Origin: Acutalibacter muris
GTDB lineage: Bacteria > Bacillota > Clostridia > Oscillospirales > Acutalibacteraceae
Direction: 5' to 3'
DNA length: 64,000 nt
Assembly: GCF_002201475.1 (NCBI RefSeq)
Contig: NZ_CP021422.1
Location: forward strand, 3,348,001 to 3,412,000
The notes beneath the pieces were generated by a model that saw only the letters and a list, made by a program, of their open reading frames with translations, was not told where the DNA came from and ran no database searches. A program made the position numbers and the translations under genes. The stretch's first letter is position 1. Each line of letters opens with the position of its first letter. This document shows, piece by piece, positions 1 through 64,000 of the stretch.

Positions 1-633
1 TGAAAAGCCAATCAAGCAAAGAGTGTTCTCCAGCAAAGACTGCTGAACAGTATTGACAAACGGAGCAAATTTTTCAGGGTAAGTCCGATAGTCTTCCGCA
101 GTAATGATAAAAGGGCGATGGGATGGGAAAGTGCCATGTAATTTCACAATGCGGGTGATCCCTGAACTGCCGACAAGATCTTCTTTTTCTCTCACCACCC
201 GGAATGGTATTTCTGTAACCTCCTTACTGGTGCGTTCAAGAAGGGTATCATAATTTGTTGTAAAGATGTCTGACCAGGGTAAAGAAAGAAGCTGATAATA
301 GAGTGAAGACGGGAGATAATCGTCATCCCGTATTTGGTCTAGGAGCAGACGGTCAAGTTCGGGCCGGCCATACATGACCTCAAATTGTTCTGCTAAAGTT
401 AGTGGGTCCGTATCCTGCAAGGCGGCTTTCTTCTCCGGAGAATGGGCTAAACGATCTATAAATTCATTTTTTAGATCATTCCACAAAGGGATATTGCCAA
501 CACTCTCGTCAATTTTGTCTGCATTAAGGCCAAACCCTGCGCCGACCATTAATGCAGCGTGTCCTTCCTGTAAGTGGCTGCCGATTATTCTTAGGTATTT
601 TAACGTAGTACTATCGTGAATAGAGCCTTTCAT
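1..633 (-). CDS. SIR2-like domain protein (probable NADase defence effector), 3' end outside window
   Basis: Open for 211 codons from an ATG at 631-633 (preceded by GGAGGATAAA) to the window edge, with no stop. Motifs seen: GAGFGLNA near residue 29 (nucleotide-binding glycine loop), W-x-x-IFTTNYDTLLE (SIR2 TxNxD block), IVKLHG (the LHG histidine that is catalytic in the family) and LCLIGFS at the edge. This pattern is the SIR2_2-type domain found at the N-terminus of anti-phage NAD-depleting proteins such as DSR, ThsA and SIR2-Avs. The C-terminal sensor part, which would tell these apart, lies outside the window. An IS3 remnant lies directly upstream on the opposite strand. Family call is firm; the defence role is inferred from the family. 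Confidence 0.8.
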   Translation of the reverse strand, partial: MKGSIHDSTTLKYLRIIGSHLQEGHAALMVGAGFGLNADKIDESVGNIPLWNDLKNEFIDRLAHSPEKKAALQDTDPLTLAEQFEVMYGRPELDRLLLDQIRDDDYLPSSLYYQLLSLPWSDIFTTNYDTLLERTSKEVTEIPFRVVREKEDLVGSSGITRIVKLHGTFPSHRPFIITAEDYRTYPEKFAPFVNTVQQSLLENTLCLIGFS

Positions 634-813
634 TTTATCCTCCCAAACTATATAAAAAGCACAAAATTATATCTGACGCCATTCCACCGACACATAACTG
701 TTGTCTCGCTCGATTACTTTAACTATATCAGAATTTCACACGTTTTTCAAGCCAAGTGTGATGACTCAAGGTGGAAAGTATGGTATACTCAGCTTGCATA
801 AGGAGCGATAACA

Positions 814-1340
814 ATGAAAAGTAAGTATGACCTGTCACAAAAACAAGCGGTAATTTCCCGCTACAGAGCTGGTGAGTCCATTTCCCGGATTATCCAAGAC
901 AACGGCATCCCAGAAGTACAATTTATAACTGGTTAAAACTAGCAAAGACCGCTGAGGATGATTGCAAGGAGCCTATCCTTCATAACTTCCGCCTGTTGGA
1001 GAATAAGGTCAAACGTTTAGAGGCGATCATTGAAATTCTCAAAACCGCGGAATGTTCTCCCAGAGATCCTCTCAAAGTGAAGTTGGGTGCGTTAGAAAGG
1101 CTGCATGAGCAGCATACATATAGCGTGCACATGATCTGTGAGGCTTTGGATGTGCCGAGAGGCACCTTTTACAACCACGTTCTGCGCGGCAAGCGAGAGC
1201 ATACATGGTATGCGGAAAGACGAAAAGAACTCAAGGAGGATATTCAGGAGATATATGACCATAGCCATCAGATATTCGGTGCAGAGAAAATTACGGCTGC
1301 TCCAGTCCGTAAGTCCTTACTATCTTTCAGTCGAAAGCAA
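814..1340 (+). pseudogene. IS3-family transposase remnant (orfA plus start of orfB)
   Basis: Starts MKSKYDLSQKQAVISRYRAG, the orfA-type helix-turn-helix of IS3 elements. At about 912 one base is missing (CCCAGAAGT where CCCAAGAAGT would keep frame); restoring it gives RSTIYNWLKLAKT and the frame then runs through LLENKVKRLEAIIEIL and the HTH_21 region of orfB (ALDVPRGTFYNHVLRGKR). The remnant stops around DHSHQIFGAEKITA, where it meets the stop codon of the converging NIF3-like gene. No DDE catalytic core is left here. A C-terminal IS3 orfB scrap lies at 63024-63210, far away, and need not be the same copy. Confidence 0.8.
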
Positions 1341-2145
1341 TCCACTTGTACTGGTTTCCAGACTGGAAGAACTTGACCGGCACCGCGCCGCCCAAGTCGT
1401 CCGCCAGCCACTGGGCCATGTACTCCATGCCAGGCTCCTCCCAGTTGAAGTGGCCGGGGTTTAGGAGCGCCAGCTTCTGCCCAAAGAACAGCCCATCTTG
1501 CACATATTCGCCCACCGTCCAGTCCACCACCTCGCCGGGAATGAGCACTTGCACGCAGTTTTCTTTTACGAACCGCAGGACTTCTCTGTCCATGTCCCCA
1601 CCCAGGAAATGGAACACCACCGCAGCCCGCTCCACCTCCATCTCCGGGTCGCCGATGATGCGGATGCCGTCGATACCCATGGCCTGGGCCAACTGTTCGG
1701 CTACGCCCGCCACGGTTGTGGAAGGCAGCTGGAAGCAGCAGCCGGGCATGAACTCATCGCTTAGTGCGTATTTTTCCCAGCCCAGCTTTTTGGCGACGCC
1801 GGTAAAAATCCCGTCGGGCCTGTCGCTATGTAGGTGGTCATGGTTGCGGTAGACGGTCATGCCGGTTTCCTCCAGCAGGGCTTTCTTGACCAGGTAGACC
1901 GGGTCGCCCTCCAGCCAGTCGGTTTTGTCCCAGCCGTCAAAGAAGGTGGGCTCGTGGCAGATAAGCAGGTTGCAGCCCTCGTTGGCCGCCTGCCGGATCA
2001 CCCGAGCCGTGGGGCAGCAGGTCAGGGCCACGCCGGTGCATTCCTTGGAGACATCCCCCGCGATGACCCCATCGCAGGTGGGCTGGGCAGGGTCAAAATT
2101 TTTGTGGTGGGATTCCATGATCTCGATGACTTCTTTGATTGTCAC
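1327..2145 (-). CDS. NIF3-like dinuclear metal-centre protein
   Basis: About 272 residues. A GTG start at 2145 is preferred because GAGGAG lies 8 bases upstream; an earlier GTG sits right on that site. Seen: CNLLICHEPTFF near residue 60, NHDHLHSDRPDG near 105 and PGHFNWEEPG near the C-terminus, which match the histidine and acidic metal ligands of the NIF3/YbgI family (hexameric, two metal ions per subunit). The biochemical role of the family is uncertain (GTP cyclohydrolase-like or hydrolase activities have been proposed). The gene overlaps the truncated end of the IS3 remnant, so that insertion or deletion ended at or near its stop codon. Confidence 0.8.
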   Translation of the reverse strand: MTIKEVIEIMESHHKNFDPAQPTCDGVIAGDVSKECTGVALTCCPTARVIRQAANEGCNLLICHEPTFFDGWDKTDWLEGDPVYLVKKALLEETGMTVYRNHDHLHSDRPDGIFTGVAKKLGWEKYALSDEFMPGCCFQLPSTTVAGVAEQLAQAMGIDGIRIIGDPEMEVERAAVVFHFLGGDMDREVLRFVKENCVQVLIPGEVVDWTVGEYVQDGLFFGQKLALLNPGHFNWEEPGMEYMAQWLADDLGGAVPVKFFQSGNQYKWIAFD

Positions 2146-2184
2146 GGTCAACACTCCTCGTATAATAAGTTTATAAGTTAATAA

Positions 2185-2466
2185 ATCAGGTACCAGCAGG
2201 CCGTAAGATACCCGTGGTACAATAGCTGTAGGACAGCAGGATAAGTTCTATATTCTCCGGTAGAACCGCAAGGTTGCTACAAAGAAAGTCCGTCCCCCCG
2301 AGCCGGAAGTAAGCTGCAAACTCACTGGCTGTTTGCCGGGGTGAGGCCCCCTCAGCCCCAGCGGCGAGCCGCTGGGACAGGCAGTGGAGGGGATCGCATC
2401 GGCCGCTCCTCGGAATGATTCTCATACGCGAGGTTGCTGAGGCTTCCGGTTATCATGGGTATCTTA
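2185..2466 (+). other. Non-coding, strongly folded stretch; candidate left end (bridge RNA region) of the IS110 element
   Basis: No convincing gene. Several dyads are visible: GTACCA/TGGTAC (2190-2195 with 2215-2220), GTTCTA/TAGAAC (2245-2250 with 2261-2266) and a perfect 9-bp hairpin CCCAGCGGC/GCCGCTGGG (2357-2376). If the IS5 insertion at 2467-3340 is removed together with one TTA copy, this stretch runs straight into the ribosome site and start of the IS110 recombinase at 3387. Group IS110 elements carry a structured bridge RNA in exactly this 5' non-coding end. The bridge RNA assignment is inference; the folds and the collinearity are seen. Confidence 0.4.
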
Positions 2467-3340
2467 GAACCTGTTTAGTATCTAGCCAACCATCCGGTCC
2501 AGTGATAAAATAGAGGGGATGAGGGGGGAAGACAGGTGAGGAAAAGCTATCCAAGTGACATCAGTCGGAAACAATTTGAAGAAATACGCGAGGAATTGTC
2601 CAGAGTCAAAAAGCTAACACATCCCAGAAGCTACGACCTGTATGACATATTTTGTGCAGTTTTGTATCTGTTGAAAGAAGGATGCACATGGCGAGCCATC
2701 CCACATGATTTCCCTAAATGGCAAAATGTGCGGTATCATTACGACATATGGTCAAATCCAGATGAAAATGGAGTCAGTGTTCTTGACAGGGTTTTACGCA
2801 AACTGGTGGAAGCAGAGCGGGAAAAAAACGGACGCAAGGCACAAACAACAATGATAATTGTCGATTCCAAAAGCATTCAAAATGCTGATACCGCAGAAGA
2901 AAAGGGCTATGACGCGGGGAAAAAGTATCTGGGATAAAACTACATATTGGCGTGGACATTTTGGGGCTACCCCACGCAATTATGGTGACGACCGCCAATG
3001 TAACAGATCGAACCGGCGCAATTGATATGGTTGATTATTATTGTGATGTAACCGACCATCTGTCTGCGCTCAAAAAGATTATGGCAGATGGAGGCTACAC
3101 CGGAGAAACATTTGCAAACTCAATCAAGGATCTTTCTGGTGCGGAGGTTGAGGTCGTTAAGCGCAACGAGCTCCATACTTTTGCTGTCCTGCCAAAGCGC
3201 TGGATTGTGGAGCGCTCTTTTGCCTGGCTCGACAAATGTCGGAGACTCTGGAAAAACTGCGAACGTAAATTACAGAACTCTTTTCAAATGTTTTCTCTTG
3301 CCTTTATTCGTCTGCTCTTAAATAGATGCTAAACAGGTTC
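2467..3340 (+). mobile_element. IS5-family insertion sequence, complete, 874 bp
   Basis: Terminal inverted repeats are seen: left GAACCTGTTTAGTATCTA and right (reverse complement) GAACCTGTTTAGCATCTA, 17 of 18 matching. A TTA trinucleotide flanks both ends (2464-2466 and 3341-3343) as the likely target duplication. Size, ends and two overlapping transposase frames fit the IS5 family (IS427/IS1031-like groups). The element sits between the structured region at 2185-2466 and an IS110 recombinase gene, so it probably inserted into that IS110 element. Confidence 0.9.
2536..3332 (+). CDS. IS5-family transposase, two frames joined by a predicted -1 frameshift
   Basis: Frame 1 (2536-2937) gives the DUF4096-type N-terminus (LYLLKEGCTWRAIPHDFPKW) and the first catalytic Asp region (MIIVDSKSIQNAD). 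It stops just after DAGKKYLG. Reading back one base in the run GGGGAAAAAG (2916-2925) continues as GKKVSGIKLHIGVDILGLPH, matching the usual family sequence, and runs through ADGGYTGE and the conserved WIVERSFAWLDKCRRLWKNCE block to 3332. Programmed -1 shifting at such runs is known for IS427-group elements. The start has a usable GGGAAGACAGGTG leader. Probably still active, since both ends are intact. Confidence 0.8.
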
Positions 3341-3386
3341 TTACAGCCTGTTGGTCCTAAAATTTCCACCCCGAGGAGGTGAAATC

Positions 3387-4509
3387 GTGAATCAATTATT
3401 CGTTGGCATTGATGTGGGAAGCCGCGGGAACACAGCCTATCTCATGCGGCCTGATGGGGAAAAGCACAGCAATTTTACTGTACAGAACAACCGTGGCGGA
3501 GCTAAAATACTCATAGATAAAATCGTATCGGCACTCACCACAATGGGTTTGGAACAGGTCGTGATCGGCATGGAGGCCACCGGCATCTACGGAGATAATC
3601 TCGTGTACGCTCTCCGTGAGGACGGAACTCTGGGCCGGTTCCAGCGCAAGATCCATGTGCTCAATCCCAAGCAGGTCAGCAAGTTCAAGGAATCCTACTC
3701 CGAACTGCCCAAGAACGATGATGTGGACGCTTTTGTGATTGCCGATAAGCTCCGTTTTGGTCGTATCACCCAGGAGGTCTATATGGACGACTACCGCTAC
3801 AAAGCCCTGCAAACCTTGACCAGAGCCAGATTCTACGCTGTGCAGGATTTAACCCGAGAGAAACAGCGTTTTGCAAACTATTTGTTTTTGAAATGCTCCG
3901 GTCTCGCCCAGGACAAGGACATAGCGAACTCCAGCGCCACCACCATCGCTCTTATGGAGCGCTTTGAAACTGTGGACGAGCTGGCTTATGCCGATTTGGA
4001 TGAACTTGCTGCTTTTGTAAGCAAGGTCGGCCATGGCCGTTTGTATTGCCACCATGCGGGCGTTGGAAAAGCAAATCAAGGTTCTTGACAAACAAATTGA
4101 ACAGATATTTGCTGTCCTTCCCAACACTCTGACCTCCGTTCCTGGTATCGGTAAAGTCTATTCTGCCGGTATCATCGCCGAAATCGGCGATGTGAACCGT
4201 TTCCAATCCCAGGCTTCTGTCGCCAAATACGCTGGCCTCGTCTGGAAGCAGCACCAGTCCGGTGAGTTTGAAGCCCAGAACACCCGCCTCATTAAGTCCG
4301 GCAACCGTTTCCTTCGCTACTATCTGCTGGAAGCCGCCAACTCTGTGAGAAGATGCGACTCCGAGTTCAGGCGTTACTATGACCTCAAGTACAAACAGGT
4401 CAATAAATACCAGCACAAACGCGCACTCGCTTTAACTGCCAGAAAACTGGTTCGGCTCGTCTTTCGACTGCTGAAGGAGGGGCGGAACTACATACCGCCG
4501 GAGGGCTGA
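3387..4509 (+). pseudogene. IS110-family recombinase, frameshifted with probable internal deletion
   Basis: GTG start at 3387 after GAGGAGGT. The N-terminal RuvC-like DEDD domain is clear: FVGIDVGSRGNTAYLMRPDG, VVIGMEATGIYG and NDDVDAFVIADKLRFG. The first frame runs to GHGRLYCHH and stops at 4088. The C-terminal half continues in another frame from about 4040 (VCIATMRALEKQIKVLDKQI, SVPGIGKVYSAGIIAEIG, KYAGLVWKQHQSGEFEAQ, GNRFLRYYLLEAANSVR) to 4509. Family members have roughly 25 more residues at the junction, so a small deletion caused the shift. The Tnp_20 domain with its catalytic serine region is otherwise kept. Its 5' non-coding end appears to be separated from it by the IS5 element. Confidence 0.8.
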
Positions 4510-4925
4510 GTCCTACTCGCTTTTCGGTAACGAAGCCCTGTTCAAAAAAATATCATGGGGCAGGGCTTTGGTTGGTGTTGCCTTTTTGCTGCTATGCCAT
4601 TTCTTTTTCACCGCTTTTCTTGTGATTTTTCTTTCATTTCTCTATTGACTTCTTACCACTGGACTTTTTTTCTTTATCGTTTGGGTGCGCACCTGTGGCT
4701 TTTATTATATCAATCGGGTTAATGGTTGTCAACGTGGGGTATGTCCCTTTAATTTGTATAGTGAGCAGGCTCAAATCCGTATAAATCTGCTAAATTAAAA
4801 ATCACCTGTCATTGTCCAAACCTTGAGGGTTCAGATGACAACAGGTGATTCCAATCAATTAACCTTTAGGAGGAAACGAGTCTTTCTCATGAGAGTCCTT
4901 CGCGGATGTGACCGTTCTTCTCATG
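4510..4925. other. Intergenic region between IS110 remnant and HD-GHKL pseudogene
   Basis: About 415 bases with no supported gene. The first 250 bases are T-rich and probably hold the right end of the IS110 element. A hairpin repeat at 4799-4850 is listed separately. The stretch from 4870 to 4920 has a short hairpin near the 3' end of the minus-strand gene but no clean T-run. Confidence 0.5.
4799..4850. repeat. Dispersed hairpin repeat, copy 1
   Basis: Outer arms AATCACCTGT / ACAGGTGATT pair perfectly over 10 bp and an inner AACC/GGTT stem follows the conserved TGTCCAAACC. A second copy at 63366-63417 has the same plan with one base pair changed on both sides (G-C here, A-T there). It may be a MITE-like element or an exported RNA structure. 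Confidence 0.7.
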
Positions 4926-7792
4926 CTATTCCCCCTCGCCGTCTTCTTTTAGAGCCTCGTCCTCGTGCATAACGTCATAGTAGTCGGAAAGGAGGCGCTT
5001 GTAGGTTTCGACGATGTCCTCTTTTGTGCAGGGGGTGGGGGCGGCGCGGTTTTCAAGGACATATTCAGTTATACGCTTAAATTCTGGCGATCGTGTGATT
5101 TGCGTGATAAATTCGCACCTTGAACAATTTATCACACGCTCGTCTCTGGCAATAACAGGCGAAATTATATAGGCACTTTCCAGAATATTTGATGGTATAT
5201 TATCAACTGTAGCGCCGCGATGGTTTAGTGTTAAAACGCTATATTCTTCCATGGCAAGAATATTATAGCGAATTGGAACACTATCTCGACCCGCCCCACA
5301 GTACATATATTTCAAAACAGCAGTTCTTGTTTCTTTTCCCATTTCACAGTAATCTGCTGGGGTGTTTCTCAATGAGTATAGGCATATGGAGTTCCACTCC
5401 AAAGAGCACCAGATTTTTTTAATGCATCTATCTGGAATCCGCATGATAAAACTGGTATCTAAAACTATTCTCTTTTGTTCAAGTCCATCATACATTAAAT
5501 TACATATCTCACATATGCTTTGCGCCGTGTATCCCAATCTACATACGTCTGGAAATATCTCACTGCCTAGCCAAATACCCGCAAAGTAATAATCTTCATA
5601 ATCTGTTAGTACACTTCCCATTGTAACCGTGGTTTCGTGATACTTGCTATCATCTGCCCATTGCAAAACCCGGATTTTTTTCACCATGGGATGCAAATAC
5701 TTCTCGGGTGACGCAAGCATTCGTTTCCTTTGGTTGAAATCCGCAATGGTCCAAATAGCGCTAAATTTATCTGGCAAAGGCAAGCCGAGATTAAAATTGT
5801 CTATTTCTATGACCTTTCGAGGTGGGTTATCCTGCTCGAGCAGAAAGCCAACAGCGGCTCGGAGAATAGTACTGAAACGGTGAGCAATTTCATCAATTTT
5901 CTTCTGACTAAAATTCATTCGGTCTAAAGATAGATATTCTTTTGCATCCAATCCCCAAAAATCGATAGAATACACAAGTTCTGATCTGGCTATGTACCCG
6001 AAGAAATCGTGAGTTACGTCAGGGGAATATACATATTTACCTTTCAAAGACATATCGAGCGATGGAGATGCATTAAAACTAGGCTCAATATGGAGCATCG
6101 TGTAAGTCTCCTATCCCATACCTGGATTCCCTCATACGTAGTCTGCGTGACTAGGAACGGCCCTTTTTGCTGACAATCTCCTGGCTGAAAGTCATTCCAG
6201 AGTTCGTTCCTAATTTTTTTCAACAAAAGACAGTCCTGGGTGATATCTACCGGAAACCAAGACAGTTCCACCCAATGCTTCATATTGTCGCAAAAATCTT
6301 TATATATAGTATCTGCAGTTCCAGAATCCTCACCAAAGGGGTCATAGGACTTTTTCATAGGAATATTAATCTGCAATTGGTCAAATACCACTTCTACACA
6401 CGTCCCCTGCTCCTCCCAAAACTCACCCTTTTCAATCTGCACATACCCCTCCTTTTTCCGGGACTCCACAGTGACCTTAATAGCGCCCTCCTCCGGGCGG
6501 CTGTAAATAGTAAAAACGGGCGCAACCAGGAAGACCGACTGCAAGCCTATGCCGAACCCCGCCGTGGGCCGCAGCCAGGCGGGCATTGCTTCGATTTCAC
6601 GCCGCCGAGCCTTGTCCTGATGATAGCTTGTCCCCACCCGGCACATCTGCTTGACGGTGTCAACGCTCATGCCGGTGCCGCGGTCGATTATACGGATCCG
6701 AAACTTCTCATCAGGCTCTTGCCTCATATCCACTGTGATTTTATAGCTGTCAAAGGCCTCGGCTTTTATGTCGTAGGGCTGGAGATGAGAGAGGTCATTT
6801 TTATCTGCGTTATCAACCAAATAAAGGTCCGGCCGTTTCTGTAAGTCGCGCCATAGCTGAATCTTGCTTGCATCCTCCGCGTTTTGGATAAGCTCGCGCA
6901 GAAATATCATTTTATCGTTATAGATCCCGGAACCCTCAATAATCTCAAAGGCCTTTTCCTGAGATATCCCAAAGCGTAAGTCACTGGTGTTCTCTATATC
7001 AGGCTTACCGTTTAAGAGCAGTTCCTTCTTAGTCAGCCGTGGAGCGGTGCCGCCCAGCTCTTTTGGGATAAGGCTCAGCCAGTTGATGGCGGCAAAGGTA
7101 AGCTCGCTCTCCAGCCAATCCAGGAATACCCGCGTTTCCCGGTACACGGAGTGATTCGGGCAGTCCGCCCGGTACTCAATTTGCTCCGGCGTGATTAACA
7201 GATGAATTGTGGCCTCGTGCTTACCCTTATGGGCAGCGGAGTCTTGAGGCAGTTCCCCGGTTACCAGCTCAGCCGTGGGTTCAAACCGGCTGTTGTCCGC
7301 ATCCAAGAGGTCCCCGAGCCGCAGCATCTCCGCCAAAAAGCGTGGATGGATATAGTCGGCGGCGTAGCCGTTGGAAATGTAGTCCAACTTTAGAACATCC
7401 TCTTGATTACAAGTATGCAGCAGGGAGAGCTGGCCCAGCAAATACTCCTGGAAATCAGCCGATTCCCATTCCTGTTCGATATTGTCATAGAGCAAAAGCA
7501 TACCAAAATCGTGGAGGTACGCTAACTGTAAGAGCCTCCAGGTATCCGTAGGAGACAGCTTGCATAGGCGGTCCTCTCCCAGAAGCTGCTCCATATTGGA
7601 GACCACATTTTGAGAGTGGAGCTCATCATGCACGCTGTAGTGAGGGTAATTCTGCGCCACCTGTTTGAGCGCCGACACACAGGAGCGCTTGTTGAGCTCC
7701 CAGCTGGAATGCAGGTTCTTAAACTGCGGTGCCTGCTGGCAGAGGGTGCTTAGATGCTCCTCCAGGCCGTAGGGGGTTTTCGGTGTTTCCAT
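4926..7792 (-). pseudogene. HD-domain + GHKL (HSP90/MORC-like) ATPase protein, split by a one-base frameshift
   Basis: ATG at 7792 follows AGGAGG. The first part (582 residues to a stop at 6044) has an HD-type metal phosphohydrolase region (HDELHSQNVV, YLHDFGML, RLGDLLDAD) and then a GHKL ATPase: FLRELIQNAEDAS (N box), IIDRGTGMS (G1) and GFGIGLQSVF (G2). The second part (390 residues, 6098-4926) continues the same protein. Adding one G to the GG at about 6113-6116 would give a smooth VWDRETYTMLHIEPSF junction. The full product would be near 970 residues. Large HD-GHKL proteins of this build are suspected conflict or defence effectors. Alternative: two genes, since GGAG lies 8 bases before the second ATG, but the read-through fit favours a frameshift or a sequencing error. 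Confidence 0.7.
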
Positions 7793-7842
7793 TTTAATCG
7801 TCCTCCTGCTCCCAATATGTAAGTAATTCAGTCCGGGCATAT

Positions 7843-9423
7843 CTATTCAAAAATTATCCTCTCAAGCAGGCTCTCTCCGAACCCACCGGCCACGCGTATA
7901 ACTGTCTCTGCGGCGGGCAGCAGTTGCAGCGGGCCGTCCCCCGGGGACACCGTACCAAGACTTCTTCCGTCCTGAAACACCTCTACCTGTCCGTCGGAGC
8001 CCTTGCCGAACTCCACAGCGACGCTGCTGCCCTCCTTCGCGGCGAAGAAGGTGTACTCGGCGTACTCCCCGGGGGATAGGCTCAGCTTGAAGACGTCCCA
8101 GCGGCAGTCAAAGCCGAAGCGCTTTTCGGGCAGGGACTCCGGCTCGAGGAGCTTCATGCCCGAGCCCCTGCGATAGCCGCTGACCACATCGGTCCGGCAG
8201 AACCCAAGACAGCCTCCCTCGTCGAAGTCCGTGGCCCGCACTGAGCAGCCCGGCTCTCTTCGGACGCTGGCGCTGACCCTTGGCCGCTCCAGGCAGTTCT
8301 CTATAAGAATATTTTCAAGGTACTCGTCCAGCAGGGCCTGGGCTTCCTCATAGGAGGGCCGCTCCCCGCCGCTGGTATAGGCGGTAAACTTTTCCCAGCC
8401 CTTCGGCATATTCACCGAGTATGGGGAGTTCTCGCAGTCCATCTTCTTCCAGGGCCAGACGTTATAGCCCACCCCCAGCTTTGCCCCCAGTGGGTACAGG
8501 GCCGCGAACCACTCCGGGGTGTTCTCGCCGCTCTCACCAAGCCAAAGGGGCTTGTCCCAGCGCTCTGATAGCTCCAGGAACTCCCGGTACGCGCCGATAT
8601 CCGGCATAACGGCGTAGCGGTGGAAGTGGAGGACCATATTGCTGTCGTAATCCATGCAGAACACCGACGGGTCCGTGGCCCAGCTGCCTCCCTCGATAGA
8701 CAGCATATGCTTCTGATCGTGCCTGCGTATCTCGGCGATAGCCTCTATGTAGAAGTCCCGCAGCCTTGGCAGAAGGTACTGGCAGGGCCTGCGGCCGTCG
8801 TCCGGGCGCAGGGGCTCGTTTAAGAGGTCGTAGCCCCCCACTATCCACCGGTCCTTATAGCGCCGGGCCAGCTCCCCCCACAGGGCCACGGCCTTGTCCC
8901 AGCTGTCCCTGTCGGTGAACAGCCGGGGGAAGTCGTCCACGCAGTCGTCGATATTGGTCCCGGTCTGGCCGCCGGGGGCCCCGTGCAGGTCTAAAAAGGC
9001 ATATATCCCCGCCTCCTGGCACCAGTCCAGCAGCCGGTCCAACAGCCGGAAACCCTCCTCCCTCCAGCGGAGGCCCGGCTCGTCCTCCATAAGCACCCGC
9101 CATCCGATGGGTACCCGCACGGAGTTATAGCCAAGCTCCGCCATGCGCAGTATATCCTCACGGCGGATATAGTTCTCCCGAAAGCGGGGCCAGAAGGCCT
9201 CGGCGTACCGGCCTCCCGCCAGCTCCCGCACCACCTGCTCCAGCTTCCGGGGCCGGTCACCCCTTGGGCCTGCCCTCCACATATACCCCTCGCAGAGCAG
9301 CCAGTTGCCAAGCCCCCATCCGGACAGGAGGAGGGGCTCGCCTTTTCCGTTGACGATTTCACGGCCTTTGGCCCGTAAAAATCCGCTGACGCGTGCTTGG
9401 GAAAGTTTTTCATTGGTGTTCAT
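7843..9423 (-). CDS. Glycoside hydrolase family 5 protein (cellulase-like), cytoplasmic
   Basis: 526 residues from the ATG at 9421-9423, which AGGAGG precedes; longer starts lack a ribosome site. The (beta/alpha)8 fold of GH5 is recognised by GWGLGNWL, VRVPIGWRVL, FLDLHGAPGGQ, DLLNEPL (acid/base Glu203), the HFHRY region and PLWLGESGE (nucleophile Glu297). The last ~150 residues look like a beta-sandwich accessory domain (FGFDCRWDVFKLSLSPGEY onward). There is no signal peptide, so it probably trims imported beta-glycans or glycosides inside the cell. Substrate cannot be read from sequence. It stands alone, without transporter genes next to it. Confidence 0.85.
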   Translation of the reverse strand: MNTNEKLSQARVSGFLRAKGREIVNGKGEPLLLSGWGLGNWLLCEGYMWRAGPRGDRPRKLEQVVRELAGGRYAEAFWPRFRENYIRREDILRMAELGYNSVRVPIGWRVLMEDEPGLRWREEGFRLLDRLLDWCQEAGIYAFLDLHGAPGGQTGTNIDDCVDDFPRLFTDRDSWDKAVALWGELARRYKDRWIVGGYDLLNEPLRPDDGRRPCQYLLPRLRDFYIEAIAEIRRHDQKHMLSIEGGSWATDPSVFCMDYDSNMVLHFHRYAVMPDIGAYREFLELSERWDKPLWLGESGENTPEWFAALYPLGAKLGVGYNVWPWKKMDCENSPYSVNMPKGWEKFTAYTSGGERPSYEEAQALLDEYLENILIENCLERPRVSASVRREPGCSVRATDFDEGGCLGFCRTDVVSGYRRGSGMKLLEPESLPEKRFGFDCRWDVFKLSLSPGEYAEYTFFAAKEGSSVAVEFGKGSDGQVEVFQDGRSLGTVSPGDGPLQLLPAAETVIRVAGGFGESLLERIIFE

Positions 9424-9626
9424 TTTTGTCCTCCTGGTTCTCAAGGGCCGCCGGCTTCTGCTGGAAGCGGCCGGGGTAATTTTTGTGCATTGATGCCGCA
9501 GGCGTTCATACTTCTACAGCCCGAAGCTTTGAGTATTATTATATCTGGCTTTGGCGTGGAATACAAGCTTTTGGGGGATTTCTTGGGGAGAGTCCGCACT
9601 CCCGCAAAAACACGAAAGAAGGTAAA

Positions 9627-9881
9627 TCACTTATTGTTGCCCAAACCATGGCGGTCTTTTATAAACACGCATGGAAACTGAAGCGCCGCCGAGAGGATCC
9701 CGCAGAGTACCGGCGATTGAAAGTGGAAGCCCCCGCAGAACTTTCTCACAAGGAGGAAGGGAATTATTAACAGGAGGCCCTCTACTACCATGTTAAGGAA
9801 AAAGCTGATAACCAGCGCCAGCCCCAGGGGCACAGGGTGAAAAGAAAGCTGTAAATGCCGTACTCGTAGAGTTCCACGTCA
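9627..9881 (-). pseudogene. agrB: agrB remnant (AgrD-processing membrane protease), truncated and frameshifted
   Basis: The frame to 9627 reads FLLVRKFCGGFHFQSPVLCG, the AgrB block with the catalytic Cys/His pair region (family form R-K/R-Y-x-GGYH). The preceding bases in another frame give DVELYEYGIYSFLFT, the usual AgrB lead-in, so a shift lies near 9831. The frame ends after about 68 residues (KDRHGLGNNK), so the C-terminal half and most membrane segments are missing. It lies just downstream of agrD on the same strand, beyond a hairpin terminator. AgrB function must be lost or supplied elsewhere. Confidence 0.7.
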
Positions 9882-9888
9882 CTAGCAA

Positions 9889-9925
9889 AAATGGCCCCTG
9901 CTTACAGGAGCCATTTTGCAGTGAC
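9889..9925 (-). terminator. Intrinsic terminator after agrD
   Basis: Hairpin with arms AAAATGGC(C)CCTG / CAGG(A)GCCATTTT; on the minus strand it ends in ATTTTTG. It lies 18 bases beyond the agrD stop and before the agrB remnant, so agrD is probably a monocistronic short transcript. Confidence 0.6.
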
Positions 9926-9942
9926 GGCGGCTAGGCGCCTGA

Positions 9943-10098
9943 TCACTTGATCTTGCTGAACCGGCGCAGGGATTCGGGGGCTTTGGGCTGGTGGATGATG
10001 GTAGAAGATGCTGTGTTGGCGCCCACGAAGAGGATAGCGGAAAGGAAAAAGGCCATACCTGCTGCAAGCTTTGAGAAGATGTCTTTTGCTTTTATCAT
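9943..10098 (-). CDS. agrD: Cyclic lactone/thiolactone autoinducer peptide precursor
   Basis: 51 codons, ATG at 10096-10098 after AGAGGGA. The N-terminal amphipathic part (MIKAKDIFSKLAAGMAFFLS) is followed by the peptide core region with GANTASSTIIHQP and the charged C-terminal tail KAPESLRRF. This is the standard build of clostridial AgrD-like precursors, with the HQP-x-x-P-E-x-L motif after the mature peptide. The usual cyclising residue is Cys or Ser; here the serines in NTASSTII are the candidates, since the protein has no Cys. Its own promoter carries paired direct repeats (see 10122-10192). The neighbouring agrB, agrA and agrC are all broken, so this peptide gene is orphaned. Confidence 0.8.
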   Translation of the reverse strand: MIKAKDIFSKLAAGMAFFLSAILFVGANTASSTIIHQPKAPESLRRFSKIK

Positions 10099-10121
10099 TG
10101 CAGTTCCCTCTTTTGGCTTAT

Positions 10122-10192
10122 ATTATACTCCCCATACACAAAAAAATCTAGCCCAATTTACCAAATGGTCAAAAATCGATACAAAATGGTCA
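10122..10192 (-). promoter_or_regulatory. agrD promoter with LytTR/AgrA-type direct repeats
   Basis: On the minus strand TATAAT (10122-10127) forms a -10; the matching -35 at 10145-10150 is poor (TAGATT). Two perfect copies of AAATGGTCA (10163-10171 and 10184-10192) are separated by exactly 12 bp. That 9-12-9 arrangement is the known binding architecture of AgrA/LytTR regulators, and it lies just upstream of the weak -35, where an activator would be expected. Confidence 0.65.
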
Positions 10193-10412
10193 TTTCATGA
10201 AAAAACGCTTATTTTCTTCTCGTGATAAGATAAACACAATATATTGTGGAGGTAAAGCAGATTATCTTTAGGGAGGGGAGGCACGTCGGAGAAGCAGAAG
10301 CTGACAGCAGAGATTAACAAGCTGCTAAGAAAACAAAACCCAGAAAAAGGAGGACAAACGAAGATATTTGTGGTATAATTTTTCATATAGAATAATGTTC
10401 CAGGGTGACGCC

Positions 10413-11143
10413 ATGAGAATTATTTTATGCGATGACGACGAACAAATCTTGGACCAGCTGCAAAAGTATCTTAGAGAATACCATGAGTCTGCCCATCTCG
10501 CTCAACCTGAATATGCAGTTTACTCAAACGGCGACGCCCTGCTTGCTTCGGAGTCCAGAGCTTCTGCCCTGCGAGCTGACATTGCGTTTCTTGACGTAGA
10601 GATGCCCGGACGGAATGGCATAAACATAGGGGCGCTTTTGAGGGAGAAAAACCCGAAAATCAAAATTTTCATTGTCACCTCCTATCTGGATTATCTTGAC
10701 GACGCTATGAAATTTCATGTCTTTCGCTATCTCTCAAAGCCCATTGATAAGGCGCGGCTCTTTCGTAATTTCAAGGAGGCTCTATACCAAATCAGTATGG
10801 AGGCAGAAAAATAAGCATAGAAACGAAAGAGGAAACCATTATCTGTTCATCAGACGAGATTGTCATGATTGAGAAGGAGGACCGTAGAGTAATAGTCCAT
10901 ACCCTTTCCCGCTCCTTAGAGTCCGTAGAAAACGCGAAATACTGGGACAGGCTTTTGAAGTACAGGAGCTTTAATAGGCCTCACCGAAGCTACATAATCA
11001 ACTTAAAGTACCTCCAGTCCTATACCCATGAATCGATCGTTCTTAAAACACCTGATGGGAGAATTTGGGAGGCATATATAGCCCGGCGCAAGTACCAGGA
11101 GTTCAAAGACGCGCACCTGCTTTTTTTGGAGGCGATGTCATAA
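10413..11143 (+). pseudogene. agrA: AgrA-like response regulator (receiver + LytTR), frameshifted
   Basis: The receiver domain is intact: IILCDDDEQILDQL, phosphoacceptor FLDVEMPGRNG, IFIVTSYLDY and RYLSKPID. The frame stops at 10814 in the run GAAAAATAA. Reading back one base at the A-run (10807-10811) continues with ISIETKEETIICSSDEI and the LytTR DNA-binding domain (YRSFNRPHRSYIINLKYLQ) to 11143. One lost A explains the break. The LytTR half has no good ribosome site of its own. The stop overlaps the ATG of the kinase remnant (TAATG). Confidence 0.8.
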
Positions 11144-12210
11144 TGGATATGAGGCTTATCTATCTGTGCATATACGTTGCGGAGGGCATTACGGCGTGAA
11201 GCTATTTTTCAGGAATGTTTAGAAGGCGGTGTACGCTTTTGGTAAGCGTGGCGGCATATGCTGTAGGCTACGGCACGGCTTTCCTTACCTTCAATATCGC
11301 GGATACCTGGATAAACGGCTTGGCGTTTGCTCTGATAAATTTCACTCTGCTATGCGGCTGCTACACCTGCCCATGGAAAGCGGGCATCTTTCATGCGGGT
11401 ATGCTCACCTGCTTATCAACAGGGCTGGAGTTCATAATTGTTTTGATCTTGGGCGCTGTGCCAGGCGACTATGACCTATACCAATCCAGTACACCAGTGC
11501 TGACGATTTTGGCTGTTTGCGGGCTATCAGTACAGTCAAAAAGTCAGCCAGCAGTACCTTTCACTGCAAATGGTGAAGCAGAAGAAGGAGGCTGAGGGAG
11601 TCTATTTTAAAATGCTGGAGGGAAAATATGATGATCAGCGGGTGCTTATCCACGACCTCCGGCGGCACCTGACCGCCATCAAGGGACTTGCCCAGGAGCA
11701 GGGCGCGGATTCTGTGGTGGACTATGTTACGAAAATCAAAGAGCTGCCGGCACTTCAAAACAGGATACGCTATTGCAAAAACCCAATGCTTGACGTGGTG
11801 CTGTCCAGGTATGAAGAGCTCTGTTACGAGCGGGGCATAGCTTTCCAGGTGGAGGTGCGGGATTAGGAGTATGATTTTATCGCCCCAAACGACATTACCG
11901 CCCTGTTTGGAAACCTCCTTGAAAACGCCGTGGAAGCGGCCAAAATACTGCCGAGCCTTATGTGGAACTGCACATGGGCAGTCCTGCGGGGACAGACTTG
12001 TTTTTGTCCTTGACAAACCCTTGCAGCCACCCGCCCCGGGAGGACGGTCGTGGGGGATTTCTGACCCGCAAGCTCAATAAGGAACAGCACGGTATCGGGC
12101 TGAAAAGCGTGAAAGCCATTGTCAGAAAATGCGACGGCACCCTAAACCATGAATATGACCGGGAAACGAAGCTGTTTAATATCTCAGTCCTGTTGAAAGA
12201 TAAAGTATAA
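11143..12210 (+). pseudogene. agrC: AgrC-like GHKL histidine kinase, multiply disrupted
   Basis: Starts MDMRLIYLCIYVAEGITA then TGA at about 11197. Membrane segments follow in the same frame to about 11520. A frame change then gives YQYSQKVSQQYLSLQ and the dimerisation/H box region KYDDQRVLIHDLRRHLTAIKG. An in-frame TAG at 11864 precedes the N box (DITALFGNLLENAVEAA), and another shift near 11950 precedes the G box (NKEQHGIGLKSVKAIV) and the end at 12210. Four or more lesions make it a clear pseudogene. It would have been the membrane sensor of the AgrD-derived peptide. Confidence 0.8.
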
Positions 12211-12225
12211 ATTCATAATCCCCCA

Positions 12226-12264
12226 AGAAGCCCCTCTCTGGTGTCAGAGAGGGGCTTCTGTTTG
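12226..12264 (+). terminator. Intrinsic terminator after the agrA-agrC remnants
   Basis: Perfect hairpin AGAAGCCCCTCTCT / AGAGAGGGGCTTCT followed by GTTTGG. Confidence 0.8.
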
Positions 12265-12504
12265 GTTAGGAGGAAACCACAATATATCGTAGTTCCTAAT
12301 GGGTATAAAAAGTATCAACATACCATTTTGTCGCGTTTTTTGTCATTTCGCGCAAAGGAAGTTGTAAAAACAAAATTTTTCTGCTACACTTTTGGCAGTT
12401 GAACAGAAACCGTACTACAAGTCCGATTTCCGTCAGCAAGAGTTGGTCGACTCGATGTCCTAATCAGGTTATTTGCCAATTTATTCTTTAGAAGGTGAGT
12501 ATAC

Positions 12505-13776
12505 ATGAGAAAAAGCATTTTTATAGCTCTTGTTTCTCTGCTCCTGGCAGTATTGTTGATTTCATGCGGCAGCAAAAATCAAGATGACCCAACCCCCAGC
12601 CAGCCCGACCAATCGGGCCGGACAGACAAATTGAGTCTGCCACAGCTGTCCGTGCTTGTAGACCTGCCAAGCGCGGACAGCGGTAGTATTGATGGCTTTT
12701 TCCCCTACGTCCCCGGAAACGGAAAGGACTTCCTGATCATAACCGAGACCCTGCCCCCAGAGGGTCAGGAGCGTAGCGCCGCTCTCAGCCGGATTCGCAC
12801 TGAGGTACTGGCGGGAAAAGGCCCCGATGTGTTTATCTGCACCTGCTGGGCCCCTGGCATAGGTGAGGAAGGGCTTTTCAAGTTCCCGAACCAGGCCATG
12901 GAAAACAGGATATTCCTGCCGCTGGACGACTATATTTCGCAGGCTAAGTACATGTAGTGGGACCGTCTTCTGCCAGTTGTGATGGAGGCCGGGAGGGGCG
13001 ACGAGGGTCAAATGCTTCTCCCGCTGGCGTATACGTTTGACGTGCTCCTTTTGGACAGGGACAGGTTCAGCTCAAGCGTTGAGCTCCCGGCGGCATGGGA
13101 GGAGCTGGCCGAAAGCGCAGATAAGCTTGCCCGGTCGCTGGCGGGGTATGTGACGCCTTATAATATGATGGGAGAATTGGCTGATTACGATAAGGGCTTA
13201 CCTGCGTTTTCAGAAGACGAGCTGTTTGAATATATGAAAAAGGCTATAGACCATTCAAAGAAAGTCCAATCGGAGGCGATCGTACCTGTCTTTGTGAACT
13301 TTACAGACGGCAAATTTAGCGGACCAGACAACACGCTGGATCTACTCAACGGACGGAAGTTCGACTTCTTTTCTACCTATAATAAAGATAGCGGCATCAC
13401 AGTGGACATAACCGCCTTTGCGGGCATAAACCGCAACAGCGCCCACCCGGACGAGGCCTTTACGGTGCTGGATTTCCAAATTAGCCGGGAGGTTCAGAAG
13501 GGCTTTCCCATCTATTCCGCCATGCACAGCCTGCCCACGCATATGGATCTTTACTCAAACGAATACCCCGCCCACGGATAGGCTATGAGCGAGGAGCATT
13601 TCGAGAGCTTCTCCAGGCTGCAGGACCAGATAAACGTGGCGAAATTCTATACTCTCTTGGAGGGGGCCATGCTGGGTATAACTGCCGAGTTTGACTTTAA
13701 GAAGGGAACGGAGGAGCTGAGGAAGATTGTACATAAGCGCTACATGGAAATGTCGATGATGTTGGTCAAGAGCTAA
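12505..13776 (+). pseudogene. Extracellular solute-binding lipoprotein with two in-frame TAG codons
   Basis: One reading frame from ATG (12505, after GAAGGTGAG) to TAA at 13774-13776, interrupted only by TAG at 12955-12957 and TAG at 13579-13581. The N-terminus is a lipoprotein signal (LLLAVLLISCGSK, Cys at about 21). LAGKGPDVFICTCWAPG, LPLAYTFDVLLLDRDRF and the C-terminal domain resemble ABC-transporter sugar-binding proteins of the family-1 type. No permease or ATPase gene is adjacent. The two amber codons fall at KYM-x-WDRLL and AHG-x-AMSEE with homologous-looking protein on both sides. Simplest reading is recent decay; readthrough cannot be excluded. Confidence 0.65.
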
Positions 13777-13976
13777 AAGCAGGCCCCCCCACATGAAAAA
13801 ATCACACAACACCTTATAAGATAAGTCCAAGCTGGTACAAAAAGTTCTCTGTGCGGGAGCTCCATCACTGTAGAACAATGCCGTGTTTTGGCAGAATCTG
13901 AGGTGTGCCTCATGGAGGTACGCATCTTCTATTGGTAAGATTTTCCTATAAATCTTTTTTATAGGAGGGCTTTCCA

Positions 13977-14243
13977 ATGAGAAAATTCAGTGCTCTGCTC
14001 AGGCCATACCTGCAAAATGTCCTAAACCTTACCCGGCACGAAAACAACGTTACTCAGGAGAACATGGCGGAATTCTTCTATATGTCCACCCGTTCCTACT
14101 GCGACTTGGAGAGGGGCAAGTCCGGCTTTTTCGCCGTGAGCCTCATTATCCTTCTCGCTGGTCTTCCCGACGATGTGATGGTGTGGCTTGTCCGGGGATT
14201 TTTCAGTCTCCTTTTAGACGCGCTGGACGAGGAGGTGATCTGA
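13977..14243 (+). CDS. XRE-like helix-turn-helix protein
   Basis: 88 residues. ATG at 13977 follows AGGAGGGCTTTCCA. The middle, NNVTQENMAEFFYMSTRSYC followed by DLERGKSGF, has the Cro/C1-type HTH spacing. The C-terminus is hydrophobic (LIILLAGLPDDVMVWLVRGF). Its stop overlaps the next start (TGATG), so the two genes are probably translated together. Target and function are unknown. Confidence 0.6.
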   Translation: MRKFSALLRPYLQNVLNLTRHENNVTQENMAEFFYMSTRSYCDLERGKSGFFAVSLIILLAGLPDDVMVWLVRGFFSLLLDALDEEVI

Positions 14244-14485
14244 TGTCCGCTTTGAAATTCTATGGCTGTTACTTATCCTGGCTCGGCGCTTCTGAGCCCG
14301 TCCCCCTGCAGAGTCTCTTTGATTTTCCTTTCACCAACAGGGACATTTATGAGGAGGACAAGGTTGTGAACCGTCTTTTCTATCTTGTGCCTGACCTGTC
14401 TGGTACAGTTCCCCGATGCTTTTTCTTCTTTGAGGAGAACGTCTTTTCAAAAGACAAGGTTGGCGACCTGCTCCTGCAAACTTAA
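14243..14485 (+). CDS. Small hypothetical protein coupled to the XRE-like gene
   Basis: 80 residues. ATG at 14243 overlaps the upstream TGA, and GGAGGTGATC sits before it. Composition is rich in aromatic residues (CFFFFEENVF); no recognised domain. Kept because of the ribosome site and overlap; function not recognised. Confidence 0.45.
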   Translation: MSALKFYGCYLSWLGASEPVPLQSLFDFPFTNRDIYEEDKVVNRLFYLVPDLSGTVPRCFFFFEENVFSKDKVGDLLLQT

Positions 14486-14685
14486 GCGTTCCATACCTTT
14501 GAGTCCTGATATATCCTTTTCACAGGGGCGGTTCCCAATGCGGGCCGCCCTTGCCTTTTGATACACGATATCGTTCGGTCTCTCCTCCACATATTGGCTT
14601 ACAACTTGAAATAGAGCGTCATTCTGCACAGAGGCGGGCGAAGCATCCTCAAGGAAAAAGCGGCGGCACCGGCTGGGAAAGTCCT

Positions 14686-15060
14686 TTACATAAACTTATC
14701 GGTCACCCCTGGGGCCCCCTGGTGCTGAGCCATATCGCCCATCTCAGGAGCCTGTTCATCGGCAAGGGCCTGCTAGATCTGGTCTTGATACGCCGTCAGG
14801 AAGCCTCTGCCCATGTCGATATACTCGTCGCGCTCGCCATCGTCCAATTGGCCCACCAGGGGGCAATAGAGCGCCAGCTTGACCGGCCGGGCGGCCTAGG
14901 TCATGGCCTTGATATCGTCACGGAGCAGGATATTCCTTGGCGGCTTGCTAATACCGGCTTCCAGCATATCGTGATAGAGCTGGTGGATGTCGGTGGGCAG
15001 CTCCCGCTCAAGGGCTGCCCCAGCCTTTCCGATGGTTTAACCTTGATTATTTGATACACC
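14686..15060 (-). pseudogene. Remnant of an unrecognised gene with two in-frame TAG codons
   Basis: The minus-strand frame ending in TAA at 14686-14688 reads AALERELPTDIHQLYHDMLE, then ISKPPRNILLRDDIKAMT-TAG, then ARPVKLALYCPLVGQLDDGE, YIDMGRGFLTAYQDQI-TAG and QALADEQAPEMGDMAQHQG. It has protein-like composition over 120 codons. AAGGAGGTG lies near 15060 but no in-frame start remains (a TAA follows it). I do not recognise the family. Nothing else is seen between 14486 and 14685. Confidence 0.4.
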
Positions 15061-15089
15061 TCCTTGTATAATGTATTTAGGTTGTTCAA

Positions 15090-15440
15090 GGGATACCTAT
15101 AAACCCTCAGACCTACTTCTTTACATCTCCTATCTGATAGGAGATAATAGTTTTATTAGATTGAGAGGATGATCGTCACCTCCTTGAGCGCCTTTGCTCG
15201 TACTTGAAAGACTGATCCCTCTCTCTAATAAGCTTTCCGCGTATGAGTTGGATGTTGGTTGCCTTATGGCTTCTCTCCGTATTTAGCACAAGGTAGTGGC
15301 GCCTATTATCTGAGTGGTCTCCCAATCCAAAATTCTTCTTCTGAGGTGACTGTATGTTTTTTTGTTGGCATTGATATTGGTAAAAATAACCATGTCGCTT
15401 CCATGATGGATGAATCTGGCAAGGTGGTATTTAAGGCTTT
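15090..15440 (+). pseudogene. 5' fragment of an IS110-family element (leader plus start of recombinase)
   Basis: GTG at 15346 starts FFVGIDIGKNNHVASMMDES then GKVVFKAFS, the first strand and Asp of the IS110 RuvC-like domain, and homology ends at about 15440. The 250 bases before it are non-coding and contain a 19-bp near-perfect palindrome (TCTCCTATC-T-GATAGGAGA, 15126-15144), as expected for the structured left end of group IS110. The rest of the recombinase is gone; the fragment is fused to the inside of a nucleotidyltransferase gene on the other strand. Confidence 0.65.
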
Positions 15441-15585
15441 CTCCTTGTATGGCAAGGTCGATATCACTACGCTCCCGGTTGTCGCCCCTTGCCCGGGAGC
15501 CGAAAAGGATTACCTTGTCCAATTTGCATTGGAGAGCCAAATCTATTATTTCGACTTTTAAAGTTTCTGATAGACTGTAATCCAC
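15430..15585 (-). pseudogene. MNT-type nucleotidyltransferase (MntA/antitoxin-like), truncated
   Basis: GTG at 15585 with GGAGGTG upstream. About 50 residues are genuine: LDKVILFGSRARGDNRERSD then IDLAIQG, the GS-x(9-11)-D-x-D motif of minimal nucleotidyltransferases. These usually pair with HEPN toxins in HEPN-MNT modules, where they AMPylate the toxin. After LAIQG the frame reads the antisense of the IS110 fragment, so the C-terminal half is lost. No HEPN partner is seen upstream. Confidence 0.7.
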
Positions 15586-15692
15586 TTAACGCACCTCCAT
15601 CTTATCTATTCAAGTATACATCAAGAAGCGGAATTTAGCAATGGATCTTTCTAAATCATTCAACCGCTTTGCGGCAGTTTTGTCATTTGCAC

Positions 15693-15745
15693 TTGACAGG
15701 GCTGCTCGATTGCGGTATAATAACACTGTTATATAGCGTTGTTAT
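15693..15745 (+). promoter_or_regulatory. tetR promoter with overlapping inverted repeat
   Basis: TTGACA (15693-15698), 17-bp spacer and TATAAT (15716-15721) form a consensus promoter. ATAACA/TGTTAT (15720-15725 and 15740-15745) form a dyad over the start region, a likely autoregulatory operator. Confidence 0.75.
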
Positions 15746-15757
15746 AGGAGGGCTAAT

Positions 15758-16375
15758 GTGAGCGACAACCCCACTCTCGAAAAGATCCACCAGACCGCCA
15801 CCGCAGAGTTCTTGGAAAAAGGCTTCCAGGGAGCCTCCCTGCGGAATATCGTCAAGTCCGCTGGAGTGACCACCGGGGCCTTTTACGGCTACTACTCCAG
15901 CAAGGAGGCCCTGTTCGCCGCCCTGGTGGAGCCCTGCGCAGCGGCTGTCATGGGCCGGTTCATGACAGCCCAGACGGACTTTGCCCAGCTCCCCAAGGAG
16001 GAGCAGCCCGCCCATATGGGGCAGGAATCCGGGGACTGCGTCGACTGGATGATCGACTATATGTACAGCCACTGGGAGGCGTTCAAGCTGCTGATCTGTT
16101 GTAGCAGCGGCACCCCCTATGAGCACTTTATTCATAATATGGTGGACATCGAGGTGGAATACACTTTCAGATATATCGACGTACTGAGGGACCTGGGGCA
16201 TACTGTCCCCGAACTGGACCGGGAGCTGTGCCATATGATCGCCAGCGGGATGTTCGAGGGAATGTTTGAGGTTTTGCGGCATGATATGCCAAAGGAGCGG
16301 GCGGTCAGGTTTGTCACCAGGCTGAGGGAGTTTTATACTGCTGGTTGGATAAAAATAATGGGACAGAATAGTTAG
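15758..16375 (+). CDS. TetR-family transcriptional regulator
   Basis: 205 residues from GTG at 15758 (AGGAGG six bases upstream). The N-terminal HTH is typical: GFQGASLRNIVKSAGVTTGA then FYGYYSSKEALFAALVEP. The C-terminal ligand domain is less conserved. It stands immediately upstream of, and co-directional with, two ABC exporter genes and probably controls them or itself through the dyads at 15720-15745 and 16368-16388 (ATAGTTA-N6-TAACTAT). Confidence 0.9.
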   Translation: MSDNPTLEKIHQTATAEFLEKGFQGASLRNIVKSAGVTTGAFYGYYSSKEALFAALVEPCAAAVMGRFMTAQTDFAQLPKEEQPAHMGQESGDCVDWMIDYMYSHWEAFKLLICCSSGTPYEHFIHNMVDIEVEYTFRYIDVLRDLGHTVPELDRELCHMIASGMFEGMFEVLRHDMPKERAVRFVTRLREFYTAGWIKIMGQNS

Positions 16376-16409
16376 CACGGTAACTATGTCCTATTATTTT
16401 TGCCATATA

Positions 16410-16425
16410 GTTAGCTGCAACTAAT
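16410..16425. promoter_or_regulatory. GTTAG-N6-CTAAY box before the ABC exporter pair
   Basis: GTTAG CTGCAA CTAAT, seven bases before the AAGGAGG of the first ABC gene. The same dyad with the same spacing recurs at 19992, 20035 and 21366. Confidence 0.6.
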
Positions 16426-16444
16426 CATCTAAGGAGGTATCAAC

Positions 16445-18223
16445 TTGAAGAAAGAAAGCAACCTAAAGGAACTCATGCACTATGCGGGGCGGCACAGGTT
16501 TCTGACCTACCTGTCCCTGCTGCTGTCCGCCGCCAGCGCGGTGCTGGCCCTGTTCCCCTTCGTGTTTCTGTTCCGAATTACCCAAGAGGTCCTTGCGGTG
16601 GCCCCGGATTTTCCCCGGGCCGGACACGTTGTCCATAACGGCTGGCTGGCGGTGGGCTTCGCCCTGCTGTCCATTGTGGTCTACGTCTGCGCCCTGATGA
16701 GCTCCCACCTGTCGGCTTTCCGCATCGCCGGGAACATCCGCAAGGCGCTGATGGACCATATCGCAAAGCTGCCCCTGGGCTTCATCGGCGAGATGGGCAG
16801 CGGCAAAATACGCCGCATCGTCAATGACAGCAGCGCCGCCACCGAGACCTATCTGGCCCACCAGCTCCCGGATATGTCAGCGGCGGTCACCACCCCAATC
16901 TGCATGGTAATCCTGCTGTTCCTGTTCGACTGGCGGTTCGGGCTTGTAAGCCTTTTGCCTATCGTTTTAGGCTTTGCAGCCATGTTCAAGATGGTGGGCC
17001 CACAGATGGCAAAGGACATCAAGGAGTACCAAAACGCCCTGGCGGACATGAACAACGAGGCAGTGGAGTATGTGAGGGGCGTGCCGGTGGTCAAGACTTT
17101 CGGGCAGACCGTCCACTCCTTCGCCCGGTTCAAGGGCACCATCGACAATTACTACAAATACTGCATCGCCTACTGCAAGAAGTGCCGGGGCCCCATGCTG
17201 ATGTACACGGTGTTCATCAACAGCGCCTTCGCGTTCCTGATTGCGCTGGCGCTGATTCTGACAGGCAGCGGGCCGGTGGCGCAGCCGATACTCTTGAATT
17301 TTATCTTCTACGTGATTTTCACGCCAATTATCGCCACCGCCATGTCCAAGGTCATGTATATGAGCGAGAACGGCATGATCGTGGCCGACGCGCTGGGCCG
17401 CATTCACTCCATTTTGGACGTGGAGCCGCTGCCCGACCCCCATGCCAGTAAACGACCGGCAGACAATTCTGTTACCCTGGAAAACGTGACTTTCCGTTAC
17501 AGTGGCAGTGCAGAGGATGCAATCAGGAATATATCTATCAAAGTTGAGGCTGGTGAAACGGTGGCCTTGGTAGGACCGTCCGGCGGCGGCAAGACCACGG
17601 TGGCGGGGCTTATCTCCCGGTTTTGGGATGTAACCGGCGGGGCCATCCAGATTGGCGGCGTCAATGTAAAGGACATTTCAAAAGATGTTCTGATGGACAC
17701 CGTGGCCTATGTGTTTCAAGACAGTAAATTGCTCAAAACTTCCATTCTGGAAAATGTGCGGCTGTCTAAGCCCAACGCCACCCGGCAGGAGGTAGAGCGG
17801 GTACTCCACGAGGCGCAATGTGACGACATCATAGCCAAACTGCCCCAAAGTATTGACACGGTGATTGGTACCAAGGGCGTGTACCTCTCCGGCGGCGAAC
17901 AGCAGCGGATTGCCATCGCCCGGGTCATGCTGAAAAACGCGCCCTTCCTTATTCTGGACGAGGCCACCGCCTTTGCGGACCCGGAAAACGAGGCGCTGGT
18001 GCAGAAAGCCTTTGAGCGGCTCTCCAGGGGCAAACCCGTCATCATGATCGCCCACCGGCTGACCACGATTAGGAACGCAGACCGCGTCTTTGCGCTGAGA
18101 GACGGCCGGGTGGAGGAGAGCGGAACCCATGACGCTCTCCTGGCAAACGATGGGCTTTACGCCAGGATGTGGCGGGATTATCAGACCTCAATAAACTGGA
18201 AGGTAGGTGTAAATCATGGTTGA
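16445..18223 (+). CDS. ABC exporter-type ATPase/permease, subunit 1
   Basis: 592 residues from TTG at 16445, positioned 6 bases after AAGGAGG. An N-terminal six-helix exporter domain (to about 330) is fused to a nucleotide-binding domain: Walker A GPSGGGKTT, signature LSGGEQQR, Walker B FLILDEATAFADPEN, switch His MIAHRLTT. The AFADPEN D-loop is like that of IrtAB/YbtPQ-type siderophore-importing ABC proteins, which have exporter folds. It overlaps the next gene by 8 bases and must form a heterodimer with it. With the nearby DtxR-type regulator and siderophore-ATPase fragment, an iron-linked role is plausible but inferred; drug export is the alternative. Confidence 0.85.
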   Translation: MKKESNLKELMHYAGRHRFLTYLSLLLSAASAVLALFPFVFLFRITQEVLAVAPDFPRAGHVVHNGWLAVGFALLSIVVYVCALMSSHLSAFRIAGNIRKALMDHIAKLPLGFIGEMGSGKIRRIVNDSSAATETYLAHQLPDMSAAVTTPICMVILLFLFDWRFGLVSLLPIVLGFAAMFKMVGPQMAKDIKEYQNALADMNNEAVEYVRGVPVVKTFGQTVHSFARFKGTIDNYYKYCIAYCKKCRGPMLMYTVFINSAFAFLIALALILTGSGPVAQPILLNFIFYVIFTPIIATAMSKVMYMSENGMIVADALGRIHSILDVEPLPDPHASKRPADNSVTLENVTFRYSGSAEDAIRNISIKVEAGETVALVGPSGGGKTTVAGLISRFWDVTGGAIQIGGVNVKDISKDVLMDTVAYVFQDSKLLKTSILENVRLSKPNATRQEVERVLHEAQCDDIIAKLPQSIDTVIGTKGVYLSGGEQQRIAIARVMLKNAPFLILDEATAFADPENEALVQKAFERLSRGKPVIMIAHRLTTIRNADRVFALRDGRVEESGTHDALLANDGLYARMWRDYQTSINWKVGVNHG

Positions 18224-19943
18224 ACGACTGATGAAACGTTTCGCCCTCTCCCGGGAGGGCGCGAAGGGGCTGGTAAAAGCTACCGCCGCCTGCGCCGTGG
18301 CTGACTTGGCACTGATGTTCCCGGTGGGGCTGCTGTATATGCTGGTGAGCAGTTTTCTGAACCATAATCAGCCTCAATATATGCTTTACGTTCTGGGGAT
18401 TGCCGGGGCTCTGGTGCTGGTCTGGCTCACCGAGTTCTGGAAATACAACGCCACCTACTTCTCTACTTACCGGGAATCCGGGGCCTGCCGCCTCCGGCTG
18501 GCGGAGAAGCTGCGGCAGCTTCCGCTCTCTTTCTTCGGAAAGAAAGACCTGTCCGACCTGACAAACACCATTATGGGGGATGTGCAGGTAACGGAGCAGA
18601 TGTTCTCACACTATGTGCCACAGTTCTACGGTTCGGTGATTTCCACCTGCCTGGTGGCCGTCAGCCTGCTGTTCTACGACTGGCAGATGGCCCTTGCGGC
18701 CCTTTGGGTACTGCCGGTGGCGCTGGTAATTGTAGGTTTCTCCAAGAAAGCGCAAAACCATTTTACACGCAAGCAGACCGCCGCAAACCTTGCCGTGGCA
18801 GAGGGAGTGCAGGAGTGCTTGGAAACCCTCCGCGACTTGAAAAGCTGTAAAGCCGAGGGAAAATACCTGGACGGCCTGGGCCGGAAAATCGACGTACTGG
18901 AGGTACGGCACATCAAAAGCGAATTGGGTTCGGCCATGTTTGTGGTCCCGGCACAAATGATTCTCAAGCTGGGAATCGTCTCGGTGGCGCTGGTAGGCAG
19001 TATGCGCCTGATGAGCGGCGAGCTGTCCCTGGTGACCTTCTTCCTGTTCCTGCTGGTGGTCTCCCGCATTTATGAGCCCATGAATTTCTCCCTGCAAAAT
19101 CTGGCGGCTATGAACTCCCTGCAAGTGAACATCGACCGCATGAACGAGATCAACGAAACTCCCTCTCAGAGCGGCGAAGCGGCCTTTGTCCCCAAAGGCT
19201 ATGACATCAAATTTGACCACGTGGGTTTTGCTTACAACACTGGCGAGACAGTGCTGAAAGACGTCTCCTTTACCGCCAGGCAGGGCGAGGTCACGGCCCT
19301 GATCGGCCCCTCCGGGGGCGGCAAGTCCACCGCCGCAAAGCTGGCGGCGCGGTTTTGGGATATTGACCGGGGCAAGATCACCGTCGGCGGTGTGGATGTG
19401 AGCCGGGTTGACCCCGAAAAGCTCCTGACCGCCTACTCCATCGTGTTCCAGGACGTGACCCTGTTCAACAACACGATCCTGGAGAATATCCGCATTGGCC
19501 GGAAGGACGCAACAGACGCGGAGGTCATGCGGGCGGCACAGGAGGCTATGTGCGAGGACTTTATTGCCAAGCTCCCCCAAGGGTATCAGACCATGATTGG
19601 GGAAAACGGCTCCAGTCTCTCCGGGGGCGAACGGCAGCGCATTTCCATCGCCCGGGCGCTTTTGAAGGACGCGCCCATCATCCTGCTGGATGAGGCTACC
19701 GCCTCCCTGGACGCGGAGAACGAGACGGAGATCCAGCAGGCTATCTCCCGGCTGGTGGAGCGAAAGACGGTGCTGATCATTGCCCATCGCATGAGGACGG
19801 TGGAGAACGCCGATAAGATCGTGGTGCTGTCCGGCGGCACGGTGGCTGAGATGGGGAGCCCGGAGGAGCTGATGAAGAAGAACGGGGCTTTTGCCCGGAT
19901 GGTGAAGCTGCAAACGGAGAGTCAGAATTGGACGCTGGAATAG
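18216..19943 (+). CDS. ABC exporter-type ATPase/permease, subunit 2
   Basis: 575 residues. ATG at 18216 lies inside the end of subunit 1. Membrane domain to about residue 320, then Walker A GPSGGGKSTA, signature LSGGERQR, Walker B IILLDEATASLDAEN and switch His IIAHRMRT. Both ATP sites of the pair look complete, unlike the degenerate pair at 35-39 kb. A hairpin follows at 19996-20019. Confidence 0.85.
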   Translation: MVERLMKRFALSREGAKGLVKATAACAVADLALMFPVGLLYMLVSSFLNHNQPQYMLYVLGIAGALVLVWLTEFWKYNATYFSTYRESGACRLRLAEKLRQLPLSFFGKKDLSDLTNTIMGDVQVTEQMFSHYVPQFYGSVISTCLVAVSLLFYDWQMALAALWVLPVALVIVGFSKKAQNHFTRKQTAANLAVAEGVQECLETLRDLKSCKAEGKYLDGLGRKIDVLEVRHIKSELGSAMFVVPAQMILKLGIVSVALVGSMRLMSGELSLVTFFLFLLVVSRIYEPMNFSLQNLAAMNSLQVNIDRMNEINETPSQSGEAAFVPKGYDIKFDHVGFAYNTGETVLKDVSFTARQGEVTALIGPSGGGKSTAAKLAARFWDIDRGKITVGGVDVSRVDPEKLLTAYSIVFQDVTLFNNTILENIRIGRKDATDAEVMRAAQEAMCEDFIAKLPQGYQTMIGENGSSLSGGERQRISIARALLKDAPIILLDEATASLDAENETEIQQAISRLVERKTVLIIAHRMRTVENADKIVVLSGGTVAEMGSPEELMKKNGAFARMVKLQTESQNWTLE

Positions 19944-19991
19944 AAAAATTGTCATTGACAAAAATTGTTCGGCATAGTAAAATATAAGTGA

Positions 19992-20050
19992 GTTAGCGCA
20001 CGCTAATTGGCGTGCGCTATTTCTTGAACTCCATGTTAGCGACGGCTAAC
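19992..20050. promoter_or_regulatory. Terminator hairpin and two GTTAG-N6-CTAAY boxes
   Basis: GTTAG CGCACG CTAAT (19992-20007) partly overlaps a 9-bp hairpin AGCGCACGC/GCGTGCGCT followed by ATTTCTTG, which can end the ABC transcript. A second box, GTTAG CGACGG CTAAC (20035-20050, extendable to TGTTAGC/GCTAACA), stands 27 bases before the next start. Confidence 0.6.
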
Positions 20051-20076
20051 AAACTTGAGAGAATATGAGGGGAAGC

Positions 20077-21045
20077 ATGAAAATCTTGATCTATGGGGCC
20101 GGGGTCATAGGCAGCTATCTGACCCATGTACTGTGCGCGGCGGGAAATGATGTGACTCTGCTGGCCCGTGGAGGCTGGCGGGAGACACTGGAGCAAAGCG
20201 GCCTGACCATTTACCATCACCTGCAAAAGAAGGTTACCCGCGACCGTCCCCGCGTAATTGGAGCGCTGGACAGAGAACACTACGACTTGGTTTTCGTCGT
20301 CATGCAGTATCAGCAGATGGCGGCGGTCCTGGACGATTTGGGCCGGGTGGACAGTTCTATCGTGGTGCTGGTGGGCAATAATATGTCCGCCGGAGAGATG
20401 GAGCGGCATATCCGAAATTGTTCCGCCGCGCCTCAGAGAGTGCTGTTTGGATTTCAGGGCACCGGCGGACGGCGGGAGGCGGAACGAGTGGTCTGTGTTC
20501 GGTTCGGGGAGGCGGGAATGACGGTGGGCGGACTGCATAAAGAGCTGTCCCTGGTGGAAAAGCGGAGGCTCAGGTCGGCGTTTGCCGGGACGAAATACAG
20601 GCTCACCTGGGCCGCGGACATGGACGCCTGGTACAAGTGCCATCTGGCTTTCATCCTGCCCATCGTCTACTTAAGCTATGCCTTGAACTGTAATTTGAAG
20701 CGGGCCACAGAGCGGCAGATCAAAACAGGGCTTCGGGCAGTCCGGGAGGGGTATGAACTGCTGAAAGCTTTGGGGTACCCCATTTTGCCGGAGAACACAA
20801 TAGAGAAGCTCTACGGTTTCCAAGGGGGGCTTTCCTATGCCGTGCTACAGATCATGGCCAAGACAGCTATTGGGGAACTGGCTGCTACTGATCACTGCCG
20901 CAGCGCGGTCGCGGAGCTGGAGGCGCTGGAGAAAGCCTTTGCCGCTTTGCGGGAGCAGCGGCCGGACTTTCCCATGCCAAACTGGGACGCCCTGCGAAAG
21001 GCTATGCCCGATTGGCAAGCGCTTTACCTCTCATATGGAAAATAG
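20077..21045 (+). CDS. Ketopantoate reductase (PanE/ApbA)-like NADP-dependent dehydrogenase
   Basis: 322 residues; ATG at 20077 follows GAGGGGAAGC. The Rossmann motif ILIYGAGVIGSYL is at the N-terminus, then VTLLARG, LVFVVMQYQQ and VLVGNNMSAGE. The C-terminal domain keeps the helical ApbA_C build with the conserved Lys-bearing stretch WYKCHLAFILP. Family members reduce 2-dehydropantoate, but many ApbA-like proteins act on other 2-keto acids. Its place in a metal/efflux cluster behind the GTTAG box does not suggest pantothenate synthesis. Substrate unknown. Confidence 0.75.
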   Translation: MKILIYGAGVIGSYLTHVLCAAGNDVTLLARGGWRETLEQSGLTIYHHLQKKVTRDRPRVIGALDREHYDLVFVVMQYQQMAAVLDDLGRVDSSIVVLVGNNMSAGEMERHIRNCSAAPQRVLFGFQGTGGRREAERVVCVRFGEAGMTVGGLHKELSLVEKRRLRSAFAGTKYRLTWAADMDAWYKCHLAFILPIVYLSYALNCNLKRATERQIKTGLRAVREGYELLKALGYPILPENTIEKLYGFQGGLSYAVLQIMAKTAIGELAATDHCRSAVAELEALEKAFAALREQRPDFPMPNWDALRKAMPDWQALYLSYGK

Positions 21046-21049
21046 GAAG

Positions 21050-21380
21050 GGTAATCACGAAATACACTTATTGTGAAGGGTTGATGTGGCATATCCTCGC
21101 CCCGGCCTCTCTCAGTAGTTTGCAGGGCTGGGACGCTCCTGCGCTGAAAAGGAGAGCCAAGACGATTTACCGTCAGATGGTGAAACGCACACCCAGTATC
21201 GGCGGGCTGACCGGTAATTCCCTCCACGTCTGCCTTGTGGCGGGGATGATCTGGCTGTCCATCTATGAAGCGGCGGAGGGCGCAATGGGAAATGGGTGTT
21301 TTACTAGGTCATGCGCACCTTTCACATGGGCTTCATGCTCCACAGTGAATCTTTCACGCCCGAAGGTTAGCATAAACTAA
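21050..21380 (+). pseudogene. Fragment resembling an ATC-hydrolase-like protein
   Basis: The frame reads YCEGLMWHILAPASLSSLQG, KTIYRQMVKRTPSIGGLTGN and LVAGMIWLSIYEAAEGAMG, which resembles the L-2-amino-thiazoline-4-carboxylate hydrolase-like family of Clostridia. No good start exists, and after EGAMG the family sequence seems to continue in another frame (VMRTFHMGFML). Family call is tentative; it is broken in any case. Confidence 0.35.
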
Positions 21381-21381
21381 C
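21366..21381. promoter_or_regulatory. GTTAG-N6-CTAAC box before the MATE gene
   Basis: GTTAG CATAAA CTAAC, ending five bases before the AAGGAGG of the MATE gene. Confidence 0.6.
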
Positions 21382-21396
21382 AAAAAGGAGGCCAAC

Positions 21397-22581
21397 ATGA
21401 AAAAGAGGGCCAGCGCCATTGATTTCACCACCGGCTCTATCTGGAAATTGCCTCTGCTGTATTTTCTGCCCGTCCTGGCAGGTGGGCTTTTTCAGCAGCT
21501 TTACGCCACGGTGGACGCTGTGATATTGGGGCAGTTCGCTATGGCAGGAGGACTGGTGCTGTCGGCGGTATGCGTGGCGGCAGCGCCTTTGGGCTTGCGC
21601 CTGATGAGCGTACCGAACGACGTGTATCCTTTGGCGCTGGGGTATGTACAGATTTATTTTGCCGGGCTGGCCGTATCCATGGTCTACAATATCTGCGCCG
21701 GAATTTTGCGGGCGGTGGGGGATTCCCGGACACCGTTCTGCATTTTGGCAGTCTCCGGCGCGGCGAATGTGGGCCTTGACCTGTTGTTCGTGGCGGCATG
21801 GGGCATGAGCGCTCCCGGCGCGGCTTTGGCCACAGTCCTGGCCCAGGGGCTGAGCGCGGCACTGGCGCTGGTGGTATTGGTAAGGCGGCAGGCGGCTTAC
21901 CGGCTGTCCCTCGGGCGGCTCCGCTTTGACAGGGCAGTGCTGGGGAAAATATTCACCATCGGTCTGCCTATGGCTTTGCAGTCCGTGTTGTACCCCATCT
22001 CCAACATGACCGTGCAGGCAGCGGTGAACCAGACCGGCACGGATAATATCGTAGCCTGGGCCCTGTGCGGCAAGCTGGATTTTCTCATCTGGCTGGCGGC
22101 GGACTCCTTCGCGGCGGCGGTCGCCACCTTTGTGGCGCAAAATTACGGCGCAGGCCAGGGAGAGCGCTGCCAGAAGGGAGTGCGGATCGGCCTTGGCATG
22201 ACCCTCGCTGTCATTATTTTTATCAGCGCTATCTTATTTTTGTGGAGCGAGCCGCTGGGCCACCTTATTCTCAACCCGGCGGACGCGCCCATTGCCGGCG
22301 TCACCGGCAGGCTTATGAGGCTGATGGCCCCGCTCTACTTCCTATATGTGTTCGGCGAGGTCTTTGCCGGGGCGATTCGGGGACAGGGGGAGAGCCTGCG
22401 GCCCATGGTGATCACTCTGCTTGGCACCTGCGCTACCCGTGTCCTGTGGATATGGCTTGTGCCGCACAATCACCAACTGCTGGCAATCTTGGCAGTCTAC
22501 CCGGTTTCCTGGGCGGTCACATCACTGGCTTTTACAATCTATTATCATCTGTTCCGCGACCATACCAAGGTACGCACCTAA
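21397..22581 (+). CDS. MATE-family efflux protein with an internal in-frame deletion
   Basis: 394 residues against about 450 usual. ATG after AAGGAGGCCAAC. Starts normally (IWKLPLLYFLPVLAGGLFQQ, LYATVDAVILGQF) but jumps from GQF to AMAGGLVLSAVCVAAAP; the conserved stretch of roughly 55 residues (GxxALAAVG through the second and third membrane segments) is absent. The rest follows the family (NICAGILRAVGDSRTP, IGLPMALQSVLYPISN, AIRGQGESLRPM). Loss of two membrane segments in one half should spoil symmetry and transport, so it may be non-functional although still open. Confidence 0.75.
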   Translation: MKKRASAIDFTTGSIWKLPLLYFLPVLAGGLFQQLYATVDAVILGQFAMAGGLVLSAVCVAAAPLGLRLMSVPNDVYPLALGYVQIYFAGLAVSMVYNICAGILRAVGDSRTPFCILAVSGAANVGLDLLFVAAWGMSAPGAALATVLAQGLSAALALVVLVRRQAAYRLSLGRLRFDRAVLGKIFTIGLPMALQSVLYPISNMTVQAAVNQTGTDNIVAWALCGKLDFLIWLAADSFAAAVATFVAQNYGAGQGERCQKGVRIGLGMTLAVIIFISAILFLWSEPLGHLILNPADAPIAGVTGRLMRLMAPLYFLYVFGEVFAGAIRGQGESLRPMVITLLGTCATRVLWIWLVPHNHQLLAILAVYPVSWAVTSLAFTIYYHLFRDHTKVRT

Positions 22582-22594
22582 AGGGAGGACAATT

Positions 22595-22957
22595 ATGGTA
22601 TTATACGCGTCCGGCGAGGACTATCTGGAGGCAATTTTGGTTTTGCAGCGTAAAATGGGCGCGGTGCGCTCAGTTGATCTGGCCCGACACATGAATTTTA
22701 GCAAACCCAGCATTAGCAACGCGGTAGGGCTGCTGAAAAAGGGCGGGTTCTTGGAGGTTGACGGAAACGGTTCCCTGCTCTTGACCGGCCTGGGCCGGGA
22801 GGTGGCAGAGCAGATTTATGAGCGGCACCAGTTTTTCACCCGCCAGCTTATCGCCGCCGGGGTGGATGAGAAGCTGGCTGAGGAGGATGCCTGCAAGATC
22901 GAGCACGCCATCAGCGAGGAGAGCTTTCGAAAGTGGAAGGCGGAGTTGGAGGGATAA
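22595..22957 (+). CDS. DtxR/MntR-family metal-dependent regulator
   Basis: 120 residues; ATG at 22595 after GGAGGACAATT. SGEDYLEAILVLQRKMGAVR, then SVDLARHMNFSKPSISNAVG, is the winged-helix of the family. The metal and dimer domain keeps ERHQFFTRQLIAAGV and the EEDACKIEHAIS motif with Glu, Cys and His ligands. At this size it lacks the SH3-like domain, as MntR does. It closes the cluster carrying the GTTAG-N6-CTAAY boxes, whose arms resemble DtxR/IdeR half-sites, so it is the first candidate to bind them. A paralogue is at 42919-43287. Confidence 0.85.
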   Translation: MVLYASGEDYLEAILVLQRKMGAVRSVDLARHMNFSKPSISNAVGLLKKGGFLEVDGNGSLLLTGLGREVAEQIYERHQFFTRQLIAAGVDEKLAEEDACKIEHAISEESFRKWKAELEG

Positions 22958-22961
22958 AAAG

Positions 22962-22998
22962 AGACTGTACAAGCAAGTCGTTTTCGCTTGTACAGTCT
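22962..22998. terminator. Intrinsic terminator after the DtxR-type gene
   Basis: Arms AGACTGTACAAGC / GCTTGTACAGTCT (13 bp, perfect) followed by TATCTTCTTTT on the plus strand; lies between converging units. Confidence 0.85.
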
Positions 22999-23015
22999 TA
23001 TCTTCTTTTGGAACC

Positions 23016-23265
23016 TTATCCGGCCCGCACCAGGGCAGTATTCATATGGTACCTGCCTTTTGGCACAACATAAGGCGTGCAGGAGACAGGATCTTCCATT
23101 ACCACGCAGTCCAGCCCGTAGACTTCTTTTATTAACTCCGGGGTGAGAATATCCGCAGGCTCTCCCTGGGCCAGCAGTTTCCCCTTGCGCATGGCAAAAA
23201 GCCAGTCGGCGTAGCGGGCAGAGAGATTGATATCGTGGAGTACCATGCCGATTGTGGTACCCTTA
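23016..23265 (-). pseudogene. C-terminal fragment of a siderophore ABC-transporter ATPase (FecE/FepC-like)
   Basis: Reads GMVLHDINLSARYADWLFAM then RKGKLLAQGEPADILTPELI and KEVYGLDCVVMEDP: the switch-His region and C-terminal tail of FepC/FecE-type ATPases. Walker A, signature and Walker B are missing. Upstream, at about 23266, the sequence switches abruptly to the antisense of a surface-protein gene. It fits the iron theme of the preceding cluster but cannot function. Confidence 0.8.
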
Positions 23266-24915
23266 GAGTATGAGGCTGCTTCTAATCCCAACGCGGCGCT
23301 AATCCGCGCTATCCTGGAGAAGATGAGAGTCGACCCTAACGGCGCCCCCCTGCACGACACAAGGAATGAATCTGATGACGAGACAATAAAAGGGAACGCT
23401 ATTGCTGACGATGCGCTGTACACCGAAGGCACTTACACTGTAACTGCCACAGCCTCTGACCTTGCGACATACGGCGATATCAATGTAGAGGTCGCGGCCA
23501 AGAACCTCATGGGCCACCAGAACGCCGATGCCCCTGAGACCATGGGCTACTGGGTCGGCGTGAAGTTCCCTGCTGTTGTGGATGGCTGGACCATCACCAA
23601 GTATAAGAGGGATGAGGAGACCGAAAGAAATATTACAGCCGAAGACTTTGATGGCGAGGAAGGTGCGAAGACTCTTAACGGCTACTACAATGTGGGCGAT
23701 ACCGCGGTGGCAAACCCCCGCCAGCGTCCTGTTGTGGTGACCTATACTAAGGGTGAACAATCTGTAGCGGTCAAGTTCAATGTTGACCTGGAAGGCGTGG
23801 AGATCGTGGTGCCCGCCGCAACGCCCAAAGATGATGGCTCACTGAGCGAGGAGACCACAAAGGAGCTCGTCGCCGCTATCAACGCCGCGGCTACCGGCAG
23901 CAGCACGAACCACGAGGACACCGGCGAAGCAAGTAAAGACGTTCCCACCGTCAGCGTCGGGACCATCGCCAATGGCACCGTTACTATCGACAAGACAATC
24001 GTTGAGGCGCTTACGAATGCAGCTAACGACAGTGAGAAAAACAATGTCGACCTGAAGATCGTCGGCCAGGGCGGCGCGGAGGCTACGATTCCCGCGACTA
24101 CGGCAAAGGCTCTTGATGCTGCGAAGGATCTGAAGCCCACCGTTAAGGCCGAGACTACCTCGGACGCAAATGTTAACACCGAGAACCTAACAGCTGATGA
24201 GGCCACTAAAGCTATTGTAACCCACGCTCTCGAATCCCTGGGCACTGATGGCAAGTACGTTGTGACCGTCACCATGGAGCAGGAGAGCAAGCTGTTTACA
24301 GCCCCTGCTAGTTGCGAAATTATCGTGAAGGTGCCGGTTCCCAGCTCCGACTACGATACCGTGATCCACATCGGCGACGACGGCAAAGTAACAAAGGAGC
24401 CTGCCGAAAAGGGCGGCGATGCGGAGAACGGCTACTTCCTGACAGTCACGCTGAATCATCTGTCCCAGGTATTTGGCGCTAAGAGCAGTGAAGTGAGTGA
24501 TATTCCTGTCGACCCGGGCGAGCTGGGCGCGGCCGCGATGCCAAAGGTCACATACACCAAACTCGCTGATATGACCGGAGCAGTTACCGGCGTTAATGGT
24601 ACTATCAATCAGAATGACGTTTATAACGAGTCCGGCGTGCTGGTGGTCAAGAACACAAGCGAAGCAACACAGAGATATATTATTTCTGTCGGCCCGAAGG
24701 CCACGGCAAATAGCTTCAATATTGCCTATGTTGTAAAGCTCGAAAAGGACGAACAGTATGTTCTCCAGTGCCAGCAGACCCTTGCTGTCAAGGTTGTTGG
24801 CGTTGGTATGACCACAAATCTGAACGAGAAGTTCAAAATGGAGGACTTTGATATCGATGACTGGGTTAATGTAACGGAGGCAGAGAACAGCTATACGGGC
24901 GTTACCGCTGACTAA
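23266..24915 (+). pseudogene. Surface/S-layer-type protein lacking its 5' end
   Basis: The open frame extends to 24915 with about 550 residues of secreted-type, Lys/Asp/Thr/Val-rich beta domains (for example GTYTVTATASDLATYGDINV and SVGTIANGTVTIDKTIVEAL). No signal peptide, SLH domain or ribosome site precedes it: the frame begins inside the ATPase fragment at 23227 and true sequence starts near 23266. So the 5' part was lost in the rearrangement. Low Cys, no catalytic motif. The SLH gene follows 17 bases later and was probably its operon partner. Confidence 0.6.
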
Positions 24916-24932
24916 AAAGGAGGAATATAGTC

Positions 24933-25922
24933 ATGAAAAAAAGAGTGATTGCCTTCCTTCTCACACTCGTTATGTGTGTGAGCCTGGCGGTTCCTGCCGG
25001 TGCAAAGATACAAGAGGGCACATTGGACGGAGATGGACTGCATGTGGGTGACACCACTCCTGTACCCACGCCGCCCCCTTACGTTCCCCCGGTGGTTCCC
25101 CCCACCACCTACAAAGTCAACACCCCCGCGGACGTTGAGGGCGGCAGGATAACCGTCAGCCCCACCAGCGCCGCCAGCGGCTCAACCGTGACGATTACCG
25201 TCACACCCGACGAGGGCTATGAGATAGAGGACTTGACCGTCACCGATGCTAACGGCAAGACTGTGACTACAACTGACGTTGGGAACGGGAAGTACACCTT
25301 CACCATGCCCGGCAGTTCCGTAACCGTCGGCGCCACCTTCAAGAAGGTCGACGACACCCCGGAGCCGCCCACTCCTCCGGTGTGGGAGAACCCCTTTAAA
25401 GACGTTAAAGAGAGCGACTGGTTCTTCGACGCGGTGAAGTATGTCAACCAGAATGGCCTGATGGTCGGCGACAAGAACGGCCGGTTCAACCCCCGCAGCA
25501 ACCTGACCCGTGCGGAGTTTGCCCAGATCCTCTACAAGAAGGAAGGCAGCCCCAGCGTCACCTGGACCGCCAAGTTCCCCGATGTTAAGGAGAGCGACTG
25601 GTTCGCCAAGCAGATAATCTGGGCGACGAACGAGGGCATCCTGGCCGGTTATGCCAACGGCAAGGCCGGTCCCAACGACCACATCACCCGCGAGCAGCTG
25701 GTGAGCCTGCTGTGGCGCTATGAGGGCAGGCCCGCTCCCACCATGACCACGCTGAACTTCCCTGACGCTAACAAAGTTAGCAGCTACGCCAAGGAGGCCC
25801 TGCTCTGGGCTGTTGAGAAGGACATCATAAGCGGCCGGACCAACGGCGAGCTTGACCCCAAGGGCAATGCTTCAAGGGGCGAGGCCGCGCAGATGCTGAT
25901 GAAATATTACAGCATGAAGTAA
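24933..25922 (+). CDS. SLH-domain cell-surface protein
   Basis: 329 residues; ATG after AAAGGAGGAATATAGTC. Signal peptide KKRVIAFLLTLVMCVSLAVP with an AGA cleavage site, then a proline-rich linker (PTPPPYVPPVVPP) and a bacterial-repeat (InlB-B/BACON-like) domain GYEIEDLTVTDANGKTVTT. Three SLH repeats follow from about residue 150: FKDVKESDWFFDAVKYV, FPDVKESDWFAKQIIWA and FPDANKVSSYAKEALLWA. SLH repeats bind secondary cell-wall polymers, so the protein coats or anchors at the wall. Terminator follows at 25959. Confidence 0.9.
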   Translation: MKKRVIAFLLTLVMCVSLAVPAGAKIQEGTLDGDGLHVGDTTPVPTPPPYVPPVVPPTTYKVNTPADVEGGRITVSPTSAASGSTVTITVTPDEGYEIEDLTVTDANGKTVTTTDVGNGKYTFTMPGSSVTVGATFKKVDDTPEPPTPPVWENPFKDVKESDWFFDAVKYVNQNGLMVGDKNGRFNPRSNLTRAEFAQILYKKEGSPSVTWTAKFPDVKESDWFAKQIIWATNEGILAGYANGKAGPNDHITREQLVSLLWRYEGRPAPTMTTLNFPDANKVSSYAKEALLWAVEKDIISGRTNGELDPKGNASRGEAAQMLMKYYSMK

Positions 25923-25958
25923 TTCAGAGTACAAGAAGAAAGCTTCCACTATAAACGG

Positions 25959-25983
25959 AAAAGCCGCCCTTTGGGCGGCTTTT
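25959..25983. terminator. Bidirectional intrinsic terminator
   Basis: AAAAGCCGCCC-TTT-GGGCGGCTTTT between the SLH gene and the converging serine hydrolase gene. Confidence 0.9.
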
Positions 25984-25996
25984 CTGCTGTTCTATT

Positions 25997-26872
25997 CTAT
26001 AGCCGGCAGTAAATATGCTCGAACACCGCCGCCAGCAGCTTGTCCGCCTCCCGGCTCTCCGCGACAATAGTAACCACGGCGTTTTTATCTCGCATTAAAA
26101 TGGAAAACTGCCCGTACTTGCCGTCCGCCCTAAAGGAGCCGTGCTCGCCGCCCCAGAACAGGTAGCCGTATCCATGTCCGCCGTTCTCCGCCTGCTTGCT
26201 GGTGGACTCTCTAACCCAGCTCTCCGGCACAAGCTGCCTGCCCTGCCAATTCCCCTTTTGCAGGTACAGCAGCCCGAACTTGTGCAGCTCGTCCATGGTG
26301 AGGAAAAGCCCGCCCGCGCCGAAGGTGTTCCCCAGGGGGTCCGTCTCCCAGGTGGGCAGCCGGAGGCCCATGGGCTCAAAGAGCCGGGGCATGAGATAGT
26401 GTACCAGGTCGCAGCCCGCCCGGCGCTGGACCAGTATGCCCGCAAGGTAGGGCCCCACGTTGTTATAGACAAACTTCGTGCCGGGCTCATAGGAGAAGGG
26501 CTGGGCCAGGGCCAGCCTGACCCAGTTCTTTTCCGGGTAATAGGGCCGGTCCTCCCCCATGAGGAAAGCCTTCGGCTGGCCCAGGCACATGGTCAGAAGG
26601 TCCCGTACCGTGGCTTTTCTGAGGTTCTCCAAAACGGTTACGGGCAGCTCCTCCGAAAACGCGTCTACGAGCCGCTCCTCCAGAGAGAGCAGCCCCTCCT
26701 TTATGGCTATGCCCACCGCGGCGGAGGTAAAGCTCTTGCTGGCGGAGTAGATATTCCGGCGGCAGGCCCCCTCCCAGGTGTGGCGGGCGGTCTCCCGCCC
26801 GTTCTGGCTGACAACCACCCCCAAAGCCCGCAGGGGGGTAGCCGCTTCAATAAACGGAGCAAGCTCAAGCAT
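25997..26872 (-). CDS. Serine hydrolase of the beta-lactamase (class C/PBP-like) family
   Basis: 291 residues. SxxK motif in IYSASKSFTSAAVGIA (residues about 42-50), the second motif YNN in TKFVYNNVGPYLAG, and a third-motif-like GHGYGYLFWGG near the C-terminus. No signal peptide, so a cytoplasmic esterase or peptidase is more likely than a wall enzyme. It overlaps the upstream GNAT gene by 8 bases and is last in the aroA-aroC-pheA transcript. Confidence 0.8.
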   Translation of the reverse strand: MLELAPFIEAATPLRALGVVVSQNGRETARHTWEGACRRNIYSASKSFTSAAVGIAIKEGLLSLEERLVDAFSEELPVTVLENLRKATVRDLLTMCLGQPKAFLMGEDRPYYPEKNWVRLALAQPFSYEPGTKFVYNNVGPYLAGILVQRRAGCDLVHYLMPRLFEPMGLRLPTWETDPLGNTFGAGGLFLTMDELHKFGLLYLQKGNWQGRQLVPESWVRESTSKQAENGGHGYGYLFWGGEHGSFRADGKYGQFSILMRDKNAVVTIVAESREADKLLAAVFEHIYCRL

Positions 26873-27380
26873 TGCGGACTCTCCTTTCCATAACGTAATC
26901 GTCCATCACAAACCCGCCGCCGATGTCCGTCACAGTGCTCTCGACGGTCTCAAAGCCCCAGTGCTCGTATACCTCCTTGGCGTGGGTATTTCCCTTGTTC
27001 ACCGTCAGGCGTATGCGGGAAAGGCTGCGGCTGCGGGCCTCGTGCTCTATGAGCTTAAAGGCCGCCCGGGCGGCGCCTGTGCCCTTCATATGTGGGAGCA
27101 GATAGAGCTTGCTTAAAAACAGCTCGTCCCGTCCACCGTAACCCGGCGCAAAGCCGGTAAAGCCGCCGGGCTCGCCCTCGCCGTATATCATATAGTATAT
27201 ATAGCCCTCCTTGTCCATCTGCTCCCTGACCGCCGGCGGCGACAGGAACTTTTCCACCATATACTCCACCTGCTTCAGGCCCAGCAGCTCACTATAGGCC
27301 TGCTCCCAGGCCTCCTTTGCCAGACGGCAGAGGAGGCCTATCTCCTCCGGGGTATTAACCGGCTTTAGCTCTATGTTCAT
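26865..27380 (-). CDS. GNAT-family N-acetyltransferase
   Basis: 171 residues; ATG at 27380 abuts the pheA stop. The acetyl-CoA binding motif A is seen in LSKLYLLPHMKGTGAARAAF, followed by IRLTVNKGNTHAKEVYEHWG and FETV, the family's C-terminal beta-alpha. Substrate unknown. It is translationally linked to pheA upstream and the serine hydrolase downstream. Confidence 0.85.
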   Translation of the reverse strand: MNIELKPVNTPEEIGLLCRLAKEAWEQAYSELLGLKQVEYMVEKFLSPPAVREQMDKEGYIYYMIYGEGEPGGFTGFAPGYGGRDELFLSKLYLLPHMKGTGAARAAFKLIEHEARSRSLSRIRLTVNKGNTHAKEVYEHWGFETVESTVTDIGGGFVMDDYVMERRVRNA

Positions 27381-28526
27381 TCAGATTTCCTCCTCTGTGG
27401 AAAGCTCGCTGTAATTGCCCAAAAACGAGAACCTGGGCAGCTCCGCTTTTAGGGCGCAGATAAGGTTTAGGGTAGAGGGGTCGTGAATACAGCCGGTAAA
27501 ATCCAGGTAAAAATCATATTCGAAGGAGCGCCCGGGGAGGGGCCGCGACTCTATCTTCGTAAGATTCAGCCCTGAGCCCGCGAACCTCCGCAGTACGCTG
27601 TGCAGGGAGCCGGTGGTGTGGGGCAGGGAGAAACAGAGGCTTATCTTGCTGGCGTCCACGGGCAGCACGGCCTCCCTGGACACGGCCACGAACCTGGTGG
27701 TATTGTTGCGCACATTTTGAACGCCCCGCCGGAGTATTGTAAGTCCATAGCGCCTTGCGGCGTCCTCGGAGCATATCACGCCCAGCCCCGGCTCCCGGCT
27801 CTCCGCAACGGCCTTGGCCGCGGCGGCGGTGTTGCTGTAGTCCTCCGTTTCATAGCCCTCCCTGGAGAGGAGCTCTGAGCACTGGGCCAGGGCCTGGGGA
27901 TGGGACAGCACCCTTGTAATCTCCCCCGGGGCTGCGGCGGCAAGGCAGTGCTCCACCCGTATATCAACGGCGCCCACAATGTAGAAGCGGTACTTCAGTA
28001 TCAGGTCGTACACGGCCGTCACCGAGCCCGCGGCGGAATTCTCCACCGGCACCACCCCCAGCGCGCCCTCTGAAACCTCACGGAACACCTCGTGAAACTC
28101 CGGCACGAACCCGATCTCCGCTCCAGGGAACAGCCTCTCTGCCGCCTGATGGGAATAGGCCCCCCGCACCCCCTGGCAGACCACTTTCCCGGGGCTCTGA
28201 AGCTCTCGGTTCGCCCTTTGCTCCAGCTCCAAAAGGTCCGGGTCGCCGCCCATGAGGTTGTGTTCCCTGTCTCGGCTTATGGCCATTATGGCCCGGTAAA
28301 ATTCTGCGGCGCTCTGGCCCATCTCCCCGGCCTGCCGGCTGACCCTGTCGATTATCTCCTGCTCCCGGGCGGCGTTTCGCACGGGCTTTCCGGCCTGCCG
28401 CTTTAGCTCTCCTACCCGCTCCACACAGCCCATGCGCTCTAAAAACAGGGGCAGAAGCTCCCTGTCGATGCGGTCTATCTCCCGGCGCTCTACCGCCAGC
28501 TTTTCTTGAAATTCCTGTTCCTCCAT
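27381..28526 (-). CDS. pheA: Bifunctional chorismate mutase / prephenate dehydratase
   Basis: 381 residues in three parts: AroQ-type chorismate mutase (about 10-90: IDRIDRELLPLFLERMGCVE, then ELKRQAGKPVRNAAREQEII), prephenate dehydratase (about 115-285: GVRGAYSHQAAERLFPG, PVENSAAGSV and the TRF motif in NNTTRFVAVS), and a C-terminal ACT domain (SLPHTTGSLHSVLRRF and the phenylalanine-sensing ESRP in KIESRPLPGRSFEYDFYLDF). It converts chorismate to phenylpyruvate, with Phe feedback expected. Third gene of aroA-aroC-pheA. Confidence 0.95.
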   Translation of the reverse strand: MEEQEFQEKLAVERREIDRIDRELLPLFLERMGCVERVGELKRQAGKPVRNAAREQEIIDRVSRQAGEMGQSAAEFYRAIMAISRDREHNLMGGDPDLLELEQRANRELQSPGKVVCQGVRGAYSHQAAERLFPGAEIGFVPEFHEVFREVSEGALGVVPVENSAAGSVTAVYDLILKYRFYIVGAVDIRVEHCLAAAAPGEITRVLSHPQALAQCSELLSREGYETEDYSNTAAAAKAVAESREPGLGVICSEDAARRYGLTILRRGVQNVRNNTTRFVAVSREAVLPVDASKISLCFSLPHTTGSLHSVLRRFAGSGLNLTKIESRPLPGRSFEYDFYLDFTGCIHDPSTLNLICALKAELPRFSFLGNYSELSTEEEI

Positions 28527-28539
28527 GCTTTGCTCCTCC

Positions 28540-29637
28540 CTATAGCATACGGCTCTGGGCCAAAAGGTCCAAAACCGCCACGGCTGCCGCCGCCTCCACC
28601 GCCGGGGCGGCTCTGGGGACCACGCAGGGGTCGTGGCGGCCCGTAACCGTCAGCTTGGCGTTGGTCCTGTCCGCCAGGTTCACTGTGTCCTGCTCCCGGC
28701 TTATGGAGGGGGTGGGCTTTAAGGCCGCCCGGAATATTATGGGCATACCGTTTGCGATCCCCCCCAGAATCCCGCCGGAATTGTTGGTGCGGGTCCTTAT
28801 GGAGCCGTCGTTTTCCATATATATGGGGTCGTTGTTTTCGCTGCCGCGCATATCCGCCACGGAAAAGCCCGCGCCGAACTCGATCCCCTTTACCGCCGGT
28901 ATGCCGAAAATTATAGAGGCTATGCGGTTCTCCACGCCGTCAAAGATGGGGTCCCCCGCCCCCACCGGCATACCCAGCACGGCGCACTCCACTGTGCCCC
29001 CCACGCTGTCCTGGCTGAGCCGCGCCCCTTCAATAGATTGGCGCATACTCTCCTTAGCCGCCGGGTCTATCACCGGGAAATATTCATTTGATAGCCTGTC
29101 CAGAAGCTCCGGGGACACTCCCACAGGGTCAAAGGACCGGTCGCCTATTTCCGCCCCGGCTATTTTCAGCACATGGGAGCCTATCTCTATCCCACGCCGC
29201 CGAAGTATCTGCCGGGCCACGGCCCCCGCGAACACCAAGGGCGCCGTGAGCCGCCCGGAGAAGTGTCCTCCCCCCCGCACGTCCTGATGGCCGCCATACT
29301 TCACTTCGGCGGTATAGTCCGCGTGGCCGGGCCGGGGCAGGACCTTTAACTGGCTGTAGTCCTTTGAGCGCTGGTTGCTGTTCTCTATAACGGCGCAGAG
29401 GGGCGCGCCGGTGGTCACACCGTCCAGAAGGCCGCAGAGAACCCGGGGTTCATCGCTCTCCTTTCGGGTGGTGGCGGTCTTGTCCCGGCCCGGGGCCCGG
29501 CGGGACATCTGCTTTAAAATCTCCGGCCAGGTTATCCTCTCCCCGGCAGGCAGGCCCTCTATATTCACGCCGATGGCCGCCGTATGGCTGCCGCCGAAGA
29601 TGGATATCCTGATACTGTTACCCCAGCTGGAGGACAT
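28540..29637 (-). CDS. aroC: Chorismate synthase
   Basis: 365 residues; ATG at 29635-29637 chosen because GGAGG lies 8 bases upstream. Signatures seen: GNSIRISIFGGSHTAAIGVN at the start, MSRRAPGRDKTATTRKESDE, GHADYTAEVKYGGHQDVRGG, FSGRLTAP, and RTNNSGGILGGIANG near 280. It uses reduced FMN to make chorismate from EPSP, the last step of the shikimate pathway, feeding the pheA product downstream. Its start overlaps the end of aroA by 20 bases. Confidence 0.95.
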   Translation of the reverse strand: MSSSWGNSIRISIFGGSHTAAIGVNIEGLPAGERITWPEILKQMSRRAPGRDKTATTRKESDEPRVLCGLLDGVTTGAPLCAVIENSNQRSKDYSQLKVLPRPGHADYTAEVKYGGHQDVRGGGHFSGRLTAPLVFAGAVARQILRRRGIEIGSHVLKIAGAEIGDRSFDPVGVSPELLDRLSNEYFPVIDPAAKESMRQSIEGARLSQDSVGGTVECAVLGMPVGAGDPIFDGVENRIASIIFGIPAVKGIEFGAGFSVADMRGSENNDPIYMENDGSIRTRTNNSGGILGGIANGMPIIFRAALKPTPSISREQDTVNLADRTNAKLTVTGRHDPCVVPRAAPAVEAAAAVAVLDLLAQSRML

Positions 29638-30886
29638 TGGCAATACCTCCTAACCTTCTGTATTCCTCAAAAAATGTGGGATAGGTCTTGTTGATGCTGT
29701 AGGCCTCCGTGACCTCTACCGGCGCTTTACTGCGGAGTCCCGCCCCGGCCAGGGCCATCACCACCCGATGGTCGTTGCAGCCCTGGGCCCTGCCTCCCTC
29801 AAGGCGCTCCACCCCGCGTATCACAAGAGTATCGCCCTCCTCGGCGGCCTGTCCTCCAAGGGCGTTTATGGCCCGGCACATGGCGGAAAGCCTGTCGCTC
29901 TCCTTAAGCCGCAGCCGGCCCCCGTTCTCAAAGCGGGTCTCCCCCCGGCAGAGGGCCGCGCATACCGCCGCCGCCGGGACCATGTCGGTGATGTTCGATA
30001 CGTCCAGCTCCTGCCCCACAAGGCCGCCGAAGGGCTCCCGGGCGCTTTTATTCCGTGCCACAAGCTCCTCTCCCTCCCAGCCGATATCCAGGCCAAAGCG
30101 GCCGAATACCTCTACACAGGCCCGGTCCCCTTGTAGAGAGTCAGGGCGCAGGCCTCTTAGGCGCACTACTGCCCCTATGGGAGACAGCGCCGCCATATTA
30201 AGGAAAAACGCCGCCTGGGACCAGTCGCCCTCCACCCGATAGCCGGGCCTTTCATACCTCTGCCCGCCGGGCACGTGCCAGCCGCCCGCTATTGGGTCAA
30301 CTCTTACGCCGAAGTCCCGAAGCACCTCCAGGGTCATGTCCACGTACCCTATGGACTCCAGGGGCGAGGTCAGTACCAGTTCGCTGTCCCCCTCTAAAAG
30401 GGGCAGGGCCATCAAAAGGCCTGTTACAAACTGGGAACTGATATTTCCCGGCAGACAGAAGCGCCCCGGAGCAAGCCTGCCCTCTATCTCAAGGGGCAGG
30501 CCAAGGCCCCCGGTCCCGTTTTTGAACGCCACGCCGTGGGCGGGAAGAAGCTCCGCGTACACCCCGAGGGGCCGCTGGGGCAGCCGCCCCCGGCCCGTGA
30601 AGCGCCAGCGGCCCCCAAGGGCGGCGGCGATGGGTATTATAAAGCGCAGAAGCGAGCCGGATTCGCCGCAGTCCACCTCTCCACCGCCGCCGGCACAGAG
30701 GATACCCGCGGCCCGCTCCGTGGCCGTGATGTCCTCGCTTGGGTACAGGTTCTCAATAACGCATTCCCTGCCGCTTGTGCAGCGGGAAAGGGCCCCGCAA
30801 AGCAGCGCCCGTATGGCGGCGGACTTGCTGGGGGGCACGGTAAGGCTCCCGCCGGCAAAGGCGGAGCCGTAGCTTACACAATACAT
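29618..30886 (-). CDS. aroA: 3-phosphoshikimate 1-carboxyvinyltransferase (EPSP synthase)
   Basis: 422 residues from ATG at 30884-30886 with AAGGAG upstream; longer frames have no ribosome site. Motifs: LTVPPSKSAAIRALLCGALS (active-site Lys-Ser), GESGSLLRFIIP, GNISSQFVTGLLMALP and LRLKESDRLSAMCRAINALG. It transfers enolpyruvate from PEP to shikimate-3-phosphate. First gene of the aromatic operon, divergent from the GH2 gene. Confidence 0.95.
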   Translation of the reverse strand: MYCVSYGSAFAGGSLTVPPSKSAAIRALLCGALSRCTSGRECVIENLYPSEDITATERAAGILCAGGGGEVDCGESGSLLRFIIPIAAALGGRWRFTGRGRLPQRPLGVYAELLPAHGVAFKNGTGGLGLPLEIEGRLAPGRFCLPGNISSQFVTGLLMALPLLEGDSELVLTSPLESIGYVDMTLEVLRDFGVRVDPIAGGWHVPGGQRYERPGYRVEGDWSQAAFFLNMAALSPIGAVVRLRGLRPDSLQGDRACVEVFGRFGLDIGWEGEELVARNKSAREPFGGLVGQELDVSNITDMVPAAAVCAALCRGETRFENGGRLRLKESDRLSAMCRAINALGGQAAEEGDTLVIRGVERLEGGRAQGCNDHRVVMALAGAGLRSKAPVEVTEAYSINKTYPTFFEEYRRLGGIANVLQLG

Positions 30887-30966
30887 AGGTATTCTCCTTT
30901 GTGACAACAGGCTGTCTATTTTATTATACCAGCTTTCGGGGCTTCTTGCAAGAAAAAACGGGGCGT

Positions 30967-31025
30967 AAAATGCAAAGGTAAAATGCAAAGTTGTGCTTGC
31001 AAACGCCTATCGGTTGTGGTATGAT
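30967..31025 (+). promoter_or_regulatory. GH2 gene promoter with tandem 11-bp repeats
   Basis: TTGCAA (30997-31002), 17-bp spacer and TATGAT (31020-31025). Two perfect AAAATGCAAAG copies (30967-30977 and 30980-30990) stand directly before the -35, a likely activator site for carbohydrate control. Confidence 0.65.
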
Positions 31026-31061
31026 GTGTACAATTTATTCAACTTTGGAAGGAGAAAGACC

Positions 31062-32810
31062 ATGTCCATACCCCGTCCTGAATATCCCCGCCCTCAGATG
31101 ACAAGGGGAGAAGAAAGCTGGCTGAACCTTAACGGCAGCTGGGAGTTCGAGTTTGATTTCGGAGACAGCGGCATTGAGCGACGCCAGTGGGAAAAACCCT
31201 TCTCCAAGGCCATCACAGTGCCCTTCTGCCCGGAGAGCAAGCTCTCCGGCATAGGCTATACGGACTTTATCCCCGCCGTATGGTACCGCCGCAAGGTCGA
31301 TATTACCCCGGAGCAGGCAAAGGGCGCAGTCGTGCTGCGCTTCGGCGCGGTGGACTATAAGTGCACCGTCTGGGTCAACGGCAGGGAGGTGGGAAGCCAC
31401 AGGGGCGGCTATGTGTCCTTCGCTTTTGACATCACGGCCTATGTACAGCCCGGCGAGAACACCATTGCCCTCTGCGCCCAGGACAACGTGCGCTCTGGCA
31501 AACAGCCCAAGGGCAAGCAGGCCCATCTGCACTACTCCAACGCCTGCGACTATACCCGCACCACCGGCATATGGCAGACGGTATGGCTGGAGTTCCTTCC
31601 CAAGACACATATCGTCTCCTATAAGGTCTACCCCCAGCCCGATAACAGCTCCGTCTCCCTACAGGTATCTATAAAGGGCTGCACTGAGGGCTGCGCGCTA
31701 AAGGCCGCCGCCTCTTTTGAGGGCAGGACCGTGGGCAGATGTGAGCGCGCAGGAGCCGGCCAGCTGGCCTTTGAGCTCTCCCTTTCTGAGAAACATCTTT
31801 GGGCCCCGGGGGAGCCCAACCTCTACGACTTGGAGCTTATTATTGAAAAGGACGGCGCTGTGATCGACAGGATAGACGGCTACTTTGGTCTTCGCAGCCT
31901 CCGCTGGGACAAAAAGGCCATCGAGATAAACGACAGGCCAATATTCCAGCGGCTGATACTGGACCAGGGCTTCTATCCCGACGGCATTTACACCGCTCCC
32001 AGCGACGAGGCGCTGAAAAAGGACATAGAGCTGAGCATGGACCTGGGCTTCAACGGCGCAAGGCTGCATCAGAAGGTGTTCGAGGAGCGGTATCTCTACT
32101 GGGCGGATAAGCTTGGATATATCGTCTGGGGCGAGATGGCCAGCTGGGGCTGCGACATCTCCACCCCGGCAGGCCTTGAGTATTTCCTGCCCGAGTGGAT
32201 AGAGTCGGTGGAGCGGGACTTTAACCACCCGGCTTTAGTGGGCTGGTGCCCCTTTAACGAGACCTGGGACCACCCCTATACAGGCGCCCGGCAGGACGAC
32301 GAGGTGCTGCGGGCCACGTACCTTGCCACCAAGGCTCTGGACCCCACCCGCCCGTTGATAGACACCAGCGGCAATTTCCATGTGATAACCGATATCTACG
32401 ACATACACGACTATGACCAGGACCCGGAGTCCTTCAGGGAGAAGCTTGCCCCCATGGCCGAGGGCGGCCCTGCCCACGAGACTTTCCCGAACCGCCAGAA
32501 GTATGAGGGCCAGCCCTACTTTGTCAGCGAGTACGGCGGCACCTGGTGGAATCCCGCCCCCGAGGATGAAAACAACTGGGGCTATGGCAACCGGCCCCAG
32601 AGCGAGGACGAGGTGCTGCGGCGCTTTGCGGGCCTTGCCGGAGCAATGCTCGAGAACCCGGCAGTGTGCGCCCTGTGCTATACCCAGCTCACCGACGTGG
32701 AGCAGGAGCAGAACGGCCTTTACTCCTATGACCGCAGCCGCAAGTTCTCCGACAGGATATATGAGGGCATGAGGACCGCCATGTCTGCCCGGGCGGCCAT
32801 AGAGAAGTGA
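31062..32810 (+). CDS. Glycoside hydrolase family 2 protein (beta-galactosidase/glucuronidase-like)
   Basis: 582 residues; ATG after AAGGAGAAAGACC. Sugar-binding jelly roll (about 15-170: [36 protein letters not shown]), immunoglobulin-like middle domain ([20 protein letters not shown]) and TIM barrel with acid/base Glu400 in CPFNETWDH and nucleophile Glu490 in [11 protein letters not shown]. No signal peptide. The short form without the C-terminal LacZ domains resembles beta-glucuronidase and related GH2 enzymes; exact sugar not readable. Followed by a strong terminator. Confidence 0.9.
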
Positions 32811-32843
32811 GCGCCTGGAATAGAAATCTATAAGCATAATAGT

Positions 32844-32882
32844 AAAGCCCCCTATGCAGAACAAAACTGCATAGGGGGCTTT
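32844..32882. terminator. Bidirectional intrinsic terminator
   Basis: AAAGCCCCCTATGCAG / CTGCATAGGGGGCTTT (16-bp perfect arms) between converging GH2 and aldo/keto reductase genes. Confidence 0.9.
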
Positions 32883-32905
32883 GAGCTACAAAATATTTGC
32901 GGAGC

Positions 32906-34027
32906 CTATCTGTCAAAATGCGCGGAAACTTCCTTCAGCTTCTCGATGATGGGCAGGTGCTGGGGGCACATCTCCTCGCACTGGCCGCATTCAATACAGT
33001 CCTTTGCCTTTCCAAAATTCTTTGTCAGATTGGCGTAGTTGGAGAAGTTCACCGTCCAGCCCTTCTCCTCCAAATGCTCACGCATATCCTCGTTATATAG
33101 GGAGAAATACTGGGGTATGGCGATCTTCTGGGGGCAGCCCTCGGTGCAGTAGGAGCAGCCTGTGCAGGGCACGGCGATCCGGCTGTTGATGATCTCCCCG
33201 GCCTTCATTACCATGGCCTTTTCCTCCTCAGTGAGAGGCTTGAAGTTCTCCATAAAGCTGAGATTGTCCTCCATCTGCGCAAGGCTGCTCATGCCAGAGA
33301 GCACCATCTTCACCTCCGGCAGGCTGGCGGCAAAGCGGATGGCCCAGGAAGCCGGGGACAGGCTGGGGTCGTGGGCCTTGAACAGCTCCTCCACCTCTGC
33401 GGGAACTTTCGCCAGAGTGCCGCCCTTCACGGGCTCCATAACCGTCACCCACTTGCCGTGCTTCACCGCCACATCGTAGCAGGCCTTGGATTGTATCCAC
33501 TGGCTGTCCCAATCCAGATAGTTTATCTGTAACTGAACGAACTCGAGGAAGGGGTACTTGGTAAGAATCTCGTCCAGCAGCTCCGCCGTGGCGTGGAAGG
33601 AGATACCCGCCGTTTTCACCAGACCCTTCTCCTTCTTATCTTTCAGCCAGCTAAAGCAATCGAACTGTTCATACTTAGGCAGGCTGCCGGACTCTATACC
33701 GTGGAGCATATAATAGTCGAAATATTCCACGCCGGTCTTGCGGAGCTGCTGGTTAAAGACGGTGTCTCTGTCCTCCAGGCTGTTGAAGAAGCCGTTATGC
33801 AGCTTGCTGGCCAGGGTGAATTTGTCCCTGGAATAGCGGCTGGTGAGCACCTCCTTCACCGTGGGCTCGCTCTGGAAACCGCAGTACATCCAGGCGGTGT
33901 CAAAGTAAGTAAAGCCCTTTTCAATGAACAGGTCTACCATCTTCTTGACCTGCTCCACGTCGATAGCGCCCGCATTGGACGGGTCGGTGGTGGGCAGGCG
34001 CATTAGGCCGAAGCCGAAATTTTTCAT
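32906..34027 (-). CDS. Aldo/keto reductase with C-terminal 2x[4Fe-4S] ferredoxin domain
   Basis: 373 residues; ATG follows AGGAAG. The AKR barrel occupies about 1-270 (FGFGLMRLPT, YFDTAWMYCGFQSE, FDYYMLHGIESG). The tail holds two cysteine clusters, CTGCSYCTEGCP near 292 and CIECGQCEEMCPQH near 350, typical of the anaerobe AKR-ferredoxin fusion family. Probably an electron-coupled oxidoreductase of small carbonyl compounds; substrate unknown. Confidence 0.9.
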   Translation of the reverse strand: MKNFGFGLMRLPTTDPSNAGAIDVEQVKKMVDLFIEKGFTYFDTAWMYCGFQSEPTVKEVLTSRYSRDKFTLASKLHNGFFNSLEDRDTVFNQQLRKTGVEYFDYYMLHGIESGSLPKYEQFDCFSWLKDKKEKGLVKTAGISFHATAELLDEILTKYPFLEFVQLQINYLDWDSQWIQSKACYDVAVKHGKWVTVMEPVKGGTLAKVPAEVEELFKAHDPSLSPASWAIRFAASLPEVKMVLSGMSSLAQMEDNLSFMENFKPLTEEEKAMVMKAGEIINSRIAVPCTGCSYCTEGCPQKIAIPQYFSLYNEDMREHLEEKGWTVNFSNYANLTKNFGKAKDCIECGQCEEMCPQHLPIIEKLKEVSAHFDR

Positions 34028-34199
34028 GGCGTAAACTTCCTTTCATATTTTTTATCCATTATACAACCTTGACCGCTCTCCATGTCAAGACCTATTTCCA
34101 AAAATGTCTTGCAGCTTACTCTGCCGGGTCTTGACCTCGCGCAAAAAACCTCTTGCTATTCCGCGCAATATGGTGTAAAATGTAGTCGAGACACAGAAG

Positions 34200-34319
34200 C
34201 AAAAAAGGCAGGGCGCCGGGGACCGCCATCCCCAACGCCCCTATGCAGGAGCGCTAACCTCCCACACAGCAGAATATCTGCACCATATCTATTATAAACA
34301 ATCCCCTGTTTTTTTACAA
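34200..34319 (-). ncRNA. Candidate small RNA with its own promoter and terminator
   Basis: Minus strand: TTGTAA (34314-34319), 17-bp spacer and TATAAT (34291-34296) form a near-consensus promoter. About 45 bases downstream a GC-rich two-part stem (GGGCG-TT-GGGGA ... TCCCC-GG-CGCCC, 34211-34240) is followed by six T residues (34201-34206), a textbook terminator. The transcript would be about 85 nt (34284 to 34200). No ribosome site or reading frame of note lies within. It sits in the 440-base gap upstream of the aldo/keto reductase gene; the remainder of that gap holds nothing recognised. Confidence 0.6.
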
Positions 34320-34471
34320 GGGCCTAAGTGGATTTTGCGTGTAGCTTCCGGCGGTGTAGGGTCAAGTTCCCTGCGCCGCTTTTGTTGTCTCAGCGGCGAA
34401 GCCCATAGGGCGGGCCTGGGGTCTGCCCTTTGGGGGGTGTCGCTGGGAAAATATTTTTAGGAGGATGCACT

Positions 34472-34612
34472 ATGAAAAAATCCATCTTAGCACTGCTTTT
34501 AGCCGTACTGACGGGGCTGACTGCCTATGGCGGCAACGCCGGCAGCCCTGCCCCGGAGCCCCCGGCCGGGGCCCGCTCACTTAAGCGGGAAGGCGCTTTA
34601 AAGAAAGAATGA
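34472..34612 (+). pseudogene. Truncated lipoprotein leader peptide
   Basis: 46 codons: MKKSILALLLAVLTGLTAYG then GNAGSPAPEPPAGARSLKRE. ATG after AGGAGG. It is a lipoprotein-type signal sequence whose expected lipobox Cys (LTACG) reads Tyr (LTAYG). The protein ends where the IS5-family remnant begins, so the mature part is lost. Confidence 0.5.
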
Positions 34613-35035
34613 CGTTACAAAAAGAACAGTACGAACAAGTAGCAGACTGCTTTCCAAAACAGCGTAAGCCAGCGAAGATCAGTAATTTGAACGTGTTGAA
34701 CGCAGTGCTGTACATAGTGGAAAATGGGTGCAAATGGAGGGGCTTACCCAAAGAATACGGAGATTGGCACGTGATCTATGTTCGGATAAACCGCTGGGCG
34801 AAAAACGGCGTTTTAGAAAGGGTATTTCTGCGTTTACAACAGCTGGAGATCCTTCAGCTCCAGGTAAACGTGGTAAGCTTGGGTTCCGCCCGCATCAGGG
34901 TCCACCCGGAGAGAACGCCAAATATAATATGGTCGCCGCATCTGGTCGGGGCGGGGTGATCCCTTCGCCGTCCGACTGAAACGCCATATAATTTTACACT
35001 TCAAGGCGGTAATTTCTCTGAAGCCCGTCGCAAGG
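34609..35035 (+). pseudogene. IS5-family transposase remnant
   Basis: ATG at 34609 gives QYEQVADCFPKQRKPAKISN, VLYIVENGCKWRGLPKEYGD and INRWAKNGVLERVFLRLQQL, the DUF4096 N-terminus of the family. After ILQLQVNVVSLGS the frame drifts (HPERTPNIIWSPHLVGAG) and the DDE core is missing. It is a different subgroup from the intact copy at 2467-3340. Confidence 0.75.
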
Positions 35036-35050
35036 ATAAGTACCATTTAA

Positions 35051-35082
35051 GAAAGGGAGCCCCTTAAAAGGCTCCCTTTCTT
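35051..35082. terminator. Bidirectional intrinsic terminator
   Basis: GAAAGGGAGCC / GGCTCCCTTTC with T and A runs on both sides; ends the ABC exporter operon on the minus strand. Confidence 0.85.
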
Positions 35083-35095
35083 CATGCACTTTAAA

Positions 35096-37006
35096 TCACT
35101 CCAACTCAAACGCCCCGGTATAAAGCTGATAATACTTGCCCTTCTGGGCAATCAGCTCCTCATGGGTCCCGCGCTCGATGATATGCCCCAGCTCCAGCAC
35201 CATGATGCTGTCGGAGTTCTGGACGGTACTCAAGCGGTGGGCGATGACGAAGACCGTGCGGCCCTGCATCAGGCCATCCATGCCTTTTTGTACCAGGCGC
35301 TCGGTGCGGGTATCGATAGATGACGTGGCCTCGTCCAGGACCATCACCGGCGGGTCGGCCACGGCGGCCCGGGCTATGGAGAGCAGCTGACGCTGGCCCT
35401 GGCTGAGACTGCCGCCGTCGCCGGTGAGCTCGGTGTCATAGCCCTCGGGCAGGCGGCGGATAAAGCCGTCGGCGTTGGCCAATTTAGCTGCGGCCTCCAC
35501 CTCCTCGTCAGTGGCGTCCAGCTTGCCGTAGCGGATATTCTCCCGCACGGTGCCGGTAAAGAGGTTGGTGTCCTGTAAGACCACACCAAGGGACCGGCGC
35601 AAATCAGGCTTTTTGATCTTGTTGATATTTATGCCGTCATACCGAATCTTGCCGTCGGCTATATCGTAGAAGCGGTTGATAAGGTTGGTTATGGTGGTCT
35701 TGCCCGCGCCCGTGGCCCCCACGAAGGCTATCTTCTTGCCGGGCTGGGCATCGATGTCGATGTTGTGCAGCACCAGCTTCTCCTCGTTATAGCCGAAGTC
35801 CACGTCCAAAAGCTCCACCTCACCGGTGAGCTTCTGATAGGTCACGGTGCCGTCCTCCTTATGGGGGTGCTTCCAGGCCCACATACCGGTACGTTCGGTG
35901 GTCTCGGTGAGGACGCCGTTTACTTCCTTGGCGTTCACAAGGGTCACGTAGCCCTCGTCCTGCTCGGGTGTCTCGTCCATCATCTCGAAGATGCGCTCGG
36001 CTCCCGCCAGGGCCATGACCATCACGTTGAACTGCTGGGCTATCTGGCCTATGGGCATTGTGAAGCTTCTGCTAAGCTGCAAAAACGCCGCTATGCCGCC
36101 AAGAGTCAGTCCGCCAACGCCGCCTATGGCCAACGCGCCCCCGGCGATGGCTATCAGGGCGTACTGCAAATGCCCCAGGTTGTTCATGACGGGGCCCATT
36201 ATGTTGGCGAAGCTGTTGGCCCGGGCGGCGTCGCTTCTAAGCTGGTCGTTGAGCTTGTCGAAGTCCGCCTTGGCGTGCTCCTCGTGGCAGAAGACCTTTA
36301 TCACCTTCTGCCCGGTGATCATCTCCTCGATATATCCGTTGATGGCCCCCAGAGACTTCTGCTGGCGCACGAAATATTTGCCAGACATACCGCCTATCTT
36401 GCCGGTGAGCAGCAGCATAAGCGCCACCACCACCAGCACCAGGACAGTCAGCGGTATACTCGTGGATACCATGGCGATGAACACCGACACAAGGGTTATC
36501 ACAGTGTTAAAGAGCTGAGGGATACTCTGTGAGATGAGCATACGAAGGGTGTCCGTGTCGTTGGTGTACCGGCTCATAATGTCGCCGTGGGTGTGGGTAT
36601 CGAAATACTTTATGGGCAGGTGCTGCATACGTGAGAACAGGTCGTCCCTTATGTCCTTTAATATCCCCTGGGAGACGTTCACCATCAGCCAGTTATAGGT
36701 AAAGGTGGTGACAACGCCCGCAAGGTATATCAGCGCCATGGTGCCAAGGGCCCTTAAGAGCCCTGTAAATACCGGGTTCTCCATCTGGAGCAGGGGGGTG
36801 ATATAGTCGTCTATGAGGGTCTCAAGGAACATGGAGCCCACGACTCCCGCCAAGGCGCTGACGAGTATGCACACAAGCACTATGGCCAAGCGTATTCTGT
36901 TGGGCAGGTCCATATAGCTCAAAAGCCTTTTGATGACCTTCCCCTGGTTCTTTGGTTTCGGCCTGTTTTTGGCGTAGGCCGCGCCCATTGGTCCTCTAGG
37001 AGGCAT
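35096..37006 (-). CDS. ABC exporter ATPase/permease, heterodimer subunit B
   Basis: 636 residues from the ATG at 37006 (AAAGGAGAG upstream; it overlaps the end of subunit A by 11 bases, so translational coupling is likely). Exporter membrane domain about 40-340, then Walker A GATGAGKTT, signature LSQGQRQL, Walker B VMVLDEATSSIDTRT and switch VIAHRLST. Its Walker B Glu and switch His are present, so it supplies the catalytic residues its partner lacks. Typical of multidrug or lipid exporters of the BmrCD/TM287-288 type. Confidence 0.9.
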   Translation of the reverse strand: MPPRGPMGAAYAKNRPKPKNQGKVIKRLLSYMDLPNRIRLAIVLVCILVSALAGVVGSMFLETLIDDYITPLLQMENPVFTGLLRALGTMALIYLAGVVTTFTYNWLMVNVSQGILKDIRDDLFSRMQHLPIKYFDTHTHGDIMSRYTNDTDTLRMLISQSIPQLFNTVITLVSVFIAMVSTSIPLTVLVLVVVALMLLLTGKIGGMSGKYFVRQQKSLGAINGYIEEMITGQKVIKVFCHEEHAKADFDKLNDQLRSDAARANSFANIMGPVMNNLGHLQYALIAIAGGALAIGGVGGLTLGGIAAFLQLSRSFTMPIGQIAQQFNVMVMALAGAERIFEMMDETPEQDEGYVTLVNAKEVNGVLTETTERTGMWAWKHPHKEDGTVTYQKLTGEVELLDVDFGYNEEKLVLHNIDIDAQPGKKIAFVGATGAGKTTITNLINRFYDIADGKIRYDGININKIKKPDLRRSLGVVLQDTNLFTGTVRENIRYGKLDATDEEVEAAAKLANADGFIRRLPEGYDTELTGDGGSLSQGQRQLLSIARAAVADPPVMVLDEATSSIDTRTERLVQKGMDGLMQGRTVFVIAHRLSTVQNSDSIMVLELGHIIERGTHEELIAQKGKYYQLYTGAFELE

Positions 37007-38747
37007 TTGCGGTCTCTCCTTTCTGCTGGGATTCATAGACCTCCCGATATATCGGGCTGGTCCTTAGGAGCTCCTCATGGGTGCCGATGTCGGCAATTTT
37101 GCCGCCGTCCAGCACGATTATCTGGTCGGCCTCCTGGACGGAGCTGACCCGCTGGGCTATGATGAGCTTGGTGGTGTCGGGTATCTCGTTTTTGAAGGCG
37201 TCCCGGATCAGCGCGTCGGTATGGGTGTCCACGGCGCTGGTGGAGTCGTCAAGTATGAGTATCTTGGGCTTCTTCAGGAGGGCCCTGGCGATGCACAATC
37301 TCTGCTTCTGCCCGCCGGAGACGTTTGTGCCCCCCTGTTCTATGTAGGTGTCATAGCCCTCGGGGAACTCCCTTATAAAGCCGTCGGCCTGGGCCAGCTT
37401 ACACACCCGCTCAATGTCCTCGTCGGTGGCGTTCTCGTCGCCCCATCTCAAATTGTCCTTTATGGTGCCGGAGAAGAGCTCGTTCTTTTGCAGGACCATT
37501 GCCACCTCTTCTCTAAGGGCCGTCACGTTATAGTCCCGCACATCCTCGCCGCCCACCAGCACCTGGCCGCTGACTACGTCGTACAGCCGGGGGATAAGCT
37601 GCACAAGACTGGACTTGCCGCTGCCTGTGCCGCCTAGGATTCCCACGGTCTGGCCGGACTTGATGTCGAGGTTAATCCCCGACAGGCAGGCGCGGCCCGA
37701 GCGCTTATAGTTGAACTCCACGTCTTTAAACTGTATGGAGCCGTCCTTTACAAGGGTCAGGTCCTTCTCGCCGTTTAAGATATCGCTCTGCTCGTCCAGA
37801 ATCTCCACCACGCGGGTGGCGGAGGCCCTGGACATGGTGCCCATCACCAGTATCATGGTCAGCATCATCAGGGACATAAGTACCTGCATGGCGTAGCTCA
37901 TCATGCTCATGAGCTGGCCTGTGGTCATGGAGCCGGGAGCCCCGGCCCCGGAGCCTACTATGAGCTTTGCGCCGAACCATGATATGAGCAGCATGACGGC
38001 GTACATACAGAACTGCATTAAGGGGGAGTTGAAGGCCAGTATCTTCTCGGCCAGGGCAGAGTCACGGCGGAGCTTTTCAGACGCGTCCACAAACTTCTCG
38101 GTCTCGTGATCCTCCCTGACAAAGGCCTTTACGACCCTTATGCCCCGGAGATTCTCCTGGACCACGGTGTTCATGCGGTCATAGTGCTTGAACATTCGGG
38201 TAAAGGCCGGATGCGCTTTCATGGAGATAAAGGCAAGGCCCGCGCCCAGGACGGGTATGACGGCCAGGAACAGCAGGGCCAGCCGGGCGTTCACCAGAAA
38301 CGCCATCACCATGGAGAAGATAAGGGTGGAGGGAGCCCGCACGGCAATGCGTATGAGCATCTGGAAGGTATTCTGGAGGTTCGTCACATCGGTGGTGAGC
38401 CGGGTGACGATGCTGCCGGTGGAAAACTTGTCGATGTTTGAAAAGGAATACTTCTGCACAGCATAGTACATATCCTGCCGAAGGTTCCTGGCAAAGCCCG
38501 TGGAGGCCCTTGCCCCGAAGAAGCCCGACAGCACGCCGAAGGCCATGGAAACGAGGGCGCAGAGCACCAGGAGCAGGCCGGTCCTCCAGATGGTGTCCAT
38601 GTCCCCGGCGTTTATGCCGCGGTCAATGAGAAAAGCCATGAGCACCGGAATTATCACCTCCATCACCACCTCCATGGCGGCGGTGACGGGGGTGAGCACC
38701 GTATCCCGTTTGTATTCCCTTATGGCGCGGGAAAGCTTGCGAATCAT
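36996..38747 (-). CDS. ABC exporter ATPase/permease, heterodimer subunit A (degenerate ATP site)
   Basis: 583 residues. Membrane domain about 15-320, Walker A GGTGSGKSS, signature VSGGQKQR, but Walker B reads ILILDDSTSAVDT (Asp in place of the catalytic Glu) and the switch reads LIIAQRVSS (Gln in place of His). These are the hallmark changes of the non-hydrolysing site in heterodimeric exporters. It is preceded by a marR gene on the same strand with a 42-base gap. Confidence 0.9.
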   Translation of the reverse strand: MIRKLSRAIREYKRDTVLTPVTAAMEVVMEVIIPVLMAFLIDRGINAGDMDTIWRTGLLLVLCALVSMAFGVLSGFFGARASTGFARNLRQDMYYAVQKYSFSNIDKFSTGSIVTRLTTDVTNLQNTFQMLIRIAVRAPSTLIFSMVMAFLVNARLALLFLAVIPVLGAGLAFISMKAHPAFTRMFKHYDRMNTVVQENLRGIRVVKAFVREDHETEKFVDASEKLRRDSALAEKILAFNSPLMQFCMYAVMLLISWFGAKLIVGSGAGAPGSMTTGQLMSMMSYAMQVLMSLMMLTMILVMGTMSRASATRVVEILDEQSDILNGEKDLTLVKDGSIQFKDVEFNYKRSGRACLSGINLDIKSGQTVGILGGTGSGKSSLVQLIPRLYDVVSGQVLVGGEDVRDYNVTALREEVAMVLQKNELFSGTIKDNLRWGDENATDEDIERVCKLAQADGFIREFPEGYDTYIEQGGTNVSGGQKQRLCIARALLKKPKILILDDSTSAVDTHTDALIRDAFKNEIPDTTKLIIAQRVSSVQEADQIIVLDGGKIADIGTHEELLRTSPIYREVYESQQKGETANAS

Positions 38748-38789
38748 TTGCGGTATCAGTCCTTTCGTAAATATTTGTGGCTGTAACGG

Positions 38790-39257
38790 TCAGTCCTCAA
38801 GGGACTTGCGTATCTTTTCACAGAGCCCTATAAAGGTCTCCTTCTCCTGTGGCGTCAGCCCCGAGGAGAGCTTCGCCTCGATGGCGGCAATGGTCTGCTG
38901 AAACTTTTCCTGGCGGGCAACGGCCTTCTCCGTGAGCTCTATCTTTTTAAGCCGCGCGTCCCAGGGCACGGGGCTGCGGGTTATCATGCCGTCCTTCTCC
39001 ATGGCCTGCAAAATCCCGGTCATGGTGGAGCGGCGCACAGAGAACTGCTGCTGCAGATCCCGCTGAAATATATCCTGGTCCCGGTTGTCATACAAAAATC
39101 CGATAAGCCAGCCGTACACCCCGGCGCCCGAGTGCCCGCCGTCCTCGCCCACATACTGGTGGGTGAGCCAGCGTATCATATGCGACAGCCCGTTTATCTG
39201 GAATCCCACCTCGTCCCGGTGTTCCATTCGGTGCAGCTTGCCGCAGTCTTTCGACAT
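38790..39257 (-). CDS. MarR-family transcriptional regulator
   Basis: 155 residues; ATG after AAGGAGGGACTACAG. The winged helix is seen as IFQRDLQQQFSVRRSTMTGI then LQAMEKDGMITRSPVPWDAR LKKIELTEK. First gene of the marR-ABC-ABC operon; such regulators usually repress their own exporter operon until a drug binds. The CTGTTAG repeats just upstream (39289-39330) are its probable operator. Confidence 0.9.
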   Translation of the reverse strand: MSKDCGKLHRMEHRDEVGFQINGLSHMIRWLTHQYVGEDGGHSGAGVYGWLIGFLYDNRDQDIFQRDLQQQFSVRRSTMTGILQAMEKDGMITRSPVPWDARLKKIELTEKAVARQEKFQQTIAAIEAKLSSGLTPQEKETFIGLCEKIRKSLED

Positions 39258-39288
39258 CTGTAGTCCCTCCTTCCTTCTCCGATAGTTG

Positions 39289-39330
39289 CCGAACAGTTAG
39301 ATGCTGTACTGTTAGAAAACGAACTGTTAG
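39289..39330 (-). promoter_or_regulatory. Repeated CTGTTAG/CAGTTAG motifs before marR
   Basis: CAGTTAG (39294-39300), CTGTTAG (39309-39315) and CTGTTAG (39324-39330) are spaced 15 bp apart start to start. They lie 35-75 bases before the marR start, where promoter and repressor site would be. Confidence 0.55.
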
Positions 39331-39507
39331 GATGGTAACATTATAACTCTGGCTTTTGGGGTTGTCAAGGGATATTTGGGATTTTTTGTCGACTTAATTT
39401 ATTTTCATTCCTTCGGTATAAAATGTTAGAGAAAGTAGTGGTTCTATGGGTAATCCAATGCACTCTGAAAACGAGCCTCCATACCTTATGAACGAGTTAA
39501 AATAGAA

Positions 39508-39544
39508 AAGCTTGGGAGACCCCTTCAGGATTTCCAAGCTCTTT
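39508..39544 (-). terminator. Terminator of the nucleoside phosphorylase gene
   Basis: Minus-strand stem AGCTTGG / CCAAGCT with TTTTCTATTTT after it. The remaining 150 bases to the marR promoter hold nothing recognised. Confidence 0.6.
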
Positions 39545-39552
39545 AGTCTATT

Positions 39553-40329
39553 CTATTCCACCGCCAGCCGCACGCAGGCCTCGATAAAATCGTCCCGGCG
39601 CGCCTTGAAATCCACGTTCCCCCAGGTCCAGGGCGGGCTGTCCGGCGACAGCGGGTGCTTGTCCGAGGCCATCAGCGCCACGGCGGATTTCATGCCAAAA
39701 TAATTACAGACGCTGACAAGGGCCGAGGCCTCCATGTCCACGCCGTAAAAGCCGTTTTGCCGCCAGAGGGCCTCTTTATAGTAAGTCTGGCGGTAGGGCG
39801 CGTCTGTGGTGACGGTGTCGCGGCGCTTTACAGCGAAGCCGCCAAGAAAGTCCGCCATCTGCTCACCTGGCCAGGGGCTTTCGGGAACGGTGTATTCCTG
39901 CCCCGCGGAGTAGTGGTGGGAGGTGCCCTCCTCAATGAGCAGGCGGCCGGGCAGCAGCACGTCGCAGACCTCTATATCCTCCCCGAAGGCTCCGCAGAGC
40001 CCAACTACCAGCAGCTCCTCCACCCCCAGGGCGTGGACCGTCTCCACACAGCACCCGGCCTGGGGCGCGCCCCGGCCACCGTCGAAGAAGCAGACATTAT
40101 CAAAGCCCTCTATCATATAGACGGGGCTGTGGACGATGAAGCCCGGAAGCTCCTCCATGATCAGGCGGGTTTCGAAGCGCTCCAGAAGCACCGGCAGGCC
40201 CCGGCCCAGGCAGAAGGCCACCCCGCGCCTTGGCAGGGGAGATACGCTTGTGGTGACGTGCTTGCTCTCCGCGTGCTGCCTGGCGGTGAAAACAGGCGGG
40301 GTCCTGTCCCCATCAAAGAACCATTGCAT
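39553..40329 (-). CDS. Nucleoside phosphorylase family protein
   Basis: 258 residues; ATG after AAAGGAGCGAGAAACT. The PNP/UDP-phosphorylase fold is marked by LVVGLCGAFGEDIEVCDVLL (phosphate loop and following strand) and YGVDMEASALVSVCNYFGMK (the MEA motif binding ribose). Cytoplasmic, purine or uridine nucleoside salvage; base specificity cannot be read. Confidence 0.85.
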   Translation of the reverse strand: MQWFFDGDRTPPVFTARQHAESKHVTTSVSPLPRRGVAFCLGRGLPVLLERFETRLIMEELPGFIVHSPVYMIEGFDNVCFFDGGRGAPQAGCCVETVHALGVEELLVVGLCGAFGEDIEVCDVLLPGRLLIEEGTSHHYSAGQEYTVPESPWPGEQMADFLGGFAVKRRDTVTTDAPYRQTYYKEALWRQNGFYGVDMEASALVSVCNYFGMKSAVALMASDKHPLSPDSPPWTWGNVDFKARRDDFIEACVRLAVE

Positions 40330-40345
40330 AGTTTCTCGCTCCTTT

Positions 40346-40759
40346 TTATAGATTATAGTGTTCCCGAACCTCCGGCGCGCAGGAAACCTTGCCCCGGATA
40401 TTTATGCCGCTTATGGCGGCGAAGACCTTTTCGGCGGGTATATTGGGGTCAATGGACAGCACGCCGTAGCCGGTGATGCTTCTGGGCTTACCGGAGCGGA
40501 GTATCTCGTCCACCTCCGGCCCGGTCAGCCGGGACACGCCCATGAACCAGTAGCCGCTCTCAAGCTTCTTGCCGCTCTCCTCAGAGGCCCGCTGAATGTT
40601 TGCTTCGTTCCGGGCTATGGCCTCTCGCAAGGCCTGGTTTATGAAGTCGCTGCGGTTGAAGTAGTGGCCGTTGTCTATCAGCAGGTCAATAGCGGCCAGT
40701 GTGGTGGTGTTGATGTTTACTGAAACCTTCTCCGTTAGATTGCCGGTATTGGTGTTCAT
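40346..40759 (-). CDS. Ribbon-helix-helix regulator with C-terminal extension
   Basis: 137 residues; ATG after AAGGGGGATTAAG. The N-terminus KVSVNINTTTLAAIDLLIDN then GHYFNRSDFINQALREAI is a MetJ/Arc-type RHH domain. The C-terminal 70 residues (YWFMGVSRLTGPEVDEILRS and GYGVLSIDPNIPAEKVFAAI) are unfamiliar and may sense a ligand. A 17-bp perfect palindrome directly upstream is its likely operator. It follows no obvious partner gene. Confidence 0.75.
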   Translation of the reverse strand: MNTNTGNLTEKVSVNINTTTLAAIDLLIDNGHYFNRSDFINQALREAIARNEANIQRASEESGKKLESGYWFMGVSRLTGPEVDEILRSGKPRSITGYGVLSIDPNIPAEKVFAAISGINIRGKVSCAPEVREHYNL

Positions 40760-40777
40760 CTTAATCCCCCTTGAAAA

Positions 40778-40815
40778 TATTATTTATATGCTCCGATTGG
40801 AGCATATAAATAATA
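40778..40815. promoter_or_regulatory. 17-bp perfect inverted repeat upstream of the RHH gene
   Basis: Arms TATTATTTATATGCTCC / GGAGCATATAAATAATA around a 4-base centre (GATT). It stands 19 bases before the RHH start, AT-rich in a GC-rich region, and includes a TATAAAT-like -10. Best read as the RHH autoregulatory operator; a terminator for rsmI upstream-read transcripts is unlikely as no T-run follows. Confidence 0.75.
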
Positions 40816-40833
40816 CCGCGCAAAAAAGCAATG

Positions 40834-41682
40834 TCAAGGGCTTTCTTCTGTCAGGACCCGGTAGATTTCTGACTTGCGCAGGCCCGTGGCCTTTGCGGCC
40901 TGTTTTGCGGCCTCTGAGGGAGGCGCGCCCTCCTCCAAAAGCTCCCGTGCCATGTCAACCGCCTCCTCCAGGGTATAGGCGGTTTCCTCGTTACCGGACT
41001 CCTCCGCCCCTGCTATTACCAGCACATATTCCCCACGGGGCTCCTTCTCCCGGTAATGGGCGGCGGCCTCCCCAAGGGTGGTGCGCCAGACCTCCTCGTG
41101 TACCTTTGTCAGCTCCCGGACCACGGCTATCCTCCTGTCCCCGCCGAAGAGCTTCTCAAAGTCCGAGAGGGTCCGGCGCAGCTTATGGGGGGCCTCATAG
41201 AAGACCATGGTGCGGGTCTCGCCCTCCACCTGTTCCAGGTGCCTGCGGCGGCTTCGCTTGTTAACGGACAGGAAACCCTCGAAGGTGAAACGCCCTGTGG
41301 GCAGGCCGCTGACGGCCAGGGCGGAGATGGCGGCGGTGGGTCCGGGCACCACATAGACCGGGATATCCTCTCGGGCACAGGCGGCCACTAGCGTCTCGCC
41401 GGGGTCGGATATAGCGGGCATGCCCGCGTCGGAGACCAGGGCGCAGGTCTCCCCGGCCCGCAGGCGGGCTATTATAGTTCCCTCGCGGCTCAGCTTATTG
41501 TGCTCAAAATAGCTTATAAGGGGCTTATGAAGCCCGAAGCGGTTCAATAGCCCCATGGTTACCCGGGTGTCCTCTGCGGCTATGAAGTCGGCTTCGCCCA
41601 GGGTCTCCCGGGCCCTGGGCGAGAAATCGCCCAGGTTCCCGATGGGTGTTCCCACGATGTAAAGTGCACCTTTTTCAAGCAT
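40834..41682 (-). CDS. rsmI: 16S rRNA (cytidine-1402-2'-O)-methyltransferase
   Basis: 282 residues; ATG after AAAGGAGCC. N-terminus GALYIVGTPIGNLGDFSPRA and ADFIAAEDTRVTMGLLNRFG, ISYFEHNKLSREG, and LVSDAGMPAISDPGETLV are the RsmI/tetrapyrrole-methylase signatures. A helical C-terminus (SEAAKQAAKATGLRKSEIYR) completes the family. It overlaps the preceding methyltransferase gene by 8 bases. Confidence 0.95.
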   Translation of the reverse strand: MLEKGALYIVGTPIGNLGDFSPRARETLGEADFIAAEDTRVTMGLLNRFGLHKPLISYFEHNKLSREGTIIARLRAGETCALVSDAGMPAISDPGETLVAACAREDIPVYVVPGPTAAISALAVSGLPTGRFTFEGFLSVNKRSRRRHLEQVEGETRTMVFYEAPHKLRRTLSDFEKLFGGDRRIAVVRELTKVHEEVWRTTLGEAAAHYREKEPRGEYVLVIAGAEESGNEETAYTLEEAVDMARELLEEGAPPSEAAKQAAKATGLRKSEIYRVLTEESP

Positions 41683-42424
41683 TTGAAGGCTCCTTTCGGT
41701 TAATTTCTAAATAGTCGCCGTATATGCGCTCCATCTCCCGGGAATATCGCCCCGACCCGTCGGTGAGCGTTAAGGTTTCCTCTACCGCAAGACTAGAACC
41801 TCCGCCCCTCCTGCACTCCAGCAGGAACAGGTACGGCGGCTTTCCGGGCCGCTGCTGCACAAGGCGCAGGCGCTTTGGCTCCAGAGACCGGGCGTGGAAA
41901 AGGGACACGGCCTCCGCCAGGCGAACAGTGGGCAGGCAGATACAAAGCCGCCCCCCATGCCGCAGGGAGTAAAACGCAGCCTCCGCCAGGTCCGAAAGCT
42001 GAAAGGTGGGGCTGTGTCGGGCAAGGCCCCGCTCTGGGTTCCGGCTGACAGCGCCGGTGCCCGGAGCGAAGTAGGGCGGGTTGCTGGCGATAAGGTCCAG
42101 GGACTGGTGGGGTAGAAGGGCCTTATAGTCACGGACGTCCCCTAAGATTGTGTATATGCGGTCCTCCATGCCGTTGGCGGCGGCAGACGTCTTGGCAAGC
42201 TCCGCTGCGTCCTCCTGCACCTCCAGGGCCAGGACGGATTCGGGCCGCGCACGGCGGCACCATAGCAGCGGTATCACCCCGCAGCCGCTGCCCAGGTCCG
42301 CGCAGCGTGAGCGGGGTTTTGGCAGGGAGAAATCCGCCAGCAGCAGGGTGTCTGTATTAAAGCCGTGGGAGGGGCTGACAAGCACCCTCAGACCTTCTCC
42401 CAGGGGCTCCCAGTGGTCTTCCAT
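41675..42424 (-). CDS. tRNA1(Val) (adenine-37-N6)-methyltransferase-like protein
   Basis: 249 residues from ATG at 42424 (GAGGAG 7 bases upstream). SAM-binding CADLGSGCGVIPLLWCRRA and catalytic NPPY in DLIASNPPYFAPG place it in the TrmN6/YfiC group. In Firmicutes this gene is commonly next to rsmI, as here. Confidence 0.85.
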   Translation of the reverse strand: MEDHWEPLGEGLRVLVSPSHGFNTDTLLLADFSLPKPRSRCADLGSGCGVIPLLWCRRARPESVLALEVQEDAAELAKTSAAANGMEDRIYTILGDVRDYKALLPHQSLDLIASNPPYFAPGTGAVSRNPERGLARHSPTFQLSDLAEAAFYSLRHGGRLCICLPTVRLAEAVSLFHARSLEPKRLRLVQQRPGKPPYLFLLECRRGGGSSLAVEETLTLTDGSGRYSREMERIYGDYLEINRKEPSNA

Positions 42425-42540
42425 ATGTGAACTCCTCATAGCAGTAATAATATTACAAAAAAAGCGAAGCCCGGAATTTGCAGGCTTCGCTTCTTCTGGT
42501 TATGCGTTGCAGTTTAACACGAACCGTGTCAAACTGCTGC

Positions 42541-42777
<237 letters not shown>

Positions 42778-42918
42778 TTATGCCGCATTATACCTTTATT
42801 GTAACATATATCTGCAAAATTGCAAGATGTTTTTTGAGGGATTTTTTATGAGCTGGGGTCATGCGGGAAAATGCCTTTGCTCCCGGCAGTTTATGCCCCG
42901 AGGCGGAGGGCGGTGCGC

Positions 42919-43287
42919 TTATCCGTCCACGTGCTTCTGTATGGCCCTGAAGGTCTCCTCGCTTATAACATGCTCTATCCGGCAGGCGTCCTCGGCCGCC
43001 AGCTCCTCCGGCACGCCCAGAGAGGTCAGCCATCGGGTAAACAGCAGGTGCCGCTCATATACGCTCTCGGCAATAGCCCGGCCCTCCTCCGTAAGGGTGA
43101 TGTACCCCTCAGGGTCCACGGCTATGCAGCCGCGCTCTCTAAGGTGCTTCATGGCCACGCTGACGCTGGGCTTGCTGAACTCCATCTCAGCGGCAATATC
43201 TATGGACCGCACGGCCCCTGTGCGCTGGTGGAGGATGAGTATAGTCTCCAAATAATTTTCCGAAGATTCTTGAATTTTTTTCAACAC
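42919..43287 (-). CDS. DtxR/MntR-family metal-dependent regulator, second copy
   Basis: 122 residues, GTG start. YLETILILHQRTGAVRSIDI and AAEMEFSKPSVSVAMKHLRE form the HTH; ERHLLFTRWLTSLGV and AEDACRIEHVIS hold the metal ligands. Same length and domain set as the regulator at 22595. It is monocistronic, so probably the general Mn/Fe regulator of this genome. Confidence 0.85.
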   Translation of the reverse strand: MLKKIQESSENYLETILILHQRTGAVRSIDIAAEMEFSKPSVSVAMKHLRERGCIAVDPEGYITLTEEGRAIAESVYERHLLFTRWLTSLGVPEELAAEDACRIEHVISEETFRAIQKHVDG

Positions 43288-43371
43288 GACCCGTCCCTTC
43301 TATGATATACTTTATATTATATTATATCTCTCGCCAGATTTCAAGCATACATCCCCAGGAGGACGATACTT

Positions 43372-44412
43372 ATGACATACCGCTATCTTGGCCTTTGCAT
43401 ATCCGGGACGGAGGATATCTGCGCCCAAATACTTGCCCGCCGCTTGAAGGATCTCTGCGGGCTCTCCCTCTCCGGCGGCTCCGTAGACTTTACCACCGCC
43501 GTACCCTACAGCGACCTCAATCTGTTCTGCTTCAACAATATCTTCCGGGTTCTCTACACCGCCCCCGCTGCCCCAACTCCCGAGGGGCTTGCGGGCTTCC
43601 TCCGCTCTTTGCCAAGCGCGCCCGTGGACTGGCTTGCCTGCCGGGACAATCCCCGGGGGGCGCGCACCTTCCGTCTGGTCAGCTCCTGCTGCGGACAACT
43701 GGTCTCCGTGCCCAAGAAGGCAAAGGCCAGCCTGGAGGAGAAGCTTCGGGCAGAGAGCGGCCTTAGGCCCGACCGCTCCCTGCCCGACAGCGAATTCTGG
43801 ACCATGGTCCGCTCCGACGGGCAGGGGTGGCTATTAAAGCGCCTCAGTCGGCACAAGGCATATGACAAGCTCCTCTCCCCCGGGGAGCTGCACCCGGAGC
43901 TTGCCTATATGCTCTGCTGGCTCTCAGACCCGAAGCCCGGGGACATTATATGCGACCCCTTCTGCGGCCACGGGGCCATACCCCGGGAGCGGTGCAGGCG
44001 ATTCCCGTACAGTGAAATTTTCGCCTTTGACACAGAGGAGAGGAGGCTGGCCTCCGCCCGGCGCAAGCTCCCCCGCCGGGGGAATGTGCATATAAAAAAG
44101 CAGGACGCGCTGAAGCTGACAGAGGTCCTTGCCCCCGGCACGGTGGACGCTTTCGTCACCGACCCGCCCTGGGGGCTCTATCAGGACGTGGGTATGCCCC
44201 TTGAGGAGTTCTACTCCCGGGCCCTCGCTGAGATGTCCGCCTGCCTAAAGCCCGGAGGGCGGATAGTCCTGCTCACCGCCGCAAAGGACGCGCTGCCGGC
44301 GGCTCTAAAGAGCGCCCCGGGGCTGTCGCTTGCCGGGAGATACGATATACTCGTCTCCGGCAAGAAAGCGGGGATCCTCCTGCTTAAAAAGGGAACCTTA
44401 CAAAAAATGTAA
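43372..44412 (+). CDS. RNA methyltransferase of the UPF0020/THUMP (TRM11-like) group
   Basis: 346 residues; ATG after CAGGAGGACGATACTT. The C-terminal SAM domain has ICDPFCGHGAIPRERCRRFP and the catalytic TDPPWGLYQDVG. The N-terminal 150 residues replace or resemble a degenerate THUMP-type RNA-binding part. By family it would make an N2-methylguanosine in RNA; target unknown. Confidence 0.75.
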   Translation: MTYRYLGLCISGTEDICAQILARRLKDLCGLSLSGGSVDFTTAVPYSDLNLFCFNNIFRVLYTAPAAPTPEGLAGFLRSLPSAPVDWLACRDNPRGARTFRLVSSCCGQLVSVPKKAKASLEEKLRAESGLRPDRSLPDSEFWTMVRSDGQGWLLKRLSRHKAYDKLLSPGELHPELAYMLCWLSDPKPGDIICDPFCGHGAIPRERCRRFPYSEIFAFDTEERRLASARRKLPRRGNVHIKKQDALKLTEVLAPGTVDAFVTDPPWGLYQDVGMPLEEFYSRALAEMSACLKPGGRIVLLTAAKDALPAALKSAPGLSLAGRYDILVSGKKAGILLLKKGTLQKM

Positions 44413-44504
44413 GGCACGCTAAATATTCCGAAAGAATTTCCGTAAGAAATTTGCAAGGAAGACCTGATAGAATAGAGCCATCAAAAACGAAGGGAGTCCT
44501 TGCA

Positions 44505-45233
44505 ATGACCGCAAATAAGAAAAAGCATAAAGCCCTTAAAATAGCCCGCAATATATTCTTGATATTCTTCGCCGTCTGCGTTGCCGCTGCGGGGGCGATA
44601 ACCCTGCGGGGTTATTATATGTACACCTCCGCCCTGGAGCAGCTCCCGGTCCGCCGGGCCGCCGGGGAGGTCCGGGCCAAGGAGGGCTTCACACCTCTCT
44701 CGGAGCTCCCGGACACATATCTGGACGCCGTCATCGCCGCCGAGGACCATAGGTTCTATGAGCACGGCGGCGTGGACTATATCGCCATAGGCCGGGCTGT
44801 TTATAACGACATAAGGACCATGTCCTTTGCCGAGGGCGGCAGCACCATCACCCAGCAGCTGGCAAAAAACCTTTACTTCACACAGGAAAAGGAATTGACC
44901 CGCAAGGTGGCCGAGGTGTTCATGGCCTGGAACCTGGAGCACAGCTTCTCCAAGGAGGAGATACTGGAGCTGTACGTAAACAGTATCTATTATGGCAGCG
45001 GCTGCTACAGCATCGGGGACGCCAGCCGGACGTACTTCCACAAGGAGCCCTCAGATATGACGGATTATGAGTGTACTATGCTGGCGGGCGTACCCAACGC
45101 CCCCTCAGTCTATGACCCCAGCGTGAACCCCGACCTTGCCTCCCAGCGCCAGCGGCAGGTGGTGGGCCTGATGGTAAAATACGCCGGGCTCAGCCAGGAT
45201 AAGGCGGAACTGCTCACCTGCGGCGTAAATTGA
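44505..45233 (+). CDS. Monofunctional peptidoglycan glycosyltransferase (GT51)
   Basis: 242 residues; ATG at 44505 after GGGAG. One N-terminal membrane anchor (IARNIFLIFFAVCVAAAGAI), then the GT51 motifs: VIAAEDHRFYEHGGVDYIAI (catalytic Glu), GGSTITQQLAKNLYF, RKVAEVFMAWNLE and KEEILELYVNSIYYGSG. No transpeptidase domain follows. It polymerises lipid II glycan strands outside the membrane. Confidence 0.9.
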   Translation: MTANKKKHKALKIARNIFLIFFAVCVAAAGAITLRGYYMYTSALEQLPVRRAAGEVRAKEGFTPLSELPDTYLDAVIAAEDHRFYEHGGVDYIAIGRAVYNDIRTMSFAEGGSTITQQLAKNLYFTQEKELTRKVAEVFMAWNLEHSFSKEEILELYVNSIYYGSGCYSIGDASRTYFHKEPSDMTDYECTMLAGVPNAPSVYDPSVNPDLASQRQRQVVGLMVKYAGLSQDKAELLTCGVN

Positions 45234-45323
45234 AGTGAAATTTCTCATTAGGGCTAGATTTTCCCCGTGATTTATGGTAAAATAAATGAAATGACCTCTA
45301 TTACCAGAAAGGGGAGCTCTTTT

Positions 45324-45647
45324 ATGAAACTTATTCTTGCAATCGTCAGCAACGACGACAGCGGCGCCGTATCCTCGGCCCTGACCCGGGAGGGCTTTTC
45401 CGTCACCAAGCTCGCCACCACCGGCGGGTTCCTCATGGCGGGCAACACCACCTTTATCTCCGGCGTGGACGACGAAAAGGTAGACGACGTTATCGGGATC
45501 ATCTCCAAGTACAGCAGCCGCCGCACCCAGATCGTGCCCCATTCCTCCACCATGGAGGTGGGTATGTACTCCTCCTTCCCGGTCGAGGTCACAGTGGGCG
45601 GCTCCACCATCTTTGTCCTGAACGTGGACCGTTTCGAGAAGGTCTGA
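45324..45647 (+). CDS. darA: Cyclic-di-AMP receptor, PII-like
   Basis: 107 residues; ATG after AAGGGGAG. KLILAIVSNDDSGAVSSALT, FSVTKLATTGGFLMAGNTTF and VGGSTIFVLNVDRFEKV are the DarA/YaaQ (PstA) signatures. Binds c-di-AMP as a trimer. Its TGA overlaps the holB ATG, the same order as the yaaQ-holB-yaaT block in Bacillus (yaaR is absent here). Confidence 0.95.
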   Translation: MKLILAIVSNDDSGAVSSALTREGFSVTKLATTGGFLMAGNTTFISGVDDEKVDDVIGIISKYSSRRTQIVPHSSTMEVGMYSSFPVEVTVGGSTIFVLNVDRFEKV

Positions 45648-46627
45648 TGAAATTTCCCGGATTTCTGGGGAACGCCCCGGTGAAGGAGGCGCTTATCCGC
45701 GCCTTTTCCGCCGGGCGTTTTCCCCATACCCTGCTTTTTCACGGCGAAAAGGGCGTGGGCAAGCGCACCCTCGCCGCCCTCACCGCCAAGGCCCTGGTGT
45801 GCCGGGACCCGGCTAATGCACCCTGCGGCGTGTGCCCCAGCTGTATAAGGGCCAAGGCGGGCAGCCACCCGGATATACGTACTATACGGGGCTCGGGCGC
45901 CTCCGGGGCTCTCAGCGTGGAGGCGGTGGGCCGTATGCTTGAGGACGCGTACCGTATGCCCGAGGAGGCCGCCTATAACGTCTATATAGTCCACCTGGGG
46001 ACCGGCGCCCAGCCCGCCGCCCAGAATAAGCTGCTGAAGCTCATAGAGGAGCCGCCCCAGGGCGCGGTGTTTATACTTTTATGCCCCACGGCCGAGGGGG
46101 TCCTGCCCACCATACGCTCCCGGGCACAGATATTCGCCCTGCACCCCCCGGAGCCGGAGGAGGCCGCGCAGTGGCTATGCGAGCATAAGGGCACAGACCC
46201 GGAAAAGGCCCTGGAGCTGGCCCGGCTCTGCGGCGGGAATCTGGGCCGGATGCAGGAGGAGCTGGAGGACGGTGCGGCGGCCCAGGCTATGAGGCTGGCC
46301 TGTGAAATGGCGGCGGCTGTCCGGGGTCCCGGCCATGGTCTTCTAAAGGCGGCGGCCCCGCTGCAAAGGGACAGGGCCCTCTTCAGGGAGACCTTGGAGC
46401 GGCTGGAGCTGATATTCCGGGACGCCTGGGTGCAGCGGTCAGGGGGCGGCTCACAGCTGAGCGGAGCTCCCCAGGCGGTAGAGGCCCTGCAGAACCTCTC
46501 TCTGCGGCGGCTGACGGCCCTTGGGGAGCTTACCGACGGTCTCCGGCAGAAGCTGGACCGAAACGCCAATACCGCCCTTCTGCTCACCTGCTACTGCGCG
46601 GGTTTGCAGGATAAGGGCATAAAATAG
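45647..46627 (+). CDS. holB: DNA polymerase III subunit delta'
   Basis: 326 residues. Clamp-loader AAA+ fold with Walker-A-like FHGEKGVGKRTLAALTAK, a four-cysteine zinc knuckle CRDPANAPCGVCPSC, and SRC-like region ILLCPTAEGVLPTIRSRAQI. Coupled to darA by the TGATG overlap. Confidence 0.9.
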   Translation: MKFPGFLGNAPVKEALIRAFSAGRFPHTLLFHGEKGVGKRTLAALTAKALVCRDPANAPCGVCPSCIRAKAGSHPDIRTIRGSGASGALSVEAVGRMLEDAYRMPEEAAYNVYIVHLGTGAQPAAQNKLLKLIEEPPQGAVFILLCPTAEGVLPTIRSRAQIFALHPPEPEEAAQWLCEHKGTDPEKALELARLCGGNLGRMQEELEDGAAAQAMRLACEMAAAVRGPGHGLLKAAAPLQRDRALFRETLERLELIFRDAWVQRSGGGSQLSGAPQAVEALQNLSLRRLTALGELTDGLRQKLDRNANTALLLTCYCAGLQDKGIK

Positions 46628-46654
46628 GAAGCAAGGAATATTAGGAGAGAATAA

Positions 46655-47518
46655 ATGGCAGAAGTGATAGGGGTGCGATTCAGAAGCACCGGCAAAGTAT
46701 ATTATTTTGACCCCTGCGGGGAAAAGCTGCGAAAGGGCAGCATGGCCCTTGTGGAGACCGCAAGGGGCATAGAGTGCGGCGAGGTGGCCATGGAAAACAC
46801 CGAGGTCCGGGACTCGGCCATCATACAACCCCTGAGAAAGCTCATACGCCCCGCCACCCCGGAGGACCTGCGGACGGTGGAGGAGAACCATAAAAAGGAA
46901 AAGTCTGCCTTTAAGGCCTGCGAAAAGCGCATAGAGGCCCGGGGCCTTGAGATGAAGCTGGTGGACGTGGAGTATACCTTTGACAACAGCAAGATACTTT
47001 TTTACTTCACCGCCGACGGCCGTGTGGATTTTCGTGAGCTGGTAAAGGACCTGGCGGGAATATTCCGCACCCGCATAGAGCTTAGGCAGATAGGCGTGCG
47101 GGATGAGGCCAAGATGCTGGGGGGCATCGGCATCTGCGGGCGGCCCTTCTGCTGCGGGTCGTTCTTAGGAGGGTTCCAGCCGGTGTCCATCAAGATGGCA
47201 AAGGAGCAGGGGCTCTCTTTGAACCCGGTGAAGATATCCGGGGCCTGCGGGCGGCTCATGTGCTGCCTAAAATATGAGCAGGAGGCCTATCAGGACCTTC
47301 TGCGGAACACCCCAAAGGTGAACGCCATCGTGTCCACCCCGGATGGAAAGGGCGTGGTCATCGACCAGAACCTTTTGACGAGGAGGTTAACTGTCCGGCT
47401 GGACAAGGACCCGGACGCGGCGCCAAAGGTGTATACAGTGGACCAAGTGAAGCTTTTGAAGGATGGCCGGGTGAAGGTGGACAAGAAGGAGCTGGAGCAG
47501 CTGAAGGACTTGGAATAA
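46655..47518 (+). CDS. yaaT: YaaT/RicT PSP1-domain protein
   Basis: 287 residues; ATG after AGGAGAGAATAA. PSP1 C-terminal block with cysteine motifs GIGICGRPFCCGSFLGGFQP and ISGACGRLMCCLKYEQEAY. In Bacillus RicT works with RicA and RicF on RNase Y and sporulation phosphorelay. The downstream region is the IS30 remnant, so the conserved block ends here. Confidence 0.9.
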   Translation: MAEVIGVRFRSTGKVYYFDPCGEKLRKGSMALVETARGIECGEVAMENTEVRDSAIIQPLRKLIRPATPEDLRTVEENHKKEKSAFKACEKRIEARGLEMKLVDVEYTFDNSKILFYFTADGRVDFRELVKDLAGIFRTRIELRQIGVRDEAKMLGGIGICGRPFCCGSFLGGFQPVSIKMAKEQGLSLNPVKISGACGRLMCCLKYEQEAYQDLLRNTPKVNAIVSTPDGKGVVIDQNLLTRRLTVRLDKDPDAAPKVYTVDQVKLLKDGRVKVDKKELEQLKDLE

Positions 47519-47647
47519 TTTGGCCGCTCAAGCGGGCCCTACGCTTGCGAGGGGGTTCTGGGGGGCGAGGAGCCCCCTGGGTCTTGCCGAAGGCCAAAGA
47601 TTACTTTGGAAATGTCAAGAGCAAATACGAAAAATTGAAATATTTCT

Positions 47648-48125
47648 TCAGAGAGCGGCGACAGCCGCGCAGAAGAGCATTTCAGACGTTTCCCAGCCTA
47701 AAATTTTACGCGGATAGTTGGCGATCCAACTTTCCGCGCGCTTGACTTCTGCGGCGGTCACTTTCCCGAAATCCGTTCCTTTCGTGAGGTGCCGCCGTAT
47801 CATTTTGTTTTTGTTCTCTTTGCTTCCTCCACTCATAACTTCTGTATGGGCGACAACTGTTGAATATTTTTTCGTTTCCCCACTTTCTTTTATTCATCTG
47901 CATACGCTCATACAAGCGTAAGATCGGCCGGCTTGACGGCGACCACCACGCCACCAAAGGTTATAACGGCCTGACCGCCGGAAATCTCTTTCACGATATG
48001 AGTGCGGCCACGGTTGCTTGCGCCGCTCTGCTTTGTAGATTTCCCTTTTCCTGCTGTCCAGTTCCCCGACGCAACCCCGCTTTTGGGGCTTCGTGTTCTT
48101 TCGCATATAATATTACAACCTGCGC
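47648..48125 (-). pseudogene. IS30-family remnant, copy 1 (deletion derivative)
   Basis: Two scraps remain on the minus strand: an N-terminal piece near 47990-48100 (KRGCVGELDSRKREIYKAER) and a C-terminal piece near 47700-47830 (KMIRRHLTKGTDFGKVTAAE, WIANYPRKILGWETSEMLF). Between them lie unrelated bases. The upstream end, GGCTTCGTGTTCTTTCGCAT plus TAATATTACAACCT (about 48085-48122), recurs at 62365-62400 beside copy 2. Confidence 0.7.
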
Positions 48126-48466
48126 CCTTGACATTTTGAGTGATAAGCGTTAAAATATATAAGAAGTGCAGGTGCAGGGACGTATCAGATTAATCACGGC
48201 GGGATTGACCCGAAATTTTTAAGTAGACTATCCGTTTCCTCCGCAAGGAACCCAGTGTTTATGCGAGGTTTCACATTTCGAAGACGGAATAAATTTAAGG
48301 TGCGACACTCGAAATCTTGCGGGTGGAGTGGAACCGGAGGGGCTGGGAGGCCCTGAAAACACTGGGAATTTTGGAGTTGGGTAGACAGAGATTTGGCCGA
48401 GTTCTAATAGAAATTCTAAGAATAATCAAATAGCTGTTGACCTGTGATATTCAGGTTAATATATTT
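48126..48466. other. Intergenic region with a possible tRNA-Ser remnant
   Basis: No gene. Around 48178-48215 the sequence ACGTATC ... GGCGGGATTGACCCGAAAT resembles the first half of the tRNA-Ser that follows (ACGTATC ... AACGGGACTGACTCGAAAT). A 10-bp inverted repeat CCCAGTGTTT/AAACACTGGG joins 48251-48260 with 48357-48366. A tRNA promoter is visible just before 48467: TTGACC, 17-bp spacer and a TAATAT -10. Confidence 0.4.
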
Positions 48467-48555
48467 GGAGACGTATCGAAGTGGTCATAACGGGACTGAC
48501 TCGAAATCAGTTGTACCTCACGGTACCGTGGGTTCGAATCCCACCGTCTCCGCCA
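48467..48555 (+). tRNA. tRNA-Ser (CGA)
   Basis: Acceptor GGAGACG/CGTCTCC with encoded GCCA end. Anticodon stem ACTGA/TCAGT holds loop CTCGAAA, anticodon CGA. Long variable arm (GTACC-TCAC-GGTAC) as in class II tRNA, T arm GTGGG-TTCGAAT-CCCAC. Confidence 0.95.
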
Positions 48556-48675
48556 AGGCGGTTTGTACCGCGCAAGAGAGCTGCAAGGGAAACTTTGCGG
48601 CTCTTTTCCATAAAGGCCGGAGATGGGGAACGAGTTTGTCTTTTGCACGACAAAAACGTAGAAGGAGGAGTCATT

Positions 48676-51207
48676 GTGAGAGGTTCAGAGTCCAGGCTGA
48701 TAGAATATATGGAAGGGGCTAAAAAGCGCTTTGTCATCCCGGTCTACCAGCGGAACTATAACTGGAAAACGGAAAACTGCAAACAGCTTTTTGACGATCT
48801 GCTGAAAATAATCCGGAATGGGAGAAAAAGCCACTTCTTTGGAAGCATCGTGTCGGTCTTTAACCCGGATGGCCGCTATACCGAGTTTCTTGTGATCGAT
48901 GGACAGCAGCGGCTTACTACCGTGTCCCTCCTGCTCCTTGCCATATACAACTTAACAAAGGAAGGCGTGATCATTCCGGCCACACCCTCTTTGACCCAAG
49001 AAATCTATGAGGGGTACCTTGTGGACAAGTTCCAGCCGGAGGAGACGCGCATCAAGCTCAAGCCTGTCAAGAATGACCAGCGCGCGCTGGGAAAGCTGTT
49101 TGAGGACAAAAAGGAGCACATAAAGGATTCCAACCTGACAGCAAACTACAGCTATTTCTATGACCGCATCCAGAAACAGGAGATTACCATCGACGAGCTT
49201 TTTGACGCAATTTGCAGGCTGGAGGTCATTGATATCCGGCTGAACAACGAGGATAACCCCCAGTTCATTTTTGAAAGCCTCAACTCTACTGGCCTTGATC
49301 TAAGCGAGGGCGACAAGATTCGCAACTTTGTCCTGATTGGTCTACCTTCAAAGGAACAGGAAGTCTATTATGAAAAGTATTGGAACCGCATTGAGGAGTG
49401 CACAGGCTATGATGCCAGCTCTTTCATTCGAGACTATCTCAGCTTAAAGCAGCAGTCCATTCCCTCACAGAAGCGCGTCTATGTGAATTTCAAAGAGTAT
49501 GTGGAGCTGGGTAAAATGGAAACAGAACCTTTACTCAGAGAGCTTCTCGGGTATGCCCAGCGGTATCAGGTTCTGCTGAAAGGCGGCACCGTAAGCAAAG
49601 CTTTGAATGCTTGTATCAGCCGTCTGAATCGTTTGGAAACAACGGTCACCCGGCCGTTTTTCTTGGAAGTCTTGCGTCTGCACGATGAGGGTACTCTGAG
49701 TATTTCAGAAGTCACGGAGATTTTTCTGATTGCCGAAAATTACCTGTTCCGCCGGAACATCTGCGATTTGCCCACCAACGCCCTGAACAAGATTTTCCTT
49801 ATGCTGCACCGGGAGATCACCCGCTATGACGGCACGGAAAAGGATTATGTGGATAAATTCAAATACGCGCTTCTCTCAAAAAAGGAAAGGGCGCGTTTCC
49901 CGGATGACGAAGAATTCGGCGCAAGCTTTACGGAGCGCCAGGTCTACCAGATGACCAACAAAAACAAGGTTTACATTCTGGAGCGCCTGGAAAACTATGG
50001 CACGCTGGAAGACAAGGACATTTATGCCCACTGCGACGATGGAACGTATTCCATCGAACACATCATGCCCCAGCATCTCACACCCGCGTGGATCAGGGAG
50101 CTTGGCGAGGACTATGAACAGATACACGAGCAGTGGCTGCATAGAATCGCCAACTTAACGCTGACCGCCTATAACTCTGCCTACAGCAACAGCTCCTTCC
50201 TTGAAAAGAAGAGCATGAAGAATGGTTTTGATGACAGCGGCCTTCGGATGAATACATATATCAGCAAAAAAGAGAAATGGACCCTGACAGAGTTAGAGGA
50301 CCGCAGTCAGTATCTGCGCGGGCGGGCCATTGAGATCTGGGCGGCGCCTGTTACCACTTTCAAGCCGCAGGAAAAGCAAATGGACACCTATACTTTGGAT
50401 GATGACGAGAATTTGAGCGGCCGGACGATTATCCGGTTCCGCTACAAAAACGCCGAACAGCCGGTGACCAGTTGGGTGGAGATGTTCCAGAAGGTGTTTC
50501 AGATCTTGTATGCAGAGGACAAGTCCGTCATAACACGGCTGGCAGTATCCTCCGATGAAAACATCGGCTACCACTTTTCCATAGGCCCCCATGAACTGCT
50601 TAAATCGGTGGAGATCGGCGATGGGATTTATGTGTTGACAAATACAAGCACACAAAGCAAGCTTTCTGTCCTGAACCGTGTATTCAAGTTATATGACGCC
50701 GACCCTTCAGACCTTGTGTTCTATCTCCGGGATGAAAGCGAGGCCCTGGAGGATGAGAATGGCCCACGTTATGCTCTGAGGAGGCAGTATTGGGCATACG
50801 CGCTGCCGATTATTAAAGAGGCCCACGGAGAAAACGGCCCTTTCAGCAATGTCAATCCGTCCAGCATGAACTGGGTAAATGGGTTCTTTGGTGTTAATGG
50901 TTTTAATTTGTGCTGTGTTGCGAACTATGACTCTGCCCGGGTGGAGGTTTATCTTGGTCACGCAGACCGGGACGTTAACAAACAGACATTTGACGCGCTG
51001 ATAAAACACAAGGGAGAGATTGAGTCTGCGCTTGGGATAGCCCTCCAATGGAGCCGTGGCGACGATATCAAGTCGTCAAAAGTGTACTATATGCTGAACA
51101 ATGTAAGTATAGAGCATGAGGTGGATTGGCTGCAGATGGCTCGCTTTCACGCGGAATGGAGCAAGAAATTCTATGATGTTATCGTGCCATACCTATTGCG
51201 CACCTGA
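48676..51207 (+). CDS. GmrSD-type (DUF262 + DUF1524) type IV restriction enzyme
   Basis: 843 residues from GTG at 48676, after GAAGGAGGAG; the frame opens earlier, inside the tRNA, but no start there has a ribosome site. N-terminal DUF262/ParB-like: KRFVIPVYQRNYNW and DGQQRLTTVSLLLLAIYN (DGQQR at 75-79). Middle DUF1524 HNH-type nuclease: YSIEHIMPQHLTPAW (His462) and HRIANLTLTAYNSAYSNSSF. The last 200 residues resemble DUF4268 (YWAYALPIIKEAHGENGPFS). Single-chain GmrSD enzymes cut modified (for example glucosylated hydroxymethylcytosine) phage DNA using NTP. Placed directly behind tRNA-Ser, a common integration site. Confidence 0.85.
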   Translation: MRGSESRLIEYMEGAKKRFVIPVYQRNYNWKTENCKQLFDDLLKIIRNGRKSHFFGSIVSVFNPDGRYTEFLVIDGQQRLTTVSLLLLAIYNLTKEGVIIPATPSLTQEIYEGYLVDKFQPEETRIKLKPVKNDQRALGKLFEDKKEHIKDSNLTANYSYFYDRIQKQEITIDELFDAICRLEVIDIRLNNEDNPQFIFESLNSTGLDLSEGDKIRNFVLIGLPSKEQEVYYEKYWNRIEECTGYDASSFIRDYLSLKQQSIPSQKRVYVNFKEYVELGKMETEPLLRELLGYAQRYQVLLKGGTVSKALNACISRLNRLETTVTRPFFLEVLRLHDEGTLSISEVTEIFLIAENYLFRRNICDLPTNALNKIFLMLHREITRYDGTEKDYVDKFKYALLSKKERARFPDDEEFGASFTERQVYQMTNKNKVYILERLENYGTLEDKDIYAHCDDGTYSIEHIMPQHLTPAWIRELGEDYEQIHEQWLHRIANLTLTAYNSAYSNSSFLEKKSMKNGFDDSGLRMNTYISKKEKWTLTELEDRSQYLRGRAIEIWAAPVTTFKPQEKQMDTYTLDDDENLSGRTIIRFRYKNAEQPVTSWVEMFQKVFQILYAEDKSVITRLAVSSDENIGYHFSIGPHELLKSVEIGDGIYVLTNTSTQSKLSVLNRVFKLYDADPSDLVFYLRDESEALEDENGPRYALRRQYWAYALPIIKEAHGENGPFSNVNPSSMNWVNGFFGVNGFNLCCVANYDSARVEVYLGHADRDVNKQTFDALIKHKGEIESALGIALQWSRGDDIKSSKVYYMLNNVSIEHEVDWLQMARFHAEWSKKFYDVIVPYLLRT

Positions 51208-51209
51208 AG

Positions 51210-51746
51210 TTAAGAAGTCATACACAGAAACTCTGCTATCAGTTCCCTATATTTTTCCACTCCTGGTTTCCTCAACATCTCCGGCGAGGCACAGTAAGCA
51301 ATAAACTCTGCTTTCCCACAGTACCGCATCCCGCCCACACTGACGCTGCTGATTACCCCCTTCCGCATCCAATCCCCCACCCTTTGGGGCGCACAGCCAA
51401 TCAATTCAGCGGCCAGCTTTGTGGGCAGGGCGTCAGGATAGTCGGCCCACTTCATCGTCAAAAAATCTTGAAATGCCGCGCAATTCTCTGGCGTAGGCTC
51501 AATCAATTTCTTCCTCGGCTTGTAGATATCAGAATTAAATTGCCCGTATAGCTCCGACAGAAATTCCGCCTCAGTATCCATTCTGCGCTTAAACTCCTTC
51601 GCATCGCTTGCCTTTATCAGGAATCGATGCGTCTTTTTCCCGGTATCAATGCACGGAATATAATCGTTCTCCAGCAAATACTTCAACTTTCGCTTTGAGA
51701 TATGCAGGTAACGGTACAACTCGTCTGCGCTGAGATACTTCGCCAT
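51210..51746 (-). CDS. Excisionase-like helix-turn-helix protein
   Basis: 178 residues. N-terminus YLSADELYRYLHISKRKLKY then LLENDYIPCIDTG is a MerR/Xis-like winged HTH; a second HTH-like stretch (LPTKLAAELIGCAPQRVGDW) follows near 120. The stop is 3 bases from that of the GmrSD gene (convergent). It lies just downstream of an integrase stump, the usual int-xis neighbourhood of integrative elements. Confidence 0.6.
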   Translation of the reverse strand: MAKYLSADELYRYLHISKRKLKYLLENDYIPCIDTGKKTHRFLIKASDAKEFKRRMDTEAEFLSELYGQFNSDIYKPRKKLIEPTPENCAAFQDFLTMKWADYPDALPTKLAAELIGCAPQRVGDWMRKGVISSVSVGGMRYCGKAEFIAYCASPEMLRKPGVEKYRELIAEFLCMTS

Positions 51747-51748
51747 CT

Positions 51749-51928
51749 TTACCCCTCGCTCTTATTATCAAAAATACCCGTGATAATATCTGCGCTGGCC
51801 TGTTTGCTGGCCTTGTCCAGATGGGCGTAAATGTTAGCCGTAGTGCTGATGTCACTATGCCCAAGGAAGTTGGAAACATTGATAAGTGGTACATCGTGGC
51901 TAATGAGTATACTAGCCATTGTGTGCCG
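51749..51928 (-). pseudogene. C-terminal stump of a tyrosine recombinase (integrase)
   Basis: Reads RHTMASILISHDVPLINVSN then FLGHSDISTTANIYAHLDKA SKQ to a TAA at 51749: the catalytic Arg-His box, LGH and the Tyr nucleophile in NIYAHL. A TAA lies just before the Arg codon, so no start and no N-terminal domains remain. The element that uses it can no longer excise by itself. Confidence 0.8.
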
Positions 51929-52183
51929 TTACGGTATAATAACGACAAACGGAAAAAGCCTTGATTTTCAAGGGGTTTGAGCGTTTGCCGTCATTTATTC
52001 AATTCCTTTTCCAAGTTGAAATCTGACGAGAAAAATATCGAAAAAAGGAGGCTGTTTCATTAACGACAAAATTTAATAGCGCCAGCGGTCCGGTGTATTG
52101 CCTGGCCGCTGATTGCCGTGGGCGTTTTACTTTTATAGGTGGGCGCCCTTTTTAGTACCCATTTTCAAGAGAAGGAGATTCAC
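51929..52183. other. Non-coding region of the integrative element
   Basis: Contains a hairpin-like CCTTGATTTTCAAGG (51959-51973), an AAAAAAGGAGG ribosome-site-like motif (52043) without a following gene, and GCCAGCGGTCC/GGCCGCTG arms. No gene recognised. Confidence 0.4.
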
Positions 52184-52225
52184 ATGGAATTAAACGAAAT
52201 GGAAAAACGGCTGACGAGTGCTTAA
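52184..52225 (+). pseudogene. Truncated 5' copy of the conjugative-element gene at 55849
   Basis: ATG with GAAGGAGATTCAC reads MELNEMEKRL, identical to the first ten codons at 55849, then TSA and stop. The leader (ACCCATTTTCAA ... GGAGAT.CACATGG) is also shared. This marks the left edge of the methylase/ATPase insertion. Confidence 0.75.
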
Positions 52226-52369
52226 ATAACATAGAATTGTAGTTTTCAAAACACCTAAGAGAAAAATCTCTGGGGCATTTTGTAATAATACGAGAATCTT
52301 ATTGCGTTCATGGACTCCGGTATGTTATAATAAACTATTAAACAGACTGGCAGAAAGGAGGAGATTAAC

Positions 52370-53530
52370 ATTAACATTGTAGATTTATTTTGTGGTTGTG
52401 GCGGAATGTCATTGGGTTTCCAAAGAGCAGGATTTGACATTTTGGCGGGATTTGAGCATTGGGATGTTGCTATCTCTTGCTATAAGAAAAATTTCACACA
52501 TCCGATTGAAGATGTTGACCTCTCAGATGTAAACCTTTCCGTCCAGACCATTATAAAATATAATCCTGATATTATAATAGGGGGACCGCCTTGTCAAGAC
52601 TTTTCTGGAGCAGGAAATAGAGTTGAAGGCGATCGTGCAGATTTAACTGTTTCATATGCAAAAATAATAAAGGCAATCTCTCCAAAATATTTTGTAATGG
52701 AAAATGTAGAGCGTGCAGCTAGTAGTGAGGCCTATAAAAAAGCCAGAGTTATTTTTAAAGAAGCTGGATATGGGCTAACAGAAAAAGTTCTTGATGCTAG
52801 TTTTTGTGGTGTTCCTCAGAAAAGGAAACGATTTTTTTGTATTGGATTTAAGAATGGGCAAGACAGTTTTTTAGATGGTTTATTATCAACAAATCAGTCT
52901 ATTTTCCCTTTAACAGTAAGAGAATACTTTCGACAGGAAAATTACAATTTGTCAATGGAATATTACTATCGACACCCTCGTTCATACAAACGACGTGGTA
53001 TATTTTCTGTTGACGAGCCCTCTCCTACAATACGAGGTGTTAACCGTCCTAAACCAGGAAACTATAAAAAGCATAGTGGAGATGTAATTGATCCCGATGG
53101 AATACGTAACTTATCTCGCCTAGAGCGATCCCTTATACAAACCTTTCCGCCTAATTTTATTTGGGATGATTCATCTGCTTCAACTGAACAAATGATTGGA
53201 AATGCGGTTCCAGTCAAATTGGCTAATTATGTAGCAACTTGTTTAATGCGCTTTATTAAAGGAGATACCGATTTACACAACCTGCGCTTCATTGATTGGT
53301 TGAAGAACGAAAAAAAACTTTCTGCGGAAGTAGCAGGAGATACTCTTTCAAGAATAGGTCGTGCAAAAAGGATTTCGGAATTCGGTACAGATGATTGTGA
53401 ATATTATTTAAAAAAATTAAGTAAGGAATCTATGTTTGAAGATATTGTTCCGTCTGTACGTGCTCAAATTCGACGTGCAATACGACTTTATTTTGAATAT
53501 ATTTCTGAACATAGGGAGGTAGAGCCATGA
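52370..53530 (+). CDS. DNA (cytosine-5-)-methyltransferase, probable AUU start
   Basis: 386 residues if ATT at 52370 initiates: NIVDLFCGCGGMSLGFQRAG (motif I) directly follows, and AAAGGAGG lies 8 bases upstream. There is no ATG, GTG or TTG in frame between the TAA at 52331 and motif I; the first ATG (52406) would delete motif I. Further motifs: GGPPCQDFSGAG (catalytic Cys75), MENVERA, QKRKRFF and GNAVPVKLA. The target-recognition region is short, with a 90-residue C-terminal extension. A promoter is visible (TTGCGT at 52302, TATAAT at 52326). Stop overlaps the next start (ATGA). AT-rich, unlike the flanks: recently acquired. Confidence 0.85.
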   Translation: MNIVDLFCGCGGMSLGFQRAGFDILAGFEHWDVAISCYKKNFTHPIEDVDLSDVNLSVQTIIKYNPDIIIGGPPCQDFSGAGNRVEGDRADLTVSYAKIIKAISPKYFVMENVERAASSEAYKKARVIFKEAGYGLTEKVLDASFCGVPQKRKRFFCIGFKNGQDSFLDGLLSTNQSIFPLTVREYFRQENYNLSMEYYYRHPRSYKRRGIFSVDEPSPTIRGVNRPKPGNYKKHSGDVIDPDGIRNLSRLERSLIQTFPPNFIWDDSSASTEQMIGNAVPVKLANYVATCLMRFIKGDTDLHNLRFIDWLKNEKKLSAEVAGDTLSRIGRAKRISEFGTDDCEYYLKKLSKESMFEDIVPSVRAQIRRAIRLYFEYISEHREVEP

Positions 53531-55500
53531 ATCAACCCAAATTTCAAATGTCTATAAATTTACAGGTATTAAATCATCTGGGATTAAATCTCTATAGTAA
53601 TACTTCTGCAGTATTATCTGAAGTGGTTGCAAACGCCTGGGATGCAGATGCTAAAGAAGTGTTAATAGAAATTAATGGCGATAGTATATCCATTACTGAC
53701 AATGGTATTGGGATGAACCTATCCGATATAAATAATAAATATTTGACTGTAGGCTATCAGAAACGTAGCGAAAGTGGTCTGTCACCAATACTTCATAGAC
53801 CAGTAATGGGAAGAAAAGGAATTGGAAAACTATCTCTTTTCTCTATTGCAAATGTTGTTGAGGTTTACTCTAAAAAAGATGGAGAAATTAACGGTTTTAA
53901 AATTGATGCAAATTCTCTGAAGGAGGCAATTAAAACCAACGATACATACCTTCCTACAGAGTTATCTCCTGATAATATAACTTTTTGTGGGAACGGTACA
54001 AAAATTATTTTAAATGATCTTAAGAAAAAGCGAACAGCTGCTTTGGCGACGCATTTAAGGCAGCGTTTAGCCCGCAGATTTGCAATTATTGGTGCAAAGA
54101 ATAATTTTAAAGTATCAATAAATGGTGATGAAATAGTCATATCTGATAGAAATTATCTCTCCAAAGCACAATGTGTATGGATGTTTCTTCCAGAGGATAA
54201 GCCTGATGAATTCAAAAAAGATTTGGAGAGTCAAACCAAAGCAAATAAAATTAAACTTATAAAGGAACTGCCCTCTACGATAACGGTTGGTGAAGTTTCT
54301 TATCACATTACAGGATGGATTGCTACTTGCTCAGAACCAAAGGAACTAGATGATGACGAAAATTTAAATCGTATTGTAATTATGGTTCGTGGGAAAATGG
54401 CAAAAGAAGATATTTTTTCTGAAATTGGAACAACTGCCCTCTATTCAAAATATGTTTTTGGAGAATTATCTGCGGATTTTTTGGATTTAGACGATGAGGC
54501 AGATATAACTACAAGTAGCAGGCAGGATTTCTTTGAAGACGATGAACGTTATATCGCTTTAAAAGAATTTGTTAGAAAGAGCCTTACATCAGTTCGAACT
54601 GATTGGGAAGAGACCAGAAGCACTAATGGAGTCGACGAAGCGTGCAAATACGTGGTTGTAAGCGATTGGTATAACGAGTTGAAAGGAGATGATAAAAGAT
54701 CTGCAAAAAAATTATTCGGTAAAATCAATCAGTTAACTGTTGAAAAAGAGGAGAAAAAAGAACTATTCAAGCATGGAGTTTTGGCTTTTGAATCATTTAA
54801 ATTAAAAAACGAATTAAGTCAACTTGAAAAAATTTCCGCCGAAAATATTGCGGCATTTATAGAAGTTGCGGGACGGCTTGATGATATTGAAGCAACTATG
54901 TATTATCAAATTGTGCAAGAGCGTCTTGCTGTTATTAGGAAAATGCAAGATGTTGTATCGGATGGTAGCCTTGAAAAAGTCATACAAGACCATTTAAGCA
55001 AAAATTTGTGGCTACTTGATCCCTCATGGGATAGAGGAACTGAAGCTCCAATCGTAGAACAAGCGTTTAAAACACAATTTGAAACCATAGACGCAAGTCT
55101 CACTCAAGAAGAATTAGATGCCCGCCTTGATATTCGATATAAAAAAGCATCTAATAAGCATTTGATAATTGAATTAAAAAAAGGAGATCGAACGGTAAAA
55201 TCACAAGAAATAACGGCTCAAGTATATAAATATTTTTCTGCCACAAAAAAAGTAATGGCTACCTTAGATCAGCCTGAACCATTTGAAATTATTGTCCTCT
55301 TAGGGAATCACCTAGACGGAAAACATTATGATGAAGATGTATATCAAGCTACTAAAGAAGCCTTAAAAGCTTACCATTGTAGGATTATGTATTATGATGA
55401 ACTTTTAAGAAATGCACAAAACTTATATAGTGATTTCTTAGAGCAAAACAAAAATCTATCAACATTGAGTGACATTATTAACGAATTAGAGCTTGGTTAA
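53527..55500 (+). CDS. MORC/MutL-like GHKL ATPase with C-terminal nuclease-like domain
   Basis: 657 residues. GHKL motifs: SEVVANAWDADAKEVLIEI (N box), ISITDNGIGMNLSDI (G1) and MGRKGIGKLSLFSIANVVEV (G2), then an S5-like region. The C-terminus carries a PD-(D/E)xK-like pattern: ARLDIRYKKASNKHLIIELK with Asp near 535 and ExK at 549-551, then QEITAQVYKYFSATKK. Restriction-modification-linked MORC-like ATPases joined to C5 methylases were described computationally by Iyer, Abhiman and Aravind (2008). Here the ATPase/nuclease is the predicted restriction partner of the methylase it overlaps by 4 bases. Activity is inferred. Confidence 0.8.
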   Translation: MNQPKFQMSINLQVLNHLGLNLYSNTSAVLSEVVANAWDADAKEVLIEINGDSISITDNGIGMNLSDINNKYLTVGYQKRSESGLSPILHRPVMGRKGIGKLSLFSIANVVEVYSKKDGEINGFKIDANSLKEAIKTNDTYLPTELSPDNITFCGNGTKIILNDLKKKRTAALATHLRQRLARRFAIIGAKNNFKVSINGDEIVISDRNYLSKAQCVWMFLPEDKPDEFKKDLESQTKANKIKLIKELPSTITVGEVSYHITGWIATCSEPKELDDDENLNRIVIMVRGKMAKEDIFSEIGTTALYSKYVFGELSADFLDLDDEADITTSSRQDFFEDDERYIALKEFVRKSLTSVRTDWEETRSTNGVDEACKYVVVSDWYNELKGDDKRSAKKLFGKINQLTVEKEEKKELFKHGVLAFESFKLKNELSQLEKISAENIAAFIEVAGRLDDIEATMYYQIVQERLAVIRKMQDVVSDGSLEKVIQDHLSKNLWLLDPSWDRGTEAPIVEQAFKTQFETIDASLTQEELDARLDIRYKKASNKHLIIELKKGDRTVKSQEITAQVYKYFSATKKVMATLDQPEPFEIIVLLGNHLDGKHYDEDVYQATKEALKAYHCRIMYYDELLRNAQNLYSDFLEQNKNLSTLSDIINELELG

Positions 55501-55694
55501 TATATGCTGTTTTGCGGAACAATCCAAGTTTTTTCACCTTGAAAGATTTTACCGTCTACTCGTTGAATAATAACACAATGCGGGAAAAACCTCGATTGTT
55601 CAATAATTACATATTTTGTTTGAGTATCTAATTTGGGTGGGCGCTCCCCCAAAATTGAATAGCCATACATACATTTAGTTTTATACTGTTTCAT
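55497..55694 (-). CDS. Small hypothetical protein at the end of the methylase cassette
   Basis: 65 residues from ATG at 55694 (CGAGAGG upstream): MKQYKTKCMYGYSILGERPP then KLDTQTKYVIIEQSRFFPHC. Its stop overlaps that of the ATPase gene by 4 bases. AT-rich like the cassette, so probably part of the same cargo. No domain recognised. Confidence 0.45.
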   Translation of the reverse strand: MKQYKTKCMYGYSILGERPPKLDTQTKYVIIEQSRFFPHCVIIQRVDGKIFQGEKTWIVPQNSIY

Positions 55695-55848
55695 AAACAA
55701 CCTCTCGATAAACTTATTATTGGACAGAAAAATCTCTGCTTACCTAAAATTCAAACCAATAAAAGAAATATTTATATATTCTTTTATGTGCCATAGGTTA
55801 ACCACCTATGGCATTTTTATACCCATTTTCAAAAGAAAGGAGATCCAC

Positions 55849-56370
55849 ATGGAATTAAACGAAATGGAAAAACGGCTGCTGTTTCAGGTTGAGGGAGACT
55901 ATCAATACAAAGTCCTGAACGAGCTCCACATGGCTGCCCGGTACACAAAGAACCCTGAACAGCGGAAGGCAGCGGAAAGTCTGATGGCAAAGCTGCGCGT
56001 CCTGACGGATGACGAGTGCATGGACATCGTGCGGGATATCCAGAAGAATTACCTCCTGCCCTACCCGCCCCGGACGATTGGGGAAAAGATTGCGGAGGCC
56101 AGGCAGCGATCCGGCGCGGAAAAATTGAAAGGGCATGACATCATGGCCCTGGAACGCTTTGCCCCAGAGGTACGGCACATGATCATCTTCAATGTGCTGT
56201 CTTATAATTCTCCTGTCGGCGATAAGGGCGATAGGATGCGCCTGTTCCTTACGGATGCCGGCTATCAGAAATTTTTAGACAGCCAGGAGCGGGGCGAAGT
56301 CAAACTGAAAAACCATGCGAAGGTCTCAGACGGGCATCTCCATTATGACCGCAGGGACCGCGTCTTGTAA
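55849..56370 (+). CDS. Conserved conjugative-element protein of unknown function
   Basis: 173 residues; ATG after AAAGGAGATCCAC. ELNEMEKRLLFQVEGDYQYK, LTDDECMDIVRDIQKNYLLP and VRHMIIFNVLSYNSPVGDKG; no catalytic motif. The same leader and first ten codons occur at 52184, so the AT-rich cassette inserted at this gene's start and left this copy whole. GC content returns to that of the island here. Confidence 0.65.
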   Translation: MELNEMEKRLLFQVEGDYQYKVLNELHMAARYTKNPEQRKAAESLMAKLRVLTDDECMDIVRDIQKNYLLPYPPRTIGEKIAEARQRSGAEKLKGHDIMALERFAPEVRHMIIFNVLSYNSPVGDKGDRMRLFLTDAGYQKFLDSQERGEVKLKNHAKVSDGHLHYDRRDRVL

Positions 56371-56399
56371 CAGGATAACCGGAGAAAGGAGGCTTTGAA

Positions 56400-57110
56400 A
56401 TGGCTGTATTCCGGGTAGAAAAAACAAAGGACTTCACAATCATGTGCAACCACCATCTGCGCAATACGGAACTGTCCTTAAAGGCAAAGGGGCTCCTCTC
56501 GCTCATGCTGTCGCTGCCGGAAGATTGGGATTATACCACAAAGGGGCTCGCCCATATCTGTAAGGACGGCGTGGATTCGATCACTACCGCCCTGGGTTGG
56601 TTTTGCCGCCATGTTCACGGTATCGCACGCTTTATGAAGAACAATCCTGATAAGGTGAGCAAGACGGCGTATGGCAAAGCAGATGTCATAGATAAAGAAT
56701 TTGATGCGGCTTGGCGAAAGAAGGTTGTGCAGTTTCAAGTGCCGATCTTTTCGCAGGGTACGAGTGGTGCGTGGGTTTTGAGGTTTGATGACGTGCTGGC
56801 TGACGCTCTGGAACTGGGGCCGCTGCGAAACAACAGCATTGACTTGCCGGACGATATTCTCAATCGAATGGAAGCACTCCGGCCTGAGAAGGTACCGGCT
56901 GAAGTTATCCGCACTTTAGTGGCATATTACATTGCAAATAAGCCGGAGGATTCTGAATGGGTCGTGCTGCCGGTCACAAACTTTGACGCATATTTTGGCA
57001 GTACCATGTTCAGTAGAAAGTGGCTGCCAGCTATTCCTGAGAGTATTATCATGCGGAAAAAGGAACGGTTGGGAGTTGCAAGATTTCGAGCGAGTCAATC
57101 TATTTTGTAA
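56400..57110 (+). CDS. Chimeric replication-initiator-type HTH protein
   Basis: 236 residues; ATG after AGGAGGCTTTGAA. The first ~60 residues (VFRVEKTKDFTIMCNHHLRN, LSLKAKGLLSLMLSLPEDWD, GLAHICKDGVDSI) are the winged-helix start of RepA-like proteins of integrative elements. From TTALGWFCRHVHGIARF on, the sequence differs from that family and looks like part of another protein (FDDVLADALELGPLRNNSID, VIRTLVAYYIANKPEDSEWV). A fusion by recombination near 56580 is likely. Confidence 0.5.
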   Translation: MAVFRVEKTKDFTIMCNHHLRNTELSLKAKGLLSLMLSLPEDWDYTTKGLAHICKDGVDSITTALGWFCRHVHGIARFMKNNPDKVSKTAYGKADVIDKEFDAAWRKKVVQFQVPIFSQGTSGAWVLRFDDVLADALELGPLRNNSIDLPDDILNRMEALRPEKVPAEVIRTLVAYYIANKPEDSEWVVLPVTNFDAYFGSTMFSRKWLPAIPESIIMRKKERLGVARFRASQSIL

Positions 57111-57216
57111 ATAATATATTCTAAGGTAATAATGGGTCAGCCTTGGGGCGGGTAATCATATATGGGTATACCCCTTGAGGTCCTCGCCAATCAAAGCGAA
57201 CAGGGAAGGTACTACA

Positions 57217-57435
57217 GTGAAAGTCATCTTAGTTTATTGGAGCGGCACCGGCAACACTGAGGCCATGGCCCAGGCCGTTGCTGAGGGCGTGCAGGCCCAG
57301 GGCGGCGAGGCCGCACTGTTCACTGCTGGGAAATTTGACGTTGACATGGCAGGCACCTTTAACACCATCGCTTTCGGCTGTCCATCCATGGGATCAGAGG
57401 AGTTGGAAGAGAGCGAGTTCGCGCCCATGTTTTCA
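57217..57435 (+). pseudogene. Flavodoxin, N-terminal fragment
   Basis: GTG at 57217 reads KVILVYWSGTGNTEAMAQAV (FMN phosphate loop SGTGNT) through FGCPSMGSEELEESEFAPMF. Homology stops there, at the junction with an ABC-transporter fragment on the other strand. The C-terminal half is missing. Confidence 0.8.
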
Positions 57436-57812
57436 GCCGCCGCGCCGGTGAACTCTACCTGGGTCTGACCGCTGACCTCCTCTACCAAAGGCGCCTCCTC
57501 CAGAATGTCCAGCACCCGTTTTCCAGCGGCGAAGGTACTCTGCAAAGTGCTGCCCAGGTTAGCCAGAGCCACGCAGGGGCCAAAGCTGCTCATCAGGGCG
57601 ACAGTTGGGATGAGTACCCCGGTAAAGTCCACCTGCCCCCGGCTGTACAGCGCTACCGAGGTGAAAAGCATTGCCAAGTCCAGTAGCAGAATCACGGTAT
57701 TGGTGACAGCCATGCTGTACCCCGCCTTGCGCTTCATTTTGGACTCGCTCTCCGAAAGGGCATCGGTGCGGGCGTTCATTTGAGCAAGCCGGGCCTCCCC
57801 CTGGAGCGAATG
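57426..57812 (-). pseudogene. ABC exporter membrane-domain fragment (CydC-like)
   Basis: Reads RKAGYSMAVTNTVILLLDLA, RGQVDFTGVLIPTVALMSSF and STFAAGKRVLDILEEAPLVE then EVSGQTQVEFTGAAAEN. This is the end of an exporter-type transmembrane domain and the linker to the ATPase. Both ends are cut: the ATPase is replaced by the flavodoxin fragment, the start by an hsdM scrap. Confidence 0.75.
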
Positions 57813-57953
57813 GAGGAGGAGGTTGCGGCGGGGCTACGGGAGTTGAGGGGGATGGTGTGATGGCAAGGTTGGGAGATATATGTGTGCTGAATATGGGGCA
57901 ATCGCCAGATTCAACATCATACAACGAAAACGGCGAGGGCATTCCATTCTTTC
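57801..57953 (+). pseudogene. hsdM tail and hsdS head (type I restriction-modification scrap)
   Basis: 57801-57860 reads LERMEEEVAAGLRELRGMV and stop, like an HsdM C-terminus. TGATG then starts ARLGDICVLNMGQSPDSTSY then NENGEGIPFFQ, the start of an HsdS target-recognition domain (GQSPxSxxYNExGxGxPFFQ). The frame enters a dnaC fragment at 57954. About 150 bases of a former hsdMS operon survive. Confidence 0.7.
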
Positions 57954-58376
57954 AAAAGCTATTTCGCCGGTTGCATCGCCAACGCTCTGATGGAGCAGGA
58001 GGTGGCCGTCCGCATGACGAACTTTGCCCTGATACTGAACGACCTGACCGCCAGCTTTGAGGGCCGCAACGAGTACATAGCCAGATTGTGCCGAGCCCCG
58101 CTACTGATATTGGACGACTTTGGCATGGAGCGCGGGACGGAGTACGGTTTGGAACAGGTCTACAACGTGATCGACAGCCGCTATCGCAGCCGCAGGCCAC
58201 TGATCGTCACCACGAACCTCTCCCTTCAAGACTTGCAGTACCCCCAGGACACCGCCCGTGCCCGTATCTATGACCGGCTGTTGGAGATGTGCGCCCCCAT
58301 CCGCTTTTCGGGAGAGAACTTCCGCAAGGCCACGGCGCAGGACAAGCTGGCACGTCTGAAAAATCTGATGGACTGA
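57954..58376 (+). pseudogene. DnaC/IstB-like ATPase, C-terminal fragment
   Basis: Begins in the Walker A region (KSYFAGCIANALMEQEVAVR) without the glycines, then LLILDDFGMERGTEYGLEQV (Walker B), RPLIVTTNLSLQDL and the Arg-rich end ARARIYDRLLEM. The N-terminal half is replaced by the hsdS scrap. DnaC-like helicase loaders are common in these integrative elements. Confidence 0.8.
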
Positions 58377-58388
58377 AAGGAGCCGCCT

Positions 58389-58598
58389 ATGGCAAAAGCA
58401 AAGGAGCCTGTTATCACCGTCAGCACCGTGTTCGCCGGGAGGCAGACCGACAGGCAAGCCTTTATTGATTTGATTATACAGAAAAAAGAGATTGCGAAAG
58501 TACAACTTTCCCTTGACGCCGGACGTGCGGCAGGGTATAATGAAATTACTCCAAAACGCGGCATACACAGCGGGATGGAGGTCAAAAATGAGGACTAA
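58389..58598 (+). CDS. Small transposon-associated protein
   Basis: 69 residues, ATG after GGAGCCGCCT. No domain recognised. It overlaps the recombinase start by 11 bases, like the short proteins that precede TnpX-type genes in related elements. Confidence 0.5.
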   Translation: MAKAKEPVITVSTVFAGRQTDRQAFIDLIIQKKEIAKVQLSLDAGRAAGYNEITPKRGIHSGMEVKNED

Positions 58599-60243
58599 CA
58601 CTGTGTATGCTGAACCCTATCCCCAGGAGGTGAGAGCAGCTATCTATTGCCGCTTGTCCAAGGACGACGATTTGAGCGGCCCCAGCGCAAGCATCCAGAA
58701 CCAACGGGAATTGTTGTGCCGCTACTGTGAGGAACAGGGCTGGCGTGTGGCAGGGATTTTCCAGGATGACGGGTACACCGGCCTGAACATGGAGCGCCCC
58801 GACTTTCAGAAGATGCTGGCGGCGGTTGAGCGGAAAATGTTCGATGTGGTTTTGACGAAAGACCTTTCCCGGCTGGGCCGGAACTATTTGCAGGTGGGGC
58901 AACTGCTGGAAGATTTTTTCCCACGGCAGAAGGTGCGGTATATCGCTCTGAACGATGCCGTAGACAGCGAGGTTGAGAATGAGATAACCCCGTTTCGCTC
59001 GCTGCTGAACGAGATGTATAGCCGGGATGTGAGCAAGAAAGTCCATTCGTCCTACCTGACAAAAGCCAAGTCTGGCAAGTTTACCGGCTGTCTGGCCCCG
59101 TTCGGCTACCGCAAAGACCCGGAGGACAAAAACCATCTTCTCATTGACGAGGATACCGCATGGATCGTCCGCAGGATTTTTGAGTGGGCGAAGAACGGCA
59201 GCGGCCCCAACCGCATCCGCCGCAGGCTGGAAGATGAAGAAATCCCCTGCCCCGCATGGTGGAACCGGCAAAAGGGCTTGCGCGACCATGTTACCAAGTT
59301 TGAGCGGGAAAACCCGGAGCGGGGGCGGTTTATTTGGGACTTCACCGCCATCCAGGGCATTTTGGCAAACCCGGTTTACATCGGCGCGATTGCCTCCCAA
59401 AAGGTCAACTACCGTTTCAAAATCGGCTGGATGGGCGACAAGAAACGGGAGGACTGGATTGTTGTCGAGGGGATGCACGAGGCCATCATCGACCGGGACA
59501 CGTTCGACCTGGTACAAGAGAAAGTCAAGAGCCGGAAACGCCCGGACGCATGGGGCAATTTCAGCCTGTTTGCCGGTCTGGTGAAGTGCGGACAGTGCGG
59601 CAGTACCTTGAACATCCGCCGCGCCAACCAAAAGGGCAACGAGCGCATCTACACCTGTTCCCGCTACAACAAGTACGGAGTGGCCCACTGTACCCAGCAC
59701 CGCATCAAGTATGATACGCTCTACAACGTCGTGCTGGAACAGATTAGAGCTTGTGCGAGAAAGGCCCTTGCCGATGAACAGGAGGCAGCGGCCCAACTCC
59801 GGGAGAACTGCCAGGCGGACGAGCAGGCCGAGCGCGAGGCCATCCAGCGGAGCATTGACGAGGACAGCGAACGCATCACCGCTCTGGAGCGCATCATCAG
59901 CCGGGTCTATGAGGACATGATTGCCCAGCGCATCAGCGAGGACAACTTCAACCGCATCTTGGAGAACAGCCAGACGGAGCAGGCCACGCTGAAAAACCGT
60001 GTCATGTTGAACCGGGAACGGCTGGCCCAGCAGACCCAGGAGCAGGAGGACAGCACACGCTGGCTGGAAATCATCAAGGACTATGCGGACATTCAAGAGC
60101 TGGACTCTGTGACGCTGAACCGGCTTGTTCAGAAAATCGTCATTCACGAGGACATAGACGGCGAGACTGTTCGCCAGACTGTGGAAATCCATTTCAATTT
60201 CAACGATAAGGCGGATAAACGCAGGATTATCCGCAAGAAATAA
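58588..60243 (+). CDS. Large serine recombinase (TnpX-like)
   Basis: 551 residues; ATG at 58588 after GGAGGTCAAAA. Catalytic Ser24 in AIYCRLSKDDD, then QNQRELLCRYCEEQGW, DDGYTGLNMERPDFQKML, LSRLGRNYLQVGQLL; recombinase domain ending in PVYIGAIASQKVNY; zinc ribbon CGQCGSTLNIRRANQ ... YTCSRYNKYG; and a long coiled-coil C-terminus (residues about 400-500). It looks intact and could mobilise this element by TnpX-style site-specific excision. Promoter elements not clear. Confidence 0.9.
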   Translation: MRTNTVYAEPYPQEVRAAIYCRLSKDDDLSGPSASIQNQRELLCRYCEEQGWRVAGIFQDDGYTGLNMERPDFQKMLAAVERKMFDVVLTKDLSRLGRNYLQVGQLLEDFFPRQKVRYIALNDAVDSEVENEITPFRSLLNEMYSRDVSKKVHSSYLTKAKSGKFTGCLAPFGYRKDPEDKNHLLIDEDTAWIVRRIFEWAKNGSGPNRIRRRLEDEEIPCPAWWNRQKGLRDHVTKFERENPERGRFIWDFTAIQGILANPVYIGAIASQKVNYRFKIGWMGDKKREDWIVVEGMHEAIIDRDTFDLVQEKVKSRKRPDAWGNFSLFAGLVKCGQCGSTLNIRRANQKGNERIYTCSRYNKYGVAHCTQHRIKYDTLYNVVLEQIRACARKALADEQEAAAQLRENCQADEQAEREAIQRSIDEDSERITALERIISRVYEDMIAQRISEDNFNRILENSQTEQATLKNRVMLNRERLAQQTQEQEDSTRWLEIIKDYADIQELDSVTLNRLVQKIVIHEDIDGETVRQTVEIHFNFNDKADKRRIIRKK

Positions 60244-60340
60244 CTGAATATCGCAACATTAGGCCCGGATAGTAGGGGAACCGGGGTGATGCTGACCGAG
60301 GATGCCGCCGCCCGCCGTGGGCTGTTTCATTAACTTTGAG

Positions 60341-60421
60341 ATGAAACAGCTCATGGCGGGCGGCGGTGTCGCCCTGATCGGCATGGTGCTTGTACCCCTG
60401 CTCTCCGGTCTGTTCGGCTAA
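60341..60421 (+). pseudogene. Maff2-family protein, C-terminal scrap
   Basis: MKQLMAGGGVALIGMVLVPL LSGLFG, the end of the small Maff2 membrane protein of conjugative elements. The N-terminal membrane half is missing. Confidence 0.65.
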
Positions 60422-60495
60422 TCCCCGCACCGGAAACAACCCATACCTTTGCCCCTCCCGCAAACACGGGAGGGGCGGAAAGGAGGTAGCACTGT

Positions 60496-60600
60496 ATGGA
60501 TTTTCTGCTGGATGCAATCACCACCTGGCTGAAAGAAATGCTGGTGGGCGGCATTATGAGCAACCTTGCGTACATCTATGCGGGAAGAATGGGAGGATGA
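60496..60600 (+). pseudogene. Conjugal membrane protein (TrbL/VirB6-like), N-terminal scrap
   Basis: 34 codons: MDFLLDAITTWLKEMLVGGI then MSNL, the usual start of this transfer protein, followed by AYIYAGRMGG and stop. ATG after GGAGGTAGC. The large remainder has been deleted; its stop overlaps the topB start. Confidence 0.6.
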
Positions 60601-61775
60601 AGATTATGCGCCTTGTGATTGCTGAAAAACCGTCGGTGGCCCAAAGCCTGTCCGCTGTGATCGGGGCCAATGCCCGCAAGGACGGGTATCTGGAAGGAAA
60701 CGGCTGGCGGGTCAGCTGGTGCGTGGGGCATCTGGCCGGGCTTGCCGATGCGGACAGCTATGACCCTAAATATGCCAAGTGGCGCTATGACGATCTGCCG
60801 ATCCTGCCCTCGGACTGGAAAATGAGCGTGGGGCGGGACAAGAAGAAACAGTTTGATATTCTCAAAAAGCTGCTGTGCGCCCCGGATGTGACCGAGGTGG
60901 TAAACGCCTGTGACGCGGGACGGGAGGGCGAACTGATTTTCCGCAACGTCTATGAGCTGGCGGGGTGCAAAAAGCCCATGAAACGGCTCTGGATTTCCAG
61001 CATGGAGGATTCGGCAATCCGGGAGGGCTTTGAAAACCTCCGCCCCGGCGCGGACTATGACGGTCTGCATCAGGCGGCGCTCTGCCGCGCCAAGGCTGAC
61101 TGGCTGGTGGGCATCAACGCTACCCGGCTGTTTTCGGTGCTGTACCGCCGGACCCTCAACATCGGGCGGGTCATGTCCCCGACCCTGGCCCTTATCGTCC
61201 AGCGGGAAGCAGAGATTGAAGCCTTCCAGCCGGAGCCGTTCTTTACGGTGGCACTGGAACTGCCCGGATTTACCGCTGTGGGGGCGCGGATGAAAGACAA
61301 AACCGCCGCGAAAGAGCTGAAAACCGCCTGCCAGGGAGGTTCTGCGGTGGTGAAACAGGCACAGCGGAAAGAGAAGTCCGAAAAGCCGCCCGCCCTCTAT
61401 GACCTGACCACCTTACAGCGGGACGCCAACCGCCTGCTGGGGTTTACCGCCCAGCAAACGCTGGACTATCTGCAAAACCTCTATGAGAAAAAGCTGTGTA
61501 CTTATCCCAGGACGGACAGCCGGTATCTGACCTCGGATATGGCGGAGGGCCTGCCGGTGCTGGTCAACCTCACCGCCAATGCCATGCCGTTCCGAAAGGG
61601 GATCGGCATTACCTGCAACCCGGAGGCGGTCATCAACGATAAGAAAGTGACCGACCACCATGCGGTGATCCCCACCCGCAATCTTCGGGATGCGGATTTG
61701 TCCGCCCTCCCTGTGGGGGAAAAAGCGGTGTTGGAGCTGGTGGCCGCACCAAGGCCATTGTCGCGGCCCTCTTAA
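60597..61775 (+). pseudogene. topB: DNA topoisomerase III of the conjugative element, C-terminally truncated
   Basis: ATG at 60597 (or 60606) reads RLVIAEKPSVAQSLSAVIGA (TOPRIM), NACDAGREGELIFRNVYEL, then type IA core with INATRLFSVLYRRTLNIGRV MSPTLALI and catalytic Tyr303 in CTYPRTDSRYL. Homology stops after GEKAVLELVA near 61740, about 380 of some 690 residues. The following bases fuse to other scraps. TopB genes of this type sit next to maff2 and trbL-like genes in intact elements, as the scraps upstream show. Confidence 0.85.
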
Positions 61776-61784
61776 AAGACGGGC

Positions 61785-61985
61785 GGGCAAAGCGGATAAT
61801 GATTTTCATACTTTTTGTTTGCTTCATCTGCCGCCGCCGCGTGCTGAATACGGCGCGTTTCGCCTGCGTCGTACCCTATGTATTTATGAACGCGCCGCCC
61901 TGCCTTCCATTCCGCTTTACAGCGCGGATCGTGATTGCAAAACTTTTCTTGCGTTCCGATCTTGTGCTTTAACGAACACTTTTTG
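61785..61985 (-). pseudogene. PAPS-reductase-like protein fragment
   Basis: Minus strand reads KIGTQEKFCNHDPRCKAEWK, VHKYIGYDAGETRRIQHAAA and NKKYENHYPL. This resembles the IGxAxxExxR ... YPL stretch of phage- and element-borne phosphoadenosine-phosphosulfate-reductase-family proteins. Both ends are cut. Family call moderate. Confidence 0.45.
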
Positions 61986-62400
61986 AAGCCGTAAGCGATT
62001 GAAGGCAATGTGCCAGATCGCAAGCACTCTTCCCAGCCGTGGCCGCCGTCCGGCCCCGCCGCTTGAAATGCTCCTGAACGGTTGCTTGCGCCCGCTCCGC
62101 TTTGTAGATTTCCCTTTGCCTGCCGTCCAGCTCCCCGACGTAGCCCCGCTTCAATTCGTTGTAGATCGTCGCCGTATGCACGCCCAGCCGCGCGGCTATT
62201 TCGAGCGGGCGATCCCCGCGGGCGTGCCACACTTCAATTTTCTGCCGATCTTCAAACGTCAGATATTTATACTTTCCCGCCATGCTTTCACCCCTTTGTT
62301 GACATTTTCCGCGCTTTATGGTAAAAAAATAAATGCGGAAGAACTCTCCCGCCCCGCTTTGGGGGGCTTCGTGTTCTTTCGCATTTAATATTACAACCTA
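61985..62400 (-). pseudogene. IS30-family remnant, copy 2 (N-terminal part)
   Basis: ATG at 62283 reads AGKYKYLTFEDRQKIEVWHA, then PLEIAARLGVHTATIYNELK RG, the HTH_38 domain of IS30 transposases. After GELDGRQREIYKAERAQ the protein is cut. The end GGCTTCGTGTTCTTTCGCAT and TAATATTACAACCT (62364-62398) matches copy 1 at 48.1 kb, same orientation. Confidence 0.75.
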
Positions 62401-62452
62401 CGTAAAAAAGTATTGACTTTCTAGAAGTTACCTGATATAATAGAGAAGTCAC

Positions 62453-62529
62453 GGGGGTATAGCTCAGCTGGTTAGAGCGCCTGCTTCACACGTAGGAGGT
62501 CACAGGTTCGAGTCCTGTTATCCCCACCA
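62453..62529 (+). tRNA. tRNA-Val (CAC)
   Basis: Acceptor GGGGGTA/TATCCCC (one G-T), anticodon stem CCTGC/GTAGG with loop TTCACAC, T arm ACAGG-TTCGAGT-CCTGT, encoded CCA. Promoter TTGACT near 62412 and TATAAT at 62435. Confidence 0.95.
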
Positions 62530-62534
62530 TCTGA

Positions 62535-62575
62535 GGACGGTTATTCTGATGCAATGGATATCAGAATAACCGTCC
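62535..62575 (+). terminator. Terminator behind tRNA-Val
   Basis: 16-bp perfect arms GGACGGTTATTCTGAT / ATCAGAATAACCGTCC with TTGATTTTG after. The next 240 bases (62576-62815) hold a weaker GC hairpin near 62640-62680 and no gene. Confidence 0.8.
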
Positions 62576-62815
62576 TTGATTTTGCTTAAAACCGTCAAAA
62601 ATGAATATTGTCTAACATTTTTAAGAAAGAACTCACTGCTGGTCAGGAAAATCCTCCAGCCAGCGGTGGGCCTTTTTGCGTTTTTGGGTCCTTAGAGAGG
62701 GAGCTATTGTGGATTTATTGGGTATCATTATTTCATTGAGACAATCGTTAAATTTCTACTCAGGAAATCTCCCTGCCCTCGCTCTTCACAGCGAGACCAG
62801 GGCCGGTTTTTAGCC

Positions 62816-63019
62816 CTCAATGGCAATCAAGTTCTTCTGCTCCATCTGAACCACCTGGCTCACTTTGGGGGTGAACATACAAAGGCAGCTGTCCTTCATC
62901 TCGGCGGCGAGACTTTCCTTGTGGGCACCGGGCAGGTCGATGTCCAACTCGTAATCCTAATCGCTCTCCTTAATGTCCGTGTTCATCATGCCACGCAGGA
63001 TAACAAGCATATTACTCAT
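62816..63019 (-). pseudogene. Hsp20-type small heat-shock protein remnant
   Basis: Frame from ATG 63019: MNTDIKESD-TAG-DYELDIDLPGAHKESLAAEM KDS, matching the start of the alpha-crystallin domain (KTDxKE...YELxIDLPGxxKExxxAxxKDG). One in-frame TAG (62957-62959) and loss of the C-terminal strands make it non-functional. It ends TGA at 62816. Confidence 0.6.
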
Positions 63020-63023
63020 TTAG

Positions 63024-63210
63024 TATTCCATAATGGAGTGGTTCTTCTCCAATCTAAAAAGAGAAAAACTGTGCAGATCAAAGCACCGTTCTGAAAATGA
63101 ATTCAGAACGGCTGTTGATAAGTATATGATTTTCTATAATGAAGAGCGCCCCCACTCCACGAATCAATAAAGGACTCCTGCACAGAAGGAGTCTGATTTC
63201 CTCAGTAATT
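63024..63210 (+). pseudogene. IS3-family orfB, C-terminal scrap
   Basis: Reads MEWFFSNLKREKLCRSKHRS then ENEFRTAVDKYMIFYNEERP HSTNQ-stop-RTPAQKE, the end of the IS3 DDE domain (FNxxRxH). Contains the last catalytic Glu region only. The 150 bases after it hold nothing recognised up to the hairpin repeat. Confidence 0.75.
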
Positions 63211-63365
63211 GCGCGGGAGTAGGGGCCGACTAGGACTAGATATGGGGTTCGAATGTTTGGCCTTTAAACTTTTTGGACAGCCATATTAGAGTTTTTCAGT
63301 ATACGTGTCCAAGTCAACATAATGGAGTGCGTACCTGAAGTCTTACTAGCAGCCTAGAAAACGGA

Positions 63366-63417
63366 AATCACCTATTACTGTCCAAACCATAGGGGGTTCA
63401 GATTGCAATAGGTGATT
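63366..63417. repeat. Dispersed hairpin repeat, copy 2
   Basis: AATCACCTAT / ATAGGTGATT with inner TGTCCAAACC ... GGTTCAGA, same plan as 4799-4850; five bases before a tRNA-Gly. Confidence 0.7.
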
Positions 63418-63421
63418 CAGA

Positions 63422-63495
63422 TGGAGCGGGCGAAGGGAATCGAACCCTCGTATTCAGCTTGGGAAGCTGATGTTCTACCATTGAACTACGCCCGC
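63422..63495 (-). tRNA. tRNA-Gly (CCC)
   Basis: Acceptor GCGGGCG/CGCCCGC, anticodon stem CAGCT/AGCTG with loop TCCCAA-type (anticodon CCC), T arm GAGGG-TTCGATT-CCCTT, encoded CCA at 63422-63424. Confidence 0.9.
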
Positions 63496-63604
63496 AGGTT
63501 ATCACTTTCATGATTATACTCCTGTGGAGACGAAATGTCAATAGGCAGATGAATTTTTTTACAACAAAAATCTGGAGGGCTCCCTGAGATATAGGCTTAT
63601 ACAG

Positions 63605-64000
63605 CTACATACCAAGCTCCGCTATCTCCCTCTTGTAAAGCCGCAGGAAGAAGAATATGCTCACAAGCAAGGAGAAGGTCTCCGCTATGGGGAAAGCCCA
63701 CCAGACCGCGTTGACCTCGTGGAAAATCATGGACAGCAGCCAGGCGGCGGGGACCAGCACGACCAGCTGGCGCATGAGGGAGACTATCAGGCTGTAGGTG
63801 CCCCGTCCCACCGCCTGGAACATGGTGGAGGATACTATTCCCAGGGCCGCGAAGACAAAGCAGGTGCATATGGTGCGCAGGGCCGGGACCCCTATACTCA
63901 ACAGCTCCTCTGAGGCATTGAAGATACCCAGGAGCTTATCCGGCAGAAGGAGGAACACCAGCATTCCGGCCAGCATTATGCAAAGGGCAATAAGGCAGCC
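63605..64000 (-). CDS. MATE-family efflux protein, C-terminal part, continues outside window
   Basis: 131 codons open to the window edge. Reads LRTICTCFVFAALGIVSSTM then FQAVGRGTYSLIVSLMRQLV and AFPIAETFSLLVSIFFFLRL: the last four membrane segments of a MATE (NorM/DinF-like) exporter, with stop TAG at 63605. Drug/sodium or proton antiport expected; unrelated in detail to the deleted copy at 21397. Confidence 0.85.
   Translation of the reverse strand, partial: GCLIALCIMLAGMLVFLLLPDKLLGIFNASEELLSIGVPALRTICTCFVFAALGIVSSTMFQAVGRGTYSLIVSLMRQLVVLVPAAWLLSMIFHEVNAVWWAFPIAETFSLLVSIFFFLRLYKREIAELGM

Follow-up and report, generated by a model that had tools for sequence, protein, structure and literature searches.

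It has long been asked how a restriction system can enter a host that lacks protection and still leave it alive; controller proteins and promoter timing are the usual answers. The question arises for a 3.6-kb cassette in the window, the 64-kb stretch of DNA analysed here (G000:C1:3348001-3412000), which was taken from a 3.80-Mb single-contig genome. The cassette codes for a C5-cytosine methyltransferase and a GHKL-ATPase/PD-(D/E)xK endonuclease and also carries a small convergent gene; the leader of a DUF5720 gene, together with its first ten codons, flanks the cassette on each side. The restriction-modification pair is of a known kind; the AUU start predicted for its methyltransferase and the convergent 65-aa gene are conserved and, as far as we searched, undescribed. 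A conserved AUU heading a coupled methyltransferase-endonuclease operon would, if true, be a translational answer to the old question. We regard the result as solid as annotation and moderately interesting as biology.

The outer limits of the cassette were placed at 52214..55813 according to GC content and to its absence from three empty sites (L024, L052 and L117). The GC content of this interval was 34.7%, as against 53.4% for the whole window, 42.1% for the left flank (51922-52213) and 51.6% for the right flank (55814-56594). These values bear out an AT-rich block lying between two repeat copies, as the initial annotation had it. The methylase was also correctly described there as overlapping a GHKL ATPase: an ATGA at 53527-53530 joins the stop codon of the methyltransferase gene to the start codon of the endonuclease gene. 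Open reading frames, Pfam and NCBIfam models gave no recognisable transposase or recombinase in 52214-55813, the three recognised genes all being of other kinds. A hidden transposon was considered and is unsupported, since the cassette is without any recognised recombinase. A search for Rfam elements in and near the cassette yielded two weak microRNA matches and none that was credible.

The endonuclease (657 aa; 53527..55500, + strand) matched NF050001, the equivalog model 'BbrUII/HgiDII family restriction enzyme', over residues 6-654 of 657 with a score of 774.2 bits, exceeding the curated cut-off of 550. Its N-terminus is HATPase_c_3. We aligned 15 family members, namely the window's cluster and 14 others that share 56-89% identity with it. 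The GHKL motifs (N36, D58-x-G60 and G95-K97-G98-G100) were invariant in all 15, as was the nuclease motif (E511, D535 and E549-L-K551); the ExK nuclease-like domain proposed from the window's sequence is thereby upheld. The methyltransferase matched PF00145 (3.2e-67), and its best PADLOC match was a type II model. It contains what we take to be motifs I, IV, VI, VIII and X, motif I being included only if translation begins before the first ATG. By their domains and motifs, the two genes make up a complete cassette for type II restriction-modification, of the BbrUII/HgiDII kind, with a predicted restriction function. The earlier description of a methylase-linked MORC/MutL-type restriction system is supported, and its reservation that such systems are prediction only was too cautious, the family being a named type II one.

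Several characterized or described systems resemble the pair. The HgiDII and BbrUII type II systems share its endonuclease family (NF050001) and likewise have a C5-cytosine methyltransferase partner. By contrast, the predicted AUU and the 65-aa convergent gene were seen in the window clade, HgiDII and BbrUII being known here from the family model rather than from their own loci. According to the accessible text of Iyer, Abhiman and Aravind (2008; PMC2292703), paraMORC3 proteins carry a C-terminal E-D-ExK domain and belong to a wider class linked to DNA methylases. The window endonuclease is also a GHKL ATPase with a C-terminal E-D-ExK; as paraMORC3 is defined by GHKL, S5 and a C-terminal RE-fold domain, the likeness rests on GHKL and ExK. 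That paper works from gene neighbourhoods, and its accessible text was found to contain no AUU start, small third gene or insertion mode. In Escherichia phage PhiR44_1 (PV340563), ParaMORC3 and Dcm form a similar pair, in which the endonuclease is 36% identical over 98% of its length and a cytosine methylase adjoins it. The phage pair differs in that its genes are convergent and not overlapping, and in its location between portal-side and replication genes. The window endonuclease itself was not found in viral contigs. Finally, VcSduA, of the Shedu type, has the same domain layout, an N-terminal GHKL ATPase and a C-terminal PD-(D/E)xK that are both needed for defence, and no methyltransferase partner is described for it in the available part of the report (PMC12137116).

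M.HgiDII methylates GTCGAC, according to the available part of a published account (PMC5867850), which makes this sequence a candidate site. In 355 kb, GTCGAC occurred 15 times versus 39.3 expected, ranking 9 of 64 palindromes. Genome-wide, it occurred 179 times, or 47 per Mb, with eight congeners ranging from 12 to 145 per Mb. Avoidance of GTCGAC as proof of activity, which had seemed promising on the 355 kb, failed this genus control, and long-term activity at GTCGAC is not supported by the counts.

The 5′ end of the methyltransferase gene is unusual. From an in-frame stop 17 codons upstream to motif I (DLFCGCGG), the frame contains no ATG, GTG or TTG, and its first ATG, at 52406, lies beyond motif I. 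All five loci that cover the start (the window, C77, L007, L008 and L120) have an ATT four codons before motif I; L009 was left unscored for start codon and left flank, as it begins inside the methyltransferase. In the window, a Shine-Dalgarno sequence, AGGAGG (52356..52361, + strand), is located 8 nt 5′ of this codon, and a strong Shine-Dalgarno sequence occupies the same position in the four loci measured. In three of the five loci, the frame from the upstream stop to motif I had no canonical start; an in-frame ATG precedes motif I by 17 codons in C77 and by 20 codons in L120. As read from the sequence, the upstream ATG of L120 overlaps a promoter-like stretch and that of C77 lies in foreign sequence at the joint. 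Folding of the leader around the AUU was no better than that of shuffled sequences (z 0.53). Translation of the methyltransferase appears to start at the AUU at 52370-52372, a codon whose position is conserved and whose use we infer, giving a predicted protein of 386 aa (52370..53530, + strand).

Database proteins were compared using the best 120 of 7999 matches. In this set, the 79 best-ranked homologues (71-99% identity) comprised 60 models without motif I, 12 longer models with an isoleucine at position −4 from motif I, six that start with methionine at −4 and one that starts at −1. Among the next 41 of the best 120 (mostly <68% identity), 27 start with methionine exactly at −4; the other 14 comprised six with methionine one residue earlier, five without motif I, and longer models with isoleucine (two) or leucine (one) at −4. 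Judging from the six close homologues with methionine at −4, AUU does not extend to every member of the clade. Members known from their proteins only may use another start, because some full-length database models begin in the Shine-Dalgarno region. As an outgroup, we used viral methyltransferase loci, of which 218 were found, 80 fetched and 30 read; motif I was located in 26 of the 30. An ATG or TTG occurred at the ATT-equivalent codon in 15 of these 26. One locus (L172) had no canonical start and two (L171 and L182) had none nearer than 45 codons. A nearby start is thus also missing in 3 of 26 outgroup loci, yet without a common ATT. A further locus, L107 (G533), escaped the search for motif I and has an ordinary ATG start.

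AUU starts, though rare, have precedents: infC and pcnB begin with AUU, as stated in the accessible text of PMC9410913, and so, in that of PMC13009471, does cvfC1 of S. aureus, the first gene of its operon, where the AUU follows a strong extended Shine-Dalgarno sequence. These three genes share the AUU start with the window methyltransferase, and none is a restriction-modification gene. A literature search found no paper linking AUU starts with restriction-modification; the paper matched for ATT starts and methyltransferases concerns Buchnera, and by their titles those on non-canonical starts did not visibly address the subject.

Two other readings of the pair were weighed. One concerns the start itself: translation might begin at the internal ATG at 52406 (MSLGF), as gene callers print, with the 5′ part of the frame untranslated. 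This is the first canonical start of the frame, and most of the 60 models without motif I, among the 79 best-ranked of the best 120 of 7999 matches, start there or nearby. Such a start would, however, lose motif I, which the C5-cytosine methyltransferase family requires for S-adenosylmethionine binding. Moreover, the motif I stretch is kept in the five loci read, with the Shine-Dalgarno sequence before the ATT in the four measured, and 27 of the 41 more distant homologues in that set of 120 begin at the ATT position. The absence of motif I from the 60 models probably stems mostly from a start that gene callers cannot detect; use of the AUU, if true, would explain this loss. We consider initiation at 52406 exceedingly improbable. 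The other reading makes the endonuclease a stand-alone anti-phage system of the paraMORC3 or Shedu type, such as VcSduA, to which the methyltransferase is incidental. Consistent with this, a weak likeness to the Shedu nuclease domain (SduA_C; E up to 0.1) was seen in 7 of the 15 family members, and VcSduA (GHKL plus DUF4263) guards cells against phage, as described in the available text of PMC12137116. Nevertheless, type II restriction enzymes were the best models for all 15 members, and the window endonuclease scored 16.7 bits against SduA_C/DUF4263, under the gathering cut-off of 27. In those cassette loci that were read, the methyltransferase and endonuclease genes are neighbours, overlapping by the ATGA in the window, and phage PhiR44_1 also pairs its ParaMORC3 with Dcm. 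A stand-alone role is, in our judgement, very unlikely, and we retain the reading of a type II pair whose methyltransferase starts at the AUU.

A possible promoter was recognised by reading the sequence at 52302..52331 (+ strand), with a weak −35 element, TTGCGT, and an extended −10 element, TGTTATAAT (TATAAT at 52326-52331); L008 has a similar one. A consensus promoter scan returned 12 sites versus 14.3 in shuffled sequences, showing no excess, and 52302-52331 was not among them. At the other end, a terminator scan identified a hairpin at 55788..55818 (+ strand), which probably terminates the restriction operon and marks the right boundary of the cassette; the scan found four terminator-like sites versus 2.2 expected. 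The hairpin at the right end is also present in L006, L007, L009 and L120, and is degenerate in L008. A single transcript would span from just past the −10 box (52331) to the hairpin. On this transcript, the first gene would start at the weak AUU, directed by the strong Shine-Dalgarno sequence, and re-initiation at the overlapping ATGA would yield the endonuclease. IF3 discriminates against AUU, as is known for infC. Because the methyltransferase stop and the endonuclease ATG overlap, the weak start would limit both enzymes, and this one start would fix a low, balanced dose of the two. The methyltransferase would shield host DNA. The GHKL ATPase, judging from its family, would dimerise on DNA, thereby licensing the C-terminal nuclease to cut unmodified DNA.

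The small convergent gene noted at the outset proved to be a true gene. It encodes 65 aa (55497..55694, − strand), and its product has 24 homologue clusters, every one with at least 66% identity. Each of the five cassette loci examined (the window, L007, L008, L009 and L120) carries the gene. In ten pairwise comparisons of these loci, dN was 0.13-0.50 and dS was at least 1.27 or saturated; as dN is well under dS, the reading frame is a real protein gene. Its stop codon overlaps that of the endonuclease gene in the window, L009 and L120. The 65-aa gene is a conserved third component of the cassette. The protein had no credible match to families in Pfam, PADLOC or NCBIfam, nor in PHROGs (best E 0.034) or PDB sequences (best E 0.91), which agrees with the original suggestion that it would be new. 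In G533, the open reading frames next to a more distant, prophage-borne pair included no similar gene. Since the operon terminator (55788-55818) is located beyond the 65-aa gene, this gene should be covered in antisense by the operon transcript. Its product, encoded opposite the 3′ untranslated region of the operon, would most likely be a control or accessory factor, which is a guess, and offers a small, clean target for genetics. It is possible, if rather doubtful, that a mobile restriction-modification clade sets its dose via the conserved AUU, with both enzymes tracking IF3/ribosome state, a gentle start in a naive host, and the small convergent protein as a second layer of control.

We then considered the DNA that carries the cassette. 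The left end of a conjugative-type element extends from 51922 to the first leader (51922..52183, + strand), and the same start, within 1-2 bases, occurs in L022, L024, L052 and L121. To the right are an intact DUF5720 element gene (173 aa; 55849..56370, + strand; PF18987, 6e-44) and, according to a profile match, the start of an HTH_36/DUF6017-type element gene (56400..56594, + strand), the DUF6017 name being taken from relatives. The same genome contains a second copy 1.47 Mb away (C1:1924662-1929335), which is identical across 4674 bp save for one change at 52621, silent in codon 84. The window element is homologous to this copy over its first 4.7 kb only, the match stopping at 56594. In L024, a third element of this genome (G000), the same left end (95%) runs directly into the DUF5720 gene with no cassette. 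The empty arrangement also occurs in L052 (G049) and L117 (Lachnospiraceae genome C77), for a total of three loci in three genomes. C77 also contains an apparent occupied form on two contigs, one with the left end, copy A of the flanking repeat and the cassette start (98.8%), the other with the remainder (99.8%), other DNA intervening. Taking these contigs as one element, there were three occupied forms (two in G000 and one in C77) versus three empty ones. Downstream, the empty C77 element carries HTH_36/DUF6017, DUF3991-Toprim, TraG/VirD4, TrbL_2 and Maff2 genes. Because this relative carries conjugation genes, the host is, by its sequence, a decayed conjugative element with the cassette near its left end, in support of the proposed insertion in a conjugative-type element. 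The uninterrupted relatives sought in following up that proposal exist (L024, L052 and L117); the pair is therefore not always at this site, and the cassette is acquired cargo rather than a fixed part of the element. The same cassette was found in other settings in L007, L008, L009 and L120, and its relatives occur in Lachnospiraceae and other Clostridia records.

The flanking repeat provides information on the route of capture. Copy A (52157..52213, + strand) comprises the leader, the ribosome-binding site and the first ten codons; copy B (55821..55878, + strand) comprises the leader, the ribosome-binding site and the first codons of the DUF5720 gene. Aligned over 52149-52213 and 55814-55878, they are 94% identical with gaps and 83% without. 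Within 52000-56000, exact repeats reach 33 nt, as compared to 17 nt or less in 200 dinucleotide shuffles, so the shared leader and ten codons reported in the initial annotation are a real repeat. Its further claim, that the DUF5720 gene is interrupted at its start, is contradicted by an intact downstream gene that retains a leader and start of its own; the upstream copy forms a stub, 13 codons long, MELNEMEKRLTSA (52184..52225, + strand), 5′ of the cassette. At the 3′ end of the cassette, the T-run of the hairpin merges into the leader, 'TTTTTATACCC'.

The whole 3.6-kb block might be a mobile element, or an end-joining insertion, that made a target duplication of ∼57 bp, much as the single insertion duplicating about 60 bp proposed earlier. 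Closeness of the copies fits this reading: they differ at 3 of 57 aligned core positions in the window, one being a 1-nt gap, and at two within the repeat in C77, but from the empty leaders by 6-8 (L117 and L024) or 11-13 (L052) differences. Against it, the copies are identical in neither the window nor C77, so that a perfect target duplication is absent; the block has no recognised transposase or recombinase; L008 has the cassette within the leader of an L117-type element with a different, shorter left joint; and in L120 neither flank of the cassette has such a leader repeat. In L009, such a leader is likewise missing on the right, the sole flank covered by a sequence that begins inside the methyltransferase. 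We consider insertion with duplication unlikely. Recombination between leaders is favoured because no recombinase was recognised in the block: the cassette most likely arrived by recombination between the ICE leaders of two elements, with the recipient leader and ten codons remaining as the stub. On the 3 of 57 differences, this route is inseparable from duplication followed by slight divergence. Taken as a whole, a cargo cassette of the BbrUII/HgiDII kind, with a coupled pair started at a predicted AUU that would control dose, and probably captured through leader recombination, is a picture that we hold to be quite probable.

The left end of the host element was not found in plasmids, nor, searched as one exact 30-base pattern, in viral contigs. 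Matches to it occurred in 12 genomes. The flanks were read where the match lay no more than 18 bases from the end (G000, G049, G048, G279 and G345); the matches in the remaining seven genomes are 21-28 bases long, and their flanks fall outside the count. In all eight flanks read, the left end adjoins pieces of a tyrosine integrase cut at the R-H-T codons.

On its left side the host element adjoins the C-terminal piece of a tyrosine integrase in all eight flanks taken in (window 51922, L022, L024, L052, L121, L109, L110 and L108), and the integrase gene differs from flank to flank. The break falls at the catalytic R-H-T codons in each of the eight, the first residue being R, G or lost, and a stop codon immediately precedes the integrase piece in seven. 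The host element looks like one that inserts itself into integrase genes belonging to other elements, at the codons for the active site. A literature search found no description of an element that integrates in this manner; att sites within an element's own integrase gene are mentioned for Mx8 in one source (PMC4701971).

A search with one query located none of the missing integrase N-terminal halves beside the element copies of the window's own genome. At L138 (G049:C16:24638-24937), a locus in a genome that carries a cassette-free form of the element, an integrase N-terminal half stops at ...DLRH and is followed by foreign DNA, which appears to encode a large serine recombinase near the junction. 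This junction is a candidate right end of an integrase-targeting element.

Two further integrase C-terminal pieces, each with G-H-T as the first residues, occur in the same genome as the window (L158, G000:C1:2352085; L159, G000:C1:2433929). Because both adjoin what read as ParA-like frames, the integrase active-site target may be common to more than one element type. The empty element of the Lachnospiraceae genome C77 seems to begin within a Fic-like gene, at the codons of an HPFIDGN motif (L117, about 1150-1200), and the cassette-bearing element of L008 seems to begin in an IS transposase-like frame.

In the apparent cassette-bearing form in the C77 genome (L118/L121), foreign DNA separates the methyltransferase promoter region from the Shine-Dalgarno sequence, and TATTAAACAGAC is present at both joints of this DNA. 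This cassette may be silenced. A pair more distant from the window's, L107 (G533:C55), comprises an endonuclease of the BbrUII/HgiDII family (759 bits) and a methyltransferase whose start codon is an ordinary ATG. Its surroundings read as prophage, with a terminase-like ORF close by.

In the window, similarity to the second element copy ends at 56594. The segment from 56594 to 58400 contains pieces of a flavodoxin-like gene and an IstB/DnaC-like gene and, from its sequence, is a decayed mosaic. On the other side, a 908-aa GmrSD-type ORF (48481-51207; domains GmrSD_N and GmrSD_C plus DUF4268), adjoined by a tRNA-Ser (48467-48555), lies outside the host element, whose end is at 51922.
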